Shown here one piece after another: positions 1-64,000 of a DNA stretch of 64,000 bases. The position numbers and the translations under genes are program-made. The first letter of the stretch is position 1. Each line of letters starts with the position of its first letter. Origin of the DNA: Candidatus Altimarinota bacterium. Its GTDB lineage: Bacteria > Patescibacteriota > Gracilibacteria > BD1-5 > UBA6164. Location of the stretch: assembly GCA_013350285.1 (NCBI GenBank), contig JAAXWG010000001.1, positions 1 through 64,000 of the forward strand, given 5' to 3'. The notes beneath the pieces were generated by a model. It saw only the letters and a program-made list of their open reading frames with translations. It was not told the DNA's origin and searched no databases.

Positions 1-17
1 GTACCAATAAAATAAAT

Positions 18-881
18 ATGAGTGATAAGAAAAAACAACATTTAGTTCCGTGTAGTTATATGAAATTTTTTTCATATAACTACTGAGAAAAATCAACAAG
101 AAAATGTAATGTTTTTTATTATGATAAACATAGTAAAAAAATTTGATATGAAATCAGAACAACTGAGTGAGTTTTTCATAAAAGAAATTATTACACAATT
201 TTAATTTGATGAAGAAGAAATATTGAGATTGAAAATTTTTTATGAAAATTTGAAGAAAAGTATGCTGACATATATACAAATCTGATAAAAAATAAATATC
301 TTGAAGAAAATGATTATATAAATCTAATGATGTTCGTATCCTTACAACTATTTAGAACAAATAGATGAAAGCAACTTATAAATGAAACTTTATGAAATAA
401 TATAAATGATGATATATCTAAAATATCTATACCTATATTTGCTAATGAAATGACAAAGATATTAACTAAAGACTTTATTTTTTGTCTGTATAAAGCTCCT
501 AGTAATACAAACTTCATAACAACAGATACTCCTGTTTTTTGGAGACATCTAACTTCAGAAGAACTTGACCCATGTTGATATGAACCATTTGAATTTATAT
601 TTCCTCTATCTTCAGAATATTTAATTTTAGCTTTTCATAATAAATCTAATCTTATAAATAAAATTCCATTAGAATTAAGAAATAATCAATTTGTAGAATG
701 TAATAATATAGATAATGCATTTATGAATAGAATAAACTATGAAATATGATTTTATTGAAATCAATGAATTATATCAAAAAGAAAAGAAGAGTTAAATATG
801 TATAAATCTTATACTCCAAATAATACACTAAAACAATTAAGAGAATATTGAAAAATATGTTTTATTAGAGAGAATAAATAA
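18..881 (+). CDS. DUF4238-like protein
   Basis: A 287-residue protein, if TGA is read as glycine. It starts with a short basic segment followed by HLVPCSYMKFFSY, and near the middle carries FITTDTPVF; both match the pattern I remember for the DUF4238 family (an N-terminal His-x-x-Pro opening and a central TDxPV motif). No signal peptide or membrane segment is visible. DUF4238 proteins have no settled function and often sit in accessory regions; here the next gene is a RAYT transposase 24 bp downstream. The ATG is the first in frame, but the window begins only 17 bp upstream, so the true promoter is not seen. Confidence 0.7.
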
Positions 882-905
882 GAAAAATCTAGTAACAAAA
901 TCTCT

Positions 906-1454
906 ATGTACAACTGACCAAAAAGAAAAAATCAAAGATTAAAAAATTTTGATTATTCCTCTGACAGATGATATTTTATCACGATTTGTACAAAAGACAG
1001 AGAAAATTATTTTGGTGAGATTATTGACGGAAAAATGATTTTGAACGATTACGGAAAAATTGCCGAAAATTCATTTTTGGATTTACCAAATCATTATAAA
1101 AATTGTATTTTGGATGAATATATTTTTATGCCCAACCATTTCCATTGTATTCTATTTATTGAAAATGCACCGGTAGGGACAGGTTTAAAACCTGTCCCTA
1201 CAAACGACGATGTAAACACAACCAACGATGGTGCTACAAAAAATCATTGATTATCTGAAATTATTCGCTGATTTAAAACATTTTCATCAAGAAATATACA
1301 CAATTCTAAGGAAGATTTCGAATTTGCTTGGCAAAGATCATTTTTTGATGTGATTATTAGAAATGAAGAACATTTACAAAAAACAAGACAATATATCCAA
1401 GAAAATCCTCTAAAATGGGAACAAGATAAAAATAATCTTTCAAATTTAAAATAA
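906..1454 (+). CDS. REP-associated tyrosine transposase (RAYT, IS200/Y1 family)
   Basis: A 182-residue single-strand transposase of the Y1 HUH type. RGYFITICTKD (about residues 21-31) is the first strand of the fold, HFH at 78-80 is the metal-binding His-x-His, and Tyr163 in RQYIQENP is the expected nucleophile that joins to DNA. The Gly in RGYF and the Gly in RGFKTF are TGA codons, exactly where the family has Gly, so the gene is adapted to the recoded genome. The stretch coding VGTGLKPVPT at about 90-99 is a perfect DNA palindrome (see separate entry). Family members mobilise or process REP sequences; the protein looks complete. Confidence 0.9.
1173..1201. repeat. REP-like perfect palindrome inside the RAYT gene
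   Basis: A 29-bp sequence with 14-bp perfect arms (GTAGGGACAGGTTT and its complement) around one central A. It is much more GC-rich than its surroundings and lies inside the transposase reading frame, encoding VGTGLKPVPT without breaking it. RAYT proteins act on REP palindromes of this kind, so this is probably an inserted copy of the element's own substrate. Confidence 0.85.
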
Positions 1455-1591
1455 TATTTTCTGTATTTTTCTTTCTCTAACAATTTTATTTCCTCAAAAT
1501 AAAACGAACAAACAATTAAATTTCTAAATTTTTCTTGCAAAAATTAAAAAAACTAATATTTTATAGTTCTAATATAGAATATTAAGAGATT

Positions 1592-1657
1592 ATGAAGAAA
1601 ATATACCTAACAAATCTATTAAGAATAAGGAGACTATTTTTCCAAAAAAGAAAATAG
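1592..1657 (+). CDS. Arginine-rich leader peptide of a putative arginine attenuator
   Basis: A 21-residue open frame ending in TAG, with Arg codons at positions 11, 13, 14 and 20 (C-terminal part LLRIRRLFFQKRK). The codons AGA-ATA-AGG-AGA lie directly before an ACTATTTT segment (1633-1640) that can pair with AAAATAGT (1651-1658). AAAATAG can instead pair with CTATTTT (1696-1702), the left arm of the terminator that follows. Such exclusive pairings define amino-acid attenuators. The next gene is an arginine-pathway-like kinase/acetyltransferase, which fits. The peptide is inferred from sequence alone. Confidence 0.55.
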   Translation: MKKIYLTNLLRIRRLFFQKRK

Positions 1658-1687
1658 TTATTCTTGCTATATAAAAAATTGTATACC

Positions 1688-1721
1688 AAAAAGAGCTATT
1701 TTCATAAAAATAGCTCTTTTT
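1688..1721 (+). terminator. Intrinsic terminator in the leader of the kinase-acetyltransferase gene
   Basis: AAAAAGAGCTATTTT, a CAT loop, then the complementary arm ending in a T run. It stands 27 bp before the start codon of the next gene rather than after a gene, so it is probably the regulated terminator of the leader described above. Confidence 0.75.
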
Positions 1722-1747
1722 ATTTTTTAAAAATTTTATTATGGAAG

Positions 1748-2968
1748 ATGTTCCCAGATAATATAGATACAGCTCAAAAAGATTCTCCTTATCTTGATAT
1801 TTACAAAAATAATTGAAAATACCTTGTCTTAAAGATAAGTTGATCTCTTTTAGATGATGAAAAATTTAAAAACTTTGTTAATTATGTAAAATTCCTCAGA
1901 GAAAAAGGAGTCAGTATAATTCTCGTATATGGAGGATGAGACCAAATCACTGAGACATACGAAAAGAATACTTGAAAAACAAGAGAAAAATGAGCTGATG
2001 GAAATAACCCAACCTCAAAAGAATTAATAGACCAGGGAGTTATTCCTGCTTATGAAGAACTTCAAAAAAGATTATGAGAAGCTTTTGGTGAGGAAAATAT
2101 AAACCTCTTTGAAAAAGAAGATATCATCTGTGAAAGAGTAGAAGGTCTCTGAGAAGTAGGAGTTGTAAAATCTTTTAAAAAAGAGTTTGATACAGGTAAA
2201 ATAAATATTCTTCCCTTTGTCTGAGTTTCTGAAGAAGATATAAAAAGTTTTTTTAATGTAAATGCTGATGATATTGTTACAAGAATTGTTTGAGAAATGA
2301 GAGAAAAGATTTCCAATATAATCTTTCTCACATGAACCTGATGAGTAGAAGATAATGAATGAAATGTAATTTCATTTTTAACAAAAAAAGCAATAGAAGA
2401 TATATTAGATTGAAAACATCTCAAAATCAATGCTACTTGATGAATGAAGAAAAAATTAAAAGTTATACTAGAAGTGATAGAAAAATGAGCTTCAAAAGTA
2501 AGTATGACAAATATTGATTGAATCAAAGAAGAAATAGAAGGTTTTTGATCGGGAACAATGGTAGTTGATTTAGAAAAAGTAAAATTAAAAAAACTAGAAA
2601 GTAGAGAAATGTTTGACTTTGTTTATGAAAGCAATGTAAAAAATGGTAATTGGAAAGAAAGAAATGAAGAGGAAAAAGACAAAATTTTTGAAAATTATCA
2701 AGTACTTGAATTAGAAGGAACTATACTTTGATGATATGTCCTTTGTGATACTGAAATTGATTGAAAAAAATGAAAAATCTTAGAATGTATCTTTTCAAGT
2801 AAAGAAAGAGGAGGAATAGGGACATTATTATTAAAAGAATGTATAAAAAATAAAATTGTCTTTACTTATTCAAAAAAATGAAGGTTTTTTAAAAAAAATT
2901 GATTTGTAAAAGTGGAATGACATTTCACAGAAAAATGAGTTCCTTTATATAAATATGAAGGTTCTTAA
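1748..2968 (+). CDS. Acetylglutamate kinase-like domain fused to a GNAT acetyltransferase
   Basis: A 406-residue protein in two parts. Residues about 15-280 form an amino-acid-kinase domain: KISGSLL, ILVYGGGDQI, FFNVNADDIVTRIVGEM, IIFLTGTGG, NATGGMKKKLKVILEVIEKG and GFGSGTMV line up in order with N-acetylglutamate kinase (ArgB) and the kinase-like half of ArgA. The last ~110 residues resemble a GNAT domain (SKERGGIGTLLLKECI, then FFKKNGFVKVEG). This arrangement is known from N-acetylglutamate synthases and bifunctional synthase/kinases that begin arginine synthesis. Many glycines of the GGG and GTGG loops are TGA. The start is set by the in-frame ATG; the ATG at 1741 runs into a stop. Whether it phosphorylates, acetylates or only senses arginine is not decided by the sequence. 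Confidence 0.75.
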
Positions 2969-2979
2969 AGCAAAAAATC

Positions 2980-3001
2980 AAGATTTTTTTAAATCTTTTT
3001 T
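2980..3001 (+). terminator. Intrinsic terminator
   Basis: AAGATTT, a TTTT loop, AAATCTT and a T run, 11 bp after the stop of the kinase-acetyltransferase gene. Confidence 0.65.
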
Positions 3002-3042
3002 CTCAATAAATACAAGTATCAAATAAATTTATTTGTGATTAT

Positions 3043-3071
3043 TTGACAAATAATTAATTATATGTTTTAAT
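3043..3071 (+). promoter_or_regulatory. Sigma-70-type promoter of the degenerate Mrr-like gene
   Basis: TTGACA, 17 bp, TTTAAT, ending 32 bp before the start codon. The intact paralogue at 44531 has nearly the same promoter (TTGACT, 17 bp, TTTAAT), so promoter and gene seem to have been copied together. Confidence 0.6.
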
Positions 3072-3103
3072 AATATTAGAAATATTTTTATTAAGATATT
3101 TGT

Positions 3104-3889
3104 ATGAAAATAAAAAGACAAGAAATTACAAAAACTATGAACGACTTTATTTTTTTAGGAGCAGAAAAAGCTCATGAAAAAGCAAAGAAAATATTAGAGC
3201 TACGATACTCTCTTACAGAGTATTGATTTAAAAAATACTTACAATATTATTTTCAAAAATATAAAAATTACAATATTAATATAGAAAAAAAATGAGATAA
3301 AAATCAAAAAATAAACCTCAAAGGAATAAAGTATAAAAATTTTAGAAGACAAATTCTTCTCATTTGATGCAAAAATTACAAGGTAAGAGATATTGGGGAA
3401 AATAATATCATTCGTTTTTATGAATATACAAAAAATAAAATAAACAAAAATAATAATTTTTCTGAAATAATTTTTATCTCAACAACTGATTTTAGCCAAA
3501 AAGCGAAAGATTTTTGAAAAACAAAATGAATTAAAATGCTCAATTTTCACGATATTTATCAGTTTCTAAGTATTTATCCTCTTGAAACTTTCAAAAAAGA
3601 TATTTTTCACGAAGAAGGAACAAAAGAACTTAAAAAATCTTTTTTAAACTTTTTAATACAAGAGAGTTTTGATTTCTTAGAAGAATTTAAAAATAATGAA
3701 CTATATAATATAATGGAAAAAATCAGGATAAAAATAGCGACAAAAATTAATTCTCCTCCAAAAAAACAAAAATCATCAAATTTGGAAATATTTAAAAAGA
3801 AATTACAAAAGAAAAAAAACGAAAATTTAATAAAAAATGAAATACGACAAAAAACAAAAACACGAAGTATATTTTCATTTTTCTTTTAG
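3104..3889 (+). CDS. Mrr-like nuclease paralogue with damaged active site
   Basis: A 261-residue protein clearly related to the gene at 44531 (shared opening, then YGFKKYLQYYFQKY against HGFEKYMQYYFQKY, and a shared IYPLE motif). In the intact copy the PD-(D/E)xK site reads GIDLKG and VQCK; here the same places read KINLKG and IGCK. Asp71 has become Asn and Gln88 has become Gly, while Lys90 is kept. The C-terminal HRDC-like part of the other copy is missing and is replaced by a Lys-rich tail. It is probably catalytically inactive. It may be a decaying duplicate or a binding-only partner; the open frame is otherwise intact. Confidence 0.7.
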
Positions 3890-3920
3890 CAAAACACTTT
3901 TTAAGAATAATTAATTTAAG

Positions 3921-3953
3921 AAATCCAAGACTTTTTTAAGTCTTGGATTTTTA
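3921..3953. terminator. Bidirectional terminator between convergent genes
   Basis: AAATCCAAGACTT, TTTT loop and the perfect complementary arm, with A and T runs on either side. It serves the plus-strand nuclease-like gene and the minus-strand trpEG gene. Confidence 0.85.
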
Positions 3954-3982
3954 ATTACTCAATAATAATCCCAAAATAAATA

Positions 3983-5848
3983 TTATACAACTAAATTCAA
4001 AACACTTTTTTTTAGTATTTCAAAACCATCTTTTGACATTATAGATTCTGGATGAAATTGCATAGAAACTTGGTTTTTAGCTTGTCTGTACATCATTCTC
4101 TCTCACTCAACAACATCATAATTATTTTCCTCTCCATTATCTATAGGAGAAAATGAATTATAATATCAAACAACTTTCTTCTCTCAAAATAAATCTATCT
4201 CTTTTTGGACTCACTGAGTAATCGTTTCTTGTCTTTCTACTGACATTCCATTATGTTTACAAATTGCTTGATGCCCAAGACAAATTCAAAGCATTTTTTG
4301 ACCTTGATCTTGAAAATATTTTGTTAATTCCAAAAGTTTTAGCATTTTTGGATCATTTACATCATTTATATCTCATGGTCAAGGACCTAAAACAACGATA
4401 GTATCATCAGAAATATAATCTTTGTTAAATTTTTCATTTTCTATTACTTCTACTTCACCGCCCATTCTTGTTATCATATATTTGAGCATAAAAACAAAAT
4501 CATCATCATTATTGATTATCACAAACTTTTTGCCTTTTATCTCTTCTACTTCTAGATTTTCATCTTGAGACTTTGTATAAAAATCAGAAAGTTTATTTTT
4601 TCTCTCTTCAAGTAAATCTTGTATTACCTGTTTTTCATCTGGAGTCAGCTTTTCAAGATATGATTCAAATGTTTTTTGATTTTCTAAAATTCATAAAAAT
4701 CATTTTGCTTTATTCTCTGTTTCTGCTGTTTCTCACTTAGGAGTAGAATCACTTACAACTCATGCTCCTGCTCTCACACTCAAGTTTACATTTTCTGAAT
4801 CAAGATTATTCAAAACCGCCATTCTGATAGCAATACAAGTATCCATAGTGTCTTCATCTAAATATCAAAAAGCTCATCCATAATAGCCTCTAGAAGACTC
4901 TTCCATATTTTTAATAATTTCAAAAGCTTTTTTAAGTGGTCAACCAACAAGAGTTGGAGAATAAAGAGTAAACCTCAATATATCTATAAGCGACATACCT
5001 TTTATCCTCTCTCATATAAAATGATTTTCTGTATGGATTACTGCTCCTATTTCTCTCAATAGAGGTCATTTTATTTCTCATCAATTCGTGATTTTCATAA
5101 GCATTTTTAGCTCTTCATCACTTACCATAGCCAGCTCATTTTCTTCTTTTGGGTTTTTAAGAAATTCTATGAGTCTGTCAAAAAATGATTCTTCTTCTCA
5201 TTGTTTCTCAAAATTCTTTTTTGCCATAGTTCCTGCTATGGGTCTTTTTTCTACTGTGTTTTCTGTAACTTTGAGATGCATTTCTGGTGATGCTCCAGTA
5301 TAAACCTGCTCTCAAGTATTAAACATAAAAGTCATATATGAACCATCAATACCAAGCAATCTTTTATAGAGAGTAAGAAGCATTGTGGGAGAGAAGTTTT
5401 GGAGAACTGTCTGAAATTCTCTTGAAATAATACACTGACAAATATTTCCTCCCTTTATTTCTTCAAGGACTTTTTCTACCATTTTTCAAAAATCTTCAGC
5501 TGAAATATTTGGCTTTATCTCACCATACTGTATTGTCTCATCTGGAAGAAGAGAAAGCATTTTTTCTTTTGTTATTTGAACATCTTCTTCTATTTCAAGA
5601 GCTAAAATCGGCTCATCGCCATGTGCTACACCTTGCCCTTCTTTTTCAGCAAGAGAAAAAGGAGTGAGAAAAAATATTTTTCCTTTTACCTCATCTTGTA
5701 GCTTTTGAAGTGCTTCTAAATCTGCTAATTTGTGAATTGTTCCTGTTGCATAAGATATAATTCATTCTTGTTCTACAAGGACAAAAGGATTTTCTGTCCC
5801 TAAATTTTCAAAAGAAATATCTTCTTTTATTAATCAATGTTTTGTCAT
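3983..5848 (-). CDS. trpEG: Fused chorismate-utilising synthase and glutamine amidotransferase (TrpE-TrpG / PhzE-like)
   Basis: A 621-residue fusion. Residues 1 to about 430 are a chorismate-binding synthase (CQCIISREFQ, YTGASPEMHL, KRPIAGTMAK, GAGVVSDSTPKGE). The last ~190 residues are a class I glutamine amidotransferase with LGPGPGD, catalytic Cys in GICLGHQ and His/Glu in QFHPES. The Ala in PIAGT is what anthranilate synthases have, where aminodeoxychorismate synthases carry Lys. The stretch DEELKMLMKI...GPLLREIG...HTEN resembles PhzE-type synthases (aminodeoxyisochorismate) more than textbook TrpE. The upstream Trp-rich leader and trpR make anthranilate for tryptophan the likeliest product. 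trpR, leader and this gene are collinear, with a terminator in between. Confidence 0.88.
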
Positions 5849-5865
5849 ATTTTCAATTTTTAGTA

Positions 5866-5896
5866 ATAAAAAACACTTAAGGTCATCTTAAGTGTT
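5866..5896 (-). terminator. trp attenuator terminator
   Basis: Read on the minus strand: AACACTTAAG, ATGAC loop, CTTAAGTGTT and a T run. It lies between the Trp leader peptide and the trpEG start. The minus-strand CCAACAC at its upstream edge (plus 5892-5898) can pair instead with GTGTTGG in the leader peptide's last Trp codons (plus 5931-5937), giving the antiterminator. Confidence 0.85.
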
Positions 5897-5927
5897 GGAA
5901 AAATGCTTCTCTTAAAAAAGCTCGTCT

Positions 5928-5981
5928 TTACCAACACCAGCCCCAAAGTCCCCAAGAAATGTTTTTTATAAATCCATTCAT
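5928..5981 (-). CDS. trpL: Tryptophan leader peptide (attenuator)
   Basis: A 17-residue frame MNGFIKNISWGLWGWCW followed by TAA, with four Trp codons in the last eight. It begins 10 bp after trpR and ends 79 bp before trpEG. The last Trp codon belongs to GTGTTGG, which is complementary to CCAACAC in the terminator stem. A ribosome reaching the stop would hide this segment and let the terminator form; a ribosome stalled at the first Trp codon would leave it free to block the terminator. That is the logic of classical trp attenuation, in a shortened layout. The glycines here are GGA and GGC, not TGA. Confidence 0.85.
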   Translation of the reverse strand: MNGFIKNISWGLWGWCW

Positions 5982-5991
5982 AATCAAATTT

Positions 5992-6255
5992 TTATAAATA
6001 TTTTGTTATTGCCTTTCAATCATATTTAAAAATCCTACTTCCTCTTGTAACTGTTGTAATAGATATACCAAGCTCCAAAGCTATTTTTCTCTGAGAAATT
6101 CAAGCTTTCAACATCTCCAAAATACGAATTCGCTCAGCAATATCATGTATTTCAGCAGGAGTCAGAATATCTGCAAGACTTGCTTCAAAATCAACTTTAT
6201 CTTTTATCTGTAAAAATACTTTACTTATTTTTTCAATAGAATTATTTTCTTGCAT
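5992..6255 (-). CDS. trpR: Trp repressor family protein TrpR
   Basis: An 87-residue DNA-binding protein. TPAEIHDIAERIRILEML and GISQRKIALELGIS form the helical core and helix-turn-helix, and ITTVTRGSRIF matches the ATITRGSN recognition region of TrpR. It lies directly upstream of the Trp leader and trpEG on the same strand, and a palindrome overlaps its own promoter, so autoregulation and control of the locus are likely. A second family member of exactly the same length is at 62374. The length is somewhat below that of the E. coli protein, mostly at the N-terminus. Confidence 0.85.
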
Positions 6256-6262
6256 ATATTAG

Positions 6263-6314
6263 TGTATTAATACAGTAATATTAAAAAGTGTATTAATTTT
6301 CATTTTTTTGTCAA
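6263..6314 (-). promoter_or_regulatory. Promoter and probable TrpR operator of the trpR-trpL-trpEG locus
   Basis: On the minus strand TTGACA (plus 6309-6314), 16 bp, then TACACT. TGTATTAAT overlaps the -10 (plus 6289-6297), and a perfect palindrome TGTATTAATACA lies just downstream (plus 6263-6274). Two copies of the same half site across the start region are what a dimeric repressor would bind. Confidence 0.6.
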
Positions 6315-6388
6315 GAAAATATTGTATTTTTATTTTTTCTTCCTATTCTTTCTATTTAAAAAATTAAAATTAATAAGAAATAACTACG

Positions 6389-7552
6389 ATGAAAATAGAT
6401 AAAAATAAACTCACAATAATAATTATAGGTTTTTTAGATGTACTGAGCATAGGTATATTTATACCAACTCTTCCTGATTTGATAACATATTATTGAGTTT
6501 CGGCTCATATGATATCATATTCTATAGTTGCTTATGGACTTTTTTCTTTTTTATCTGGTCCTTTTTTATGACAATTATCTGATAGGTATGGTAGAAAAAA
6601 AATTCTTCTTCTTTGTGTTTTATGAAGTTTTATTTCTTCATTTTTTATGAGTATTACTTCTGTATTTTGGGCATTTTTACTCGGAAGAATAATTAATGGA
6701 ATCACTGGTGGAAATATAAGTATTGTTCAATCAATGCTTTCAGATATTTCAAAAACAAAAGAAGAAAGACTTCAAAATATGGGAATACTTGGATGACTTT
6801 TTTGAGCTTGATTTATTATCTGACCAATCATTGGTTCTCTTTTGCTTCCCTTTTGAGTAAAAGCTCCTTTTTGGTTTATGACTCTTTTTTCTTTGATAGA
6901 AGTTTTTATGCTTCTCTTATTTTTAAGAGAAACAAATGAAAATATGGTTCAAAAAAAGATAAAAGTAAATCCTTTTTGAAGTATTGTAAAATATTTAAAA
7001 AACAATGAAGTAAAAATATTTTTAATATCGTTTTTTACTCTTATCTCAAGCTTTTCTCTTTATCAAGGAATGTTGCCTGTTTTCCTTTCAAAACAATATA
7101 ATCTTCCATGACATACAAGTGGGTATGTTATGAGTGGTATAGGTCTAATTATTGCCATAAATCAAGCTATTCTCCTCAAAAAATTTTGGCTCAAATATTT
7201 TTCACTCAAAAAACTTTTTTATATTAGCAATATTTGAATATTTATTATTTTTATACTCCTTTCTATCATAAAACCTCTTTGGCTTTTTCTTATTGTATTT
7301 TTTCTTCTCATATTTTTTCAAGGAATCATAAATCCTATTTATCAGTGAGAAATAGTAGAGAATACTCATCTTCATGATAGAGGCGAAATAATGTGAGTTT
7401 TGAGCTCTCTACAGTCTATGAGTATGTTTATTTGACCTCTTATTTGAGGTTTTTGTATTGATAAATGAATTTCCATATTTTTATTAGGTTCTGTTATTGT
7501 ATTTATAAATATTCTCATTCTTTCTTGACTTATAAAAAAGATTAAAAACTAA
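6389..7552 (+). CDS. MFS efflux transporter (DHA1/Tet-like)
   Basis: A 387-residue membrane protein with about twelve hydrophobic segments. Between segments 2 and 3 it carries GQLSDRYGRKK, the signature of the major facilitator superfamily; the first Gly of the motif is TGA. GFIIGPIIGSLLLPF in segment 5 resembles the antiporter motif C of drug-efflux members. It is divergent from trpR with 133 bp between them, so the TrpR operator might also affect it. An exporter next to a tryptophan locus could carry an aromatic compound, but the substrate cannot be told from sequence. Confidence 0.85.
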
Positions 7553-7653
7553 AAAAATAAATAGTCTTCTGAAACAAATGCTCAAAAAATTGCTTTTTTT
7601 CAAAAAAAATTATAATAATAGATGTGTTCATTTTATTTTCTAATTTTTTATAT

Positions 7654-7860
7654 ATGAAAGTATTGAATGCTATCGCCCTTATCCTCCTTGTAATAGGTGG
7701 ATTAAATTGGGGACTTGTCGGAGTTTTTAACTTTGACCTTGTTGCAAGTATTTTTTGAGCAGCAAGTATGTTATCTAATATAGTATATACTCTTGTCTGA
7801 GTATCTGCTATTTATAGCCTTATTTTTAATTATAAGACGATTTTTAATCTCAGCAAATAA
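7654..7860 (+). CDS. DUF378 membrane protein (YuzA-like)
   Basis: A 68-residue protein with two membrane segments. GGLNWGLVGVFNFDLVA and LVGVSAIYSL are the hallmark of DUF378. Two of the glycines are TGA, in places where relatives have Gly. The role of the family is unknown. A strong terminator follows. Confidence 0.88.
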
Positions 7861-7869
7861 GAAGTAATT

Positions 7870-7903
7870 AAAAAGCTCTCAAAAATTTGAGAGCTTTTTT
7901 TTT
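7870..7903 (+). terminator. Intrinsic terminator
   Basis: AAAAGCTCTCAAA with a short loop and the complementary arm, followed by nine T. The T run touches the stop codon of the convergent gene. Confidence 0.85.
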
Positions 7904-8555
7904 AAAATTCCATTCAATATTTTGTATAGTTAAGTCATGGAAAATCTCAAGGAGTAAAATTTCTTTTTTTAAAAGATTTAGATTCTACTTCCATTCAAGA
8001 TATTTTTTTTATAATTTGATATTCTGTCTCCTCTGGAATAAAAATTTCGCTTGTATCAAGAGAAAAAGAAGTATATCATCCTAAGTTTTTTATATATAAA
8101 ATTCAAAATTCTGTTCATGTACTTGTCATTCAAGTAAATGTTGATCAAGAACTAATTAATCAAGAAAATGAATTTGTTGCAGAAAAAGGACTTGTATCAA
8201 TATCAACAAAAGTATGCCACAAAATTCCTCAAGAAGAAATTATATCAATACTTCAAGAAAGTGAAGAGATAAATTTTTCAAAACGAAACTCTTGAGATTC
8301 TCCTTCTGCAAGAGAAAATACATTATTTTCTCTTTTTTTTATATACTCATTTTCTCCTAGACTCAAAGATAATATATTTTTATCATTTCATATTTTATTG
8401 ATGAGAAAAGGAAGGTTTATGAGATCAGAAAAAAAGAGAGTATTTTTTATATTTTTTTGAACTGAGTAAGAAACAAAAAGAAACAAAGAGGCAATAAAAG
8501 TAGAAAGAAATAATGCCCATAAAAGTATTGATGCTTGTTTGTCTCTTTTTTGCAT
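7902..8555 (-). CDS. Membrane-anchored protein of unknown function beside pilB
   Basis: A 217-residue protein with one N-terminal membrane segment (ILLWALFLSTFIASLFLFVS after a charged MQKRDKQ), then a Ser/Thr/Gly-rich extracellular part. This layout resembles PilX/minor-pilin or other pilus accessory proteins, and it is divergent from the pilus ATPase gene. No E at position 5 after a cleavage Gly is seen, so it is not a normal prepilin. A longer start at 8639 is open but would overlap pilB; the ATG at 8555 gives the usual short basic N-terminus. Confidence 0.6.
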
Positions 8556-8606
8556 AAGAAAGAAAAATAGAGTATAATAATAAGGATTACTACTATTGTA
8601 AAAAAA

Positions 8607-9938
8607 ATGCAACAAAAAACAAAAAAAACTTCTCAACAAAGTAAAAAAAATATAAATACCGAGGAATTAAAAAATACTATTCTTTCTCAAGAAGAGAAAA
8701 AACAATATTATTCGAGTAAATTTGAAAAAATAGAAGCTCGTGTAAAAGAAAATCTCAAAAATCAAAATACAGATGAAGCTCTCAAAGATATTACTATTGG
8801 AGCAATGGTTGTATGAAGCTCTGACATTCACTATGAATTATTTGAAAAAGATGTAAGAGTAAGATTTAGAATAGATGGAATCCTTGTTGATATTTTTGAT
8901 TTAACTCAAAAAGAATATAAATGAATTTTAGAAAGATTAAAATATTCAGCTTGACTCAAACTTAATATCCTTGATATTCCTCAAGATGGAAAATACAATG
9001 TAAAAATAGATGAAGAAAAAAAAGTTGATATAAGAGTTTCTACTCTCCCAACAAAATATTGAGAAAATACAGTTTGTAGAATACTTGATTCTTGAAAAAC
9101 AATTATAGATTTTAGTGATTTGTGATTTTTTTGGACTTCAGAAAGAATGATACAAAAAATAATTCATAAAAAAACTGGTCTTGTACTTGTTACTTGACCA
9201 ACAGGTTCATGAAAAACAACAACTCTCTATACAATGCTTTCAAAACTCAATACAAGAGATAAAAAAATTATCACACTTGAAGATCCTATAGAATATGAAC
9301 TTCCTTGAATTATACAATCAGAAGTAAAAGAAAAAAATTGATTTTCTTTTGAAACAGGACTCAAAGCAATACTAAGACAAGACCCTGATATCATAATGGT
9401 GGGAGAAATCAGAGATTTTGAAACTCTTATGACTGCAACAAATGCTTCTCTTACAGGACATCTTGTTCTTTCTACTCTCCATACAAAAAGTGCTGCTGAA
9501 ACTCTTGATAGAATTTTAAGTATGGGACTCAAACCTTATCTTATGGCAGCAGCTCTTGATACTATTATTGCTCAAAGGCTTGTAAGAAGAATATGTCCTC
9601 ACTGTAAAAAAGAAAAAGAAAAAACAATAGAAGAAGTTGCTATCATAAGTTGAATGATGGAGGAAATAGGAATGAAATCTCTTTGAACCGATAATATAAA
9701 ACTTTATGAAGGAATATGATGTGAACACTGTAATAATAGTGGCTATCTATGAAGAGTTGGTCTTTATGAAATAATAAGTCTAAATGAAAATATAAGAAAT
9801 ATAATGAGATCGGGAGGAACAAGTGAAGATATCATTAGAGAAGCAAGAAATGGTGATCTTATAACTATGAAAGAGGATGGGATATTAAAAGCTATTCAAT
9901 GACATACTACAATAGAAGAAATTCTCAGAGTTATATAA
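8607..9938 (+). CDS. pilB: Type IV pilus assembly ATPase PilB/GspE
   Basis: A 443-residue secretion ATPase. Walker A is GPTGSGKTTT (about residues 197-206), with its first and last Gly written TGA. An Asp box ([12 protein letters not shown]), Walker B ([16 protein letters not shown]) and His box ([16 protein letters not shown]) follow in order, then the four-Cys zinc site (CPHC and CEHC). The N-terminal domain is shorter than in proteobacterial PilB. It powers pilus extension at the inner face of the membrane. Pilin-like genes in the window (40222, 49490) fit with a working pilus. Confidence 0.95.
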
Positions 9939-10011
9939 TTTCTTTTTTCAAAATTTGTAAATATAAAATTTTTCTATACAATAATAAAAATTATTTATAG
10001 ATATATTATTT

Positions 10012-10854
10012 ATGAAATTAAAAATACTTATCAGCATAATCATCTTTCATTTTTTTACAATGGGAGCCTTTGCTAGTTGAGATGATGCAAGTACTTGTGA
10101 AACAAATGAATGAATGAGTCTTTATTCATGCCGTGTAAAAAATATTTGTAATAGCTACAAAGATTGAGTGAGTTTCCTTTATGATATTGAAAATTATGAA
10201 AATGCTGATGATTATAAAACAAATAATCAACTATGATATATATCTCTCGAAAGTGCAAAAGATATCTATCAAAAAAATATTTCTAGCATTTATAAATGTG
10301 CAATCATTAATGTACAAAAAAAATCACTTACAAAGCTTAAAGAAGAGTTTATAAAAATGGAAAATACCTGAACTCTTTGAAATAGAATAAAAAGTAAAAT
10401 AGAAGCAAAAATACAAAAAGTAGAGCTCCAATGAACGAGTCTCGGATGTAAAAATAGTACAGAAACTGATATATATTCAAAACTCAATATACTGAAGCAA
10501 ACTACTTATGAAATGTGTAGGTATGTAGTTTATCTTGAATATTTAAAATCTTACTACAAAATTCCTTCTAAATTACTTGATACAGAAAACAAAAACAATG
10601 AATCTTATACTTTTTCTGAAACTATCAGAAAATCTATGGAAGTAAACAATAAAATACAAGAAGAAAAAATTCATAGCTACAAGGTATTTCCTGTTGTATT
10701 TCATGCTTATAGTGAATATGAAAATAATCTTCCAAGTCACCTTTTTTTAGAACTTATTAGAGAAGATTATCTTGTTATACGAGATAAGCTTCAAGATGCA
10801 TTAAGTCCTATTAATCAAGTAGGATATAAAATAATGAATGCTATGCAAGAATAA
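10012..10854 (+). CDS. Secreted Cys-containing protein of unknown function
   Basis: A 280-residue protein that begins with a clear signal peptide (MKLKILISIIIFHFFTMGAFA then SGDD). At least six Cys lie in the first 175 residues, including CRVKNIC, and could form disulfides outside the cell. The rest is helical and charged. It follows pilB by 73 bp on the same strand, so a link with pili or surface attachment is possible. I do not recognise the family. Confidence 0.7.
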
Positions 10855-10872
10855 TATTATTAATATGTATAA

Positions 10873-11295
10873 ATGGAAAAATATGCTATAGTAGGCCATC
10901 AAGTTGTTTGTTCTGCTTTTATTGAAAAAGATAAAAAATTTCTCATTGTTATGTGTCCTAAGTTCAAGGTATGGAGAGTGCCTTGAGGAAGACCTGAATA
11001 CTGAGAAAAAGTGGAAAAAACTCTTATAAGGGAAATGCAAGAAGAAGTTGGAATTAGTTTTGAAAATCCAATTTTTGTTGGGTTTGGTCAAGATATACAA
11101 TTATATTTTATAAAACAAAAAGAAACATCTCGTCTTATTCTATATTTTTATGTAAAAACAAATGAAGAGTTAATAATTGATTCAGATGAAGCAGAGGAAT
11201 ATAAATGGGTATCTATAGAAGAAATGAAAAAAATAGAAAATAAAGAAGGAGCCTTAAATGATTTTTTCAAAAGAAATCCAAACTTTTGAAAATAA
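10873..11295 (+). CDS. NUDIX hydrolase
   Basis: A 140-residue pyrophosphohydrolase. The Nudix box is complete: GRPEYGEKVEKTLIREMQEE followed by VGI, with the key REMQEE residues in place; two glycines of the region are TGA. The gene runs past an internal TGA near its end and adds Gly-Lys before TAA. The substrate (oxidised nucleotide, dinucleoside polyphosphate or other) cannot be told. Confidence 0.9.
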
Positions 11296-11320
11296 TATTT
11301 TCACAATAAATTAATAATAA

Positions 11321-11352
11321 AAAAAAGAGTAAGTGCAACTTACTCTTTTTTT
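11321..11352. terminator. Bidirectional terminator
   Basis: AAAAAAGAGTAAGT, GCA loop and the complementary arm ending in T, between the NUDIX gene and the convergent LysM-CHAP gene. Confidence 0.85.
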
Positions 11353-11363
11353 TATTATTTTTC

Positions 11364-12389
11364 TTAATCTACATAGATATATCCAATAATTGCTCCATCA
11401 CTTTTTGATACTTTTCTTGTTGTAACTTCATTTATACTACGATAATTCATATCTTTTATTATCAGATTACTTCCTTCCATACCAACAACTATTCCTACAT
11501 GTCCATATACTGGATTATATCCTCTTCCTTGGAAAACGATGATTGCACCAACTGAAGGAGTACTTCCTGTTGCATTTCAAGCATTTCTTGCATTTCTTAA
11601 CCAATCTTTTGCATTTCCTCTCCAATTTACATTTTTATATTGAGCAACAAACCGTGTACAATTTCACCAAGCAAATCCTTTTCCTCAAGATTTTTTTGAT
11701 AAAGCATAGTTTCCAGTATTTACTCCATTGTTTGTAGCAGTATAAGATTTTGTTCATTTTTTTGTATTTGCTGCAAAATATTTACTTGGAACAACAACTG
11801 GTTTTTTTGGTGGTTCATATTTTTTGATAGCTCATGGTATGACAATAGATTTTCCAGCAATAAGTTTATCATCTCAAGAAATATTGTTTTGTTTTTTTAT
11901 TTTTTCTTCAGATACCTCATATTTTTTTGCAAGAACAGAAAGTGTATCTCATGATTTCACTTGGTGAATAAGACCAGAAACTGGAGGAACTTTTATTGTA
12001 TCACCAGGATGAATAATAGAATTTTTTGAAAGGTTATTTGCCCAATAAATAGAATTACTAGAAATTCCAAATTTACTTGCAATTGTAGAAATAGATTCTC
12101 ATGATTTTATTTCATAATTTACTATTTCATTTATACCACTAATATCTCTCTCATCATCAAGAAGTGTATTGATAGAAAGGAAAGAATCTTTTGTCTCTAC
12201 TATAAGACCTGAGCTTCCTTCTCCTCCTTCTTCTCCTATATAAGAATCAATAATAGATGTCTCATCTATATCTCCTCTATAAAAATCAAGAACAGTACTA
12301 CTATGAACAAAAGAAGCAAGAGCCGGATAGATAGGCATTAAAAACACAACAACAAATATAACAAAGTTATATCAATAGTTATAATGCAT
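11364..12389 (-). CDS. Secreted LysM-CHAP peptidoglycan hydrolase
   Basis: A 341-residue exported protein. The hydrophobic NFVIFVVVFLMPIYPALA near the start is a signal peptide or anchor. Two LysM domains follow (NYEIKSGESISTIASKFGIS and HQVKSGDTLSVLAKKYEVS), then a CHAP domain with catalytic Cys in GNCTRFVAQ and His in GHVGIVVG. It should bind and cut peptidoglycan, in growth, division or attack on a host cell. The open frame continues about 30 codons upstream without an ATG, so a TTG start would add a basic cytoplasmic tail; I kept the first ATG. Confidence 0.88.
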
Positions 12390-12558
12390 TTTATGTTTGA
12401 CTCATTGAGAAATTGCTTCCTTTAATATACGAGAATGTCTTTTAATTTTTGCCTGTATGTTTATCTTGGATCCCAAAATCAGTTTTTAGAAAATAAAAGT
12501 CTCACTTTGTGGATTACTACAAATTCCATTATACTCCATAAATAAGACAATTGCAAAT

Positions 12559-12870
12559 TTATGCAATAGAAACTACTTGAACTTTTGTTAATTTTGGTCT
12601 AAAACCATTATTTCTTGCAAATCTTTTCTTAGATTTCATCTTAAAAATCCTTATTTTTTCCCCTTTAAACTGGTCTATAACTTTTAGTTCTATTTTTGAA
12701 CCAGAAACTGTCGGAGTTCAAACTTTTAGTTCTTTCCCATCTTCAGAAGCGATTAAAAGTGCTTCTATATTAAAAATACTTTCTAGCTCTCCATCTTGCT
12801 TTTTTACATCAATAATATCTCATTCTCTTACTATAAATTGATTTCCTCCTAATTCTATAACTGCTATCAT
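12559..12870 (-). CDS. rplU: 50S ribosomal protein L21
   Basis: A 103-residue protein of normal L21 length. MIAVIELGGNQFIVREGDII, KVGTPTVSGSKIELKV, KIRIFKMKSKKRFARNNGFR and a C-terminal TKVQVVSI match the family from end to end. rpmA does not follow on this strand, which is unusual compared with the common rplU-rpmA pair. Confidence 0.93.
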
Positions 12871-13067
12871 AAAAAAATATTAAATAATTAAACTTTATAT
12901 ATTTTGAGAATTCAAATTCCTGCAAGAAAATCAAATACTCAAACTTTTAAGTACAAAACTTAAAATCAAAATTCCCTAATTTAACTTTGACCTATAAGTC
13001 TTATCATAAAGCTCTAAAAACAAAAATCAACATTTATTAATTTCTTTTCTCAAAGTTCTAATTGGAA

Positions 13068-13142
13068 TGGCTGGGATGGTAGGGATCGAACCTACGAATG
13101 GCGGAGTCAAAGTCCGCTGCCTTACCACTTGGCTACATCCCA
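13068..13142 (-). tRNA. tRNA-Gln (anticodon TTG)
   Basis: A 75-nt cloverleaf on the minus strand: acceptor TGGGATG pairing with CATCCCA, anticodon loop CTTTGAC with anticodon TTG, T-arm GTAGG-TTCGATC-CCTAC, discriminator G and an encoded CCA end. Confidence 0.95.
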
Positions 13143-13270
13143 ATAACTCTACAATAAAGCTCAAACATTATATAAAATATAAAAATTTGTCAAAAAAAAA
13201 GTATTTTTTTTGAATTTTTTTTATTTCTTTTTATACTAAAATCATATTTTAAAAGCTAACTTTGAAAACT

Positions 13271-13711
13271 ATGTTTGAATTTCTCAAATTTTTGACAAAA
13301 AGACCAAGTGATAAAACAATACTTATTTGAAGAATAATATTTTGAATTCTTCTTATTGGAGTGTTTTATTATAATCTCATTATACTTGGAAAATGAATTG
13401 ATTTTCCTTTTGTAGGAAAAGAAAACATACTGTATGTAAAATACGGAATTACTGCTCTTTGAATTATTCCTCTACTTTTATGAATAACAAATTTATGTTT
13501 ATTTAAAAGTAAATATGTAAGGATAATACAGGTAATATTTGGAGTTATACTTATATATATTTCTTCTCTCATTCAAGAAAGTCCAAGTCTTGATTTTGAT
13601 ACCCTTATCTTTCTTATGGCTCTTCTTCCTCTTATAGCATGAGCAAGTGGAAAATGTATTACAAGTAAGTGCTTGAAATACTGACAAAAAATCACAAAAG
13701 TAAGAGTCTAA
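13271..13711 (+). CDS. Small integral membrane protein, unknown function
   Basis: A 146-residue protein with about four hydrophobic segments (IIFGILLIGVFYYNLIIL, YGITALGIIPLLLGI, VIFGVILIYISSLI, LIFLMALLPLIAGA) and a short C-terminal tail with two Cys (GKCITSKC). I do not recognise the family. A terminator follows. Confidence 0.7.
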
Positions 13712-13712
13712 T

Positions 13713-13742
13713 AAAAATAGAGTTCGTTTGAACTCTATTTTT
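13713..13742. terminator. Bidirectional terminator
   Basis: AAAAATAGAGTTC, GTTT loop and perfect complementary arm between two convergent genes; it reaches into the stop codon of the minus-strand gene. Confidence 0.8.
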
Positions 13743-14592
13743 ATTTCATCAGAAGTAATCCTATAAAAGCAATAAGACTTCAAAATATTTTCCTTTGAAA
13801 ATCTTCTCTTTCATTGAGAAATATAGCTCAAAAAATGAAAATAAGTACTATTTTAAAAGTTGTTATAGAAGAAACAAGACTAAGATTTCAAACCACAAAA
13901 ACTAAAACTACCCAAGAAAGAGATTGAAGAAATCTCAGTCATCAAGTTATAAAAATATCTTTTTTTGTATATTGGCTTTTTTCTTTTGCAAAAAATGCAA
14001 CAATTCACAAAAATATACACTGACTCCACCAACTCAACATCGTTCCGGCACTAAATCCTGTCATTTTTTGTAAGGCTCTCTCAGCAGTAATAACGATTCC
14101 AAGAAAAATTCAAGATAGAAGCATCAAAAGAAAGTATTTATCAAACTTAAATCTTCAAATCTTATGTTTTTTTGAAACAATTAGTATTCAAAAAAGAAGT
14201 AAAATTGTTCCTAATATTTGGATGTAACTTAATTTTTCATCAAGAAAAAAAGTTGCAAGAATAATAGAAACAGGAGTATAAATATTACTTACAAGAGTTG
14301 TGATTCCTGCATCTACATATTTTTGAGAAATATAGGAAAATATAAAATATAATCCTCAAGATATTCAACAAACGAGAGATAAGCCTACTATAAAAAATAT
14401 ATTTCAAGATATATGAAATTTTTCAAAAAAAGGAAGAAAAAGTCATAAAATACTTACAACAAAAGTAATCTGAAAAGCAAAAAGTATTTGTCATTTATTA
14501 TCATGATTTTTCTTTGTTGCAAGCCGTCTTCTTTGAAGAGGAGAAATACTTGCAAAAACAAAGAAAAAAATATAACTTAGTATTTCTAGCAT
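13741..14592 (-). CDS. EamA/DMT family permease
   Basis: A 283-residue protein with ten predicted membrane segments arranged as two EamA repeats of five. YVDAGITTLVSNIYTPVSIIL and GNLSLVSSITTFKIVLIF occupy equivalent places at the end of each repeat, as usual in the drug/metabolite transporter superfamily. The substrate is unknown. Another member, more divergent, is in the tryptophan operon at 58089. Confidence 0.85.
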
Positions 14593-14604
14593 TATATTTT
14601 TATA

Positions 14605-14948
14605 TTAATCAACTATCTTATGCTGTTCCAAATACCATTTAGGAGCATTTACACAAGAATTAAAGACAATTGCTTCCCTTCTACCCAATAAATTTCGCCT
14701 TTTTCAAAAAAATAAAGATCTCATTCATTGATTTCAAAATCTCATTTTTCTGAATGTATAATAGCTTCTCATGATACAACATAATAAATCTCTTCACATT
14801 CTTCATTTATAACTCTTTTTTCTTGAGGATATCTTCCATCAATAAATGCTCGAGCAAAACTAAAAAATTCACTTGGAAGTGAGTATTCAAAAACACTACA
14901 TTCTGGAGAATTTTCAAATTTTTGAGTTTGATTTTTTTTGATGAGCAT
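14605..14948 (-). pseudogene. Cupin-domain protein with an apparent frameshift
   Basis: The first 99 codons (14649-14948) give a small cupin: EECEEIYYVVSGEAIIHSE, GDFEINEGDLYFFEKGEIYWV. Then the frame ends early. In the next frame the DNA continues with AIVFNSCVNAPKWYLEQHKI and a stop at 14605, which is a normal cupin ending. The frame changes around 14671-14680 (minus-strand GAAGGGAAGCA). One lost or gained base explains this; a sequencing error is equally possible. Confidence 0.65.
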
Positions 14949-14989
14949 AATTTTTTTTAAAAAATAATTTCACTATTCATTTTTCACTA

Positions 14990-16309
14990 TTAAGCCTTCC
15001 CTATTAAAAGCTCTTTTGCTGGATCATAAAAATCAAGTTTTTCTTTTCCTATTTTTTCTATTATATATTCTATAAGTTCTTCTTTTTTTATTTCTGCTTG
15101 GGTTCCTGCTTCCATATTTCTTACTTGAAATTTTCCACTTCTTGCCTCCATAACTCCTACTATTACTACAAATTTCGCTCCTATTCTTTGAGCCTTGAGC
15201 ATTTGTTCTTTTAATGAGGGAGTTCAAAGAGAAGAAAGTGTATTGATTCATTTTGCTCTTGCTTCAAGACTGAGTGGAAGAACTATTTCTTTTGCTTCAT
15301 CACCAAGTTGAACAAAATAAAGATCTATTCTATCTTTACTTTTTATATTAATATTATTTTCTTTTAATATTTTTATAATTCTCTCTATTCTTACGGTAAA
15401 ACCACTTGCTGGAATTTCTTGTTCATAGCCCATTTTTTCTGCCATCATATCATATCTTCCACCGACTACAAGATTTTTTCCTGTATCTTTGAGTGCAAGT
15501 TTCCAGACACTATTATTATAATATTGAAGAAGATGAACAAGTGTATGATCCTCTCTATAAGGAATTCAAAGTATATCAAGATACTTTTTCATTTTTGTAT
15601 AATACTCTTTTGATTCTTTTTTAAGAAATTTGACAGCTGATGGTGCTTGACGGGCAAGAATTTGCTCATCTTCAAGTGAAGATACGAGAAGCATAAATGG
15701 ATTTTTTTCTAGATTTTCTATTGATTCTGGTGAAAGAAGATGTTTTTTATTTTCATAAAAATTTCTTAGTTCTTCTTTGTATTTTTCTATTTCTTTTTTA
15801 TTTCAAAAAGAATTAATAACAAGCTCGTATTTTCCATCAAGTCCAATACTTGAAAGAATTTTATAATTTATATAAATTTGTTGCACATCCAAAATAGGGT
15901 CTTGTTCGCCTATAACCTCTCCTCAAATAGTATAAAATTGTTTTAATCATGATTCTACTCAAAGAGAATCTTTTCTAAAGTAACGATCAATGTGATAAAA
16001 ATGTATTGGCTGAATTTCTTCTGACATATTGGCATCCACATAAGCTCTAAGAACTCAAACGGCAGCATCAGAACGAAGCGATAATGCAACTCCATCATCA
16101 TCTACAAAACTATAAACCGTTTTTTTCATAATATCTGTTCCTGCATATACTTTTTCTAGTGTAGAAGTATACTCCAAAAGAGGAGTTGATATCCTTCTAT
16201 ATCAATTTTTACGAAGTTCATGGCGATACACTTTTTTGAGAAATGTAAAAAATCTATGATCATCTGGAAGAAAATCTCTCATTCAAATAACTCTTTTTAT
16301 TTCATTCAT
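14990..16309 (-). CDS. hisS: Histidyl-tRNA synthetase
   Basis: A 439-residue class II synthetase. GMRDFLPDD opens the protein, RYFRKDSLGVESGLKQFYTI covers motif 2, and the C-terminal part has GGRYDMMAEKMG and GFTVRIERII of motif 3, then an anticodon-binding domain ending in MEAGTQAEIKKEEL. It charges tRNA-His in the cytoplasm. Length and order are normal. Confidence 0.93.
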
Positions 16310-16435
16310 AATAGTTTTTTAGGTATAAAAAATTGCTTGTTTTACATAATATAATATTTTTTTTATTTTCAAAGTTGTTTTTCTTTTTTTTTTTATATAA
16401 TCTTTTAGAATTAAAAAATTAAAAATTAAAAATTT

Positions 16436-17023
16436 ATGCTACAAAAACTAAACGAATCTCTTTTAGCTTATTTTAATAGTTTTGCATCAAACGGATTTAT
16501 AGAAAGCATTGTTTCTATTTTTGCTGATGCTCCTATATTCTTCCTTCCTCTATTTTTTATAGCAACATGGATTTTTTACTGAATAAAAAAACAAAGAAAT
16601 TCCCAAGAGGAAATACTCTTTATATTTTATTCAGTCATATTAGGAATACTTATAACTCTTATCATACAACAATTTATTCAACTAGAAAGACCTGAAAATT
16701 ATTTAAAAGGGGCTGGAAAATTACTTCTTAATCATGTTCCTGATGCCTCTTTCCCATCAGACCATGCAACGGTAAGCTTTGCTTTCCTCACTGCTTTATT
16801 TCTTGCTCATTATAGAAAAACTTTTTGGATTTTTCTTCCATTTGTAATAACTATGAATCTTTCAAGAATTATTGCATGAGTGCATTGGCCTTTTGATATT
16901 ATTGCCTGAATGTTTATTGGAATAACAGCAAGTATCATAGTATTTGCTTTTCTAAAAAAGACAAGTTTTATTAAAAAAATTAACTCAAGTCTTATAAAAA
17001 TTTCTCTTTTTTTAAAATTATAA
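16436..17023 (+). CDS. PAP2-family phosphatase (undecaprenyl-diphosphatase-like)
   Basis: A 195-residue membrane protein with five or six membrane segments and the acid-phosphatase motifs ERPENY, PSDHATVSFA and SRIIAGVHWPFDIIAG. The last carries the catalytic Arg, His and Asp. The Gly in AGVHWP is TGA. Family members remove phosphate from undecaprenyl pyrophosphate. murG follows after 9 bp, which supports a role in recycling the peptidoglycan lipid carrier. Confidence 0.87.
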
Positions 17024-17032
17024 TTTTTTTGT

Positions 17033-18064
17033 ATGATAAAAACAATTGCTCTCTCATGATGAGGAACAGGATGACATATTTTTCCTCTTTTATCGCTTTA
17101 TAATTTCCTCAAAGAAGAAGAAAATTATCGTTTTATATGGATGTGAGAAGAGTTCTCTCTTGAAGAAAAAATAGCACAAAAAAATCAAATCAAATTTCTC
17201 TCTCTTTCTACTGGAAAATTAAGAAGATATTTTGACTTAAAAAATTTTTATGAACCACTCAAAAATATGACATGAGTGATTCAGGCTCTCTATTACATAA
17301 AAAAATACAATATAGACATTATTTTTTCAAAAGGATGATATGTCAGTGTTCCTGTTTGTATTGCTGCAAAAATTCTTGGTAAAAAAATATATATTCACGA
17401 ATCTGATACTGTAACCTGATTATCAAATAAATTTATTTCAAAATTTGCAACAAAAATATTTTATTCTTTTCCTCATCCTCTGATTGATGGGCAAAAACAT
17501 ATTCTCTCTGGGCAAATTCTTAATCCTGAACTCATAGATAATATTGAAAGTATAGAAAAAGAAGAAAATGAAACCCTTCATATTCTTGTAATAGCATGAA
17601 GTCAAGGTTCAACAATAATATTCAAAAGCCTCCTTTCTCTTCTTGATAATTTACAAGACATAGATTTTACGATTATTCTCTGAGAAAAAAATCTCCATTT
17701 CCGTGAGAATTTTTCAAGATTTTCAAATGTAACTCTCTATGATTTTATTTCCCAAGAAGAGCTTGGACAAGTATACAAAGATACTGATATTGCTATCACA
17801 AGAGCTTGAGCAACCACTCTTTTTGAACTTTATTATTTTGGAATCCATAGTATTATTATTCCTCTCAAAAGCTCAGCTTGACACCATCAAGAAAAAAATG
17901 CTCAATTTTTTAAAAAGAGTTTTTCAAGTGATGTATTAGATGAAGATGAAGATCTCAGCAATGCCTTGTTAGAACTTTTACAAAAATACAAAGATTTAAG
18001 AAAAGTGTGACTCAATATAGAAAACTTTTTTGAACCTCTCAATATTATAAAAAAGTATTTGTAA
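17033..18064 (+). CDS. murG: MurG, lipid II-forming GlcNAc transferase
   Basis: A 343-residue glycosyltransferase. The N-terminal loop reads SGGGTGGHIFPLLSL, with several of these Gly codons as TGA; SKGGYVSVPVCIAAKILGKK and IHESDTVTGLSNK follow as in all MurG. The C-terminal domain has ITRAGATTLFELYYFG in the donor-binding region. It adds GlcNAc from UDP-GlcNAc to lipid I at the inner face of the membrane. It probably shares a transcript with the PAP2 gene. Confidence 0.93.
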
Positions 18065-18152
18065 TATTAAAAATATTCACACAAAAATAATTAAAAAAAC
18101 AAAAAATATAATTTTTGTAAAAACTTATTGTATATTACAAAATAATCAAACT

Positions 18153-18193
18153 AAAAAGAAAGGAATTTTATAAAAAAACTCCTTTCTTTTTTT
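18153..18193 (+). terminator. Intrinsic terminator
   Basis: AAAAAGAAAGGA, a loop of about 15 nt, TCCTTTCTTTTT and more T, 88 bp after murG. Confidence 0.75.
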
Positions 18194-18256
18194 GACTCTA
18201 TTTTTTGAGTGTGTTACAATAAAACTACAAAAATTATAATTAAAACAAAAACAAAT

Positions 18257-19039
18257 ATGTGAAGTGATTTTAGTCAAAGTTTAAAAACTTTTTCTCCTAT
18301 TTCTCTTAGTGAGCTCAATGTACAAGCAAGTTTTCTTGATAGAATAGATACAAAATATATTATGAATGAAGATGAATTTGAAAAAATACTCAAAGATTTA
18401 GAAGATAAATTTTATATTCTTGAAATAAATGGAAGGTCAATATTTGAATACTCAAGTATTTATATGGATAGTGAAAATTATGATTTTTATTATCAACATC
18501 AAAATAAACAAAATCCAAGAACAAAGGTAAGAACTCGCCTTTATATAGAAAGTAACATAGCCTTTTTTGAATACAAACAAAAAGACACAAAAGTAACAAG
18601 AAAATTTAGATACCAATTTGATCCAAGTGAACATGGAAAAATAGGAAAAGAAGCAACAAAGTTTTTTGAATGAACTTATCAAAGTCTTTATGGAAAAGCA
18701 CCAGAAACAATATTTCCTTCACTAGAAACAAGATACAATAGACTTACTTTTTGTAGTAAGAAAAATGATGAAAGACTTACTGTAGATTTTCATATTGCTT
18801 TAAAAGATTTGAGAAATAAAAAATCTCAAGAAAAATCTCTAAAAAATGTAGTAATCGTAGAAAGTAAATCAAATTCTTCAAAATGTACAAGCCAAAAAAT
18901 AATGAAAAAACACGATGTAGAAATCGCTTCTTCTTGTAGTAAATATGGACTTTGACTTGCTTATACACAAGCTGTAAAAGATTTTTCAGTATTTGAAGAT
19001 ACTATGAAAAAAATGGATAGTATAATAGAGGAAAAATAA
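18257..19039 (+). CDS. VTC-domain (polyphosphate polymerase-like) protein
   Basis: A 260-residue protein. The opening LDRIDTKYIM, then EYSSIYMDSENYDFYYQHQN, RTKVRTRLYIES, AFFEYKQKD and the Lys/Arg-lined strands are typical of the VTC domain, whose tunnel fold in yeast Vtc4 makes polyphosphate from ATP; a later VVIVESKS carries the expected acidic residue. The second codon is TGA (Met-Gly-Ser), so standard annotation would miss the start. No SPX domain or membrane segment is attached. CYTH proteins of the same triphosphate tunnel superfamily follow a few genes downstream. Confidence 0.82.
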
Positions 19040-19041
19040 TT

Positions 19042-19164
19042 TTATCTCGCTATTTTCACATAATGTAAATATTCAATCACACTTTCTTTTTTGTGATTTC
19101 TATTTTCTGTTTTATCTGCTTTAAATCTCTGATATTTTTTTTCAAATACTTTTATTACTTTATA
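19042..19164 (-). pseudogene. Short ORF, possible remnant
   Basis: About 40 codons on the minus strand without an ATG, ending RNHKKESVIEYLHYVKIAR. It follows the restriction-endonuclease gene by 20 bp and ends 3 bp from the VTC gene stop. It reads like the C-terminal end of a larger protein, perhaps a lost partner of the restriction enzyme, but this is a guess. Confidence 0.3.
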
Positions 19165-19184
19165 TTAGCAATATAATAAGAATA

Positions 19185-19655
19185 TTATATTATAAAATCT
19201 GCTATCTCTCTAATATCTTTTATAGTTAAACTTGCTTGAGCATTTAATGATCTTGGCATTTTTTTATTTAATTCAATAAAAATTTTAGCAATACTAATAT
19301 CCAATCATAATTTATCAATAATTCTTTCAGTATTTACTCATATTATTTCAATAATCTTATCTTTCTCTTTATTGGGGATAAAAAATAATGTGAATGTTTT
19401 TTGCCTAGAAGAGTTATCAATTCAAACTACTACTTCACTATACCTAATTAAATCTAACCAAACACTTTTTCACTTTTTAAACTCAATATTCAATCATTCC
19501 CATTTTGCATCCCAATATCTTCAAGTATTTTCTTCCATAAATAATACCTTACAAATATCTCAATCATAACTACTATTATTTTTTAAAAAATCTCACACTA
19601 AATTATGTTTTAGCGAAACTAAGTAAATCTTTAGTTCATTTATTTTATAATCCAT
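19185..19655 (-). CDS. Putative type II restriction endonuclease
   Basis: A 156-residue protein with a PD-(D/E)xK-like centre: RYWDAKWEGLNIEFKKGKS, with Asp49, Glu58 and Lys60 in the usual spacing. Its start overlaps the end of the upstream C-protein gene by 11 bp, the arrangement found in PvuII-type controlled restriction systems, where small homodimeric enzymes of about this length are common. I do not recognise the specificity. No methyltransferase gene is adjacent on either strand, so either the partner lies elsewhere or the system has decayed. Confidence 0.6.
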
Positions 19656-19854
19656 CAAATAAATCTTTAATATTAACATTTAAAGCCTTTGCTATTTTTT
19701 GAATATTTTCTAATGTTATATTTTTTTCTCATCTTTCTATATTTCAAATATAAGTTCTATGTAATTTTGCTTTAAATCAGAGTCCTTCCTGAGATAATCA
19801 AGTATTTAATCTCAATTTCCTTACATTAACTCAAAAAATTTCTTTTATATTCAT
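19645..19854 (-). CDS. XRE-type controller (C) protein of a restriction system
   Basis: A 69-residue helix-turn-helix protein. VRKLRLNTGLSQEGLGFKAK, LHRTYIGNIERGEKNIT and LENIQKIAKALNVNIKDLF are the canonical XRE helices found in C proteins such as C.PvuII. It overlaps the endonuclease gene, and a two-box palindrome lies 50 bp upstream. C proteins delay nuclease expression after the system enters a new cell. Confidence 0.8.
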
Positions 19855-19903
19855 TATTAGATTGTAAATAATAAAAAATAGCCATCTTAATATAAAAAAT
19901 GAT

Positions 19904-19930
19904 GACTATAAATCTACATGCTATAAGTAG
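19904..19930 (-). promoter_or_regulatory. Candidate C-box operator
   Basis: The minus strand reads CTACTTATAGC, ATG, TAGATTTATAGTC: two half-repeats with ACTTATAG and ATTTATAGTC cores, close in plan to the GACTTATAGTC-type boxes bound by C proteins. It lies 50 bp upstream of the C-protein start. Confidence 0.55.
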
Positions 19931-19958
19931 CATAATTATTTTAACAAGAAAACTTTAT

Positions 19959-20150
19959 TTAGTCTTCTACTAACTCATTTATATCTATTGATATATAATC
20001 AATTATTTCCAAATTATCATCAACTCAATCTAATTTAGAAAATCAATTATTTGTTTCATATAAAGCTAAAACTAATTTTTTTCTTAATTCATCACAAGAG
20101 AGGTTTGATTCAATATTTGCATCTAAAAGTAAATTATATTGAATATGCTT
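19959..20150 (-). pseudogene. ORF without a clear start, unknown
   Basis: About 63 codons ending DNLEIIDYISIDINELVED; the middle has SCDELRKKLVLALYE and two TGA-coded glycines. No ATG, GTG or TTG start lies between the upstream stop and the frame. It could be the 3' end of a lost gene. The region between it and the DUF475 gene (20151-20341) holds no feature I can support. Confidence 0.35.
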
Positions 20151-20341
20151 AAAATAAAAAAATTATGTACAAAAAAATTATTTATTTAAAATAATGAAAA
20201 TAATGAAAATAATTGTTTAAAAATTCAAATTCCTTATTTTTTTACCTATTTTTTTAAACTAAAACAAACTTTTTACTTTTTGTTTTATTTATTATAATAC
20301 TCAAGTTTTAAAAAAATAATTTATTATTTTATTGTAAATTT

Positions 20342-21292
20342 ATGGATTGGGTTTCAATTTTTGTTGTTATCTTTTGATTATGATTATTTGAAATTATCTC
20401 AAGTATTGATAATGCAATTATCAATGCTGAAGTACTATCAACGATGAGTAAAAAATATAGAAGATGGTTTCTTATATGGGGAATACTGATTGCTGTATTT
20501 GTGGTAAGATGATTTTTGCCGTGGGTTATAGTCTGGGCTACTGCTCCAGAACTTTGATTTATTTGATCATTTACTGCGACATTTAGTAATGACCCAAAAA
20601 TTACAGAAATAATAGAATCCTCTGCTCCTATATTGATGATTTGATGATGAATTTTTCTCGTGTTTCTTTTTTTCCACTGGTTATTTTTGGAAACAAAAAA
20701 TTTTGGACTTATCGGGGAAAAATTTTTTCATAGACACTGAGTTTGGTTTTATGCTATCGTCTCAGTAATCTTAACTTATGTCGTTTGGAAAGCTCTTCAT
20801 ACAGATAATCCTATTTTAGCTTTTTGAGCAGTCGTTGGTTCAAGTGTCTTTTTTATCACTCATTGATTCAAAGAAAGTGCAGAAAAAGCAGAACAAAACC
20901 TTATGCAAACCTGAATGTCTGATATAGCAAAAATTCTTTATCTTGAAGTGATTGATGCAACTTTTTCTATTGATGGAGTACTTTGAGCCTTTGCTTTCAC
21001 TATGTCAATTCCGCTCATACTTATTTGAAATGGTCTCTGAGCTATTGTCGTGAGACAAATAACCGTAAGTAATGTAGAGAGAATCAAAAAATATCTTTTC
21101 CTCAAAAACTGAGCAATGTATTCAATATTTTTTCTTTGACTTTTTATGACATTGAAATGATTTTGAATAGAGATTCCTGAATATATCGCTCCTCTTTTTA
21201 CAACAATTATTGTTGCCTATTTTTTCCTAAAGTCGTCAAAAGCAATCAAAAATCAAGCACTTACTGATGCAAAAAAAATTATAGATTTATAA
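20342..21292 (+). CDS. DUF475 (TerC-like) membrane protein
   Basis: A 316-residue membrane protein with about eight hydrophobic segments. LEVIDATFSIDGVLGAFAF and GAIVVRQITVSNVERIKKY are the DUF475 signatures, a distant branch of the TerC group; the acidic residue in SIDG is kept. Near the N-terminus EIISSIDNAIINAEVL repeats the same Asp-Asn motif. TerC relatives are linked to tellurite resistance and to metal handling at the membrane. Very many glycines are TGA. Confidence 0.85.
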
Positions 21293-21297
21293 ATTTC

Positions 21298-21810
21298 TTA
21301 ATACTCTTTTCCATAATATTTAAAAAGCCCTCTTGAGCCAAAAGTTTTATGAATATGTTTTCATAAATCAAGCTTTTCTATAAAAAGCTTGATTTTGAGA
21401 TAAGACCCTGCTTCTATCTCAAGAAGTGGAGGAATTTCATCATATATATCAAGATCAAAATGCACTTCTCCCAAACTATATGAAATCCTATATTTCTTTT
21501 TTTCTCTTGATCTTTGAAGTCCATACTTTTCAAGAACTCTTGTGAAGCTCTCTACATCAGTGATACACATTTCATGCTCGTGAGCAACTTTCATATTAGC
21601 ACTCTTTTCCTTTTTTTTGATTGTGTAGAGATGTTCTTCTCCTTTTTTTCTTACTCTAAAAGTCCTTCCTTCTATATCCATTTTTTGATCGGGATAATCA
21701 TAATAAATATCATGAACAATTCCTTCAAAAGTTTTTATTGCTCATAGTTTTTCAAGCTTTTCTATGATTTCATCCTTATTTACTTCAAGTATTTTTATTT
21801 CTTTTTCCAT
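21298..21810 (-). CDS. CYTH-domain protein (adenylate cyclase CyaB / triphosphatase fold)
   Basis: A 170-residue, single-domain CYTH protein. EKEIKILEV at the start is the ExExK signature; FRVRKKGEEHLYTIKKK and FDLDIYDEIPPLLEIEA provide the basic and acidic strands of the triphosphate tunnel. It runs through an internal TGA near the end and finishes FKYYGKEY. Family members hydrolyse inorganic triphosphate or organic triphosphates. It is the last of three collinear genes carrying this kind of domain. Confidence 0.85.
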
Positions 21811-21823
21811 ATTTTTTTGTTAT

Positions 21824-22948
21824 TTATTGCCAAATAATAGTTCCATCTGAAGACTGTTTATAAAAACTTTTATATTCTTCATATTTTCAATAATGCCTAT
21901 AAAGTCCTCGTGAACCACTAGAAAGTGTCTTGTTTTTTTTGAGTCCCAAGATTTTTATATAATGAAGAATATCTTCAGTTTCATCACATTCTATTTCAAG
22001 TAAAGTCGGCATTTCTTCATAATCATCTATATCAAATTTCACCTTTCTTATTTCTCAAGTTTTTGCATCTGTATGTTCAAGGACATATCAATGTCTTTGT
22101 TTTTCTTTTTTCCTAATTTTTTTTAGTCAAAATGCTTCAAGTACTTTTTGGAAAACATCAAAATGATGAATAATAAATTCTTTTTCATAACAAATTCTTG
22201 GCTCTCATTCTTTTGATTGAATTGCTTTTCTTTTTATTGTATAAAAGTAATTTTTTTCTTCTTTTGAGATTTTTTTCCTTATCCTAAAACTTCTTTTTCC
22301 TACTCTATCAAGTCTCAAATCAAAATAATCAAAATAAGTATCTTCTATAAAACCAGAAAAAACAAGCTTTGCCCCGAGAGAATGAAGATGAGAAATAAGT
22401 TCTTTTTTGTTGATTTCAAGAATTTTTATCTCTTTTTCTTGCTCATATTCATTGACAGGATTGATAGTATAATCCAGTATTCAAAAGCTTTTAAGAATAA
22501 TGAAAAAAGTTGTAAGAGCCTTATCCTGAAAAACATTGTAAATTTCTTTTGCAAGTAAATTTGGTACATCAAAAAATGTTTTTTTATTGATACTAAATCA
22601 AGTTTTTTTAAGTATTTCTATAATCCAAAAAATATAAAGTCTATAAGAAATACTTGGAGCGAGTTGTTTTTTTAAAAAACTCGTATGAAATATTTTTTTA
22701 TCTTTTATAGAATCTATAATTTCTTTTACAAAATTATCAATATAAAGGCTTATATTTGAGCAATCAAAATGACTTATATCTCTTAGCTTTAATTGTAATT
22801 CTATTTTTTTCCCTATATCTTCTTCCAAAGGAAGAAAAACTCATCACAAAAGTCAATAAAAATTATGTTCATTGTTTTCAAGTATATCTTTTATAATGAT
22901 TTTTTCATCACTATCAAAATCTCAAAACTGGAGTAATTCTCAAGCCAT
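21824..22948 (-). CDS. Two-domain protein with C-terminal CYTH domain
   Basis: A 374-residue protein. Residues 1 to about 180 are an unrecognised helical domain; from about 190 a CYTH domain begins with EKEIKILEINKKELISHL and continues with FRIRKKISKEEKNYFYTIKR and DYEEMPTLLEIECDE. The C-terminal GLYRHYGKYEEYKSF resembles the ending of the downstream CYTH gene, so the two are paralogues with an added N-terminal domain here. The start 5'-ATG GCT TGA gives Met-Ala-Gly. It is 13 bp upstream of the single-domain CYTH gene, in one operon. Confidence 0.75.
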
Positions 22949-23030
22949 AAAAAAGTAAAAATTATTAAACTATTGCCTTCAAATCAAGTATAACATATTT
23001 TAATTTTTGAGTAAAGAGAAAGTGAGGAGA

Positions 23031-24137
23031 TTATTGAAATCTATCAAAATATCAATTTTGCATCATTTGAATTCATAACTGTTGGCTCTTTAGTATATAT
23101 TCTTTAAAATAAGGGGCCTCTGCATTAAGATATCAACTACCATACTGTTTAAAAGTTTTTTGTGATCAATGGGTAGAAATTCTCTTATCCGTTAAATCTA
23201 TGCCAAAAATTGAAAGGAGTCTATAAATATCAAAAGGATTACTAAGCTCAGTTTCAAAAAGAGTAGGAACATTTGTTGCATGATAATTATCAAGATCAAT
23301 ATTTCAAAAAATTTTTCCATTTTCCATTAAAACCATAGAAGTTCTTAATTTTATTTTTGCCCTTTCTATAGATAATTTTAAAATAGATAATATATCATCA
23401 ATTATTACTGGTTTTTTAATTAAAAATTCTTCTTCAAAACAGATCCTCATAAATTCAAGAATTTTTTTTAAGTTAGAAATTGAAAAATCTCCATTTTTAT
23501 TTAATTGTCATAATAAAATTTTTCCTTCTTTTTCATCTATATTTTTTATCCTTTGTTTCAATGTAAGTATTTCTTGTCTTACTCATGATAAGGATTCTTT
23601 TCTTCTCACTCTTATAATTCTTTTATCTTTTTTATCACCATTTGAATAATAAAGATCATAAATAAGTCATTGAAAACGAGTAAATCATATTTTCTCTTTT
23701 TTTAGTATCTTATAGCTCTCTTGTATGTCTTGCTCATTAAATTTTGCTTCAAATTCTGTAGAAAATTCATTAATTGGATTATCAGATATTTCTATAATAC
23801 CTGTTAATAAACATAGTATAAATATTGATACAAAATTCTCATCTCAAAGTATCATATTAAGCTTAGAAGCAAAACTTCAATTAATTGGACCATTAAATTT
23901 TCAAAAATTTGATAACCATCATTTTCAAATCTTATCAAAGATTTTTTCTTTTGTATTATCATCAAAATTTATTGGATAATTTGTTTTATGATGAATTTCT
24001 TTTTGTAAAATAATTATCTGATTAACTTTACTCTTTATATCTTCAAAAACTCTTCAAAAATAATTATCCAAAGTTTCCTTTTCTCAAATTACTGGTAAAG
24101 AAAAAGTAATATTATCAACTCAATTTCTATAAGGCAT
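23031..24137 (-). CDS. Large protein with C-terminal CYTH-like region
   Basis: A 368-residue protein. The first ~170 residues are not recognised. The second half has IIRVRRKESLSGVRQEILTL, then IERAKIKLRTSMVLMENGKI and NVPTLFETELSNPFDIYRLL, which follow the strand order of CYTH domains less closely than the two downstream genes do. The end, STHGSQKTFKQYG, recalls the Gly-Ser-x-Gly-x-x-x-x-Tyr-Gly ending of the other two. It is the first of the three collinear genes and 82 bp from the next. Confidence 0.6.
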
Positions 24138-24240
24138 ATTATTTATTTATTTGTTAAATAACATTAATATAAATTCCCTCCACTTTATCTAATTTTATTA
24201 AAATAGCAAATTAAAGTAAGTCAAAAATTATGAGAAATAA

Positions 24241-24273
24241 AAAAAGTCTATTTGCAATCAAATAGACTTTTTC
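24241..24273 (-). terminator. Intrinsic terminator
   Basis: AAAAAGTCTATTTG, CAAT loop and complementary arm with a T run, just after the pnp stop on the minus strand. Confidence 0.85.
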
Positions 24274-24285
24274 TTCAATGAAAAA

Positions 24286-26511
24286 TTATTTATTTTCTCC
24301 TCCATTTTTTGCTTTTTCAAAAGCATCTTTTTCTGCTTGAGAAATAACTCTTTTAAGTCCTATTCTTCCCTTTTCTTTATTTATTTCTATGATTTCTACT
24401 TCTACTTCATCCCCAAGTTTTACGATATCTTCTACATTCATCACTCTTTGAAGAGCGAGTTTTGATATATGTATCATTCCTGTTTTTCCTTTAAATTCAA
24501 CAATTGCTCAAGTTCCAGCAATGATAGAAACAATCTTTCATTTATGTATTTCTCCCACATTTGGTTCCCATATAATCTCAGAAATTCTTGCAAGAGCTTC
24601 TTGGACAAGCGGAGCATTTTTTCCTGTAACAAAAGTTTTTCCATCTTCTTCTATATGGATTTTTACTTCACATTCTTTTTCCATTTTTTGGATAACCTCA
24701 CCACCTTTTCCGATGATTTCTCTTATTTTATCAACAGGAACGAGAATAGATTCTATTCTTGGTGCAAGTGGAGAAAGTTCTTTTTTCTCACTTATTATTT
24801 GTTTCATCTGTCAAAGAATATAATCAAGTGAAGTTCTTGCTTGACTAAAAGTTTCTTGAAAAACATTCATTTTAAGTCATTTTATTTTTACATCAAGTTG
24901 CATAGCAGTAATCCCACTTGGAGTCATTGTTACCTTGAAATCCATATCTCCGAGAAAATCTTCTTGAGCTTGTATATCCGATAATATTTTATATTTTCCT
25001 GTCTTTTCATCATAAATCATCCCCATAGCAACTCAAGCAACAGGAGCTTTTATTGGTACTCCTGCATCAAGAAGACTCATTGTACTTCCAGAAACAGAAG
25101 CCATAGAGCTTGATCCATTACAAGTAGTTATTTCTGATACAACTCTTATCATATACGGAAAATCCATTTCATTTGGTAATACTGGATCAAGAGCTCTTTC
25201 AGCAAGTTTTCCATGTCCTATTTCTCTTCTTCCCGTTCCTCTCATCGGACGAACTTCCCCAACAGAAAATGGAGGAAAATTATAATGATGAATATATCTT
25301 CTCGTTGTTTCTTCATACATATCATCAATAATTTGAATATCATCTGGTCATCCAAGAGTTGTAATAGAAAGAGCCTGTGTCATACCTCTACGGAAAAGTG
25401 CAGAACCATGAGTTCTTGGTAAAAGTGAAGTTTCTCAAACAACTTCTCTTACTTCATCAAGTTTTCTCAAATCAAGTCTTTTATCTTTTTCAAGTACATT
25501 TTTTCTCATCACTGCTTTTACTCTCTTGTAAACAAGATTTCCTACAAAATTCAAAGATTCTTTTACTTCTTCATCACTTTCTCATTCTCCTCTTTCTACA
25601 AGATTATTTTTTACAAAATAATTTTTTACTTCTTCATCAAGATCATCAAGAAGATGTTGAAATTCTTTTTTTCCTTTTCCATAAAGGATTTCCAGCTTTT
25701 CCTCCGTAAGATATTCCGCTACTTTGTCATACAAAGTTTCATCAGGAATATTATAAAAAGCTTTTATGGTTGATTCTCCATATACTTCTTTATACGATTG
25801 TATAAAATCTTTTTGTGCATTACATATTTCTTTTATAAGGCTATGAGCATATTCCAAGCCTTTTAACATTTCTTGGTCTGAAACTTCAGTTGCCCGAGAT
25901 TCTACCATTGTGATAGCATCAAGAGTTCCAGCAACAAGCAAAGTCATTTTTGCAGTTTTTTCTTTTTCAAAACTTTGGTCAAATATATATTCTCATTCAG
26001 AAGTAAGAATAATTTTTACTGCACTTACTGGTCATTCAAAAGGAGCTCAAGATTGCATTAGCCCAAGACTTGCACCAATAATACCATAAAATCCTATATC
26101 TGATTCTCCATCACTTGAAAAAACACTTGCAATAATTTGTGTATCATTAATAAATCCCTTTGGAAACATTGGTCTTATTGGTCTATCTATAAGTCTTGAA
26201 GTAAGAATAGATGCTTCAGAAGGTCTTCCTTCTCTTTTTTGAAATCTATTTCCGCCTATTTTTCCTGTCGCATAAAATTTTTCTTGATAATCCACAACAA
26301 GAGGAAAAAAATCAGCCTGTTCATTGAGTCCATCTTCTTTTATTCCCACAGTTACAAGTAACACATTTCCATTTTCATCACTTATCGTGATACTTCCATT
26401 TGCAAGAAGTCCAAGTTTCCCTGTTTCGAAGCTTATATTTCTTCCACCAATACTATAAGTCTTTTTTATAACTTGGAGATGAGGAGCTGTTTTGTCAGAT
26501 ATGTTTAGCAT
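24286..26511 (-). CDS. pnp: Polyribonucleotide nucleotidyltransferase
   Basis: A 741-residue exoribonuclease with all domains: first RNase PH domain ([32 protein letters not shown]), helical linker, second RNase PH domain ([33 protein letters not shown]), KH ([15 protein letters not shown]) and S1 ([19 protein letters not shown]). It degrades RNA from the 3' end. The frame stays open 12 codons upstream to another ATG, but MLNISD gives the usual start. A long stem-loop lies in the leader. Confidence 0.95.
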
Positions 26512-26555
26512 TTTAAAAAAATAAAAAAATAAAATATATTCAAACAAAGAATATA

Positions 26556-26615
26556 TAGTTTTTAGTAAGCTATCTTAGAGCTTTTTTATTCTCCAAAACA
26601 CTTTACTAAAAACTA
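26556..26615 (-). promoter_or_regulatory. Long stem-loop in the pnp leader
   Basis: 13-bp perfect inverted repeats (TAGTTTTTAGTAA and complement) 45-104 bp upstream of the pnp start, with a smaller AAGCT/AGCTT hairpin inside. In E. coli the pnp leader stem-loop is cut by RNase III and used for autocontrol; this could be an equivalent structure. There is no T run, so it is not a terminator. Confidence 0.5.
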
Positions 26616-26707
26616 GAAATACTATTATCTTTATTTAAACGAAAAAAGTGTATTGTTTTTTTGCTTTTTTGCAAGTTTGCTCATAAAAATCTTTTATATT
26701 TTTTTAC

Positions 26708-26747
26708 AAAAAAATCTCTCTTTTTTTTGTAAAAAAGGAGAGATTTT
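26708..26747 (-). terminator. Intrinsic terminator
   Basis: On the minus strand AAAATCTCTC, a loop of about 17 nt, GAGAGATTTT and T run, 15 bp after the AI-2E family gene. Confidence 0.7.
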
Positions 26748-26761
26748 AAAAAAGTATAATA

Positions 26762-27802
26762 CTATTTTTTCTTTATTTCTCCCTTTTGAGAGATGAAAAT
26801 AGCGAGAGGACGAGTTGTCTTAAATTTTGAAAAAATGATATTGAGCATGGTCATAAGAGGTACGGCAAGAAAAGCTCAAGCTATTCCCCAAAGAGTTCAC
26901 CAAAAAATAAGAGAAAAGATAATAACAAAAGGACTGATATTAAGTCTATCTCCCATAAGTCTTGGCTCTATAAAATTTCCCATCAAAGTCTGTTGTGTAA
27001 TGAGACAAAGAAGGACAAGAAAAGGAATATAAAGAGCATCAAATTGTAAAAAACAATATAAAAAAGGAATCAATATAGCAAAAAGTCCTCCAATATTTGG
27101 AATAAAATCAAGAAGAAAAACAAGAAAAGCAAAGAAAAGAGCAAAATCTACTCAGAAAAAAGTCAAAATAGTGAAACTCAAAGCTCCATTTACAAAGGCT
27201 GTAAAAAACTTGAGAAGAAAATATGAGCTAATATCTTGATTTATTTGCAAAACAATATTATAAAATCTTTTTCTTTCTTTATCTACAAGTATATCACTTA
27301 ATTTTGATTTAAAATATTTCATCTCAGCTAGAAGAAAAATTACATAAAAAAATATAGTACCAATTGTTCCAACGATAGAAGTAACTGAACCAGTAAAAAA
27401 ATAAGCAAAGCTTCCAAAATCTATTTGTGCAATAATTTTTTCAAAAGAAAAACTTGTCATATCTATTCAAGGAATTGTATTGATATATTTTGCAAACTTC
27501 AAAAATACATCTTTGTATCTTGGAATTTCTTCTATAAAATTATTTATTTGCGAATTTATGATAAAAAATACAAGGAGAAAAAAAAGTGAAAAAGCAAGAA
27601 GAGTAATGAGCACACTAAAAAATTTATTTTTTATATGAGAGAAAAAGAAACGATAAGAAGAAGTAAAAAGAATAATCAAAAATATAGATACAATAAGAGG
27701 AAGGATAATATTTTTACCAATATAAAGGACATAAAAAATCACATACGATGCAAGTATTGATGTTGCTCCTGCAATGATGCCTATGCTTTTTCCATTTCCC
27801 AT
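26762..27802 (-). CDS. AI-2E transporter family (YdiK/PerM-like) membrane protein
   Basis: A 346-residue protein with about eight membrane segments. FLLDFIPNIGGLFAILIPFL and GDRLNISPFVIILSLIFWGT, then GIAGAFLAVPLM, are the conserved C-terminal motifs of the family. Members are implicated in export of small molecules or Na+/H+ exchange. An ATG 36 codons upstream is in frame; MGNGKSIGIIAG is the more likely start because a membrane segment follows directly. Confidence 0.85.
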
Positions 27803-27950
27803 AGTTTTATAGTGAGTTTTTAAATTATTAAAATTATAAGAGAGAATGAAATATTTCAAATAAAAATTTGAAAAATCTTTGAGAAAAGAAAAATTTGAAA
27901 TAATTAACAATTTATATATAGTTAAAAATATTAAATATCATAATTATATT

Positions 27951-29240
27951 ATGCAAATTATCATTAAAAACATTTGAAAAATTAAAGAAGCTAAAGTTAA
28001 TCTTAATTGATTAACTATTATTGCTTGAAATAATGATTCTTGAAAATCTACAGTTAGTAAGATAGTTTTTTCTGTTATAAAAGCACTTCAAAGATATAAA
28101 GAAGACTTTGATTATACAAAAGAAAAACTTTTAGAAAAAGAAATAGAAATGTTATATTTTCATTTAAGAAGTATAGTATTACATTCAAAATCTTGAAATA
28201 ATGAAATAAGGTTAAACGAACTATTAAAAAAAGAATTTTATCCTCCTATTTTTATGAATGAATTAACTGCTTTTTGATGAATTGATTTATTTGTGAATAA
28301 AAAAAATTTAATACAAAATCTTTGATTATGACAAGATGATGAAAAAACATTATTCCATAAAATAGATAAAGTAAAAGAATTATTCCTAAAAGATGAAAAA
28401 AGAGAAGACTTAATAAAAAGAGCTTTGGAAAGTATAATAGAAAGTGAATTTGAAAATGAGCTTAGCAATATAAAACTTTGAAAAGTTGGAACAATTACTT
28501 TAATGGAATGAATGATTATTCTTTTTCAGATTGATATTGAAAATAATAAAATATCAAATGTAAAAATATATGATGATATTTTGAGAATAAAAGATACGAC
28601 TTTTATAGATACCCCTATAACCATAAATTTATTTAATTATCTAATAAATACAATTAATTATCGTTGAATAAGAAGAAATAAAGAGATTCAGTTTCATATA
28701 AAGGATTTATTTTCTAAAATTTGAAATTCTAAGTTTGAAAAAGAAAGACAAAATTGATTTTGGAAAAAAGTAAAAGATTTAGTGGGATGAACTTTTGAAA
28801 TTATTCAAAAAGGTTCTTTATGAGATCAATTAACTTTCACACAGAACTGAAAAAACATAGACCCAATCAATACTGCAACTTGAATAAAATCATTCTGAAT
28901 TTTAGATTTGCTTGATAGATCTCATTGTCTTGATGATTCAAACTTATTAATTTTAGATGAACCAGAGGTTCATCTACATCCAGAATGGCAAGTAAAATAT
29001 GCTGAATTAATAGTTTGACTTGTAAAAGAAAGGTGATTAACTGTTTTGATAACCTCACATAGTCCATATTTGATAGAATGATTAAATAAATTTTCTAAAG
29101 ATAATAATATAAGAGATAAATTTAATTTATATTTAACTAAGGAAGAGACTTGATACGATATTATTGAAGATAAAACAGATAATGCTGGAGAAGTATTTGA
29201 AAGACTCTCAGCTCCGTTTGAAAAATTAGTTTGGTGATAA
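27951..29240 (+). CDS. AAA/OLD-like ATPase of a two-gene module
   Basis: A 429-residue ATPase of the ABC/SMC-like type. Walker A is GNNDSGKSTVSK (about residues 26-37; the Gly before Lys is TGA), the signature region is around FGILDLLDRS, and LLILDEPEVHLHPEWQ is Walker B with the usual EVHLHP extension, followed by the ITSHSPYLIEG switch. Such OLD/AAA_21 ATPases drive nucleases in several phage-defence systems. The next gene, 6 bp downstream, has a nuclease-like motif. The protein ends with a TGA-coded Gly immediately before TAA. Confidence 0.85.
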
Positions 29241-29246
29241 ATAAAT

Positions 29247-29861
29247 ATGATATCACATAAGATAAAAAAATATATTGAAAATATATTACTGATAGATGAA
29301 ATAAAAGTTTGAGATTTTCCTCAAGCAAGAGTTGAAAATTTCAATACTTGCAATTTTATATGAATAGATTTAGATAAAGTAACAGATAAAATTTATAAGA
29401 AATATTATACAAATAAGCCAAAAAGTTGTGATGTTTTAAAATTATTTGATGCTAGAGTAGATTTTATAGAAATAAAAACATTAGATATATCAGAAGTGAA
29501 AACTCTTTGAAGTAAAATTTGAAAAAAATATGAATTAATAAAAAAACTTGAAGCTTCTTATGATTTACTTAAAGAAATTATAGAAAATGAAAAAGATTTT
29601 GATAATAAAATTGATTTAGATTTATTGATAGAAATACAAAAATTATTCTGTATTGCATTTTATTTTAAGTATTCTATAGACAAAGATAATTGAGAGCAAT
29701 TTGCTATATCATGAAGAGTAAATATTTTTAAAAAGAATTTAGAATCCTATTTTAGGGATAATCTTGTTCCATATTGAGAAAACTTTATAGATGATCCTAA
29801 ACTATTATCGGTGAATTTTGTTTCAAATAACATTGAAATGGTTAATGATTTTTATAAATAA
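29247..29861 (+). CDS. Putative PD-(D/E)xK-like partner of the ATPase
   Basis: A 204-residue protein, 6 bp after the ATPase gene. CDVLKLFDARVDFIEIK (about residues 61-77) gives an Asp followed by Glu75-Ile-Lys77, as in PD-(D/E)xK nucleases; the rest is helical and charged (KYELIKKLEASYDLLKEII). There is no HNH or TOPRIM motif, so it is not plainly Septu (PtuB) or Gabija. If the motif is real, the pair is an ATPase-nuclease defence module. I do not recognise the family by name. Confidence 0.55.
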
Positions 29862-29885
29862 GATTATAGATTTTATAAAAAACTT

Positions 29886-29935
29886 AAACATTTAAAAAAG
29901 AGAAGAAAAATTTTTCTTCTCTTTTTTAAATGTTT
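29886..29935. terminator. Perfect 50-bp palindrome, terminator
   Basis: 25-bp perfect arms with no loop, built of ACATTTAAAAAAGAGAAG and complement, ending in T runs on both strands. It stops the defence-like operon on one side and the tRNA-Leu transcript on the other. Confidence 0.8.
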
Positions 29936-29937
29936 TT

Positions 29938-30024
29938 TGGTGCCCAGAGCGGGAATCGAACCCGCACTCTCGTGAAAGAATGGGTTTTTGAGACCCACAT
30001 GTCTACCAATTCCATCATCTGGGC
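29938..30024 (-). tRNA. tRNA-Leu (anticodon CAA)
   Basis: An 87-nt type II tRNA on the minus strand: acceptor GCCCAGA with TCTGGGC, anticodon stem TGGGT/ACCCA with loop CTCAAAA, a variable arm (TTCTTTCACGAGA), T-arm GCGGG-TTCGATT-CCCGC, discriminator A and encoded CCA. Confidence 0.94.
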
Positions 30025-30119
30025 ATTTTTTGCAAATCGGATTATATTTAAAAAAAATTTTTTTCAAAAAGAAATTTTTTTATTATACTATACAAAATTT
30101 ATATCTAAAAACCAAAACT

Positions 30120-31445
30120 ATGTTTATCTGTACAAATTGTGGAAATGAATATGTAAAATGGCAATGACAATGTAATTTTTGTAAAGAATGGAATACTCTC
30201 AAAGAATTTAGAGAAGAAAAAACTTCAACAAAAACCTCTCATACTTGAGAAAAAAAAGAACTTCAAAGTATAGAAAAAAATTTACAAAAAGAAGAAAGAT
30301 TTATCACTCAATCAAGCGAACTTAATAATGTGCTTGGAGGTGGTATCACACAATGAAGCCTGATACTCCTTTCCTGAGAGCCATGAATAGGAAAATCAAC
30401 TCTCGCTCTCCAAATTGCTTGATGGCTTCATGACAAAAAAATAATCTATATATCTGGTGAGGAAACTGCGAGCCAAATATTTTCAAGAGCAGAAAGGCTT
30501 GGAATAAATGGACACAATATAAATATATTATCCGAATCAAATATAGAAAATATATTAGAAACTATCAAATCAGTTGAAGCTGATTTTGTTGTATTTGATT
30601 CTATTAGTGTTATGTATTCTTGAAACATTCCTTGAATTTCATGAAGTATAAACCAAGTAAAATATATTGGAGAAATTATCCAAAGTTTCACAAAAAATAA
30701 TAATATTTCTTCTCTCCTTATTGGGCATATTACAAAAGATGGAAATCTTGCTTGACCAAAAAGTCTTGAGCATCTTGTTGATACTATTCTCTTTTTTGAA
30801 GGAGAACGATATGAAGATATCAGAATTTTGAGAAGTTTGAAAAATAGATTTTGAGATACGGGAGAAGTAGGAATTTTTAAAATGAAAGAAAAATGACTTG
30901 AAGACCTAAAAAATCCATGAATAGAACTTTTGAATGATAAAAATATGCACCCAGCTATTGGCTCAAGTCTAAGTATAACTTTGGAAGGAACAAGACCTCT
31001 TCTCATAGAATGTGAAGCTCTCACAAATTACACAAAATTTGGTTATCCAAAAAGAAGTACAAGAGGAATACAAACAACCAAACTTGATATGCTCATTGCT
31101 ATTTTATCAAAATATTCACAAGTAAAGCTTGATAGTTATGATGTCTATACAAATATTGCTAGAGGACTAAAAATAGATGATCCATGAATTGATTTAAGTA
31201 TTCTTGCTTCTATTATTTCTAGTAAACTTGGAAAAAATATCATAAAAACTCGTGTTTTTATTGGTGAAGTATCACTTACAGGAAAAATAAAAAATGTAGC
31301 AAATCTTGAAAAAAGAATAAAAGAAGCTGAAAAAATAGGAATCCAAGAAGCTATAATTCCTAATGAAAATATAAGCTATAAAGGGAAAATAATGCTCAAA
31401 AAAATAGATTCAATTGAGGACCTTGTAAAAATCATCAATGGATAA
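30120..31445 (+). CDS. radA: DNA repair protein RadA/Sms
   Basis: A 441-residue protein. The zinc finger uses Cys4, Cys7, Cys18 and Cys21. Walker A is [16 protein letters not shown] (one Gly is TGA), [14 protein letters not shown] carries the RadA-specific KNRFG motif, and the C-terminal third is the Lon-protease-like domain ([27 protein letters not shown]). It drives branch migration in recombination. Length and order are normal. Confidence 0.95.
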
Positions 31446-31473
31446 AAATTGAATCATAAAAATTTTATTGAAA

Positions 31474-31531
31474 AAACTCCCCTACTCATTCTTCATTTGC
31501 CACTTAATTGAGGGGAATTAAAGGGGAGTTT
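31474..31531. repeat. Inverted repeat, REP-like or terminator
   Basis: AAACTCCCCT and its complement around about 38 nt that contain a further CCCCTC-like/GAGGGG core. It is more GC-rich than its surroundings and lies after radA. A T run follows only weakly, so it could be a decayed mobile palindrome as well as a terminator. The remainder of 31446-31730 holds no gene. Confidence 0.5.
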
Positions 31532-31730
31532 CTAAAATAAATTTCCTCCTCTGTCGTTAGCAATCCAAAAAATAATCTATAAATTGCTTTTTTATTGCTC
31601 GCAACGAAAGATTTTTGATAAAATTAGCTTAAAAAATCTTTAAAAATTTATCACTTTCACACATATCCCCCTTTGATTTTTACTATTTTTTTTTATAATA
31701 CAAAAAATATTTATCTAAAAAATAAAATTT

Positions 31731-32864
31731 ATGAAAAAAAATGATAATCTTCTCATATTATTGATACTCCTATTTTCTTTTATTTCCTGAATTTTAGGAA
31801 GTATATTTATTTCTCTTTTTTGATGAGATACAATTTTAGAAAAAGAAAAAACAAAAACTATTATAAAAAATGACCTCCAAAGTATAGAAAATAATATAAC
31901 AAAAATAACAAAAGAAATTTCTCCCAGTGTCGTAAATATAATTATTAAAAAAGATTTGGTGCTATACAAAAGAGACCCTTTTGGATTTTTTCAAGAAAAA
32001 ATAGGAAGTGTAAGACAAAAAGTAGGAGGAGGGACTGGGTTTTTTATTTCAAAAGATGGTAAAATCCTAACAAATAAACATGTGGTAAGTGATGAAACTG
32101 CTGAATATACTGTTATCACCAACAACTGAAAAGAATATGATGCCAAAGTTATTTGACTAGATCCTTTAACTGATCTTGCAATCATAAAAATACAAAGTGA
32201 TGAAAATTTTGTTCCTCTAGAATTCATCAAAAGTGAAGAAGAGATGACTCCTTGAGAATTTGTTATTGCTATAGGAAATGCTCTTGCAGAGTTTCAAAAT
32301 TCTGTTTCTCTTTGAATTATAAGTGGTATTGGGAGAAGTATAAAAGCTGAAAATGAAAATCTTTATTGACTTATTCAGACAGATGCCGCAATTAATCCAT
32401 GAAATTCTGGATGACCACTCGTAAATCTCAATAAAAAAGTTGTTGGTATCAATACAGCAATTCTTGATGGAGCAGAATGAATTGGATTTGCTATTGAACT
32501 TTCTCAAAAGAAAATAGATTATATGATTAACTCTATAGAAAAATACGGAAAAATAAAAAGACCTCTTATTGGCATAAATTATATTCTTATGACTCCTGAG
32601 TTAGCAAAGGAATTAGGAATACAAGAATCGTATTGAGCCTATATTCTCAACCAAGAATCTTCAATTTTACCTTGAAGTAGTGCTGAAAAAGCTTGATTAC
32701 AAAAAGAGGATATTATTCTTGAAGTCAATGATACAAAAATAGACTCTCAAAATTCTCTTGAATGAGAAATACAAAATAAAATTCCATGAGAAACTCTCAA
32801 GTTAAAAATAAGAAAAAAAGATGGAAAAATAAAAAATATTTTTGTAACCCTCTCTGAATACTAA
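31731..32864 (+). CDS. HtrA/DegP-like serine protease with PDZ domain
   Basis: A 377-residue membrane-anchored protease. One N-terminal membrane segment (LLILLILLFSFISGILGSIF), then a trypsin-like domain with His117 (NKHVVS), Asp148 (DPLTDLAII) and Ser226 (INPGNSGGPLVNL); two of the motif's Gly codons are TGA. The C-terminal ~100 residues form one PDZ domain (GSSAEKAGLQKEDIILEVND). It should degrade misfolded proteins outside the membrane. The next gene starts 1 bp after its stop. Confidence 0.93.
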
Positions 32865-32865
32865 A

Positions 32866-33222
32866 ATGTGGATTATAAGATGGCATCTTATTGATACAAG
32901 TGATTATAATTTCATTGCAAGAGAGCTAAAAAAAAGCTCCTTTGTTCCGAGAAAGATTCCATCAATTCTTTTTATCAAAGCAAGTATTTTACATATCTGT
33001 CAAAAAAAATCATGGAGAAAAATCGCTTCTGAACTTTCTACAAATCATATTTATCTTTTTAATTTTTACCAAAATTTCAAAAATTCTTCTTCTCTCAAAA
33101 TAATCCTTCACCGTTTTATAGAGAAAAGAATATTGCTCTATATAGAGGAAAAAAAGACTTTTGATACTCACTTCCTAGATAACAATAAAGAAATTATAAA
33201 ATTGACAAAAGATATGCTTTAA
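32866..33222 (+). CDS. Small helical protein of unknown function
   Basis: A 118-residue basic protein, almost joined to the htrA gene. KSWRKIASELSTNHIYLFNF has the shape of a helix-turn-helix, as seen at the N-terminus of some transposases and in small regulators. It has no TGA codon, unlike its neighbours, and few glycines at all. The function is not recognised. Confidence 0.6.
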   Translation: MWIIRWHLIDTSDYNFIARELKKSSFVPRKIPSILFIKASILHICQKKSWRKIASELSTNHIYLFNFYQNFKNSSSLKIILHRFIEKRILLYIEEKKTFDTHFLDNNKEIIKLTKDML

Positions 33223-33278
33223 GATACACTCTCAAACATATAAAAATTTTTTATTTTTATTTTTTAAACTTATAAAAT

Positions 33279-35105
33279 ATGTGTGGAATATTTGCTTACA
33301 GTGGAGATGAAAATGCTCCTACTCTTCTCATAAATGGTCTCAGAAATCTTGAATACAGAGGATATGATAGTGCTTGACTTATAGCAATAAATAAAAATGG
33401 TGAATATATATATGAAAGAGCGGTAGGAAGAGTATCAAACCTCGCAACAAATATAGAAAAAAAATGCAAAGAATGAAATATTTTTAATACTGGAATTGCT
33501 CATACAAGATGGGCAACTCATTGATGAGTAACAAAATTAAATAGTCATCCTCACCATAGTCAAAATAATAGATTTTTTATTGTTCACAATGGAATTATAG
33601 AAAACTATAAAGAATTAAAAAAGGAGCTTGAAAGCAAAAAATATACTTTTTACTCAGATACTGATACAGAAATAATAGCAAATCTTATCCAAGATGAATT
33701 TGAAATTGATCTCAAAACAACAATTGAAAAAATTATAAAAAAACTTGTTTGAGCTTATGCACTTGTCGCTATAGATACAAAAAATCCAAATGAAATTATT
33801 GGGGTAAAGCTTGGAAGTCCTATGATTGTATGAACTTCTGAAAATTGAGTTTTTATTTCAAGTGATATAAATGCTTTGAGTCAAGTTGCAAAAGAATTTA
33901 CCATTTTGGAAGATTTTGAATTTGTTGTGATAAAAGATAAACATTTTTCTATCTTTTCATCATGAGAAAAAATAGAGAAAAAAAGCCAAGAAATTAATAG
34001 TGAAGAATTAAAAAGTGAATTAGGAAGTTTTGAATATTATACAGAAAAAGAAATATTTGATATCCCTGAAGTTATTGAAAATGTTTTTTCTGGAAGAATA
34101 AATTTTGCAGAAAAAAAGATAGTCAATGAAACTTTGCTTGAACTCAATGAATATGAAATAGAAAGAGTGGAAATAATAGCTTCTTGATCAAGTTATTTTG
34201 CTGGACAAGTTGGAACTTATTATTTCAAAGATCTTGCCTGAATTCCTGCTTCTATTACTATAAGTAGTGAATTTTTATGTGATAATTTTATTTTGGATAA
34301 AAAAGCCTTATATATTTTCCTTTCTCAATCTTGAGAAACAGCAGATGTAAGAGAAAGCCTAAAAATAGTAAAAGAAAAAGGATGACTTACTTTTTGAATT
34401 GTAAATGTTGTAGGAAGTAGTATAGCACGACTTGCTGATATGGGACTTTTTTGTCATGCAGGAGTAGAAATAGGGGTTGCATCAACAAAAAATGTAATTG
34501 CTCAAATTTCTATTCTTCTTCTTATGTCTATGAGTATGGGACTCAAAAGAAATCTACAATATAGTGAAGCAAGATTTCTCATAGAAGAAATAGAATTACT
34601 CAATAATGCTATAAATAAAGTTCTTTCTCAAGAAAAAAAGATACAAGAAATAGCAAAAAAATATGCTCATTATTCTCACTTTTTCTTTCTTTGAAGAAAT
34701 CTTCTTTATCCAGTTGCCTGAGAAGCAAGTCTCAAACTCAAAGAATTAAGTTATATTCATAGTGAAGCTTATAGTACTTGAGAGCTAAAACACTGACCTC
34801 TTGCTCTCGTATGACCTGAATTTCCTTGTATTGTCATAAATCCAAAAGGAACCTTTTATCATAAAAATATCTCAAATATAAAAGAAATTCAAGCAAGAAA
34901 TGGAAAAATACTTGGAATAATAACAGAAAAAAATCAAGAAGCTGATTTGTATGATGACACTATAGAAATTCCTGAAATTTCAGAGAGACTCAGTCCTTTT
35001 CCTATTTTGACGGCCCTTTATTTATTTTCTTACTATGTAGCAAAAGACCTTTGAAGAGAAATAGATAAGCCAAGAAATCTTGCAAAAAGTGTGACAGTAG
35101 AGTAA
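33279..35105 (+). CDS. glmS: Glutamine--fructose-6-phosphate aminotransferase
   Basis: A 608-residue enzyme. Met-Cys-Gly at the start exposes the catalytic Cys after Met removal; [23 protein letters not shown] and [11 protein letters not shown] define the glutaminase domain. Two SIS domains follow ([26 protein letters not shown]), and the end LAKSVTVE is the invariant C-terminus. It makes glucosamine-6-phosphate for peptidoglycan. GlmR/YvcK, its known activator in Firmicutes, is encoded at 45451. I see no glmS ribozyme in the 56-bp leader. Confidence 0.96.
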
Positions 35106-35117
35106 AAAAATACTCTT

Positions 35118-35148
35118 AAAAAAGAGACAAAGCTTTGTCTCTTTTTTT
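35118..35148 (+). terminator. Intrinsic terminator
   Basis: AAAAAAGAGACAAAG directly followed by its complement and a T run, 13 bp after glmS. Confidence 0.85.
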
Positions 35149-35230
35149 AAATAAAAAATTATTTTTTTGACTTTATTTATAATTATAGCAATATATAGAA
35201 TATTTATCTAAAAACTAAATTTATAATAAT

Positions 35231-36064
35231 ATGGAAGTAAATCAAATAAGTCCTTGAGATGATGAAAAATCCGTCTTTATAGTTGAGAATATTCCTCTCT
35301 CTTTAGAAGAAAAAACAAATGAAGAACTTCCTTGATGGTCTCAAGATGATACATATATTTATCATCTATATGATGGTAATAAAACTTTAGCTATATTTCA
35401 TAAAGATAATTTAGAACTCCCCCCCAAAATAATATCATCTGACTTGTGATTTATCTCTTATAATAATGGCAATGATATTATTTTTCTAAAACTTATTGCA
35501 AAAATAAAATATTTGATAAACCCTGAAACATGAGAAATATGGAAACATAATACTTCAGGTATTTTTTGTAAAGATGAGGAAATAATATATTTATTAGGAA
35601 TAAATTATTTAGATATTTACAAAAATGATAGTAAAATATATGAAAATAATCAATATATAGCAAAATTTGTTGTAGCATGAAATTATGTAATTTTCAGAAC
35701 AAGATTAAATGAAATTTTCAAATTAAATTTAAAAACACAAAGAAAAATAAAAATAAATGATTTTAACAATAACAAAAAAGTAAAAAATAAAATAAGTATA
35801 GATAAAAAATGAAATTATGCCTCCATTTTTTATGATTTTTCTCTTTTAAAAAATACTGAATTATTTATAAATTGATATAAGTATAATATTTGAGAAGTTT
35901 CTAATATAAGAAAATTTGATATCATTGATTGAGTATTGACTATTATTTATGAAGATAAAGAAAAAAATTTATTTTATAAAAAAATTAAATTAAATGAAAG
36001 TCTTATAAAAGAATGAAAAAATAATACACAAAGAAAATTATATAAAATACTTAATATTAATTAA
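35231..36064 (+). CDS. Hypothetical protein, beta-rich
   Basis: A 277-residue protein with no signal peptide or membrane segment. It is rich in Asn, Lys, Ile and Tyr, with alternating hydrophobic stretches (IYHLYDGNKTLAIFHKDN, GFISYNNGNDIIFLKLI, GVLTIIYEDKEKNLFY) that look like repeated beta strands, possibly a propeller-like fold. Most glycines are TGA. The family is not recognised. It stands alone between two terminators. Confidence 0.6.
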
Positions 36065-36071
36065 AAAAACA

Positions 36072-36101
36072 AAAAAAAGACTCACAAGTGAGTCTTTTTT
36101 T
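36072..36101. terminator. Bidirectional terminator
   Basis: AAAAAAAGACTCAC, AA loop, complementary arm and T run, between convergent genes. Confidence 0.85.
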
Positions 36102-36113
36102 GTTTTTTATAAT

Positions 36114-36533
36114 CTACACATAATACAATGCTATTGCAACAATAATTCCTAAGAGACTTCCAGCAAATGCTTCGCTTGGAAGATGCCCGAGTGATTCTTT
36201 GAATTTTTTTTCTCCGATTGCTTCATTGATAGCCTCTGCATGAAGTCCTGCTTCAAATCTGACATTTATAGCATCATAGATAATAAGTGCTGTAAATGCA
36301 ACAACTATAGCAAATAAATCTGATTCCAATCAATATTTTAAAGCAACAGAAGTTGCAAGAGATACAACAACAGCCGAATGAACTGAGGGCATTCCTCCAC
36401 TTCAAAAAGCCCTTTTTGTATTCCACTTTCAAGTTTTTACTTTTTCAGAAATTCATTTAAGTAAAACTGCCAAAAGAAAAGAAACAGTAGGAACACTAAT
36501 CAAAAAAGTATAAAATTGATTATACTCAAGCAT
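36114..36533 (-). CDS. Divergent PAP2-family membrane protein (DUF212)
   Basis: A 139-residue protein with four membrane segments. GFGSGGMPSVHSAVVVSLAT is the DUF212 motif (Ser-Gly-Gly-Met-Pro-Ser-x-His-Ser), and GHLPSEAFAGSLLGI near the end holds the second conserved part. Related proteins are annotated as divergent phosphatases of the acid phosphatase/VanZ type. It leads on to nothing downstream; greA lies 11 bp upstream on the same strand. Confidence 0.85.
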
Positions 36534-36544
36534 AATTAAATAGA

Positions 36545-37027
36545 TTATTTAATATCTAAAATTTTATATTCAAATGTTCAAGATGGAGCAACTACTTTTA
36601 CCATATCTCATTTTTTCTTTCCTATAAGCATCTTTCCGACAGGAGATTCATTTGAAATTTTTGGTTCTGGAGCAAGAATTGTTGCTTCAGCCGAACCGAC
36701 AATTTTATAAGTTTGAGTTTCATTTTCAGTCACATTAAGGATAGTTACAACTGATCCCATATTAATTTTATCATCAGATTTTCCATCTTCTTTAATAATC
36801 TTAACTTTTTTCAATTGTTCCTCAATATCATTAATTCTTATTTCTACTTGAGCTTGTTCATTTCTTGCTTCTTCATACTCAGCATTTTCTGAAAGATCTC
36901 AAAAACTAATCGCTTCTTTGAGTTTTTCAGCTATTTCTACCCTTCTTACTTCTTTTAAGTTTTGAAGTTCTTCTTTGAGATGCTTAAGTCATTCCTCAGT
37001 AAGATAAATTACATCTTTGTCTGCCAT
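36545..37027 (-). CDS. greA: Transcription elongation factor GreA
   Basis: A 160-residue protein of normal length. The N-terminal coiled coil contains EGLKHLKEELQNLKEVRRVE and GDLSENAEYEEARNEQAQVE, where the acidic tip (Asp-x-Ser-Glu-Asn-Ala-Glu-Tyr) acts on stalled RNA polymerase; the C-terminal FKBP-like domain has TYKIVGSAEA and ISNESPVGKMLIGKKKGD. The Gly of FGDLSENAEY is TGA. Confidence 0.95.
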
Positions 37028-37045
37028 AGTTAATAAATTAGTAAA

Positions 37046-37720
37046 TTAAATTTTTTTTAGATTTTCAAGTATTTGCTTAACTTGATTATACATATCTTTT
37101 TTTATTTTCAATCAAAAAACTCTTTTTTTATTTTCTATTATTATTCTTATATTATCATCTACAAAATCTTTTCCAAGATTTATATAAAAAGACCTTTCTC
37201 AAAAACTATTTGTTGAATTCAAAGTAAAAGGAAGAGTCTTAGATAAAGCATTAAATATATCAAGAACTTCATCATAATTTTTTGTTGCAAAAAAGTAAAG
37301 CGAAAGACTTCCATTTGAATATTCAAAATATTCATCTGGATATTCTGTCGTAAGATCAAAAAGACTTGGATGAATAAATATTCTTTTTAGTTGATAAGAA
37401 GAAAATAATTTCAAAAAATTATCATCTTCATCACTCATAACAAGTTCTGGAATTTTTTTATTTTCTTTCAATGCTCAAGATTGAGTTTTTCATCCTGTTC
37501 AAGAGCTTTGTCATCAAGTCGAATTTACATATCGTACATCTTCTGGTTTTGGACTATAGACATATTCATCAGAAACATTTAATTCTTGTTCTTTTTGAGT
37601 TCCCAATTTTATAGAATATAAAAAATCTTTATAATCTTTGTTTCCATAAAATAAAACAATATTTACAACAAAAATAAATAATATAAAAAATAAAAAGTAT
37701 ATTATTTTTCTTGAAGACAT
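37046..37720 (-). CDS. Membrane-anchored hypothetical protein
   Basis: A 224-residue protein with one N-terminal membrane segment (IIYFLFFILFIFVVNIVLFY), then a Ser/Thr/Lys-rich linker (QSSGTGGKTQSGAL) and a folded outer domain. It lies between greA and nusG, where rplK would stand in many genomes. The family is not recognised. Confidence 0.65.
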
Positions 37721-37745
37721 GAGTCAAAAGAATTAAAAATTAGAA

Positions 37746-38282
37746 TTATTTTATTTTTATCTGAGAAAAATCAAGCTCTATAGGAGTATCTCTTCCAAGA
37801 AGATTTATATTTACTTTTACAAATCATTTTTTATCATTTATATCAGTGATAACTCCTTCATTTCCTTCAAAAGGTCATTTTACGATTAATGCTCTATCTC
37901 AAAGCTTATATTTCGTAGCGAATGTTTCAGCATTTTGTTCTACTTTTCCTCTTAATTGTTCAAATTCAGCACTAGAAACAGGAACAGGGACATTTCAGGC
38001 TCCTAAAAATCCTGTTACATTTGGAGTATTTCTGACTATATACCAGCTTTCATTGGTAACAACCATTTGTACTAAAATATAACCTGGTAAAATATTTTTC
38101 TTTCTTTTAACTTTTACTCCTCAAGCTCTCACATTGACAACATCATGAGTTGGAACAAATACATCGAGAATATATTCTTCAAGTCAAAAACTCTCTCTTC
38201 TTTGGAAAAGGGATTGTTTTACATTTTCCTCAGTTCAAGAAATTACTTGAATGACATACCATTCTACTTTTTTATTTTCCAT
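37746..38282 (-). CDS. nusG: Transcription antitermination factor NusG
   Basis: A 178-residue protein. EWYVIQVISGTEENVKQSL starts the NGN domain, ILPGYILVQM and VTGFLGAGNVPVPV follow, and the KOW domain has GDRALIVKGPFEGNEGVI ending in DFSQIKIK. It links RNA polymerase with Rho or the ribosome. secE is 13 bp upstream in the usual secE-nusG order; the ribosomal L11 operon does not follow. Confidence 0.95.
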
Positions 38283-38295
38283 AAAAAAATTACAA

Positions 38296-38487
38296 TTAAA
38301 AATTAATTTTTACTATATCTTTAAGAAAAAATAATCCTTCAGAAAAAAAGTAATTAAATATAAAAAGGTAAATACCAAAAAGAAAAAGAAGAGTAATCAC
38401 TATCAAAAAGTACTTTCTTGTCTCTTCTTTTGTAGGCCATACTACATGTTTCAGCTCTCTCCAAGAATCCTTAAAAAATTTAATCAT
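38296..38487 (-). CDS. secE: Preprotein translocase subunit SecE
   Basis: A 63-residue protein with one membrane segment. FKDSWRELKHVVWPTKEE is the conserved amphipathic helix before the membrane segment YFLIVITLLFLFGIYLFIF. It clamps SecY in the membrane. Size and position directly before nusG are normal. Confidence 0.93.
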   Translation of the reverse strand: MIKFFKDSWRELKHVVWPTKEETRKYFLIVITLLFLFGIYLFIFNYFFSEGLFFLKDIVKINF

Positions 38488-38593
38488 ATTAAATTTTTAT
38501 AAAATAAAAAATGCTACAGTATACATTCTTCTATCCTGCAACATTTGTCAACGGAGATTATATAGTCTTTATCCTGAAAGTCAAAAAGAATTT

Positions 38594-38622
38594 TTGACGA
38601 AATTAGATTTATTTGCTACAAT
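38594..38622 (+). promoter_or_regulatory. Sigma-70-type promoter
   Basis: TTGACG, 17 bp, TACAAT. Transcription would begin near 38629, so the message would either be nearly leaderless for the ATG at 38631 or have a ~29-nt leader before the ATG at 38658. Confidence 0.7.
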
Positions 38623-38657
38623 GGATATAGTTGATTTTATTTTATATAAAAATTAAA

Positions 38658-39161
38658 ATGAATTATTTCTTTTTATTTCTTGGTTTTACTCTTGTATTAT
38701 TCAATATTTTTCTCTTTAGTTTAGCTAAAAAACTGAAAAAACTAGAATATAAAATAAGAGCATCTTTTAAGCAAAGGACAAATCTTCTCCCTGCTATTTA
38801 TGAAGTTTCAAAACCTTTTCTCATAAAACATGATGAAATATTTAAAGAAATTCTCATTTTAAGAAAAAATGAATTTTTTGGGAATGAAACGAGTCTTAAT
38901 TTTTTGAAAATAATAGAAATTGAAAGCCAAATACATCATGAGCTTAATTTCATCTTTAAAGTATGTAATAAACATCCTAAACTTCTAAAAGAAGGGAAAT
39001 TTATTTATCTAAGAGAACTTCTTATTGAAAAAAGTTTAGATATATCAAAAGGAATAAATCTCTATAAACTAATATCAAAAAAATATAATTCTCTTCTTTT
39101 TGTTGATAAGATTTTTATAATAGGTCTTATGATGCCATTTGAGAATATATCTGAAATATAA
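38658..39161 (+). CDS. LemA-like membrane-anchored protein
   Basis: A 167-residue protein: one N-terminal membrane segment (YFFLFLGFTLVLFNIFLFSL) and then a helical domain starting FKQRTNLLPAIYEVSKPFLI, which resembles LemA (Arg-x-x-Leu-x-Pro-x-Ile after the anchor). The remainder is a helical bundle as in that family. The role of LemA is unknown. An in-frame ATG nine codons upstream is also possible. Confidence 0.6.
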   Translation: MNYFFLFLGFTLVLFNIFLFSLAKKLKKLEYKIRASFKQRTNLLPAIYEVSKPFLIKHDEIFKEILILRKNEFFGNETSLNFLKIIEIESQIHHELNFIFKVCNKHPKLLKEGKFIYLRELLIEKSLDISKGINLYKLISKKYNSLLFVDKIFIIGLMMPFENISEI

Positions 39162-39168
39162 TTCTCAT

Positions 39169-39204
39169 AAAAAAAAGCTTCTCACAAGTGAGAAGCTTTT
39201 TTTT
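39169..39204. terminator. Bidirectional terminator
   Basis: AAAAAAAAGCTTCTCAC, AA loop, complement and T run between convergent genes. Confidence 0.88.
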
Positions 39205-40117
39205 ATGAATTTTCTATTTTCTTTTTTTGGTATTGATAAACAAAAAATCAAACAATTAGTGCAAAGATAAAAAGAACAAAATGCTCTGGTCAAGTTTTTG
39301 GAAGATTATCAGTTTCTGAAGCAGCATTAAGGGTAGTTTCTTCATCTCCTTGAGATATATTTTCTCAAGCATTTTTTCCACTATCTGAAATATTTACAAT
39401 AGGAAGAGCTGAATTAAGATTTTCTTCCTCAGCACTAAATGAAGATGGAGTAGAAAAGCTTGATAAACCATCAATTCCCTGCTCTATATTTTTTCAATCT
39501 TTATCAAGAAGTGATAAAATAGTTAATTTATATTTTGTGGAAACATTTAAATTTTCATCAAAAGTGAGTAAAAGATTTTTTGTTCCAACTAAATCAATTG
39601 TTTTTAGTTTTAATTCTTTTTTTGTTGATTCTTCTATAATTCTAAATTCTCTTGAAGCATCAGAAGAATTATCAAGTTCACCATTAAAAGATAATTTAAT
39701 TTGATTTTCTCCTATTACATCTACTTTTGAAAGTCAAAGACTCGTTTGAGAAGCTCATTTTTCTGTAGTAAATATTCCTTCTTTTGAATAAGGTCATTCT
39801 TCACCATTTTCATCAACAGCAGTAATAGCAACATAATATTGAGTATTCGCTTCAAGATCTGTTATAGTTGCTCAAGTTGATTCTATAAATTCAGAAAGTT
39901 GTGATTGATATGCTTTTTCTTCCTTTGTTTTTCCCTCTACAGATTCTTTTCAGTAATAAACATAATATCCCATAGAATTATCTACTTTTTCCCAAACAAT
40001 CTCCAAAGAATCACTTTTTGCTTCCTTAAGTTCCGGAGCAGAAATCAAGCTCAAAGCAAAAGCCACTTGAGAAAAAGAAAGAAGAAAAAATAAAACAAAA
40101 AATAATAGCTTTTTCAT
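39203..40117 (-). CDS. Fibronectin-III surface protein with LPKTG sorting signal
   Basis: A 304-residue exported protein. The N-terminal signal is MKKLLFFVLFFLLSFSQVAFA. A fibronectin type III-like domain follows (SLEIVWEKVDNSMGYYVYY, TQYYVAITAVDENGEEG), then a second beta domain (KVDVIGENQIKLSFNGELDN) and a Ser/Asn-rich linker. Near residue 272 stands LPKTG, then a membrane segment (FVLFIFALIVGFFVY) and QYQKKKIENS: the three parts of a Gram-positive-type sortase signal. The Gly of LPKTG is TGA. It is probably attached to the cell wall or outer surface by a sortase; none is encoded in this window. Confidence 0.82.
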
Positions 40118-40221
40118 AATTTATATTTATTTTAATCATATAAAGTTTGTATTCTTATATTTTCGTATATTATTAAGAATAAATTTATTGTATCAATTTA
40201 ATTTAATTTACAAATTTTTTT

Positions 40222-40770
40222 ATGAAAAATAATAAATTTTGATTTACTCTTGTAGAAATATTAGTAGTAATAGCTATAATAGGAATTCTCGCTTTATGAT
40301 TTTCTCGAATAAATTACAAAGCTATTTCTGATAGACAAATGGGAATTATTTTTACAAATAGAATTGTTTCTATATTAGAAACCATAAGAAATAATTCTCT
40401 ATTATGAAAATGAATTCCTTGATGAGAAATTCCATCTTCTCGGACTATAGATATTCCTTATTGAACTGGAAAAACAATTATAACAAGTTACGAAAATTCT
40501 TGAGGAATAGTTGTTGTAAATAATGAATTTTCACTTCCTTTAGGAATGGGGGAAGAGATAAGAAGAATCACTTGTAGAAATTTTTGAAGCTGAAGCATAA
40601 GTGAAAATATAACAACTACAGGAAGCATTAAATTTGAAAAAGAAGAAGTAAAAATATTTTGATGTTCGGATGATAGCTTCAGAATCCTTGAATTAAGAAC
40701 AAAATACAGAGATTTTGAAAAGACAATTATTATAAACTCAATCAACTGAGTAATAGAAGTCATAAATTAG
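40222..40770 (+). CDS. Type IV pilin-like protein
   Basis: A 182-residue prepilin. MKNNKFG is the leader, cut before FTLVEILVVIAIIGILALGF; Gly7 at the cleavage site is TGA, and Glu12 is the +5 Glu of the mature N-terminus. The rest is a Ser/Thr-rich globular head with two Cys (ITCRNFG and FGCSDD) in the place of a pilin disulfide loop. It can be assembled by the PilB machine. Its stop codon overlaps the end of the convergent flippase gene by 4 bp. Confidence 0.9.
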
Positions 40771-42245
40771 ACCTTTCTTTTTTTGTGATAAGAAAAAAAA
40801 TAGACTCATAAAAAATAGATTAAAAATAATCCCCCTCCCCTCACAATCAAATCAAGAAACAAAGAAATTTCAGAAAGTCATTTGAGATAAAGTCCCATAA
40901 AAAAAACAAACAAAGCAAAAATTATTGAAGTAAATATGGTTTTATAATTTACTTTAAAACGAATAATATCTCTCGTATAATAATATCAAAGCACAAGAAG
41001 TATAATCTGACTACAAGCAGTAATTATTCATGAACCTATAAAAGAAAGTTTTGGAATTAAAATAATATTTCAAATAATATTAAAAATACTGACAATGGTA
41101 TTGATTTTTAGGAGTCTTGATTGATGATTTGATGCAATAAAAATATAATTAAAAACAGAAGAAATAAAATAAAATAAAACGACAAGAAGCACTATCAAAA
41201 AAGCATCAGAAGAAGTGTACTGATGAGCAGAAGAAAGATAATCCTTATTTGCAACAAGTAAAATAATCGTATCCCTTAACAATATTCCGAGAGTAAAAAT
41301 TATTAGTCCGAGAGAAAAAAGAAATTCTGAAGAAAAGGCAAGAAGTTTTTTTGCTTTTTCTATCTCCTTTTTATCAAAAAATTGAGAAAGTGAAGGAAGA
41401 ATAGAATTAAGATAAAAACCAACAACAATCATAAGAACCTCTATAATTTTCATAGGAAGACTATAAAGTGCAATTGAAACATCTGCCTGCTCTCTTGGTT
41501 CGAAAAGAGAAAGAAGGATAATATCCACTTTAAAATACACGACACTTAAAAAAAGTGCAAGTCCATACGGAAGAGATATTTTAAAAATATGAAGCATATA
41601 TTCTTTATCAAACAAAAACCTAATACGACAAATTTTGGATGCATAGCTATAATTCATAATAGTATTTATAACGATTCCCAGAAGTCAGGCTCCCATAATA
41701 CAAAGAAATGGAATATCAAAAGACAGAGTATTTGTCTTTGGAAAAAAGAAAAAAGCAATAAGAGCAATAGAAATAAGGTTAATAATTTTTCAAAAAGTTG
41801 TAGAAACAAAATTAAATTCTACTTTCATATTTGCCTGCATAAGAGCTAACAAAGAAGAATTCATCAGTCAAAAAAGAGTGAAGATAGAAACTATAAAAAT
41901 AGAAAAAAGAGCGAGTGTTGAATTGTATCACGGAAGAAAAAATCATACAAAAAGAGAAAGAACAATAATAGCAATACCTAAAATAAGTCTCAAACTCATT
42001 ACATTTCCTAGTATTTTTTCAGAATCATTTGGATTATTTGTAATTTCTCTAATTGCTATAGTATAAAGTCAAAGATCTGCCAAAAAAGAAAATATTCATA
42101 AATAATTATACACCTTATTATACAATCAAAAAAGCTCTACACTCAAATAATTCGTAAGAATAGAAAGCAAAAATATAGATATAAGAGCCGTAGATGCCTT
42201 GGACATAATTTGAGAAAAAGTATTGGTTGCTATTTTTTTTATCAA
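40767..42245 (-). CDS. MATE/MVF-type polysaccharide flippase
   Basis: A 492-residue membrane protein with about fourteen membrane segments, typical of Wzx/polysaccharide-transport proteins: KIATNTFSQIMSKASTALIS and ELFGLYNKVYNYLGIFSFLA at the start and a second cluster of segments after SLPYGLALFLSVVYFKVDII. I chose the TTG at 42245, because the family begins with a short basic stretch before the first helix; the first ATG is 13 codons later. It may flip lipid-linked sugars across the membrane. Confidence 0.75.
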
Positions 42246-42364
42246 TTTTTAATATATTAAAACTCTAAAATAATCTTTTGCAATCAAAAACAATTCATTT
42301 TTGCTTTGAAAAAAGTGTAAAAAATATAATATAAAATGAATAAAATACAAAATAAATTATATAA

Positions 42365-43846
42365 ATGAAAAAATACCTTTTAATATTCCTTGTTATTCTC
42401 TCGTTTTTTGTGATATGAGGAATAATAATAAACGAATTTATTTTAAATGATGATATTATTATCACAAAAAAAGAGACTATAAATTCTCCTTCTAAAAACC
42501 AAGAAATAAGTAAAAGTAACTCTTGAGGAGAAGAAAAAACGGAAGATAAGATGAAAGAGTTAAGAGATAAGTTTGCTATAAGATGACTTATAATAGAATG
42601 AGAAAGTTATCTTAATAATGACCAATATGCTCTTGCTTTAAAAAAATTTTTACAAGCATTTAAAAGTACAAATGAAGATCCAATCATTGCAGAACAAATC
42701 GGAGATATTTATATGAAGATGAACAAATATATGCTTGCTTATAAATATTATAAAAAAATTCCATGAGAACTTTCTCCTGAAATCAAAGATAAAATAATTT
42801 TTTCATATCTTTATAATGCTGAACTTAAAGATAAGTGAAAAAGAGAAGATGCAAAAAAAGAAATTCTTAGTCTTGAACTTGATGAAGAAAAAAAATTTTA
42901 TTATATCTCAAGTCTTGAATGCTTAGATGATTTTCATAGCTGTAAGACAAATCTTTCAAATTATATTTTTGCTGAAAATAAAGAATTAAAAATAGATGAA
43001 CTAAAAAATATAAAAATGGCATTTGATTCTTATAGAACCTATAAAGCAACAGCTCAAAATACTCAACTAGAAGATATTTATTACAAAGATGCTCTTATTG
43101 TTTGAGCTTTTTTCAAGAATAAAATGTTTCCTATAAGTGTCCTTCTTTGAAAAGATATACTAAAAGAAAAAGAAGATTATAAACCAATATTAAAACTTAT
43201 TGCTCAAAGTTATTTTGAATTAGGAAATATGCAAGGATCAAAAATCTACCTTGGACTTTATAACAAAATAGAAAAAGACAATAAAGAAATTATCTATATG
43301 CTGGGAGTAATAAATCTCAAATTACATGAATATATTCTCAGTAATATATTTCTCAATAAGGCTCTTGAACTTGGATATGAGCCAAAAACAAATGTAAAAA
43401 GAAGGCTTATTTATAATTATTTTGAACTCGCACAAATAGAAAATATGCTCAAAGAATTTGAAAGTCTTGTGAGAAATGAAGCTGTTGAAAAAGAAGATAT
43501 ATATCTTTCTATTTATTATCATATTGTATACAACAAAAAAGATACTGCTTTAGAATTAGCAAAAATAGGACTTCAAAAATTCCCAGATGATGCAAATATT
43601 TATGCTTATATGGGATGGATATACAAGGATAAAAACGAACTAGAAAAAGCTTCTGAAAATCTCAAAAAATGACTTGAAATTGATCCTCAAAATGCTCTTT
43701 CAAATCTCAATATGGGGTATCTAGAAATAGCAAAAGGAGAAGAAAAAAAAGCTATTGTTTATTTTAAAAAAACAATTAAAAAAGACAAAGAAGGTGAGTT
43801 TGGAAAACAAGCTCTGAGAGAAATAAATAGGATAAGTCAAAAATAA
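42365..43846 (+). CDS. TPR-repeat protein with membrane anchor
   Basis: A 493-residue protein. An N-terminal anchor (YLLIFLVILSFFVIGGIII) is followed by a charged stretch and tetratricopeptide-like helix pairs: YALALKKFLQAFKSTNEDP, YMLAYKYYKKI, then at the C-terminus ANIYAYMGWIYKDKNELEKA and NALSNLNMGYLEIAKGEEKK. It is probably an outside-facing or periplasm-like scaffold. It precedes a hypothetical gene by 23 bp. Confidence 0.8.
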
Positions 43847-43869
43847 TTTATAAAACAACAAACAATATT

Positions 43870-44442
43870 ATGCTTTCAGAAAAAGAAAAACTTAAAGAGT
43901 ATTTAAAAAAAAATCCAAGCATTCTTCTTGATGAGCTTGCAAAAGAAATAGGAACAAATTATTGACTCAAAAAAGAAACAATTACTCTGCTTTTTAAGGA
44001 AGAAACAAGAAGTTCTCTTGAAAACTTTAAAAAAACTTACAAAAAAATAAAAGAAGATTCAGAAGGAAAAGAAGTAGATGTTCCTCTCTTGAGTGAAAAA
44101 GAAGTAGAAGAACTTTATTACACTCTCAAATGAGCGAAACAAATTCTCAGTGAAATGAGTCATAAAGATATAGAATTTTTCAAAGAAAATCTTCCTGCTT
44201 CTGTAACTCAAGCAAAAAAATATGTAAGTGCAAAAATATTACCAGAAAAGATGATTTCCAGAGCAATAAATCCTCAAAATATCTCTGACCAAATCACCTG
44301 AATTTGTATAGGGACAGCAAATTCTTGTGAAGAAATTATCCTCACTCTCTACAAAATCGGAAAGTGAGTTCTTCAAAGTCCATATCACATTTATCTCGTT
44401 TTTTCAGGACAAGGAGAATATCCAAATTGGAAAAATGTGTAG
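43870..44442 (+). CDS. Hypothetical helical protein
   Basis: A 190-residue protein without signal or membrane segment. The N-terminus (EKEKLKEYLKKNPSILLDEL) looks like a helix-turn-helix wing. Later LSEKEVEELYYTLKGAKQIL and a C-terminal SCEEIILTLYKIGKGVLQSP are seen. It may form a transcript with the TPR gene. The family is not recognised. Confidence 0.6.
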
Positions 44443-44467
44443 AGAAAATTAAAATCATATAATTTTA

Positions 44468-44496
44468 TTGACTTTTTATTTATTTTATATTTTAAT
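44468..44496 (+). promoter_or_regulatory. Promoter of the Mrr-HRDC nuclease gene
   Basis: TTGACT, 17 bp, TTTAAT, 34 bp before the start codon; similar to the promoter of the degenerate paralogue at 3043. Confidence 0.6.
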
Positions 44497-44530
44497 ATTA
44501 TTATAAGTATTTAATATTAAAATATAGAGT

Positions 44531-45445
44531 ATGAAAATCAATACTTTAGATTTAACAAAAACTATAAGCGACTTTTTGTTTTTATGAGTAGAAAATCCTG
44601 AAGAAAAGGCAAGAAAAATATTTGAAATAAAACATAGTCTTACAGCTCATTGATTTGAAAAATATATGCAATATTATTTTCAAAAATATAGAAATTACAA
44701 AATCTGAAATCCAAAAACAAATGAATTTGACCACTGAATAGATTTAAAGTGAGTAAAATACGAAAATTGAAAAAATAAATTCCTAATTGTTCAATGTAAA
44801 AAATTTTCCATAAAAGATATTACAGAAGACCTTATAGCTAATTTTTATTGAAAGATAATTGATAAAGTAATTAATTTGAAAGATAATATTGAAATATTTT
44901 ATATTACAACTTCAAAATTTACAGATAAAGCAAAAATTTTTTGAAAAGAAAAATGAATAAAGACAATAGATTTTTATGATATTTATAAATTACAAGAAAT
45001 CTATCCTTTAGAAAAATTTAAAGATGAAATTCTTAAAAATGAATGACAAAAAGAAATTAGAAAATGTTTTTGTGATAACCAATTAATACTAAAACTATAT
45101 GACAATCATTTTAATATTGAAAGTCCAAGTGATATTGAACTATACCAATTTCTAAAACAAATTAGAAGAGATTATTCCTATAAAAATCAGTTACGATTAT
45201 GAGATATTGCAAGAAACGAAACTCTAGAACTTTTAGCAAGAAAAAGACCTTATAATTTTCAATCATTAAAAGATACTATAAGGACTCTTCCAAGTAGAGA
45301 AAGAAATAAAATACTTAAACATTGAGATATATTTACTGAAAGACTAAGGTATCTAAAAATTAAAGAAGAAAACAATGAGAAGATTAATGAAGAAATCAAA
45401 ATAAGAAAAAAGAAAAAAAGTTTTCTTGAAATATTATTTTGATAA
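44531..45445 (+). CDS. Mrr-like restriction endonuclease with HRDC-like domain
   Basis: A 304-residue protein. Residues about 35-190 are an Mrr-type PD-(D/E)xK domain: FDHGIDLKG (Asp71) and LIVQCKKF (Gln88-x-Lys90) are the catalytic motifs, followed by IFYITTSKFTDKAKIFG. The C-terminal part (IARNETLELLARKRPYNFQS) resembles an HRDC/helical DNA-binding domain. Mrr enzymes cut methylated or foreign DNA. It stands alone with its own promoter. Compare the damaged copy at 3104. Confidence 0.82.
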
Positions 45446-45450
45446 TTAAT

Positions 45451-46647
45451 CTAAAAAATCACCTTTTTCAAAACCTTTACTATATTCTTTTTATTGTGTT
45501 TATAGAGAACATCTTTGTCTATAAAATCATCTTCATAAATAGTTACTCCTCTCTTTTTGAGTAAAATTCTTTCTTCATCTGTGAGATAAATAAACTCTCC
45601 TCATTTTACACTGATATTTTGTTTGAGATTTTCTAATTCTTCTCTATCTATTTCAGGAACCTTGTTGTTTACGATAAGCATATTTATACTTTTTCCAAGA
45701 TATTTTTCTACTTCTCATACAAAATCCATGACTTTATATCCGGTTGTTTCTCCTCATTTATTGGTATTATTTACAGCATAAATGAGAGAAGCCTTGGAAT
45801 CTCTGATAAGCTCTTTTATTCATCAAATAATGAGATTTGAAATCGTAGAAGTATACAAATCTCAAGGAGTGATAAAAATATAATCAGCTTCTGAAATACA
45901 TTTCTTTATATCTTCTGTATGATAAGCTTCACAAGAATCAGGAGAAAGCTCAAGGTAAGCGATTTTTTCATTGTATTCTACTACATTACTGATAGCATCT
46001 TGTGTACAAATAATTTCACCACTTTCCAAAACTGCTTGAATTGTCGCTTTATCAAATGTAACCGGAATAACTTTTCCCCAAGTATCAAAAAACTCGTGCA
46101 TAAAATCAAGCATTTTTTGATAATCTCAAAAATTATAAAACAAAGAAGCAAGAACAATATTTCCAAATTTGTGCCCAAGAAGACTTTCATCAAGTGGAAG
46201 AATAAAATCTTTTGTATCTCAAAAAAGCTCTTTCATAGTTTTTAGCAATTTTTCTTTTTTCTTAAAAAGTTTTTCTTCATCTTTGTCCCCAAATAATCCT
46301 TTATTTTCTTGATACAATTCTTCTACTATGATTCTTGAAAGTTCTCCAAGATTAAATTTTGATATATCATTTTCATTATAAAAACTTTTTTCAAAGAGGA
46401 GAGAAATAATTTCTTTATTTTTCAGAGAAGAAAGTGAATACATACACCTTCTAATATCTCAAGTTGGGGGAAGATAAAGAGAAAAACTTTGATCAAAAAG
46501 TCGCATTAATTTTCCTGTTGTTCTCCCATCATCACTCATAGAAACAACTGCCTGAAGAGAAACTTTTTCTTCTCTCATCCCTTCATACAAAGCTGAAAGA
46601 ATATGTGAATGTCCATTTCCTCCTCCAATAGTAACAATTTTTTTCAT
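45451..46647 (-). CDS. Gluconeogenesis factor YvcK/GlmR (CofD-like)
   Basis: A 398-residue protein. KKIVTIGGGNGHSHILSAL at the N-terminus and SMSDDGRTTGKLMRL are the CofD/YvcK nucleotide-sugar site; ADYIFITPGDLYTSTISNLI and IYAVNNTNKGGETTGY complete it. It binds UDP-GlcNAc and, in Firmicutes, activates GlmS; glmS is also in this window. The Gly of GDLYTS is TGA. Many CPR genomes keep this protein, which argues for a role in cell-wall precursor control. Confidence 0.88.
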
Positions 46648-46719
46648 AAATTGTAAATAAAGTTTTAATTTAATTTTTTATTTTTAAGATTATTCTAAAC
46701 TTGGTTTTTTCGTTGGAGT

Positions 46720-47586
46720 TTACCCTAAATTTTGTATAAATTTTTTTATTTCTTCTCTTAATTCTGGTCTTTCCCAAGCATAATATAAAGTTGCTTTGAG
46801 AAAACCAAGCTTACTTCCTGTATCAAATCGCAATCATTTTGTATCCAGAGCAAAAATATCTCTTTCTTGCAACATAAGAGCAAAAGCATCAGCAAGTCGT
46901 ATTTCTCAAGTTTTTTTTGATTCCCTTACTTGTTCCAAGTAATCAAATATATCTGGAGTTAAAACATATTTTCCTATAACTCCAAGACGAGAATCTGTTG
47001 TTCAATACACTGGTTTCTCAAGAAAACTACTTACTTTTACAATTTCATCTTCATAATTTTTTGATTCTACAATTCCATAAGCACTTACTTCTTCTTGTTT
47101 CACTTTTTCTACTGATATTATAGGAGCATTTTTTTGTTCATAAGCTTCTATAAGTTTAGAAGAAGCTGATTTTTCTCCTACAATGATATCATCACCAAAA
47201 AGTACAAGAAATGGCTCATCTCCTATAAAATTTTTTGCTCTCAGAAGTGCATCCCCATCTCATCGTGGATAAGGTTGTCTTACATAATAAATATTTGCAA
47301 GATTTGATACCCCTCTTACTTTTTCAAGACTTTCTAGCTTATTATCTCTTTTTAAAGCCTCTTCAAGTTCATAATTTGAATCAAAATGATCTTCTATGGC
47401 TCTCTTATTTCTTCAGGTAATGATAATAATATCTTCACATCCTGCAGAAACAGCTTCTTCTACAAGATACTGCATAACAGGCTTATCTATAATAGGAAAC
47501 ATTTCTTTAGGTAAAGCTTTTGTCGCAGGAAGAAATCTTGTTCAAAGTCATGCTGCTGGGATAATACATTTTCTTACTTTTTTCAT
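46720..47586 (-). CDS. galU: UTP--glucose-1-phosphate uridylyltransferase
   Basis: A 288-residue nucleotidyltransferase. [20 protein letters not shown] is the nucleotide-binding start (with TGA for two Gly), [20 protein letters not shown] the sugar-phosphate region, and [20 protein letters not shown] follows. It makes UDP-glucose for glycan synthesis. yvcK lies downstream in the same direction with 72 bp between. Confidence 0.93.
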
Positions 47587-47729
47587 ATTTTCTTTATTTA
47601 GATTTTTAATTTTTTATAATTTTCTTAAAACAAAAGATATGGCAAATCAATATTTTTACAAATTTTGTGAGAAAGATTTTTCAATTTCGTTTCACTTTAT
47701 TTGAAATGACAAAATTTTTTTTTTGAAAC

Positions 47730-47774
47730 GATTGCTATCAATCTTTATTTTCTTGGATTGATAACAATCAATCC
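47730..47774. repeat. Pair of short hairpins
   Basis: GATTG-CTAT-CAATC (47730-47743) and GGATTGAT-AACA-ATCAATCC (47755-47774), separated by 11 nt. The two share the GATTG core. There is no clear T run after them, so a REP-like doublet is as likely as a terminator of the upstream Nif3-like gene. Confidence 0.5.
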
Positions 47775-47784
47775 CTACTCTTTT

Positions 47785-48555
47785 TTAATACTTCTCATCA
47801 AGAAAGACAATTTCAATTCCAAATTTTTCTCTCAAATGCTCTGCAAGAAGTTTTGGTCAAATTGTCTCTGTCTCCCGATGTCATCATATACATACACTCA
47901 ATCATAAATCTTTTGCAAGACAAATTTCAGAGTGTTTCGCCTCTCCCGTCAAAAAAGCATCATAGTCTTTTTCACTGGCTTCTTTTATATCACTTCCACC
48001 TGCTCCACTCATAAAAGCAATGGAATGAATACAATCTTTTTTTCAAAAATTATACAATTTTTTCTCAAGTCCTACTTGTTCTGCAAAAAGAGTGATAAGA
48101 GTATCTATATAAATATCTTCTTTAAATCGTATTCCATACCCAATTGTTTGTCCATGATATTCTCAAAAAGTTTCTATTTCATATTCTTGCAACTTAAAAA
48201 TACGAATAAATGCTTGTAATAATCAAATATTATTTCCGAGTTCATTATGAGCATCAAGAGGAAGATGACATGCAAAAAGTGCGATATTATTTTGGATAAG
48301 GGTTTGTATTCTCTTAAATACTACTCAAGTGATAACTTCCTCTTGTCCCCAAAAAAGTCAATGATGACAAAGCACTAAATCTACTTTTTCATCACGAGCT
48401 TTTTCAAATATATAAGCTGTTGCATCTACACTATATCCAATTTTTGAAATTTCTTCTTTTTCATTATCTACTTGTAGACCATTTTGTGAATTATCATCAA
48501 AGTCTTTTATTTTTAAATATTCTTCAAGGTATTGTATAAATTCTATTTTTTTCAT
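47785..48555 (-). CDS. Nif3-like dinuclear metal-centre protein
   Basis: A 256-residue protein. NSQNGLQVDN, VDLVLCHHGLFWGQ and ALFACHLPLDAHNELGNNIG hold the metal-binding His and Asp residues; GGHRETETIGPKLLAEHL gives the C-terminal metal ligands. The Gly of HHGLFWG is TGA. The family (YbgI/YqfO) forms rings and has been proposed as a GTP cyclohydrolase I type 2, but its true role is open. Confidence 0.9.
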
Positions 48556-48712
48556 AAAAAAGGTATTTTAAAATAATAAAATTATTTTCCTTTAATCTTT
48601 TCATTATTTTCCATAATTGTATGAAATATTTTGATTTATAAAAATTTATTTTACAATATTGGAAAGAAAAGATGAAAAGATTAACAAATTACAAATTAAC
48701 AGATTAAGAAAA

Positions 48713-48818
48713 TATACCCAAGCTAAATTAGTTTTCCTAAAACATCCCACCAATCCCCAAACCCTTTCCCCCAAAGGGAGAAATGGAGTTAGCGGAAAAA
48801 CAATTTTACTTGGGTATA
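48713..48818. mobile_element. MITE-like palindromic element
   Basis: About 106 bp bounded by inverted repeats (TATACCCAAG at both ends; 21 of 25 positions match) with a GC-rich centre that itself holds CTTTCCC/GGGAGAAA arms. It sits alone in the 342-bp gap 48556-48897; the rest of the gap holds no gene I can support. No open frame is inside, so it must move with the help of another transposase. Confidence 0.6.
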
Positions 48819-48897
48819 ACAGGTGATAAACCGAGAAATGGAAAGAAAAAATTACTAGAATAAGAAAATAATTTATTATTAAAATCCAATTTTTTTT

Positions 48898-49416
48898 ATG
48901 ATTTACATACTCCCTACTGATACTTGTTTTTGAATTTGATGTTCTATACACAATGTAGATGATTATAAAAAAATATATACCCTCAAAAAAAGACCATTTT
49001 CAAAACCTCTTGCTATTATGGTAGAAAGCTATGATTTTTTAGAAAAACATACATTTTTAACTCCTTCTCAAAAAGAGTTTTTAAAAAACTACAAAAGACC
49101 TTTTACCATCTTGCTCAATACAAAAACAAACTTTTTAAGCGAATCCCTTCCCAATAAAAATTGCTATAAAAAAATAGCTTTTCGTATTGCAAATAAAGAA
49201 ATTCAAAAAAATCTCATTAATATGATAGGTCCGTTTTTCCTGACTTCTGCAAATATAGGAGGAGAAACAGAAATTTACAAAAAAGATGAACTTCCTTTTG
49301 TAGAAGATGAAACTATAAAATTTCTTATAGAAAATGATTTAGAAATCGTTCCTCCTTCAGATATTTTTGAATTTATTGGAACAACAACAAAAACTCTCTA
49401 CATAAGAAAATATTAA
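48898..49416 (+). CDS. tsaC: Threonylcarbamoyl-AMP synthase (TsaC/YrdC family)
   Basis: A 172-residue protein of YrdC length. ILPTDTCFGIGCSI is the N-terminal motif (relatives read PTDTVYGLG), KKRPFSKPLAIMV supplies the Lys/Arg ligands, and FFLTSANIGGETE is the SAN motif. It makes the intermediate for t6A in tRNA. Both Gly of FGIGC are TGA. Confidence 0.87.
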
Positions 49417-49489
49417 GACATAAAAAAAGATTTTTGTTTTTTTGAAGTTTCTATACAATGAGGGAGATTTTATTCTTAATATTTAAAAG

Positions 49490-51382
49490 ATGAATAAAAA
49501 TAAAAAAGCCTTTTCTTTTGTAGAAATAATTATTGTCGTTTCTCTTATTGTTCTCTTAAGTGTAATTTGAGTCTCTGTTAATTCCCAATTTCAAGAAAAA
49601 AGTAAAAATACTAAAATAAGCTCTGATCTAGAAACTCTTAAAAATTCTCTCACTCAATACAAACAAGAAATCAAAACCCTTCCTTTTCCATGAGGAAATA
49701 TCAATTTTTTTACGACAAATTGACTCTATAGTCATGACGAAACAAATGCTTTTTGAGTCTATGGAGCAATAGAAGAACAAACCATTGAAAAAAAATATAT
49801 GAGTTTTCATCCTCTTGATCCGAGAACAAACCAATATTATGCTTATGGTAAAACTATAAAAGATAATTTTTTTGAAATTGCTGGAGTTTTGAAAGAAGAT
49901 GGAAAATATATATCAAAAGTGTTAGGAGATTATAGTGGAGAATGATGACCTTATAACCTTATAAGAGAGTATAATGGTCCTGACTTTGTAGAAGATAAAT
50001 CAACTATTCATTTTCCTTATAATCCTGATGAAAGAGTTATCACAGCTCATATAAGCTCTTACAGTTGAGCAATTACAATAAATGATGAGCCAAAAACTTC
50101 AAGCTGAGAAATACTTACCTTTATATTTAAAGAATGAGATAAACTAAAAGTTTCAACTTGATGATATGCAAATATTTATTATTCAGATGGAAGCACTTCC
50201 ACTCTCTGAGATAGTATGAGAGATACAGAACTTGCCTTTGCAAGTATGCAATACCCTCAAGAAAATAATCTCGTTACAAAAGTAAAACTTGCACTCAAAA
50301 CTGGAACAATTTGGACAAAAGCAGCCAAATTAAGAGAAGATTCAGAATTTGAAATATATACAACTGATAGTACTGCGGCAGTAAGAGGGACTATATTTTG
50401 AGTACAAAAAATAGAAACTTGAGAGACAAATATTACTGTTACAATAGGAAAAGTAGATATAAGCCAAAATTATGGAGTATATGATTTTAACACATTATCT
50501 CGTCAAGTATCACAAGGAAATGTGAATAAAAATCCTATTTATATGACAAATCCAAATATAGATAATTTAACTAATGGTGAATGAGCTATAACAGAAACTT
50601 ATATAGAAGTTTTTCCTTGAGGAAATTCTGAATGAGTAAATATATATCACGGAAGTGTAAACTCTGAATCCATAGAGGATACTTTTATAGAAGAAGATGC
50701 AATTGGAGTTGCATCACCAAGCTGACAAGACTCATTATCATCTCTTCCTTGTCCTTATAGCTTTGTCCTTGATGGTGAATGTATCTATAACTGACTTGCA
50801 AGTAAATGATGGACTCTTATAGGATATGCTCCTTTTGACACAAATACAACTCTTTATTATACAGATAGTGATAAAAATACAACAAGTACAGGATGAACCC
50901 TAAGTGGAAGTCTGAGTTTCCAAGATGGTGGAGTACTTGTCGGTACTTGAGAAAGTTTACAATATAATATAAATACTCTCAATCTATGAGACAATTTTGC
51001 GATAGAAGCAGAAGTCAAAGGAAGTGATTTGAAAAGAGGTGACGGCAGTAATTATTATATTTTATATAATTCTTGAACAAGTATTTTTCTTAATGTAGCT
51101 TCTTTTTGAAGTAATTTAAAATGAGGAGCATACCCGTTTATAGCTATAAACCAAGATAACTATAAAAATGTGATTGAAAATGAGAAATTTTATCAAGTAC
51201 AATTTATAAAACAATGAAGCAATAAAATGCTTCGTATTATAAAAGATGATAAAGAGATTATAAAGAATACTTGAACTGTAACAAGTAACCTTACTTGAGC
51301 AATATTTATTTGAAATTATAATGGTTCTAGCTATCCTTGGTTATGAACAATAAAAAATTTCAAAATATACAAAAAAAATTAA
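49490..51382 (+). CDS. Very large pilin-like surface protein with FecR-like and LamG-like domains
   Basis: A 630-residue protein. The N-terminus (NKNKKAFSFVEIIIVVSLIV) is a type IV pilin-like helix with the +5 Glu, though Ala replaces Gly before the presumed cleavage site. The middle holds a FecR-like domain (EIYTTDSTAAVRGTIFGVQK, then TIGKVDI). The C-terminal ~190 residues look like a concanavalin/LamG sandwich ending in IKNFKIYKKN, with LYYTDSDKN earlier. Normal pilins have 130-200 residues, so this may be a tip adhesin or a minor pilin carrying a sugar-binding head. Nearly all Gly in the middle are TGA. Confidence 0.78.
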
Positions 51383-51417
51383 AAAGAAAGAAGAAGTAAA
51401 ACTTCTTCTTTCTTTTT
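51381..51417. terminator. Bidirectional terminator
   Basis: AAAAAGAAAGAAGAAGT, AAA loop, perfect complement with T run, between convergent surface-protein genes. Confidence 0.85.
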
Positions 51418-53359
51418 ATTCTGCATAAAAATTCATTATTGTAATATCTCATTGAGTTGTACCTCATGGTCAAGTTGCTTGGTAAGTTATCCTATCATCA
51501 CCATTATAACCACGTGGAATCGTTACATTGATATTCATACCACTTACTGTGATAGTAAAACTAGGATCAAGATGTGAAATGATTGTTATACTTGTTGCTC
51601 AAGTTGTATGAGCTGTCATATCAATAGTAAGAGGAGATAATTTATCATTAAGTGAAAAATTTTCTGCTGTTGGAGCTACTACTGGTTCTGCTTCTACTGT
51701 TACTGATATATTTTCAGTTTTTTGATTTACTCCATCTGAAACTGTATATGTTGCTGTTGCTAGTCATACAAATCATGGTGTTGGTACAAAATCTACTTGA
51801 TTTCCATTTTTTGTAAATGTTCATCCATTTGTTCCAGTTACTGATACAAGTGTCAATGTTTCTCATTCTGGATCACTATCATTTGCAAGTGGATTAAGTG
51901 TCTTTGCTGTATTATAAGCTGTTGTATAAGTGTCTGCAGTTGTTACTGGTGCTTGGTTTGGTGCTTCAGAAGTTTCAAATCTTGTATATGGTGATATTAT
52001 TTGTGTAAATTGTCCTGTTGCTCCATTTTTTACTTCTGCACTTGTTTTTACTTTATATGTAGTTTTTGCTGTAAGTCATGTAAAAATTCCTGTGTCATTT
52101 TGACTTATTGGATTTCCATTTGCATCAAGAAGATAATATATTACATTTTGTATACCATCGGTATCACTTATATTATTATATGCTTTTACACTTGTCTCAG
52201 TGATATCTGATACTGTCGGAGCATTGTTACTTGTTTCTGCATCTTCTTTTGGTTTTTCAGTTTCTTTAACTTGACTTCCTTGTGCAAATCTTCATCAAAT
52301 AACATAATTCTCAGGGAGATTACGAGGCTTTAAAACTAAATTTCAATTATTGTCAGCTCACTTTAAGAGAGCTGGGTTACTTTGAACATATTGTAAAATT
52401 TTTCCATTCTCCATTTCTTTAAATTTTCTATCAAATTCTGCTATTTTTTGTTCTTGTTTACTTAATTTATCTCATCAAAAAGGAATTTGTACTCAAACTC
52501 ATACTCTCCAATCATTTTTAAGTTGTGAATCTGATCTTGTAAGATAAGCTCATTCTATATATATAGAATAGTCTTTCCCATTATGTGTAATTTTCCCTAC
52601 ATATTGAGTTCCTGTAGTATTTTTTTCTATTCAAGCACTTATTTTCACAGATTCACTAAGAACTTGTTCTATAGATGCTTTAAAACCAAGAGCTGATTTT
52701 TGATTTCATTTAAAATCATACATAGCTGGTTCTTTTAAGATACTATAAAGAATTCATCCTTTTACTACTGTTCAAGAACCAATAGCTTTTTCTAATTCTA
52801 GTACAAATTTCCATCTTTCAGCTCCAGTAAATCAAGCAAAAAGAGTTTCTACATAAGTATAATCAGCATCTTCCCAAGTTTTTGTCTTTTCAGCAAATTT
52901 CTTTCTAAAAGCTTTTACATACTCAACTGTAAGACTTATATTTGTTCCTTCTTTTTTATAGTTTAATTCTCAAGCAACTCCTATTTGAGAGAGAAATGTG
53001 TCTACACTTCCATATTTTGTAAAATCAAACTTTTGTTTTGACATAAGATAATTTGCCTCAACGGCAAGATCAAATCTTCCACCAAGTCTATGCCCATATT
53101 TTACCCATATCTCTCTTATTCTTTCACTTCAAGTTAAACTAAGAAGATATGCCCAATCTTTCGAAGAATTTGCTATTTCAACTTTTCCATATGGATCTTT
53201 TCAGTTGTTTAATCCTAATCCTAATCCTGCTTTTAGATCACCTAATTCTTTTTTTATTAAATTTTCTTTTTGATTATCTCAAAAAGATCATCCTTCATCA
53301 AAAGATAAAGTACATAAATTTAAAAAAAGACTTTTTGTCTGTTTGTATACCTGTAGCAT
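51416..53359 (-). CDS. Surface protein with beta-barrel-like region and cadherin-like repeats
   Basis: A 647-residue protein. The first ~330 residues are alternating beta strands with aromatic ends (GVAGELNYKKEG, FVLELEKAIGSGTVVKGGIL, VKISAGIEKNTTG, YSIYIEGAYLTR, WRVGVGVQIPFGG), as in outer-membrane barrels or autotransporter domains. Then comes a linker, an Ig-like domain and a cadherin/VCBS-type repeat (NPLANDSDPEGETLTLVSVT, ATATYTVSDGVNQ). No ordinary signal peptide is seen at the N-terminus I chose. It is probably exposed on the cell surface; a barrel would be unexpected for a CPR cell envelope. Confidence 0.65.
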
Positions 53360-53423
53360 AATTTGTTTTTTAAAAAAATAATTTATTTTTGTTTTATAAC
53401 ATATTAATAGTAGCATAAAAAAT

Positions 53424-53452
53424 AAAAAAAGACAAAAATTTGTCTTTTTTTA
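53424..53452 (-). terminator. Intrinsic terminator
   Basis: AAAAAAAGACAAA, AA, complement and T run, after the stop of the 53491-55728 gene on the minus strand. Confidence 0.75.
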
Positions 53453-53490
53453 TTTTTTATAATTTAATAATAGTAAAAAATAAGTATTTT

Positions 53491-55728
53491 TTATTTATTT
53501 GGTTTACAATTATCTTTTACTTTACATGGAATTACTTTTCAATAATCACAAGAAGGCACAGAAACTACTCCATCTTTTTTACTTTCTTCCCGTTCTTCCC
53601 TATCTTTTTCGGTCCATTCTACTTCTGGTTTTTCATACCATTTCTTTTTTTTACTTTCTTCCCGTTCTTCCCAATCTTTTTCGGTCCATTCTTCTTTTGA
53701 TTTTTCATACCATTTTTTTTCTTTTTCACATGGTGGTGTAAATATCGGCTCTTCTTCACATGGTGGTGTAACTGGCGGAGTATATCATAAATCTATAGTT
53801 TTTTCATATTTAATATTTCAAAATCTAAAATCTCACTCTTTAAAATCATTTAAAAAAATCATTCTTTCTTGTTTTATTCTTTCAAAATCAAATTCAATAC
53901 CTAATCATGGATTTAAACATACATCTCAATTTACTGCATAAATAGTATAAGAAATTTTTAATAATTCATTTCATTCACTATTTATAAATTTTTTAATATC
54001 TTCTTTTGTCTTGAGTTTATCACTATTTGGTAATAAAGAATTTATTTTTTTTCATATTTTTTCAAGAAAATCTTCAGGAAGTTTATCTATTAATATTGGA
54101 GACTTTAATCATTTAAGAGGTTCTATACTATCTTTTATAAGATTTCAATTACTATAAGGAATAAGACCATTTGGTGTTATAATAAAAGCCTCATCCATTA
54201 CTTCTTGTATTTTTACAGTATCAAATTCTTTTTTTTCAGCAATCTTAGTATAAAATCTATCCATTGCTTCATTTAAAGCATTTATGAGAGAATAATCACC
54301 AGAAAATTCTCTTTCTATAGTCTCTTTAAATAATTTTTGTCTTCAAGTTGTTTGATTGTATTCATTAATATTTGATTTTAATATAGCTTTTCCATCCGAA
54401 ATATCAATAACTGATGTTTGCATATAATACCATCTAGCTAACATTAAAATTTCTTTTTTTTCTTCTGGATTTTCTATATTTATCAAAGAAGAAATAAGCT
54501 TTTGAGATTCTTTACCTTCTTTAAGTGTTTGTATAAAATTATTCCAAACCAAATTTATATCTTTTTTTCCTTTTTGAAAATCAGATAATTCTTGTCTATT
54601 TTGCTTATAAACATCTCATGGAAGATTATTTTTATCAGCTAAAAATTTCTTCATAAGTTCCGTTATTTGTTTCATTTCTTGAGATGTTTCTACCCCTGTA
54701 CCAGGAAGTAATTCTTGTGTTCAATAAGAAATATCATGACTTGATGATTTTCTATTAATTTCTTTTATTCTCTTGTTTTGCTCTATATAAGAATTATCAC
54801 CCAAAAGAACATTATATCCTCCTTTGATATAAGTTCAAAGAAACTCATTTTTTCCTCCTACAACTTCAATATTTTTATAATTAATTCCTGCTGACCAATT
54901 AGCTTCTCTTCATTGAGAAATATCAAAAGATCAAAAAACCTTTGTATTATCAGCTATTTCTAATATTCATGTTAAATCAAATCATGCTCAAGATTTTTTT
55001 CCTTCTTTAAAATAATATGGAGATACTCAGATTTGTCATTTTTTAAAAGGAATTTTAGTATCAACTCCCATTTTATGCCATTCTTTTCATTTATATTGTA
55101 AGCTTTCATCTTTATATTCAGTCCATTGTCATCCTTCATCACTATACCAAGTATTTTCTGTATGTTTATCATAAATCTTTCCATTTGGAGATATTCCTCC
55201 TTCATAAAAAGCTCAAGCAATTAATCCATTTTCAAATTGATGATTTATTTCTGTTCACCAATTAAAAGATATAGCATCTATATTTTTTGGTCAAATATCT
55301 TGAGAGTAAGGATTATTTATATCTTTTGTAGCTACTCAGCCATAAATATTTACAAGATTTTCATCCAATAATTGAGCAATTGATAAATTTACAGAAGCTC
55401 AATTTTCTCAAATTATTGGAGTAGCCTGAATTCAAAATCTTCAAGAATTATCAATATGTGTATATCTTCATTGAACATATCTTTTTAAATCATCACTATA
55501 TCAAATTCATCATGAAATATTATTATAATCAGAAACTACTTTTCCTTTCTCAGTAGCAGAAACATCTTTTGGTCCTCAAAACAAAGACCCTCACAATAAT
55601 ATTAATTTAACATATCCTAAAAAATCATTTTTAATATCTTCTAGCCCCCTTTCAAAACTAGACATTTCTGCAAGTTTTTTATTATTTTTATTATTTTTAT
55701 TATTAGAACCTAAAAATTTTTCAAACAT
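53491..55728 (-). CDS. Large beta-rich surface protein with Trp/Glu/Lys-rich tail repeats
   Basis: A 745-residue protein. After a short Asn/Lys-rich start and a hydrophobic stretch (FLGYVKLILLGGSLFGG), residues ~60-330 are alternating beta strands (DLKRYVQGRYTHIDNSG, ASVNLSIAQLLDENLVNIYG, NWSAGINYKNIEVVGG), similar in character to the next gene. A long helical region follows. The end has a Cys/Pro-rich motif repeated twice (TPPCEEEPIF, TPPCEKEKK) and two tandem ~25-residue repeats built on KWYEKxxxEWTEKDxEEREE. It is probably a surface adhesin. The two neighbouring genes probably share an origin. Confidence 0.6.
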
Positions 55729-55761
55729 AAAATATTTTATTAAAAAGTAAAAACATTTTAG

Positions 55762-55789
55762 ATAATAAGTTTAAAATTTATTTTGTCAA
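55762..55789 (-). promoter_or_regulatory. Promoter of the large surface-protein gene
   Basis: Minus strand TTGACA (plus 55784-55789), 16 bp, TATTAT. It lies between the direct repeat and the gene, in the same place as the trpS promoter relative to the other repeat copy. Confidence 0.6.
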
Positions 55790-55811
55790 ATTTTTTATAC
55801 AACTTTTTTTT

Positions 55812-55928
55812 AAAAAATCAATACTCAACAAAAAAACCTCAAAATTTGAGGCTCTTAATAAATATTTTTTTCTACTTTCAATCTCATCACAAAGGTTTTG
55901 AGAGATTATCCATCATTTTTTGAAATTT
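55812..55928. repeat. Direct repeat, left copy (island boundary)
   Basis: 117 bp identical to 63884-64000 except one base (A at 55880, T at 63952). The repeat contains a gene 3' end, its terminator (CCTCAAA/TTTGAGG, 55837-55851) and the start of a promoter region. Weaker similarity continues to both downstream start codons. Exactly the trp-like operon lies between the copies. Confidence 0.95.
55829..55852 (-). terminator. Terminator within the direct repeat (left copy)
   Basis: Minus strand GAGCCTCAAATTTTGAGG followed by seven T. It ends transcription coming from trpE and shields the surface-protein promoter. Confidence 0.8.
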
Positions 55929-55945
55929 ATAATCTCCATTAATAT
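55872..55945 (-). pseudogene. 3' fragment of a duplicated gene
   Basis: In the frame not used by trpE, the sequence reads ILDINGDYKFQKMMDNLSKP then LGGDGK and TAG. The same C-terminal peptide, with one change, ends the gene cut off by the right edge of the window (63944-64000). So this is a truncated copy of that gene's tail, now sitting just behind trpE. Confidence 0.7.
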
Positions 55946-57508
55946 CTAAAATTCATCATTTTCTAAATGATAATTATAATATAACAAATTCAATATTTCA
56001 ATAAAACTTTTATTCTTATTTTTATGCTCTTTTATTTCATCTTCAGCTACAAAATCAATTACTATTCCTGATCAAACTTGATTATAAAGTATATTTCATT
56101 TTTTAATAATAGTTCTAATTATTACAGCAAAATCAGCATTTCCATTAAATCAAAAATATCCTATTGCTCAACTATAAATACCTCTATTGGTTATTTCATA
56201 TTTACTTATAAGTTTCATTGCCTTGATTTTTGGAGCTCATGTAACATTTCAGTGTGGAAAAATTCAAGAAAATATATCAAAATAATCTTTTCATTTAGCT
56301 ATTTTTCAAACTACATTAGATACTATATGTATTAGATGATTATATTTTTTAATATACATTTTTTTTGTAACTTTAATACTTCATGGTTCACAATTTTTTG
56401 ATAAATCATTTCTAATTAAATCTATTAACATTGTATGTTCAGCTTTTTCTTTTGGATTATTTTGTAATTCATGCTTTAGCCTTTTAAAGTCTTGCAGAGT
56501 TTTTCAAACTCACCTTGTTCAAGCAAGTGGCCTTGTTAGAACTTTACTTCAATTTATTCTTACAAAAGTCTCAGGAACTGATCATATAAGTTCAAAATCC
56601 TTAAAATTAAAATAAAACATATAACTTGCAGGATTTATATGCCTTAATCACTTATAAACATCTATTCAAGATATATTTTTTGATTTTGAAATATTTCATA
56701 AATCAAAAGAATAAGTTTCACTTATAACTGTTTGAAATACATCACCATCTGTTAAATCCCTTTTTAGTTCATTTAAAATATTTCTATATTGTGTATCAGA
56801 TAAATTTGATTTTATATTCATCTCTACATTTTTTTTATTTCAAGATAATATTAAAGGGGTATTTTTAGAATGTTTTGATATTATTTTTAAAATATTTCTG
56901 ATATTAATTTCTACTTTTTTTCTTTTACTTTCAAATTCTATTTGATTTATATTGTCATTCAAAAATATATTTGATATTATTTGAATTTTTCATTGTTTAA
57001 AATTATCAAAAATTACAAAATCTTTATATAATCAGAAAAATCAATATGGATAATTTTGATCTATATTTTTATGTTTAGATATTTTATAAAGAGACTCAAT
57101 ATTGTCATATCACATATATCAAATAAGCCCACTTGTCAAGGGGGGTAAATTATCGTTTTTAATAGATTTAAATTTTTTAGTTTCTTCTTTTAAAATATCA
57201 AATGGATTTTTATAAATTATTTTTTCTTCTTTATCAAACTTATAATCTTTAACTAAACAAGTTTTTTCATCTTGAAATAAAAAAGTTTTTCTTGGATTAA
57301 ATCATATAATAGTATATCTAGATGTATTAGATGCACTATCTAAACTTTCAAATAAAAATGGATAATTCACATTTTCTGAAATAAGATTTTCTAAACAATT
57401 TATAGGAGTTCATATTCAAGAAGAAATTTCAGTATAAACAGGCAAAAAATTTCACTTTTTTTTATATTTTTTTATATTTTGTATTTCTGGTAATAATTCT
57501 ATATTCAT
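55946..57508 (-). CDS. trpE: Anthranilate synthase component I
   Basis: A 520-residue chorismate-binding enzyme. N-terminal FESLDSASNTSRYTIIGFNP is the Trp-feedback region; the catalytic part has FQTVISETYSFDL, TRPLAGTRG, EHTMLIDLIRNDLSK, HGNVTGAPKIKAMKLI and NRGIYSGAIGYFG. Ala in PLAGT supports anthranilate rather than aminodeoxychorismate (which needs Lys here). It is a second, unfused copy of the function found in trpEG at 3983, and is more like classical TrpE. trpG is 6 bp upstream. It is the last gene of the operon; the repeat begins 17 bp after the stop. Confidence 0.9.
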
Positions 57509-57514
57509 ACCATT

Positions 57515-58111
57515 TTAGTTAAATAAAAAATTTTTTAATATCTTTAATCAATCAGGAGTTCCTATACTTTCTGGATGAAATTGAACTCCCCAAATATCAT
57601 ATTTTTTATGTTTTATTCACATAATTATATTATTTGTTTTTGCGATTATTTCAAGATTATTTGGTAAAGATATATTTTCTCAAATTTGAGAATGGTATCT
57701 CATTATTTTTATATTATCTTTTAATCACTTAAATATAATACTTTCATTATTTATAATTGCAAAATCTTCTTTTCAGTGCATTATTTCATTAGCAACGATT
57801 ACATTTCATCAAAAATATTTATAAATCAATTGATGTCATAAACATATTCAAAGTATTTTTATTTTATCTTTAAAATAATCAAGTAACTCCTCAGATATTC
57901 AAATATCTTCTTTTCTATATACAGTTCATTGTCATGGTCAAAAAATAATATGAGTAGGATTTGTCTGAATTATTTCTTTAAGAGTTTTTTCATTGTTTTT
58001 TATTACTAAAATATCATTAATAGAAATTTTATGTTTTTTAAAAATAATACATATAAAATTATATATATTATAAGTGAAAGAATCATAATTATCAATTATT
58101 ATTACTTTCAT
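57515..58111 (-). CDS. trpG: Anthranilate synthase component II (glutamine amidotransferase)
   Basis: A 198-residue class I amidotransferase. IIDNYDSFTYNIYNFI begins it; FGPGQGTVYRKEDIG is the oxyanion region; GICLGHQLIYKYFGG holds the catalytic Cys, and VQFHPESIGTPDG the His and Glu. Nearly all these Gly are TGA. It supplies ammonia to TrpE, whose gene follows after 6 bp. The start overlaps the end of the exporter gene by 23 bp. Confidence 0.92.
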
Positions 58112-58955
58112 ATTTTTTATTTAAAAAAGTATAAATAAACAAAGTAACTAAAATTAAAAACATTCAAATATAATTATAAGTATTTAAAATTAAATCAAAT
58201 AAAAATATTGAAAATATGATAGTAATTATGGGGGTTATATAATCAAAAAAGATTATTTTATTTCATAATTTTTTTATTGATTTAGCCCAAAGTATTGGAG
58301 CTATAAAAGTTGGAATTAATCATAATATGAATAATATAAAATATTGAAATAGGGTTATATCTTTAATTACTTCTAAATTAATATTTCATAATCCAATCAA
58401 TAATAAAAAAACTAAAAGAGATGAAAACAGATTTCATAGTGAAAATACTTCATTTTCATTTTTTATTTTTGATGAAAAAATCATCAAAAAAGCCCAAGCT
58501 ATTGAACTACAGAGCGGAATTATGATATATAAAAAATTTATAGTTATTCAGTTATCTGTATAACTAAGTAAACTTACTCATAAAATAAGTAATATTCATA
58601 TAAAATAATTGTATTTTTTAAATTCTTTTTTATACAAAATTGAATAAATAATATTTTGAAAAAAAGGAGAATTTTTGATTATTAAAGTTGCTAATATGAT
58701 ATTTCAAAAAATTATTCAGTAAAAATTTCCTAAATAATGAATTATTGTTAAAAATGAAATTATAAGAATATTTAATAAAAATATCTTACTTTTTAGTAAT
58801 GAAAAAATATTTTTGTTAAATATTCAAGGAAGTCATGCAAAAAACAATATAAATACAAAAAGTATTAGTATGTCAATGTCTCAAAGAAAATATTTCAATA
58901 ATATTGGAGCAAGTCACCAAGATAGTATTGAGAAAATTGGGTATAGGTATAACAT
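58089..58955 (-). CDS. EamA-like permease of the trp operon
   Basis: A 288-residue protein with nine or ten membrane segments in two halves (APILLKYFLGDIDILILFVF; SIAWAFLMIFSSKIKNENEV; FFDYITPIITIIFSIFLFDL). The second half matches the EamA pattern: an early GLIPTFIAPILWAKSIK and a late PIITIIFS. Gly is coded almost only by TGA. It overlaps trpG and lies 1 bp from the phosphatase-like gene, so it belongs to the operon and probably exports the product or an aromatic amino acid. Confidence 0.75.
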
Positions 58956-58956
58956 C

Positions 58957-59445
58957 TTATAATAATGATTTAACAATTAGTTTTATTTCATCTCTTATAA
59001 TTCTTGATTTTTCAATTCATTCTCAAGCTGGATCATCAACAACTTTTATTTGAATTTTATCACTATAGTTTTTCAATAAAAACTTAGTTGGATTTTCTCA
59101 TTTTACCCTAAATTCTGAATCTTGTTCTAAATTTAGCCACAATAATAATATTATCCTATCAGCTTCATCGCAAATTTCTTTTGTTAATAACTTTATCTCT
59201 TGAAAAGATATATCTATTCCATCTTCTCTCATAATATCTTGTATCATTGATGAAGGTTTTCATCAGTATTCTCTTATTCTTTTGTTTATTATCATGGATT
59301 CATTATCTATTTCTGGTAATAGATTAATTCTATCCTCTATTAAAGCAACACTAGTTCAATCTCGTGAATTAGTAAAATGGTTATAATATCACTCTGCCAT
59401 TTGACTCCTTCATACATTAGCTGAACAGATAAAAAGTGTTTTCAT
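58957..59445 (-). CDS. ArsC/low-molecular-weight phosphatase-like protein
   Basis: A 162-residue protein. LFICSANVGRSQMAEGYYNH is the Cys-x5-Arg-Ser loop (Cys7 nucleophile), GIDISFQEIKLL and EADRIILLLWL follow, and VVDDPAGEGIEKSRIIRDEI holds the Asp-Pro general acid. The order fits thioredoxin-type arsenate reductases as well as LMW tyrosine phosphatases. The extra Cys pair used by ArsC for thiol relay is not evident, so a phosphatase on a small molecule or protein is possible. Its place inside a biosynthetic operon, 1 bp from each neighbour, is unusual. Confidence 0.75.
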
Positions 59446-59446
59446 A

Positions 59447-60334
59447 TTATTTTAATTTTCTAAATAAAAATCAAGCTCAGTCTCATTTTTTTGGATTTTT
59501 TGCAATTATTCATAAATATATATCAGTTCATAAATTATGTTTCAATTCATTATATTCATCAATAGCAAATATTTCATTTTCTCATATTTTAGTAAAATTT
59601 ATAAAATCACTAATAAATTTAAAATTATCAGTTTTAACTTTTATTTCTTCTATAAATTCAAAAATTTTTATATTGTCATGTTTTTTATCTATTCTTCAAT
59701 TTATAAATCAATAATATACTAAAAAATTTAAGATATTTATAACTCAATTTTTAAATCAAATATCATCAACATGGTTTCAGCATTCTATTCAATAAGCTTC
59801 TTTTCATTTTCTTATAAATTCTCAAATAATAGATCATGTATTTCATATTTCATCAATTAAAATAGTTTCTACATCAAAGAATTTTTCTGCTTTATCTTTA
59901 TATTTTGTATCACTAATTCATATTAAGTCATTTCATTTTGATACACTATGGATATCTATTACAAAATCAATTTCATCAAATATTTGTTTTAATTCATAAA
60001 ATCTTTTATGCTCATAACTTCAATTTTTAAATTTTTTATTTGATACACGATTCATATTATCATCTATAAACCTAAACTTATTTTTATCTTCAGATTTTGA
60101 ATATTTTATATATGCCTCAATATTATTTGCAATTAAATAAATTTTTCATCATTTTAATTTTTCATTTATTTTAAATTCATTAACTAGATATTCAAATATC
60201 TTTAATCATACTGGTTCATTTCAATGAGTAATTGCAATAAGTCATATATTTTCCCCAGGTTTTCAAGAATCAATTATAGTAATTCAAGAAATATTTTTGT
60301 GAGTGTTTTTAACAAAATTATACATATTTTTCAT
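59447..60334 (-). CDS. Aspartoacylase/succinylglutamate desuccinylase-like zinc hydrolase
   Basis: A 295-residue hydrolase. AITHGNEPVGLKIFEYL gives zinc-binding His and Glu, DDNMNRVSN the substrate-binding Asn-Arg, FVIDIHSVSKG the third zinc ligand, and AYGIECGNH the catalytic Glu. These motifs in this order are those of AstE/aspartoacylase, which split N-acyl amino acids. The start overlaps the GNAT gene by 17 bp. A GNAT and a deacylase in one operon suggest that an N-acylated intermediate is made and removed. Confidence 0.8.
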
Positions 60335-61034
60335 TTTTGTAGTAAGCTACTAATAAAGAGTCTCAATTTTCATAATTAAATCAAGGATAAAAATTTTCAT
60401 CAACAAATCTTACATTTTGTTTATTTCACATAGGTCATCAATATACTCATTTAAATAATCCTTTTTCTAAACATTTTTTTCATCAATCTAAATTAGTAAA
60501 GAAATAATTTAACTCTTCTTCAATCATTCAATTATTTAGTAAAAAATCATAAGCATCTTCTCAAAGTAAAACTGTAAATCATTGTTTTTTTAAAGAATTT
60601 ATTATATTTTGATTTTGAGTTCTTAGAAAATATTTTCAATCATTTCATATTTTTTCTCAAAGTATTTTATATAATCATTTTCATTGTTGTTCTTTACTTA
60701 TAGAAGTTCAAAATCTATATACAAATCAATTAATAATTATAATAGATGAAAATCAAATTATTATTCAATTATTTTTTATTATGTATATGTGAGTACTTTT
60801 AAATATATGAGATTTTATATCATTATCTCAAACTTTTACTCCAAATCCTGACCTAATAACATTAATAACTTCTTGCATTTCATATTCAGGAAAATCACTA
60901 GGATTATAAACTTCTATAGTAATATTATTTTGTTCTACTAAATTTTTAACAGCATCAGATATTCAAGGTGATTGTTGAGAATATTCTTTTTTTATTCAAA
61001 ATCATAATGAATTTCACAAAGTATTTAAAGACAT
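60318..61034 (-). CDS. GNAT acetyltransferase-like protein
   Basis: A 238-residue protein. IIIGFSSIIIINGFVYRF is strand 4, then GTSISKEQQGKGLYKILGEK supplies the acyl-CoA loop (Gln-x-x-Gly-x-Gly type), and NIINSLKKQGFTVLLGED matches the end of the fold. The first ~65 residues and the C-terminal 60 (GPMGNKQNVRFVDENFYP) are extra and may bind the acceptor. The operon setting suggests an amino group of an aromatic compound as acceptor; this is inference. Confidence 0.72.
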
Positions 61035-61084
61035 AAATTTAAAAATTAACATTTAAAATATTTTATTAATCTTTTCATGATTAA

Positions 61085-62242
61085 CTACTTACTTAAAACA
61101 AATACTAAATAATGTCATAAATAAGGTTTATGCTTACAATGAGCTTTTTCATAATCAATAGCTTGATTTACTCTATCTTCATTGTCAAAAAATATGGGTG
61201 GCATCATAGAGGTAATAAATGAATGACTATAAGTTCAATCAACTTTTAATTCAGTTCAATTTAATTCAGCTAAGATATCATCATAACCTCTTGCCTTTGC
61301 ATAAACTTTAAATACTTTATGAGTTCAATCTCTCTTAATTATTGGTATTTCTATAAAATCATTTTCTGTATTTATAACAGTTTCCATAGAAGATTGCCAT
61401 GGTTGCCACCATTTATCCATTAAAGATTCACTATTATAAAATGATAAAAATGCTTTTCATCATTTTTTTAATATCCTATTTACTTCATTAATAATACCAT
61501 CATTTATTTCACTAGCAGATCAGAAATTTGCAACAACTAAATCAATTGAATTGTTTTTTTCTGGAATTCATTCAACTAAATCAGATTCTATGTATCAAAT
61601 ATTATATCATCAATTTAATTTTTTAGCTTCTCTAATCATATCTGGAGAAACATCATATCAATTTACTTTAAAAAATCATTCTGAAGATAAAAATCTTGTA
61701 ATATCTCAATTTGCACATCATAAATCTATAGCTACTCATTTATTTTCAGGTAGGTTTTCTTTTAATAAACCTAATTCCATACTTCTAGCTAATTTAGTAG
61801 CATTAAATCAATCTCAATAATCACTATAATTTTCAGCAACTTCACTTGTTAAAGATAATAAATTTCTTCTAAGTTCCTCTTGTGTAATTTCTTCTTTAAC
61901 AAAAATATTCTTTCTATCTAATATTTGTCTTTGTTTTTCTTTTCAAGCAGCAGTTATTAACCAAATAAGCATTTGCATCATTCTTTCATCTTCTCAAGAA
62001 TTTTTAGCAATTTCAGAAAACTTCATTATTAAATCATATTCTCTATCAAGCTGTAAAATTGCTTCTGATTTTCTTTTTGAAGATGCAATTTGTCACATAA
62101 GTATTAATCTATCTAAAAATATAGATGCTATTTTTGAAGTCATTTCAGTAAGAAGTTCTCTTGTGAGTTCTCTTGCTTTTTTTAAATCTTCTTGATTTTC
62201 ACTATTTAGTAAAATTCAAACTTGAAACAATCTTTCATCCAT
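61085..62242 (-). CDS. Chorismate mutase (AroQ-type) fused to a SAM-dependent methyltransferase
   Basis: A 385-residue fusion. Residues 20-110 are all-helical, with Arg28, Arg45, Lys56, Arg67-Glu68 and Gln104. The spacings (17, 11, 11 and, from Glu68, 36) match Arg11, Arg28, Lys39, Arg51, Glu52 and Gln88 of E. coli chorismate mutase to within one residue. From ~165 a class I methyltransferase follows: GVAIDLGCANGDITRFL (SAM loop), GYDVSPDMIREAKKL, SIDLVVANFG and NRILKKGGKAFLSFYN. So one chain may make prephenate and transfer a methyl or, as CmoA does with prephenate, form carboxy-SAM. It is the third gene of the trpS-trpR-...-trpG-trpE operon. I know no such fusion by name. Confidence 0.78.
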
Positions 62243-62330
62243 GATTTTAAAATTAAGAATAATTTATTTATTTCCAATATTATATATAATTATAAAATCA
62301 TGAATAACAAAATAAAGTTTCTACAACAAT

Positions 62331-62356
62331 GTTATAGTAATATACTACACTGTAAC
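62331..62356 (-). promoter_or_regulatory. Dyad upstream of the chorismate mutase-methyltransferase gene
   Basis: GTTATAG...CTGTAAC arms (one mismatch) surrounding TAGTA-ATA-TACTA, 88 bp before the start of the fusion gene and directly behind trpR2. It is a candidate site for TrpR2 or an internal promoter; the core does not match the TGTATTAAT site of the first trp locus. Confidence 0.35.
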
Positions 62357-62373
62357 AGTATAAAACTCTATAA

Positions 62374-62637
62374 TTATAATAATTTATGTATAATTTTTTT
62401 TTCGTATGTATAAAGTCTACTTCATCTACTTACTGTTGTTAAAGATATTCTTAGTTTTTCAGAAATCTCTCTTTGTGTAAGTCATTTTTTTAAATACCTT
62501 AATATTTGAATTCTTGCTCAAACATCTATTATTTCATCAGGTGTAAATAAATCTTTTATCAAATCGCATAAATCCTCTTTTGTTTCTATCTTTAATATAA
62601 TTTCAGACACTAACTCTAAAGCGTTTTTTAATTCCAT
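62374..62637 (-). CDS. Second TrpR-family repressor
   Basis: An 87-residue protein, the same length as the TrpR at 5992. FTPDEIIDVGARIQILRYL, KGLTQREISEKLRIS and LTTVSRGSRLYTYEKK align with it directly (TPAEIHDIAERIRILEML, GISQRKIALELGIS, ITTVTRGSRIFKYDGK). It lies between trpS and the chorismate mutase gene. It probably senses tryptophan, or the pathway product, and controls this operon. Confidence 0.85.
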
Positions 62638-62696
62638 ATTTTTTATTTTAAAAAATATATTTAATATTAATATCAAAAGGTTATATATAAATTTTT

Positions 62697-63809
62697 TTAA
62701 CTTTTTCAATATCAAATAATTCACATTTTTTCCTTTAATTCTTGTAATAATTCTTGTCAAATTTTTCTTACATTCTCACTACCTTCTTCAATAGATGAAA
62801 TCACTAAATCCATATTATTTTTATAATATTCTCTTTTTTCTCTGATAGGAGATATCAATTCATCTAAAATTTTTACTAAAAGTTTTTTTAATTCTCAATC
62901 TCAAACACTATTTTCTCAACCTTCAATATATCTTTTTTTGAGTTCTTCAAGATGCACTTTATCACTATAAAATATATCTAAATATTTAAATACTACATGA
63001 TTTTCTATATTTCAAGGAGCTGAGACTGAAGTTTTTCATGAATCAGTATACATACTATTCACTCATTTTTTGATTTCATTTAATGTCGCTGTCAAATAAA
63101 TAGTATTTCATAGGCTTTTACTCATTTTATCATTTCCATCAGTTCCTACCAGTCTTGGAGTTTCTGAAATCAGAGCCATTGGTAAAGGAAAGCTTGTCCC
63201 GTACATAGTATTTACTTTTTTGATTATCTTTCTTGCTAATTCTATATGCGGAATTTGGTCTTCTCATACTGGAACTATTTCTCATTTTGGTAGCATAATA
63301 TCTGCAACTTGACTAACGGGATAATTGATAAATCAAAGTGAAACTGAACTATTCTCTCATTCTCATCTATTTTCAATTTTTTTCATTTCATCTTTAAGAG
63401 TTGGATTATTTGTGGCAACACTATATGGAGTAAACATAGTGAGTAAATTGAAAAGTTCAGCAAATTCTGGAACATAACTTTGAACGACGAAGTTTGATTT
63501 TTTTGGATCTAGTCATACAGATAGCCAGTCAATAACCATATTTACTACAGCACTCCTTAATCTTTCTGTATCTCATAAATGATCTCACAAAACTTGATAA
63601 TCTGCTATTAAAAAATTATTTTTAATATTTTGGGTATCTTGCATTAATAGCCAATTTTCTAGTGCTCATTTAAAGTGTCATAGATGGAGTCTCCCACTTG
63701 GTCTCATACCAGTTAAACAATTTACAACCCTATCTCAAACTTTATATTTAAAATCTTCTACTCATCTTATTACATGTGGAGTTTTATTGGATATATTTAT
63801 TTTTTTCAT
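62697..63809 (-). CDS. trpS: Tryptophanyl-tRNA synthetase
   Basis: A 370-residue class I synthetase. TGMRPSGRLHLGHFKGALEN carries the HIGH-type site (HLGH, residues 42-45), GDHLGDTERLRSAVVNMVID matches the Rossmann core, and GNDKMSKSLGNTIYL the KMSKS loop. It charges tRNA-Trp. It is the first gene of the operon, behind a strong promoter. It may be the cell's normal enzyme or a second, regulated or resistant copy protecting the cell from an indole-like product; the window cannot tell. Confidence 0.93.
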
Positions 63810-63846
63810 AGAAATATTTATTAAAAAGTAAATAATAATAATAATA

Positions 63847-63874
63847 AATATAAAATTAATTACATTTTTGTCAA
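63847..63874 (-). promoter_or_regulatory. Promoter of the trpS operon
   Basis: Minus strand TTGACA (plus 63869-63874), 16 bp, TATATT. It begins just after the right copy of the direct repeat. Confidence 0.65.
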
Positions 63875-63900
63875 ATATTTTTAAAAAAATCAATACTCAA

Positions 63901-63924
63901 CAAAAAAACCTCAAAATTTGAGGC
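63901..63924 (-). terminator. Terminator within the direct repeat (right copy)
   Basis: Minus strand CCTCAAATTTTGAGG followed by seven T; it ends the gene cut by the window edge, ahead of the trpS promoter. Confidence 0.8.
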
Positions 63925-63943
63925 TCTTAATAAATATTTTTTT

Positions 63944-64000
63944 CTACTTTCATTCTCATCACAAAGGTTTTGAGAGATTATCCATCATTTTTTGAAATTT
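63944..64000 (-). CDS. C-terminal end of a gene cut by the window edge
   Basis: The last 18 codons, KFQKMMDNLSKPLGGEGK and TAG, with two TGA glycines. Only this tail is visible. Its duplicate lies behind trpE. The product cannot be named. Confidence 0.7.

Follow-up and report, generated by a model that had tools for sequence, protein, structure and literature searches.

A single transcription unit that very probably stands under two layers of tryptophan sensing was found on the minus strand of the DNA stretch analysed here, the window (64,000 nt; positions 1-64,000 of contig JAAXWG010000001.1). This reading draws on the parts, their geometry, the compensated base pairing, the operator and the gene content. 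In the direction of transcription, the unit comprises a promoter, a palindrome at the start of trpR, a trpR-like gene, 10 bases, a short Trp-rich leader, a small hairpin, a terminator and a fused trpEG gene. All parts named in a preliminary description of the region were recovered on that strand: the trpR-like gene, a 17-residue leader, the complementary segments GTGTTGG and CCAACAC, the terminator and trpEG. Its reduced genome reading TGA as Gly was likewise borne out, as the source genome (G000; 1.28 Mb, 8 contigs, completeness 98%) fits translation table 25 and trpEG alone contains 23 in-frame TGA codons. The organism is a tiny, probably host-dependent CPR (Patescibacteria) bacterium. In the window, Rfam matched two tRNAs only, and no T-box, riboswitch or known leader.

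Scanning contigs with the single TrpEG sequence gave zero matches; relatives were recovered with a TrpEG alignment as the query. Nine further genomes of the order carry the same fused trpEG lineage, the copy in G040 being truncated, and the same-family relatives include Candidatus Gracilibacteria bacterium STE_177 and UBA6489. No TrpEG relatives were found in the viral contigs scanned.

The promoter of the unit has a -35 box TTGACA (6309-6314, minus strand) and, 16 nt from it, a likely -10 box TACACT (6287-6292, minus strand). The same TTGACA-N16-TACACT arrangement lies upstream of the leader of G042. The predicted TrpR operator is the palindrome TGTATTA-N6-TAATATA at 6255-6274, which agrees at 13 of 14 positions with the consensus TGTATTA-N6-TAATACA taken from the trp promoters of relatives having trpR. 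No other match with at most one mismatch occurs in the window, where 0.025 were expected, or in the whole genome, and the operator claim of the preliminary description is thereby borne out more precisely than it was put there. Also in G048 and G049 the only genome-wide match lies, with one mismatch, at the trpR-trpEG promoter. In G009 and G030 a perfect palindrome lies at the promoter of trpR, and in G042 at that of the leader. Compared with the E. coli operator, with its half-site consensus GTACTAGTTAACTAGTAC, 14 of 18 positions agree in G030 and G042 vs 12 of 18 in the window.

The trpR-like gene (5992-6255, minus strand) encodes 87 amino acids and matches the Trp_repressor family PF01371 with 61.9 bits (cut-off 27). 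In the TrpR equivalog model of NCBIfam, TIGR01321, it scores 47.9 bits, below the cut-off of 67.25, and we therefore call the protein TrpR-like; the YerC model gives a lower score of 34.6. Measured against the E. coli TrpR sequence, the counterparts of the Trp-pocket residues T44, R54, T81, R84 and G85 are all kept, while a YerC-like paralogue (L001) lacks that of G85. On the model scores and the pocket residues, a YerC-type identity of the window protein was rejected. In the first layer of the proposed control, the Trp-bound TrpR-like protein would sit on the palindrome at its own promoter and turn the unit off.

The leader might be real and the TrpR-like protein still not be a trp repressor, leaving attenuation to act alone, as in Sinorhizobium meliloti, with trpR as a passenger or a YerC-like gene. 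The missed equivalog cut-off and the existence of YerC-type paralogues would agree with this, as would the absence of trpR from five leader-bearing genomes (G032, G041, G052, G053 and G067). We nevertheless consider it improbable, given the retained pocket and the presence of the operator at trpR/trpEG promoters where trpR is present, in three genomes as the single match. Moreover, trpR heads Trp operons in relatives, preceding trpC, trpD or trpB in G030, G009, G042 and G031, and in family f2 it lies directly before trpEG.

As to control by both layers, trpR and the leader, which the preliminary description presents together, do not form a fixed unit: most relatives have only one of the two. 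The window and G042 have both, G048 and G049 have TrpR and no leader, and the five leader-bearing genomes named above have no trpR, indicating that the two layers are modular and freely combined.

A wider TrpR regulon was considered and rejected, as one-mismatch operator matches outside trp promoters are about as frequent in these AT-rich genomes as matches to a reversed control pattern. One perfect site occurs in G040, though that genome is without trpR. Another perfect copy lies away from the trp genes of G030 (L131, 1501-1520), about 20 bases past the 3' end of a gene of unknown function, and may be due to chance. Divergent from the window trpR, with the operator between them, is an MFS transporter gene (6389-7552); its nearest models are Tet efflux proteins, with scores far below the cut-offs. 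This transporter may share the TrpR control and move an aromatic compound.

The leader ORF (5928-5981, minus strand) has 17 codons, with the sequence MNGFIKNISWGLWGWCW before its stop codon and Trp at codons 10, 13, 15 and 17. No Shine-Dalgarno-like sequence precedes it. Among the 580 ATG frames of 10-30 codons in the window, it is the only one with four Trp codons, and not one frame with four turned up among 31,969 of the same length range drawn from 40 first-order Markov windows. The preliminary description had made its reading depend on Trp codons and pairing segments being conserved in relatives, and both are kept. In the trpEG loci of relatives, Trp-rich frames were found in G032, G041, G042, G052, G067 and, cut by a contig end, G053. 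Seven leaders are complete, namely those of the window, G041, G042, G052 and G067 and two of G032; these six genomes of the order belong to two families, and all the leaders precede the same trpEG lineage. The leader sequences are MKSIFYKIIWWTTRGWWFFI in G032 (the adjoining one, of the four-Trp type), MIKNYSNISWGKKGWWFI in G042, MKTNIFLNTWTIARIGNNRLWGFCYA in G041, MSLLKYFTSWWNLPLPHWLRFL in G052 and MFIITFLTSWWNIPLPFWRIL in G067, and the incomplete one of G053 terminates in LTSWWNIPLSFWRVF. Codon 10 is the first to specify Trp in each of the seven complete leaders. The f3 genomes share the Trp-codon stretch CACATCTTGGTGGAA without variation; between the f1 and f3 leaders, nothing in the peptide is conserved except the fixed positions of Trp codons. 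Every leader-bearing relative has a terminator at the same place. No leader of the same anatomy was found upstream of the second fused lineage (trpD-trpF-trpEG operons) or of the Peribacteria genes.

A simpler explanation would be that the hairpin is only the terminator of trpR itself, that the Trp-rich frame is a chance ORF and that trpEG has its own start. The leader begins just 10 nt past the trpR stop codon, where a terminator would be natural, and AT-rich sequence forms hairpins easily. However, the Markov windows did not yield a single four-Trp frame, and in five genomes (G032, G041, G042, G052 and G067) leaders and terminators of matching geometry and pairing precede the same trpEG lineage with no trpR upstream, making a chance ORF very improbable.

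The leader is better read as part of an RNA switch, and the pairing supports this. GTGTTGG lies in the last codons of the leader and its complement CCAACAC at the foot of the terminator. Segment 2, GGTGTTGG (5931-5938, minus strand), forms the 5' half of the predicted antiterminator and pairs with segment 3, CCAACACT (5891-5898, minus strand), which overlaps the 5' arm of the intrinsic terminator (5864-5896, minus strand; stem 5896-5872 followed by a T run). The two helices are therefore mutually exclusive. Folding of both states, a check put forward at the outset, gave -11.4 kcal/mol for the antiterminator and -10.3 kcal/mol for the terminator. The antiterminator of the window is the weakest of the set (dinucleotide-shuffle p = 0.018), which counts against the reading. 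The claim that the coding end of the leader doubles as segment 2 is supported. In the relatives the corresponding values were -17.4 kcal/mol in G032, -12.6 in G041, -20.7 in G052, -17.3 in G053 and -22.6 in G067 (p = 0.001 for each), and -15.4 in G042 (p = 0.004). All pairings were thus better than those of shuffled sequence, with p from 0.018 to 0.001 overall and at most 0.004 in each relative. Segment 2 covers leader nt 44-51 both in the window and in G042. Of its eight pairs, three differ between the two genomes by changes on both sides, and not one is broken. These compensating changes, by which the pairing is kept, were counted by leader position, since MAFFT puts segment 3 in the wrong place when aligning the f1 leaders.

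The geometry is equally constant. In all leaders, segment 2 begins at leader nt 41-45, at a distance of 13-17 nt counted from the first base of codon 10 (the raw computed distances contain one unpaired flanking base in most cases). The front of a ribosome, as seen in toeprints, lies about 12 nt beyond the start of the A-site codon, so segment 2 would be just free during a stall at codon 10 (5952-5954, minus strand), and a ribosome at the leader stop codon would cover it. We propose that in the second layer a ribosome translates the 17-codon leader behind the RNA polymerase. With ample charged tRNA-Trp it would reach the end of the leader and cover GGTGTTGG, leaving CCAACACTTAAG free to fold as the terminator, and transcription would stop before trpEG. 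When Trp is short, the ribosome would stall at codon 10 with its leading edge just before segment 2; GGTGTTGG would then pair with CCAACACT, no terminator would form and trpEG would be transcribed. The preliminary description had missed that only codon 10 can be the sensor: a ribosome stalled at codon 13, 15 or 17 of the window leader would mask segment 2, so these three codons would be part of the structure.

The peptide contains Trp, and the sensing of free tryptophan by a TnaC-type nascent peptide is established (PMC8429421). If the leader stalled the ribosome in this manner, high Trp would raise expression. We find this hardly credible: unlike an arrest peptide, the f1 and f3 peptides are not conserved outside their Trp codons, a stall near the leader end would hide segment 2, and the gene under control is a biosynthetic one accompanied by a Trp repressor.

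Attenuation by a stall at codon 10 would need only two alternative helices, as originally suggested. A 1:2 protector duplex was no better than shuffles in the f1 genomes (window, G032, G041 and G042) and was clearly above them in G067 only. We therefore regard the switch as a two-helix variant and not the four-segment form of E. coli. As the protector hairpin is missing, transcription should continue past a leader that is not translated, in contrast to E. coli. A small hairpin is predicted just past the leader stop codon (5905-5921, minus strand) and is compatible with both states; it recurs at the same place in G032 and G042 with differing sequence. It could possibly act as a pause hairpin, although this is a guess.

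Two further arrangements were seen in relatives. G032, a genome without trpR, has a second, upstream leader MNTIILSNNWKNLFLSKKQK (L007, 2695-2818, minus strand). Codon 10 is the only Trp codon of this leader, which comes with a separate antiterminator (-21.2 kcal/mol, p = 0.001) and a separate terminator. As both leaders of this genome have an antiterminator and a terminator, they would constitute tandem attenuators. In G052 and G053 (L064 and L065), trpS lies directly 3' of trpEG and hence also behind the Trp leader; in these genomes tryptophanyl-tRNA synthetase is probably under the control of the attenuator too.

The fused trpEG gene (3983-5848, minus strand) encodes 621 amino acids with a chorismate-binding domain (PF00425) and a glutamine amidotransferase domain (PF00117), and the catalytic Cys is present. 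None of the NCBIfam anthranilate synthase equivalog cut-offs is reached (best 178.6 bits vs 645). The best solved structure is PhzE (3R74), with 242 bits over residues 57-617, compared to 98 bits for TrpE, and the closest non-CPR genes sit in phenazine clusters. Together with the lack of trpA, trpB, trpC and trpD, this could mean that the regulation is as described but acts on a PhzE-type ADIC synthase that serves the synthesis of a secondary metabolite. PhzE and anthranilate synthase are reported to differ at three positions, which in PhzE are Ser217, Ser368 and Thr369 (PMC5906492). The window protein has Ala, Ala and Gly there. All nine Trp-controlled fused enzymes show PIAGT and GAG at these positions, as does Sulfolobus TrpE, vs PISGT in the 15 other fused enzymes compared, and in a tree the nine form one group with a support of 100/100. 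The Trp control and the linkage to trpS also fit anthranilate, and we regard an ADIC synthase as unlikely. No phenazine cluster was found at the trpEG locus, where the neighbours are trpR, the MFS transporter gene and unrelated genes. On these residues and the supported group, we call TrpEG a probable anthranilate synthase, with active-site residues of the anthranilate type in a PhzE-type fusion. The same family also has trp operons with a second lineage of fused TrpEG (L011, L012, L013, L014, L015 and L018), in which position 217 is a PhzE-like Ser. Since its members are expected to make anthranilate for Trp, the published residue rule may not be absolute.

In calling the region a trp control, the preliminary description was right about the parts but implied a Trp pathway that is not there. 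Profile searches of the window's genome found no trpA, trpC or trpD and no trpB above the cut-off. The other genomes of the same trpEG lineage have no trpA, trpC or trpD either; the exception is G042, where a separate trp operon contains the other fused enzyme. The gene trpB was searched within the window's family only. The same gap in nine genomes makes incompleteness an unlikely cause. With the later genes missing, the cell cannot make tryptophan by itself, and the switch would govern an orphan enzyme, most likely an anthranilate synthase working without the rest of the Trp pathway in the cell. This also constitutes a point against two-layer control, whose benefit is unexplained without the later pathway. 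A chorismate synthase gene and an EPSP synthase gene adjoin a second trp cluster in G000, and no chorismate synthase was found in the other leader-bearing genomes.

Anthranilate produced when Trp is short could pass to a partner able to complete the synthesis of Trp, serve another purpose or be a remnant; the good order in which the control is kept speaks against the latter. Tentatively, and with considerable doubt, we suggest that the cell senses Trp shortage twice and makes anthranilate that it cannot use itself, passing it to a host or prey whose trpDCFBA would finish tryptophan. If true, the feedback-inhibited first step of the partner would be bypassed, and the Trp pathway would be split across two organisms, of which the dependent one would have retained the switch. 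A comparable handover is found in Cinara cedri, where anthranilate is the metabolite exchanged between Buchnera BCc and Serratia symbiotica, one of which has only trpEG left; these are, however, insect symbionts, for which no such leader or repressor is described (PMC5054487).

The combination of repressor and attenuator had been ascribed mainly to gamma-proteobacteria, which is too narrow for attenuation. In S. meliloti, as in the window, a fused trpE(G) is attenuated through a leader peptide whose first Trp is codon 10, and no other trp operon of S. meliloti is attenuated; there, however, Trp-dependent repression is absent and the rest of the Trp pathway is present (PMC7298713). The window differs also in having segment 2 inside the leader ORF and an enzyme of the PhzE-type fusion lineage. 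The E. coli trp operon likewise joins a TrpR repressor to ribosome-mediated attenuation (PMC1183508, PMC7755916), with control codons 10 and 11 (PMC1183508), but it uses four segments with a 1:2 hairpin and a segment 2 behind the stop codon, its trpR is unlinked and the full pathway is controlled. A first Trp at codon 10 in both species indicates that this position is common far beyond the present group. Actinobacteria also attenuate trp genes and trpS by leader peptides outside Proteobacteria, but with GC-rich terminators, conserved gGCC-rGCy-GGCC triples and no TrpR layer described (PMC1262725); these attenuators include that of an anthranilate synthase gene of Streptomyces venezuelae (PMC1262725 and its reference 21). 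The position of trpR inside the transcript, ahead of the leader, stood as described and has a precedent in trpRBA of Chlamydia trachomatis, also a host-dependent bacterium with a truncated Trp pathway, for which a leader in the trpR-trpB gap has been proposed (PMC7755916). Unlike the window leader, chlamydial TrpL is long with scattered Trp codons and is unvalidated according to PMC7755916, and C. trachomatis retains the last Trp enzyme whereas the window's genome retains the first.

The mechanism is of a known kind. No leader-peptide attenuation in CPR bacteria was found in the literature searched, which covered few subscription papers. Within that scope, the taxon, the two-helix layout with an in-frame segment 2, the modular pairing with TrpR, the tandem arrangement in G032 and the orphan enzyme as target appear new, and priority is not certain. 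Full transcription-translation coupled amino-acid sensing would persist in reduced, code-altered genomes. With segment 2 in frame at a fixed distance from the sensor, the layout is about the smallest for such an attenuator and gives simple predictions, and the orphan anthranilate synthase as target makes the question of cell-host exchange testable.

A second Trp-related cluster of low GC content lies at 55946-63914 of the window (minus strand). It contains trpS, a second trpR, genes for a methyltransferase, an aspartoacylase-like protein and an EamA transporter, trpG, and a canonical separate trpE, and aroC and aroA follow just past the window end. With this trpE/trpG pair and the fused trpEG, the genome would have two chorismate-aminating enzymes and no later Trp gene. 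Genes resembling aspartoacylase/succinylglutamate desuccinylase are found near trpR in three genera (window 59447-60334; L022, 2194-3135; L026, 2795-3231). Two of the three match PF24827, and the product is possibly a Trp-linked salvage enzyme.

Follow-up and report, generated by a model that had tools for sequence, protein, structure and literature searches.

To our knowledge, prephenate has few known fates, which comprise phenylalanine, tyrosine, carboxy-SAM, tRNA hydroxylation and some antibiotics. PheA and TyrA fuse an AroQ domain to a prephenate dehydratase (PDT) or a prephenate dehydrogenase (PDH), respectively, and the Pap pathway uses an ADC synthase (PapA), an ADC mutase (PapB) and a methyltransferase (PapM). 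AroQ-class chorismate mutases (CMs; PF01817), represented by the N-terminal domain of Escherichia coli PheA, have a three-helix pattern and an active site built from Arg11′, Arg28, Lys39, Arg51, Glu52 and Gln88 (PMC5526877). The DAHP synthase of Bacillus subtilis, AroA(Q), carries a fused AroQ domain with a nearly identical set (Arg10′, Arg27, Lys38, Asp47, Arg50, Glu51 and Gln86) and a Ser84-to-Gly replacement, and this domain has been argued to be regulatory, as in DAHP synthases of the Bacillus/Listeria type (PMC5526877). CmoA, a class I methyltransferase by fold, uses prephenate together with SAM (PMC6599085).

The 64,000-nucleotide stretch analysed here (the window) encodes, at positions 61085–62242 of the reverse strand, a 385-residue protein in which an AroQ-like domain precedes a class I SAM methyltransferase. 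This architecture is real and rare, and it is a new combination of known parts. The original prediction of such a fusion was borne out at exactly these coordinates with TGA read as glycine (Methyltransf_25, E = 1.6e-13; CM_2, sub-threshold at E = 1.8e-4; hhalign, P = 1e-6). The window needs genetic code table 25, because the frame contains 22 in-frame TGA codons and stays open only when these encode an amino acid; under table 11 it is closed and no such open reading frame exists. In-frame TGA codons also occur in the fusion homologues of two other genomes (G022 and G059), and the assignment of TGA to glycine is known in Absconditabacteria/Gracilibacteria (PMC8080830). The source genome (G000; 1.28 Mb, 98% complete) belongs to a tiny, reduced and probably host-dependent member of the Patescibacteria.

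Sequence comparison assigns residues ~160–290, the Rossmann core of the C-terminal region (residues ~119–385; 61088–61886, reverse strand), to a clear class I SAM methyltransferase. Residues 169–290 match several methyltransferase families, including Methyltransf_25 with 51.6 bits against a cut-off of 27. The full SAM loop expected in this half is present, with DLGCANG as motif I and D197 as the acidic post-I residue. The methyltransferase half resembles generic methyltransferases in the Protein Data Bank (PDB), its model matches methyltransferases at Z ~15–17, and no particular substrate class stands out among the fold-search matches. Foldseek and VIA-align searches with the fusion model, which cover the methyltransferase half alone, listed only methyltransferases. 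Two family-specific motifs, WWQPWQ and MMPPIFF, lie in the C-terminal region. PheA and TyrA resemble the fusion in having an N-terminal AroQ domain and a fused next step, but here the C-terminal partner is a class I SAM methyltransferase instead.

The N-terminal domain (residues 1–118; 61889–62242, reverse strand) is more divergent. Its top Pfam match is CM_2 (PF01817; 22.1 bits, E = 1.8e-4), which aligns residues 31–104 to model positions 5–79/80. The curated cut-off of 27 bits is not reached by the full-length protein (19.0 bits), by the N-terminal part alone (22.1 bits) or by the G059 homologue (20.2–23.5 bits; E = 5.5e-5 for the 23.5-bit match in a genome scan), and a CM model of NCBIfam matches the fusion weakly, with 17.9 bits against a cut-off of 77. 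A local CM HMM, trained on 27 CMs (the E. coli enzyme and 26 sequences of the compared genomes, including two of the source genome), gave the three fusion members bit scores of 26.2, 20.4 and 14.3. Two of the three AroQ-like domains were shuffled, and none of the ~9,900 shuffles scored exceeded 13.8 bits, so the G059 member is only marginal by this measure. Profile–profile alignment by hhalign paired the AroQ half with the CM profile (P = 1e-6, probability 91%); the aligned region spans 83 columns and is interrupted by a gap of one residue. A search of the PDB with the three-member AroQ-half profile returned no CM, its transaminase matches (E ~0.008) being biologically senseless, and the relationship is therefore remote. 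When 380 genomes of the phylum were searched with the AroQ half, the one extra match (G085, E = 7e-4) was an ordinary stand-alone CM, a reciprocal hint of AroQ homology. At the level of sequence, we accept this remote homology and assign residues ~26–108, the CM-aligned core, to a divergent AroQ-class (CM_2) domain.

All six residues predicted to lie at AroQ active-site spacing to within one residue are present. R28, R45, K56, R67, E68 and Q104 align to R11, R28, K39, R51, E52 and Q88 of the E. coli enzyme, with a one-residue deletion in the H1–H2 loop as the only such change in the alignment. They are invariant in all three fusion copies, which has a probability of ~0.005 given 50 invariant columns among 118, or 0.009 within the aligned core. 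Two lesser active-site positions are altered, namely Asp48 to Gln64 and Ser84 to Gly100 (E. coli numbering to fusion numbering); these, together with the loop deletion, an extra N-terminal helix and the fused methyltransferase, distinguish the fusion from the E. coli enzyme. The polar set and the Ser84-to-Gly replacement recur in B. subtilis AroA(Q), which differs in its DAHP synthase partner and in keeping Asp47. Residue conservation is consistent with a catalytically plausible mutase. A single-sequence AlphaFold2 (AF2) model, used for secondary structure only given its pLDDT of 35.5, predicts with low confidence a long H1 (residues 17–53) followed by H2 and H3. An AF2 model from a shallow alignment has a pLDDT of ~90 in the methyltransferase core and ~50–85 in the AroQ half, with the expected helices. 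These helices are no independent test of the assignment, because the alignment, which comprised the window protein and 13 remote relatives, included E. coli CM as one of its rows.

The fusion gene is the first of seven tightly packed genes on the reverse strand, in a run that ends in trpG and trpE and whose members either overlap or stand no more than 32 bp apart. It is followed by genes for a weakly GNAT-like possible acyltransferase (60318–61052; E = 0.042, below the cut-off), an AstE/AspA-type metallo-deacylase (59447–60334; E = 7.2e-11), a low-molecular-weight phosphatase or arsenate reductase-like protein (58957–59445), an EamA-type transporter (58089–58976; E = 9.3e-14), a TrpG/PabA-type glutamine amidotransferase (57515–58111; TIGR00566, 157 bits, over the cut-off) and a TrpE-type chorismate-binding enzyme (55946–57508). 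The last of these carries RPLAGT, which we take to be the anthranilate/TrpE-type motif, PIKGT being that of PabB; a PabB/ADC reading of this gene was dropped on account of the RPLAGT motif.

Directly upstream on the same strand lies a gene for a TrpR-like regulator of the TrpR/YerC superfamily (62374–62638, ATG at 62638; Trp_repressor, E = 1.1e-17), whose product falls below the NCBIfam cut-offs for both TrpR and YerC. It is preceded by a tryptophanyl-tRNA synthetase-like gene (trpS; 62697–63914, reverse strand; E = 1e-46), the true start of which is probably internal to these coordinates. The 131-bp gap before the fusion gene (62243–62373) contains two adjacent palindromes, ACTGTAACAGT (62349–62359) and TAGTAATATACTA (within 62335–62348), each weak against chance, which together (62335–62359) are a possible candidate operator. 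Promoter and terminator scans gave nothing above chance. The genes aroC and aroA lie ~5 kb upstream of the fusion gene (L063:3952–6398), and two further CM genes are found on another contig of the source genome. One 205-residue protein of that genome has a C-terminal CM_2 domain (L029:8412–9029; 44.5 bits), and its gene lies 4.4 kb from a second CM gene. By analogy only, the parts list of this locus (a TrpE/G-type enzyme, an AroQ-type mutase and a methyltransferase) resembles that of the Pap pathway; it differs in its anthranilate-type RPLAGT TrpE, in having no dehydrogenase and in how the parts are fused.

Among 147 genomes (the source genome and relatives), we found only two other full-length fusion copies, in G059 and G022, and searching the 77 genomes of the order that were compared with a profile yielded no more. 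The three are 46–56% identical across the whole protein. The G059 copy is intact and 46% identical to the window protein. The G022 copy (50–56% identity) has one frameshift inside the AroQ domain, reflecting either a pseudogene or an assembly error, and entered the alignment as two pieces joined with X at the frame break. No relative turned up among viral contigs and phages, and plasmids gave one partial methyltransferase match. Two loci in the genome contig search match the methyltransferase half only. Among the more distant single-domain methyltransferase matches (L006–L024), those with a readable frame have neither the AroQ half nor the family motifs. We found the CM_2–methyltransferase architecture as a named family in neither Pfam, NCBIfam nor the open-access literature searched. 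A TPR protein, a 190-residue protein and a NIF3-like gene at 42365–48555 of the window have counterparts at L027:14370–17440 (33–57% identity); this set lies on the contig of the fusion gene, within ~20 kb, in both the source genome and G022, which suggests a loosely shared gene order.

The pathway content of the three host genomes bears on what the fusion might do. We detected no PDT, PDH or TrpA in any of them, no match to CmoB (PF08003) and no CmoA. In the source genome, nothing, the fusion protein included, matched the CmoA model (TIGR00740, cut-off 193 bits) at E ≤ 0.001, and in G022 one methyltransferase matched it below threshold. As PDT, PDH, CmoA and CmoB are all missing from the three genomes, neither the phenylalanine and tyrosine routes nor a use for carboxy-SAM is evident; anthranilate, if made, is not obviously destined for tryptophan, since TrpA was not found. 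Chorismate synthase (AroC) is absent from G022 and G059, and none of the genes read around their fusion genes belongs to the aromatic pathway. This lack of AroC, together with the unrelated neighbours, is the strongest evidence against a simple chorismate mutase role in all members.

AroQ-like proteins are common in the order at large, in which 46 of the 77 genomes have CM_2 and nine have AroC. They include stand-alone proteins of ~90 residues, mostly in genomes without chorismate synthase (L032, L033, L036–L038, L042, L045, L046, L053, L057, L059 and L060). A motif shared by many of them, PLQPxRW...WNxIHKxAL..E, corresponds to Asp48-to-Gln, Glu52-to-Trp and Gln88-to-Glu changes relative to the E. 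coli enzyme. In four other members of the class (G083, G090, G104 and G099), the loci L041, L044, L047 and L055, respectively, join an AroQ domain to a TrpE-type chorismate-binding enzyme in one open frame of 544–588 residues.

We tentatively favour a reading in which an AroQ-like chorismate- or prephenate-binding domain, possibly a mutase, feeds or controls a methyltransferase that acts on small molecules, within a pathway derived from chorismate. The N-terminal domain would probably form a domain-swapped dimer, with Arg28 reaching into the partner's site, and the dimer would bind chorismate or a close analogue, which it most likely still converts to prephenate or an amino-analogue. The methyltransferase domain would then act on the product bound by the neighbouring domain or be gated by it. 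Such an enzyme may constitute the entry step of the pathway in the source genome, given that its gene comes first in the TrpG/TrpE run with a deacylase, a possible acyltransferase and an EamA transporter, stands behind a TrpR-like gene and has aroC and aroA nearby; the run presumably forms a regulated operon. That no PDT or PDH would otherwise consume prephenate also speaks for this reading, though two other CM genes exist. Against it stand the two AroC-deficient hosts with their unrelated gene neighbours, the G022 frameshift, the substitutions at Asp48 and Ser84 and the sub-threshold CM_2 scores, as well as the precedent of DAHP synthase fusions, in which an AroQ domain with an almost identical set of residues may serve chiefly for regulation (PMC5526877). 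The stricter version, in which a bifunctional enzyme converts chorismate to prephenate (or an amino analogue) that is methylated or otherwise used with SAM by the same chain, is unlikely; a prephenate-modifying enzyme, as had also been proposed from the sequence, is possible.

Two alternatives to a domain that serves a chorismate-derived pathway merit weight, both of them doubtful. The AroQ-like domain may be an allosteric sensor rather than a working mutase, with chorismate, prephenate or a similar acid switching the methyltransferase. The B. subtilis precedent favours such a role, as do the two separate CM genes already present in the source genome. The invariance of all six catalytic positions, including the Glu52 and Gln88 equivalents, counts against a sensor, but the DAHP synthase domain keeps them too; moreover, G022 and G059 have no known target pathway. 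Equally, the fold may have been recruited for another acidic ligand from outside the cell's own shikimate pathway, prey-scavenged or unrelated, which the domain mainly positions for the methyltransferase. This would suit the two hosts without AroC, an order rich in CM_2 but poor in AroC with many altered active sites, and the dependence of Absconditabacteria such as Vampirococcus on host contents (PMC8080830). However, the fused domain retains the mutase residues better than the orphan AroQ-like proteins do, and in the source genome it adjoins chorismate genes.

The original prediction further proposed a self-feeding synthase, in which the mutase makes prephenate and the SAM domain turns it, with SAM, into carboxy-SAM as CmoA does. 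Both halves are indeed in one chain and CmoA does use these two substrates (PMC6599085), but the fusion shares only the class I fold with CmoA, without a family-level match; none of the three genomes has a CmoB partner to use carboxy-SAM, and two of the three hosts have no chorismate synthase, so that we regard this proposal as very improbable. Finally, an accidental likeness, in which a helical dimerization domain bears coincidental residues, would fit the sub-threshold Pfam scores, the PDB profile search, the low AF2 confidence and a G059 score barely above the shuffles, yet it is rendered highly implausible by CM_2 matches in two members, the profile–profile result, an in-register alignment with one indel and the six invariant positions.

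A mutase-like domain joined to a SAM enzyme in such Patescibacteria would add to the fates of prephenate or show the AroQ fold reused as a sensor. Because AroQ-like proteins are widespread in relatives without chorismate synthase, the question is a general one for the order. If the bifunctional reading is true, the fusion would give prephenate a previously undescribed exit; besides the fusion, the bacterium encodes chorismate synthase and two more mutases, but no known PDT or PDH.
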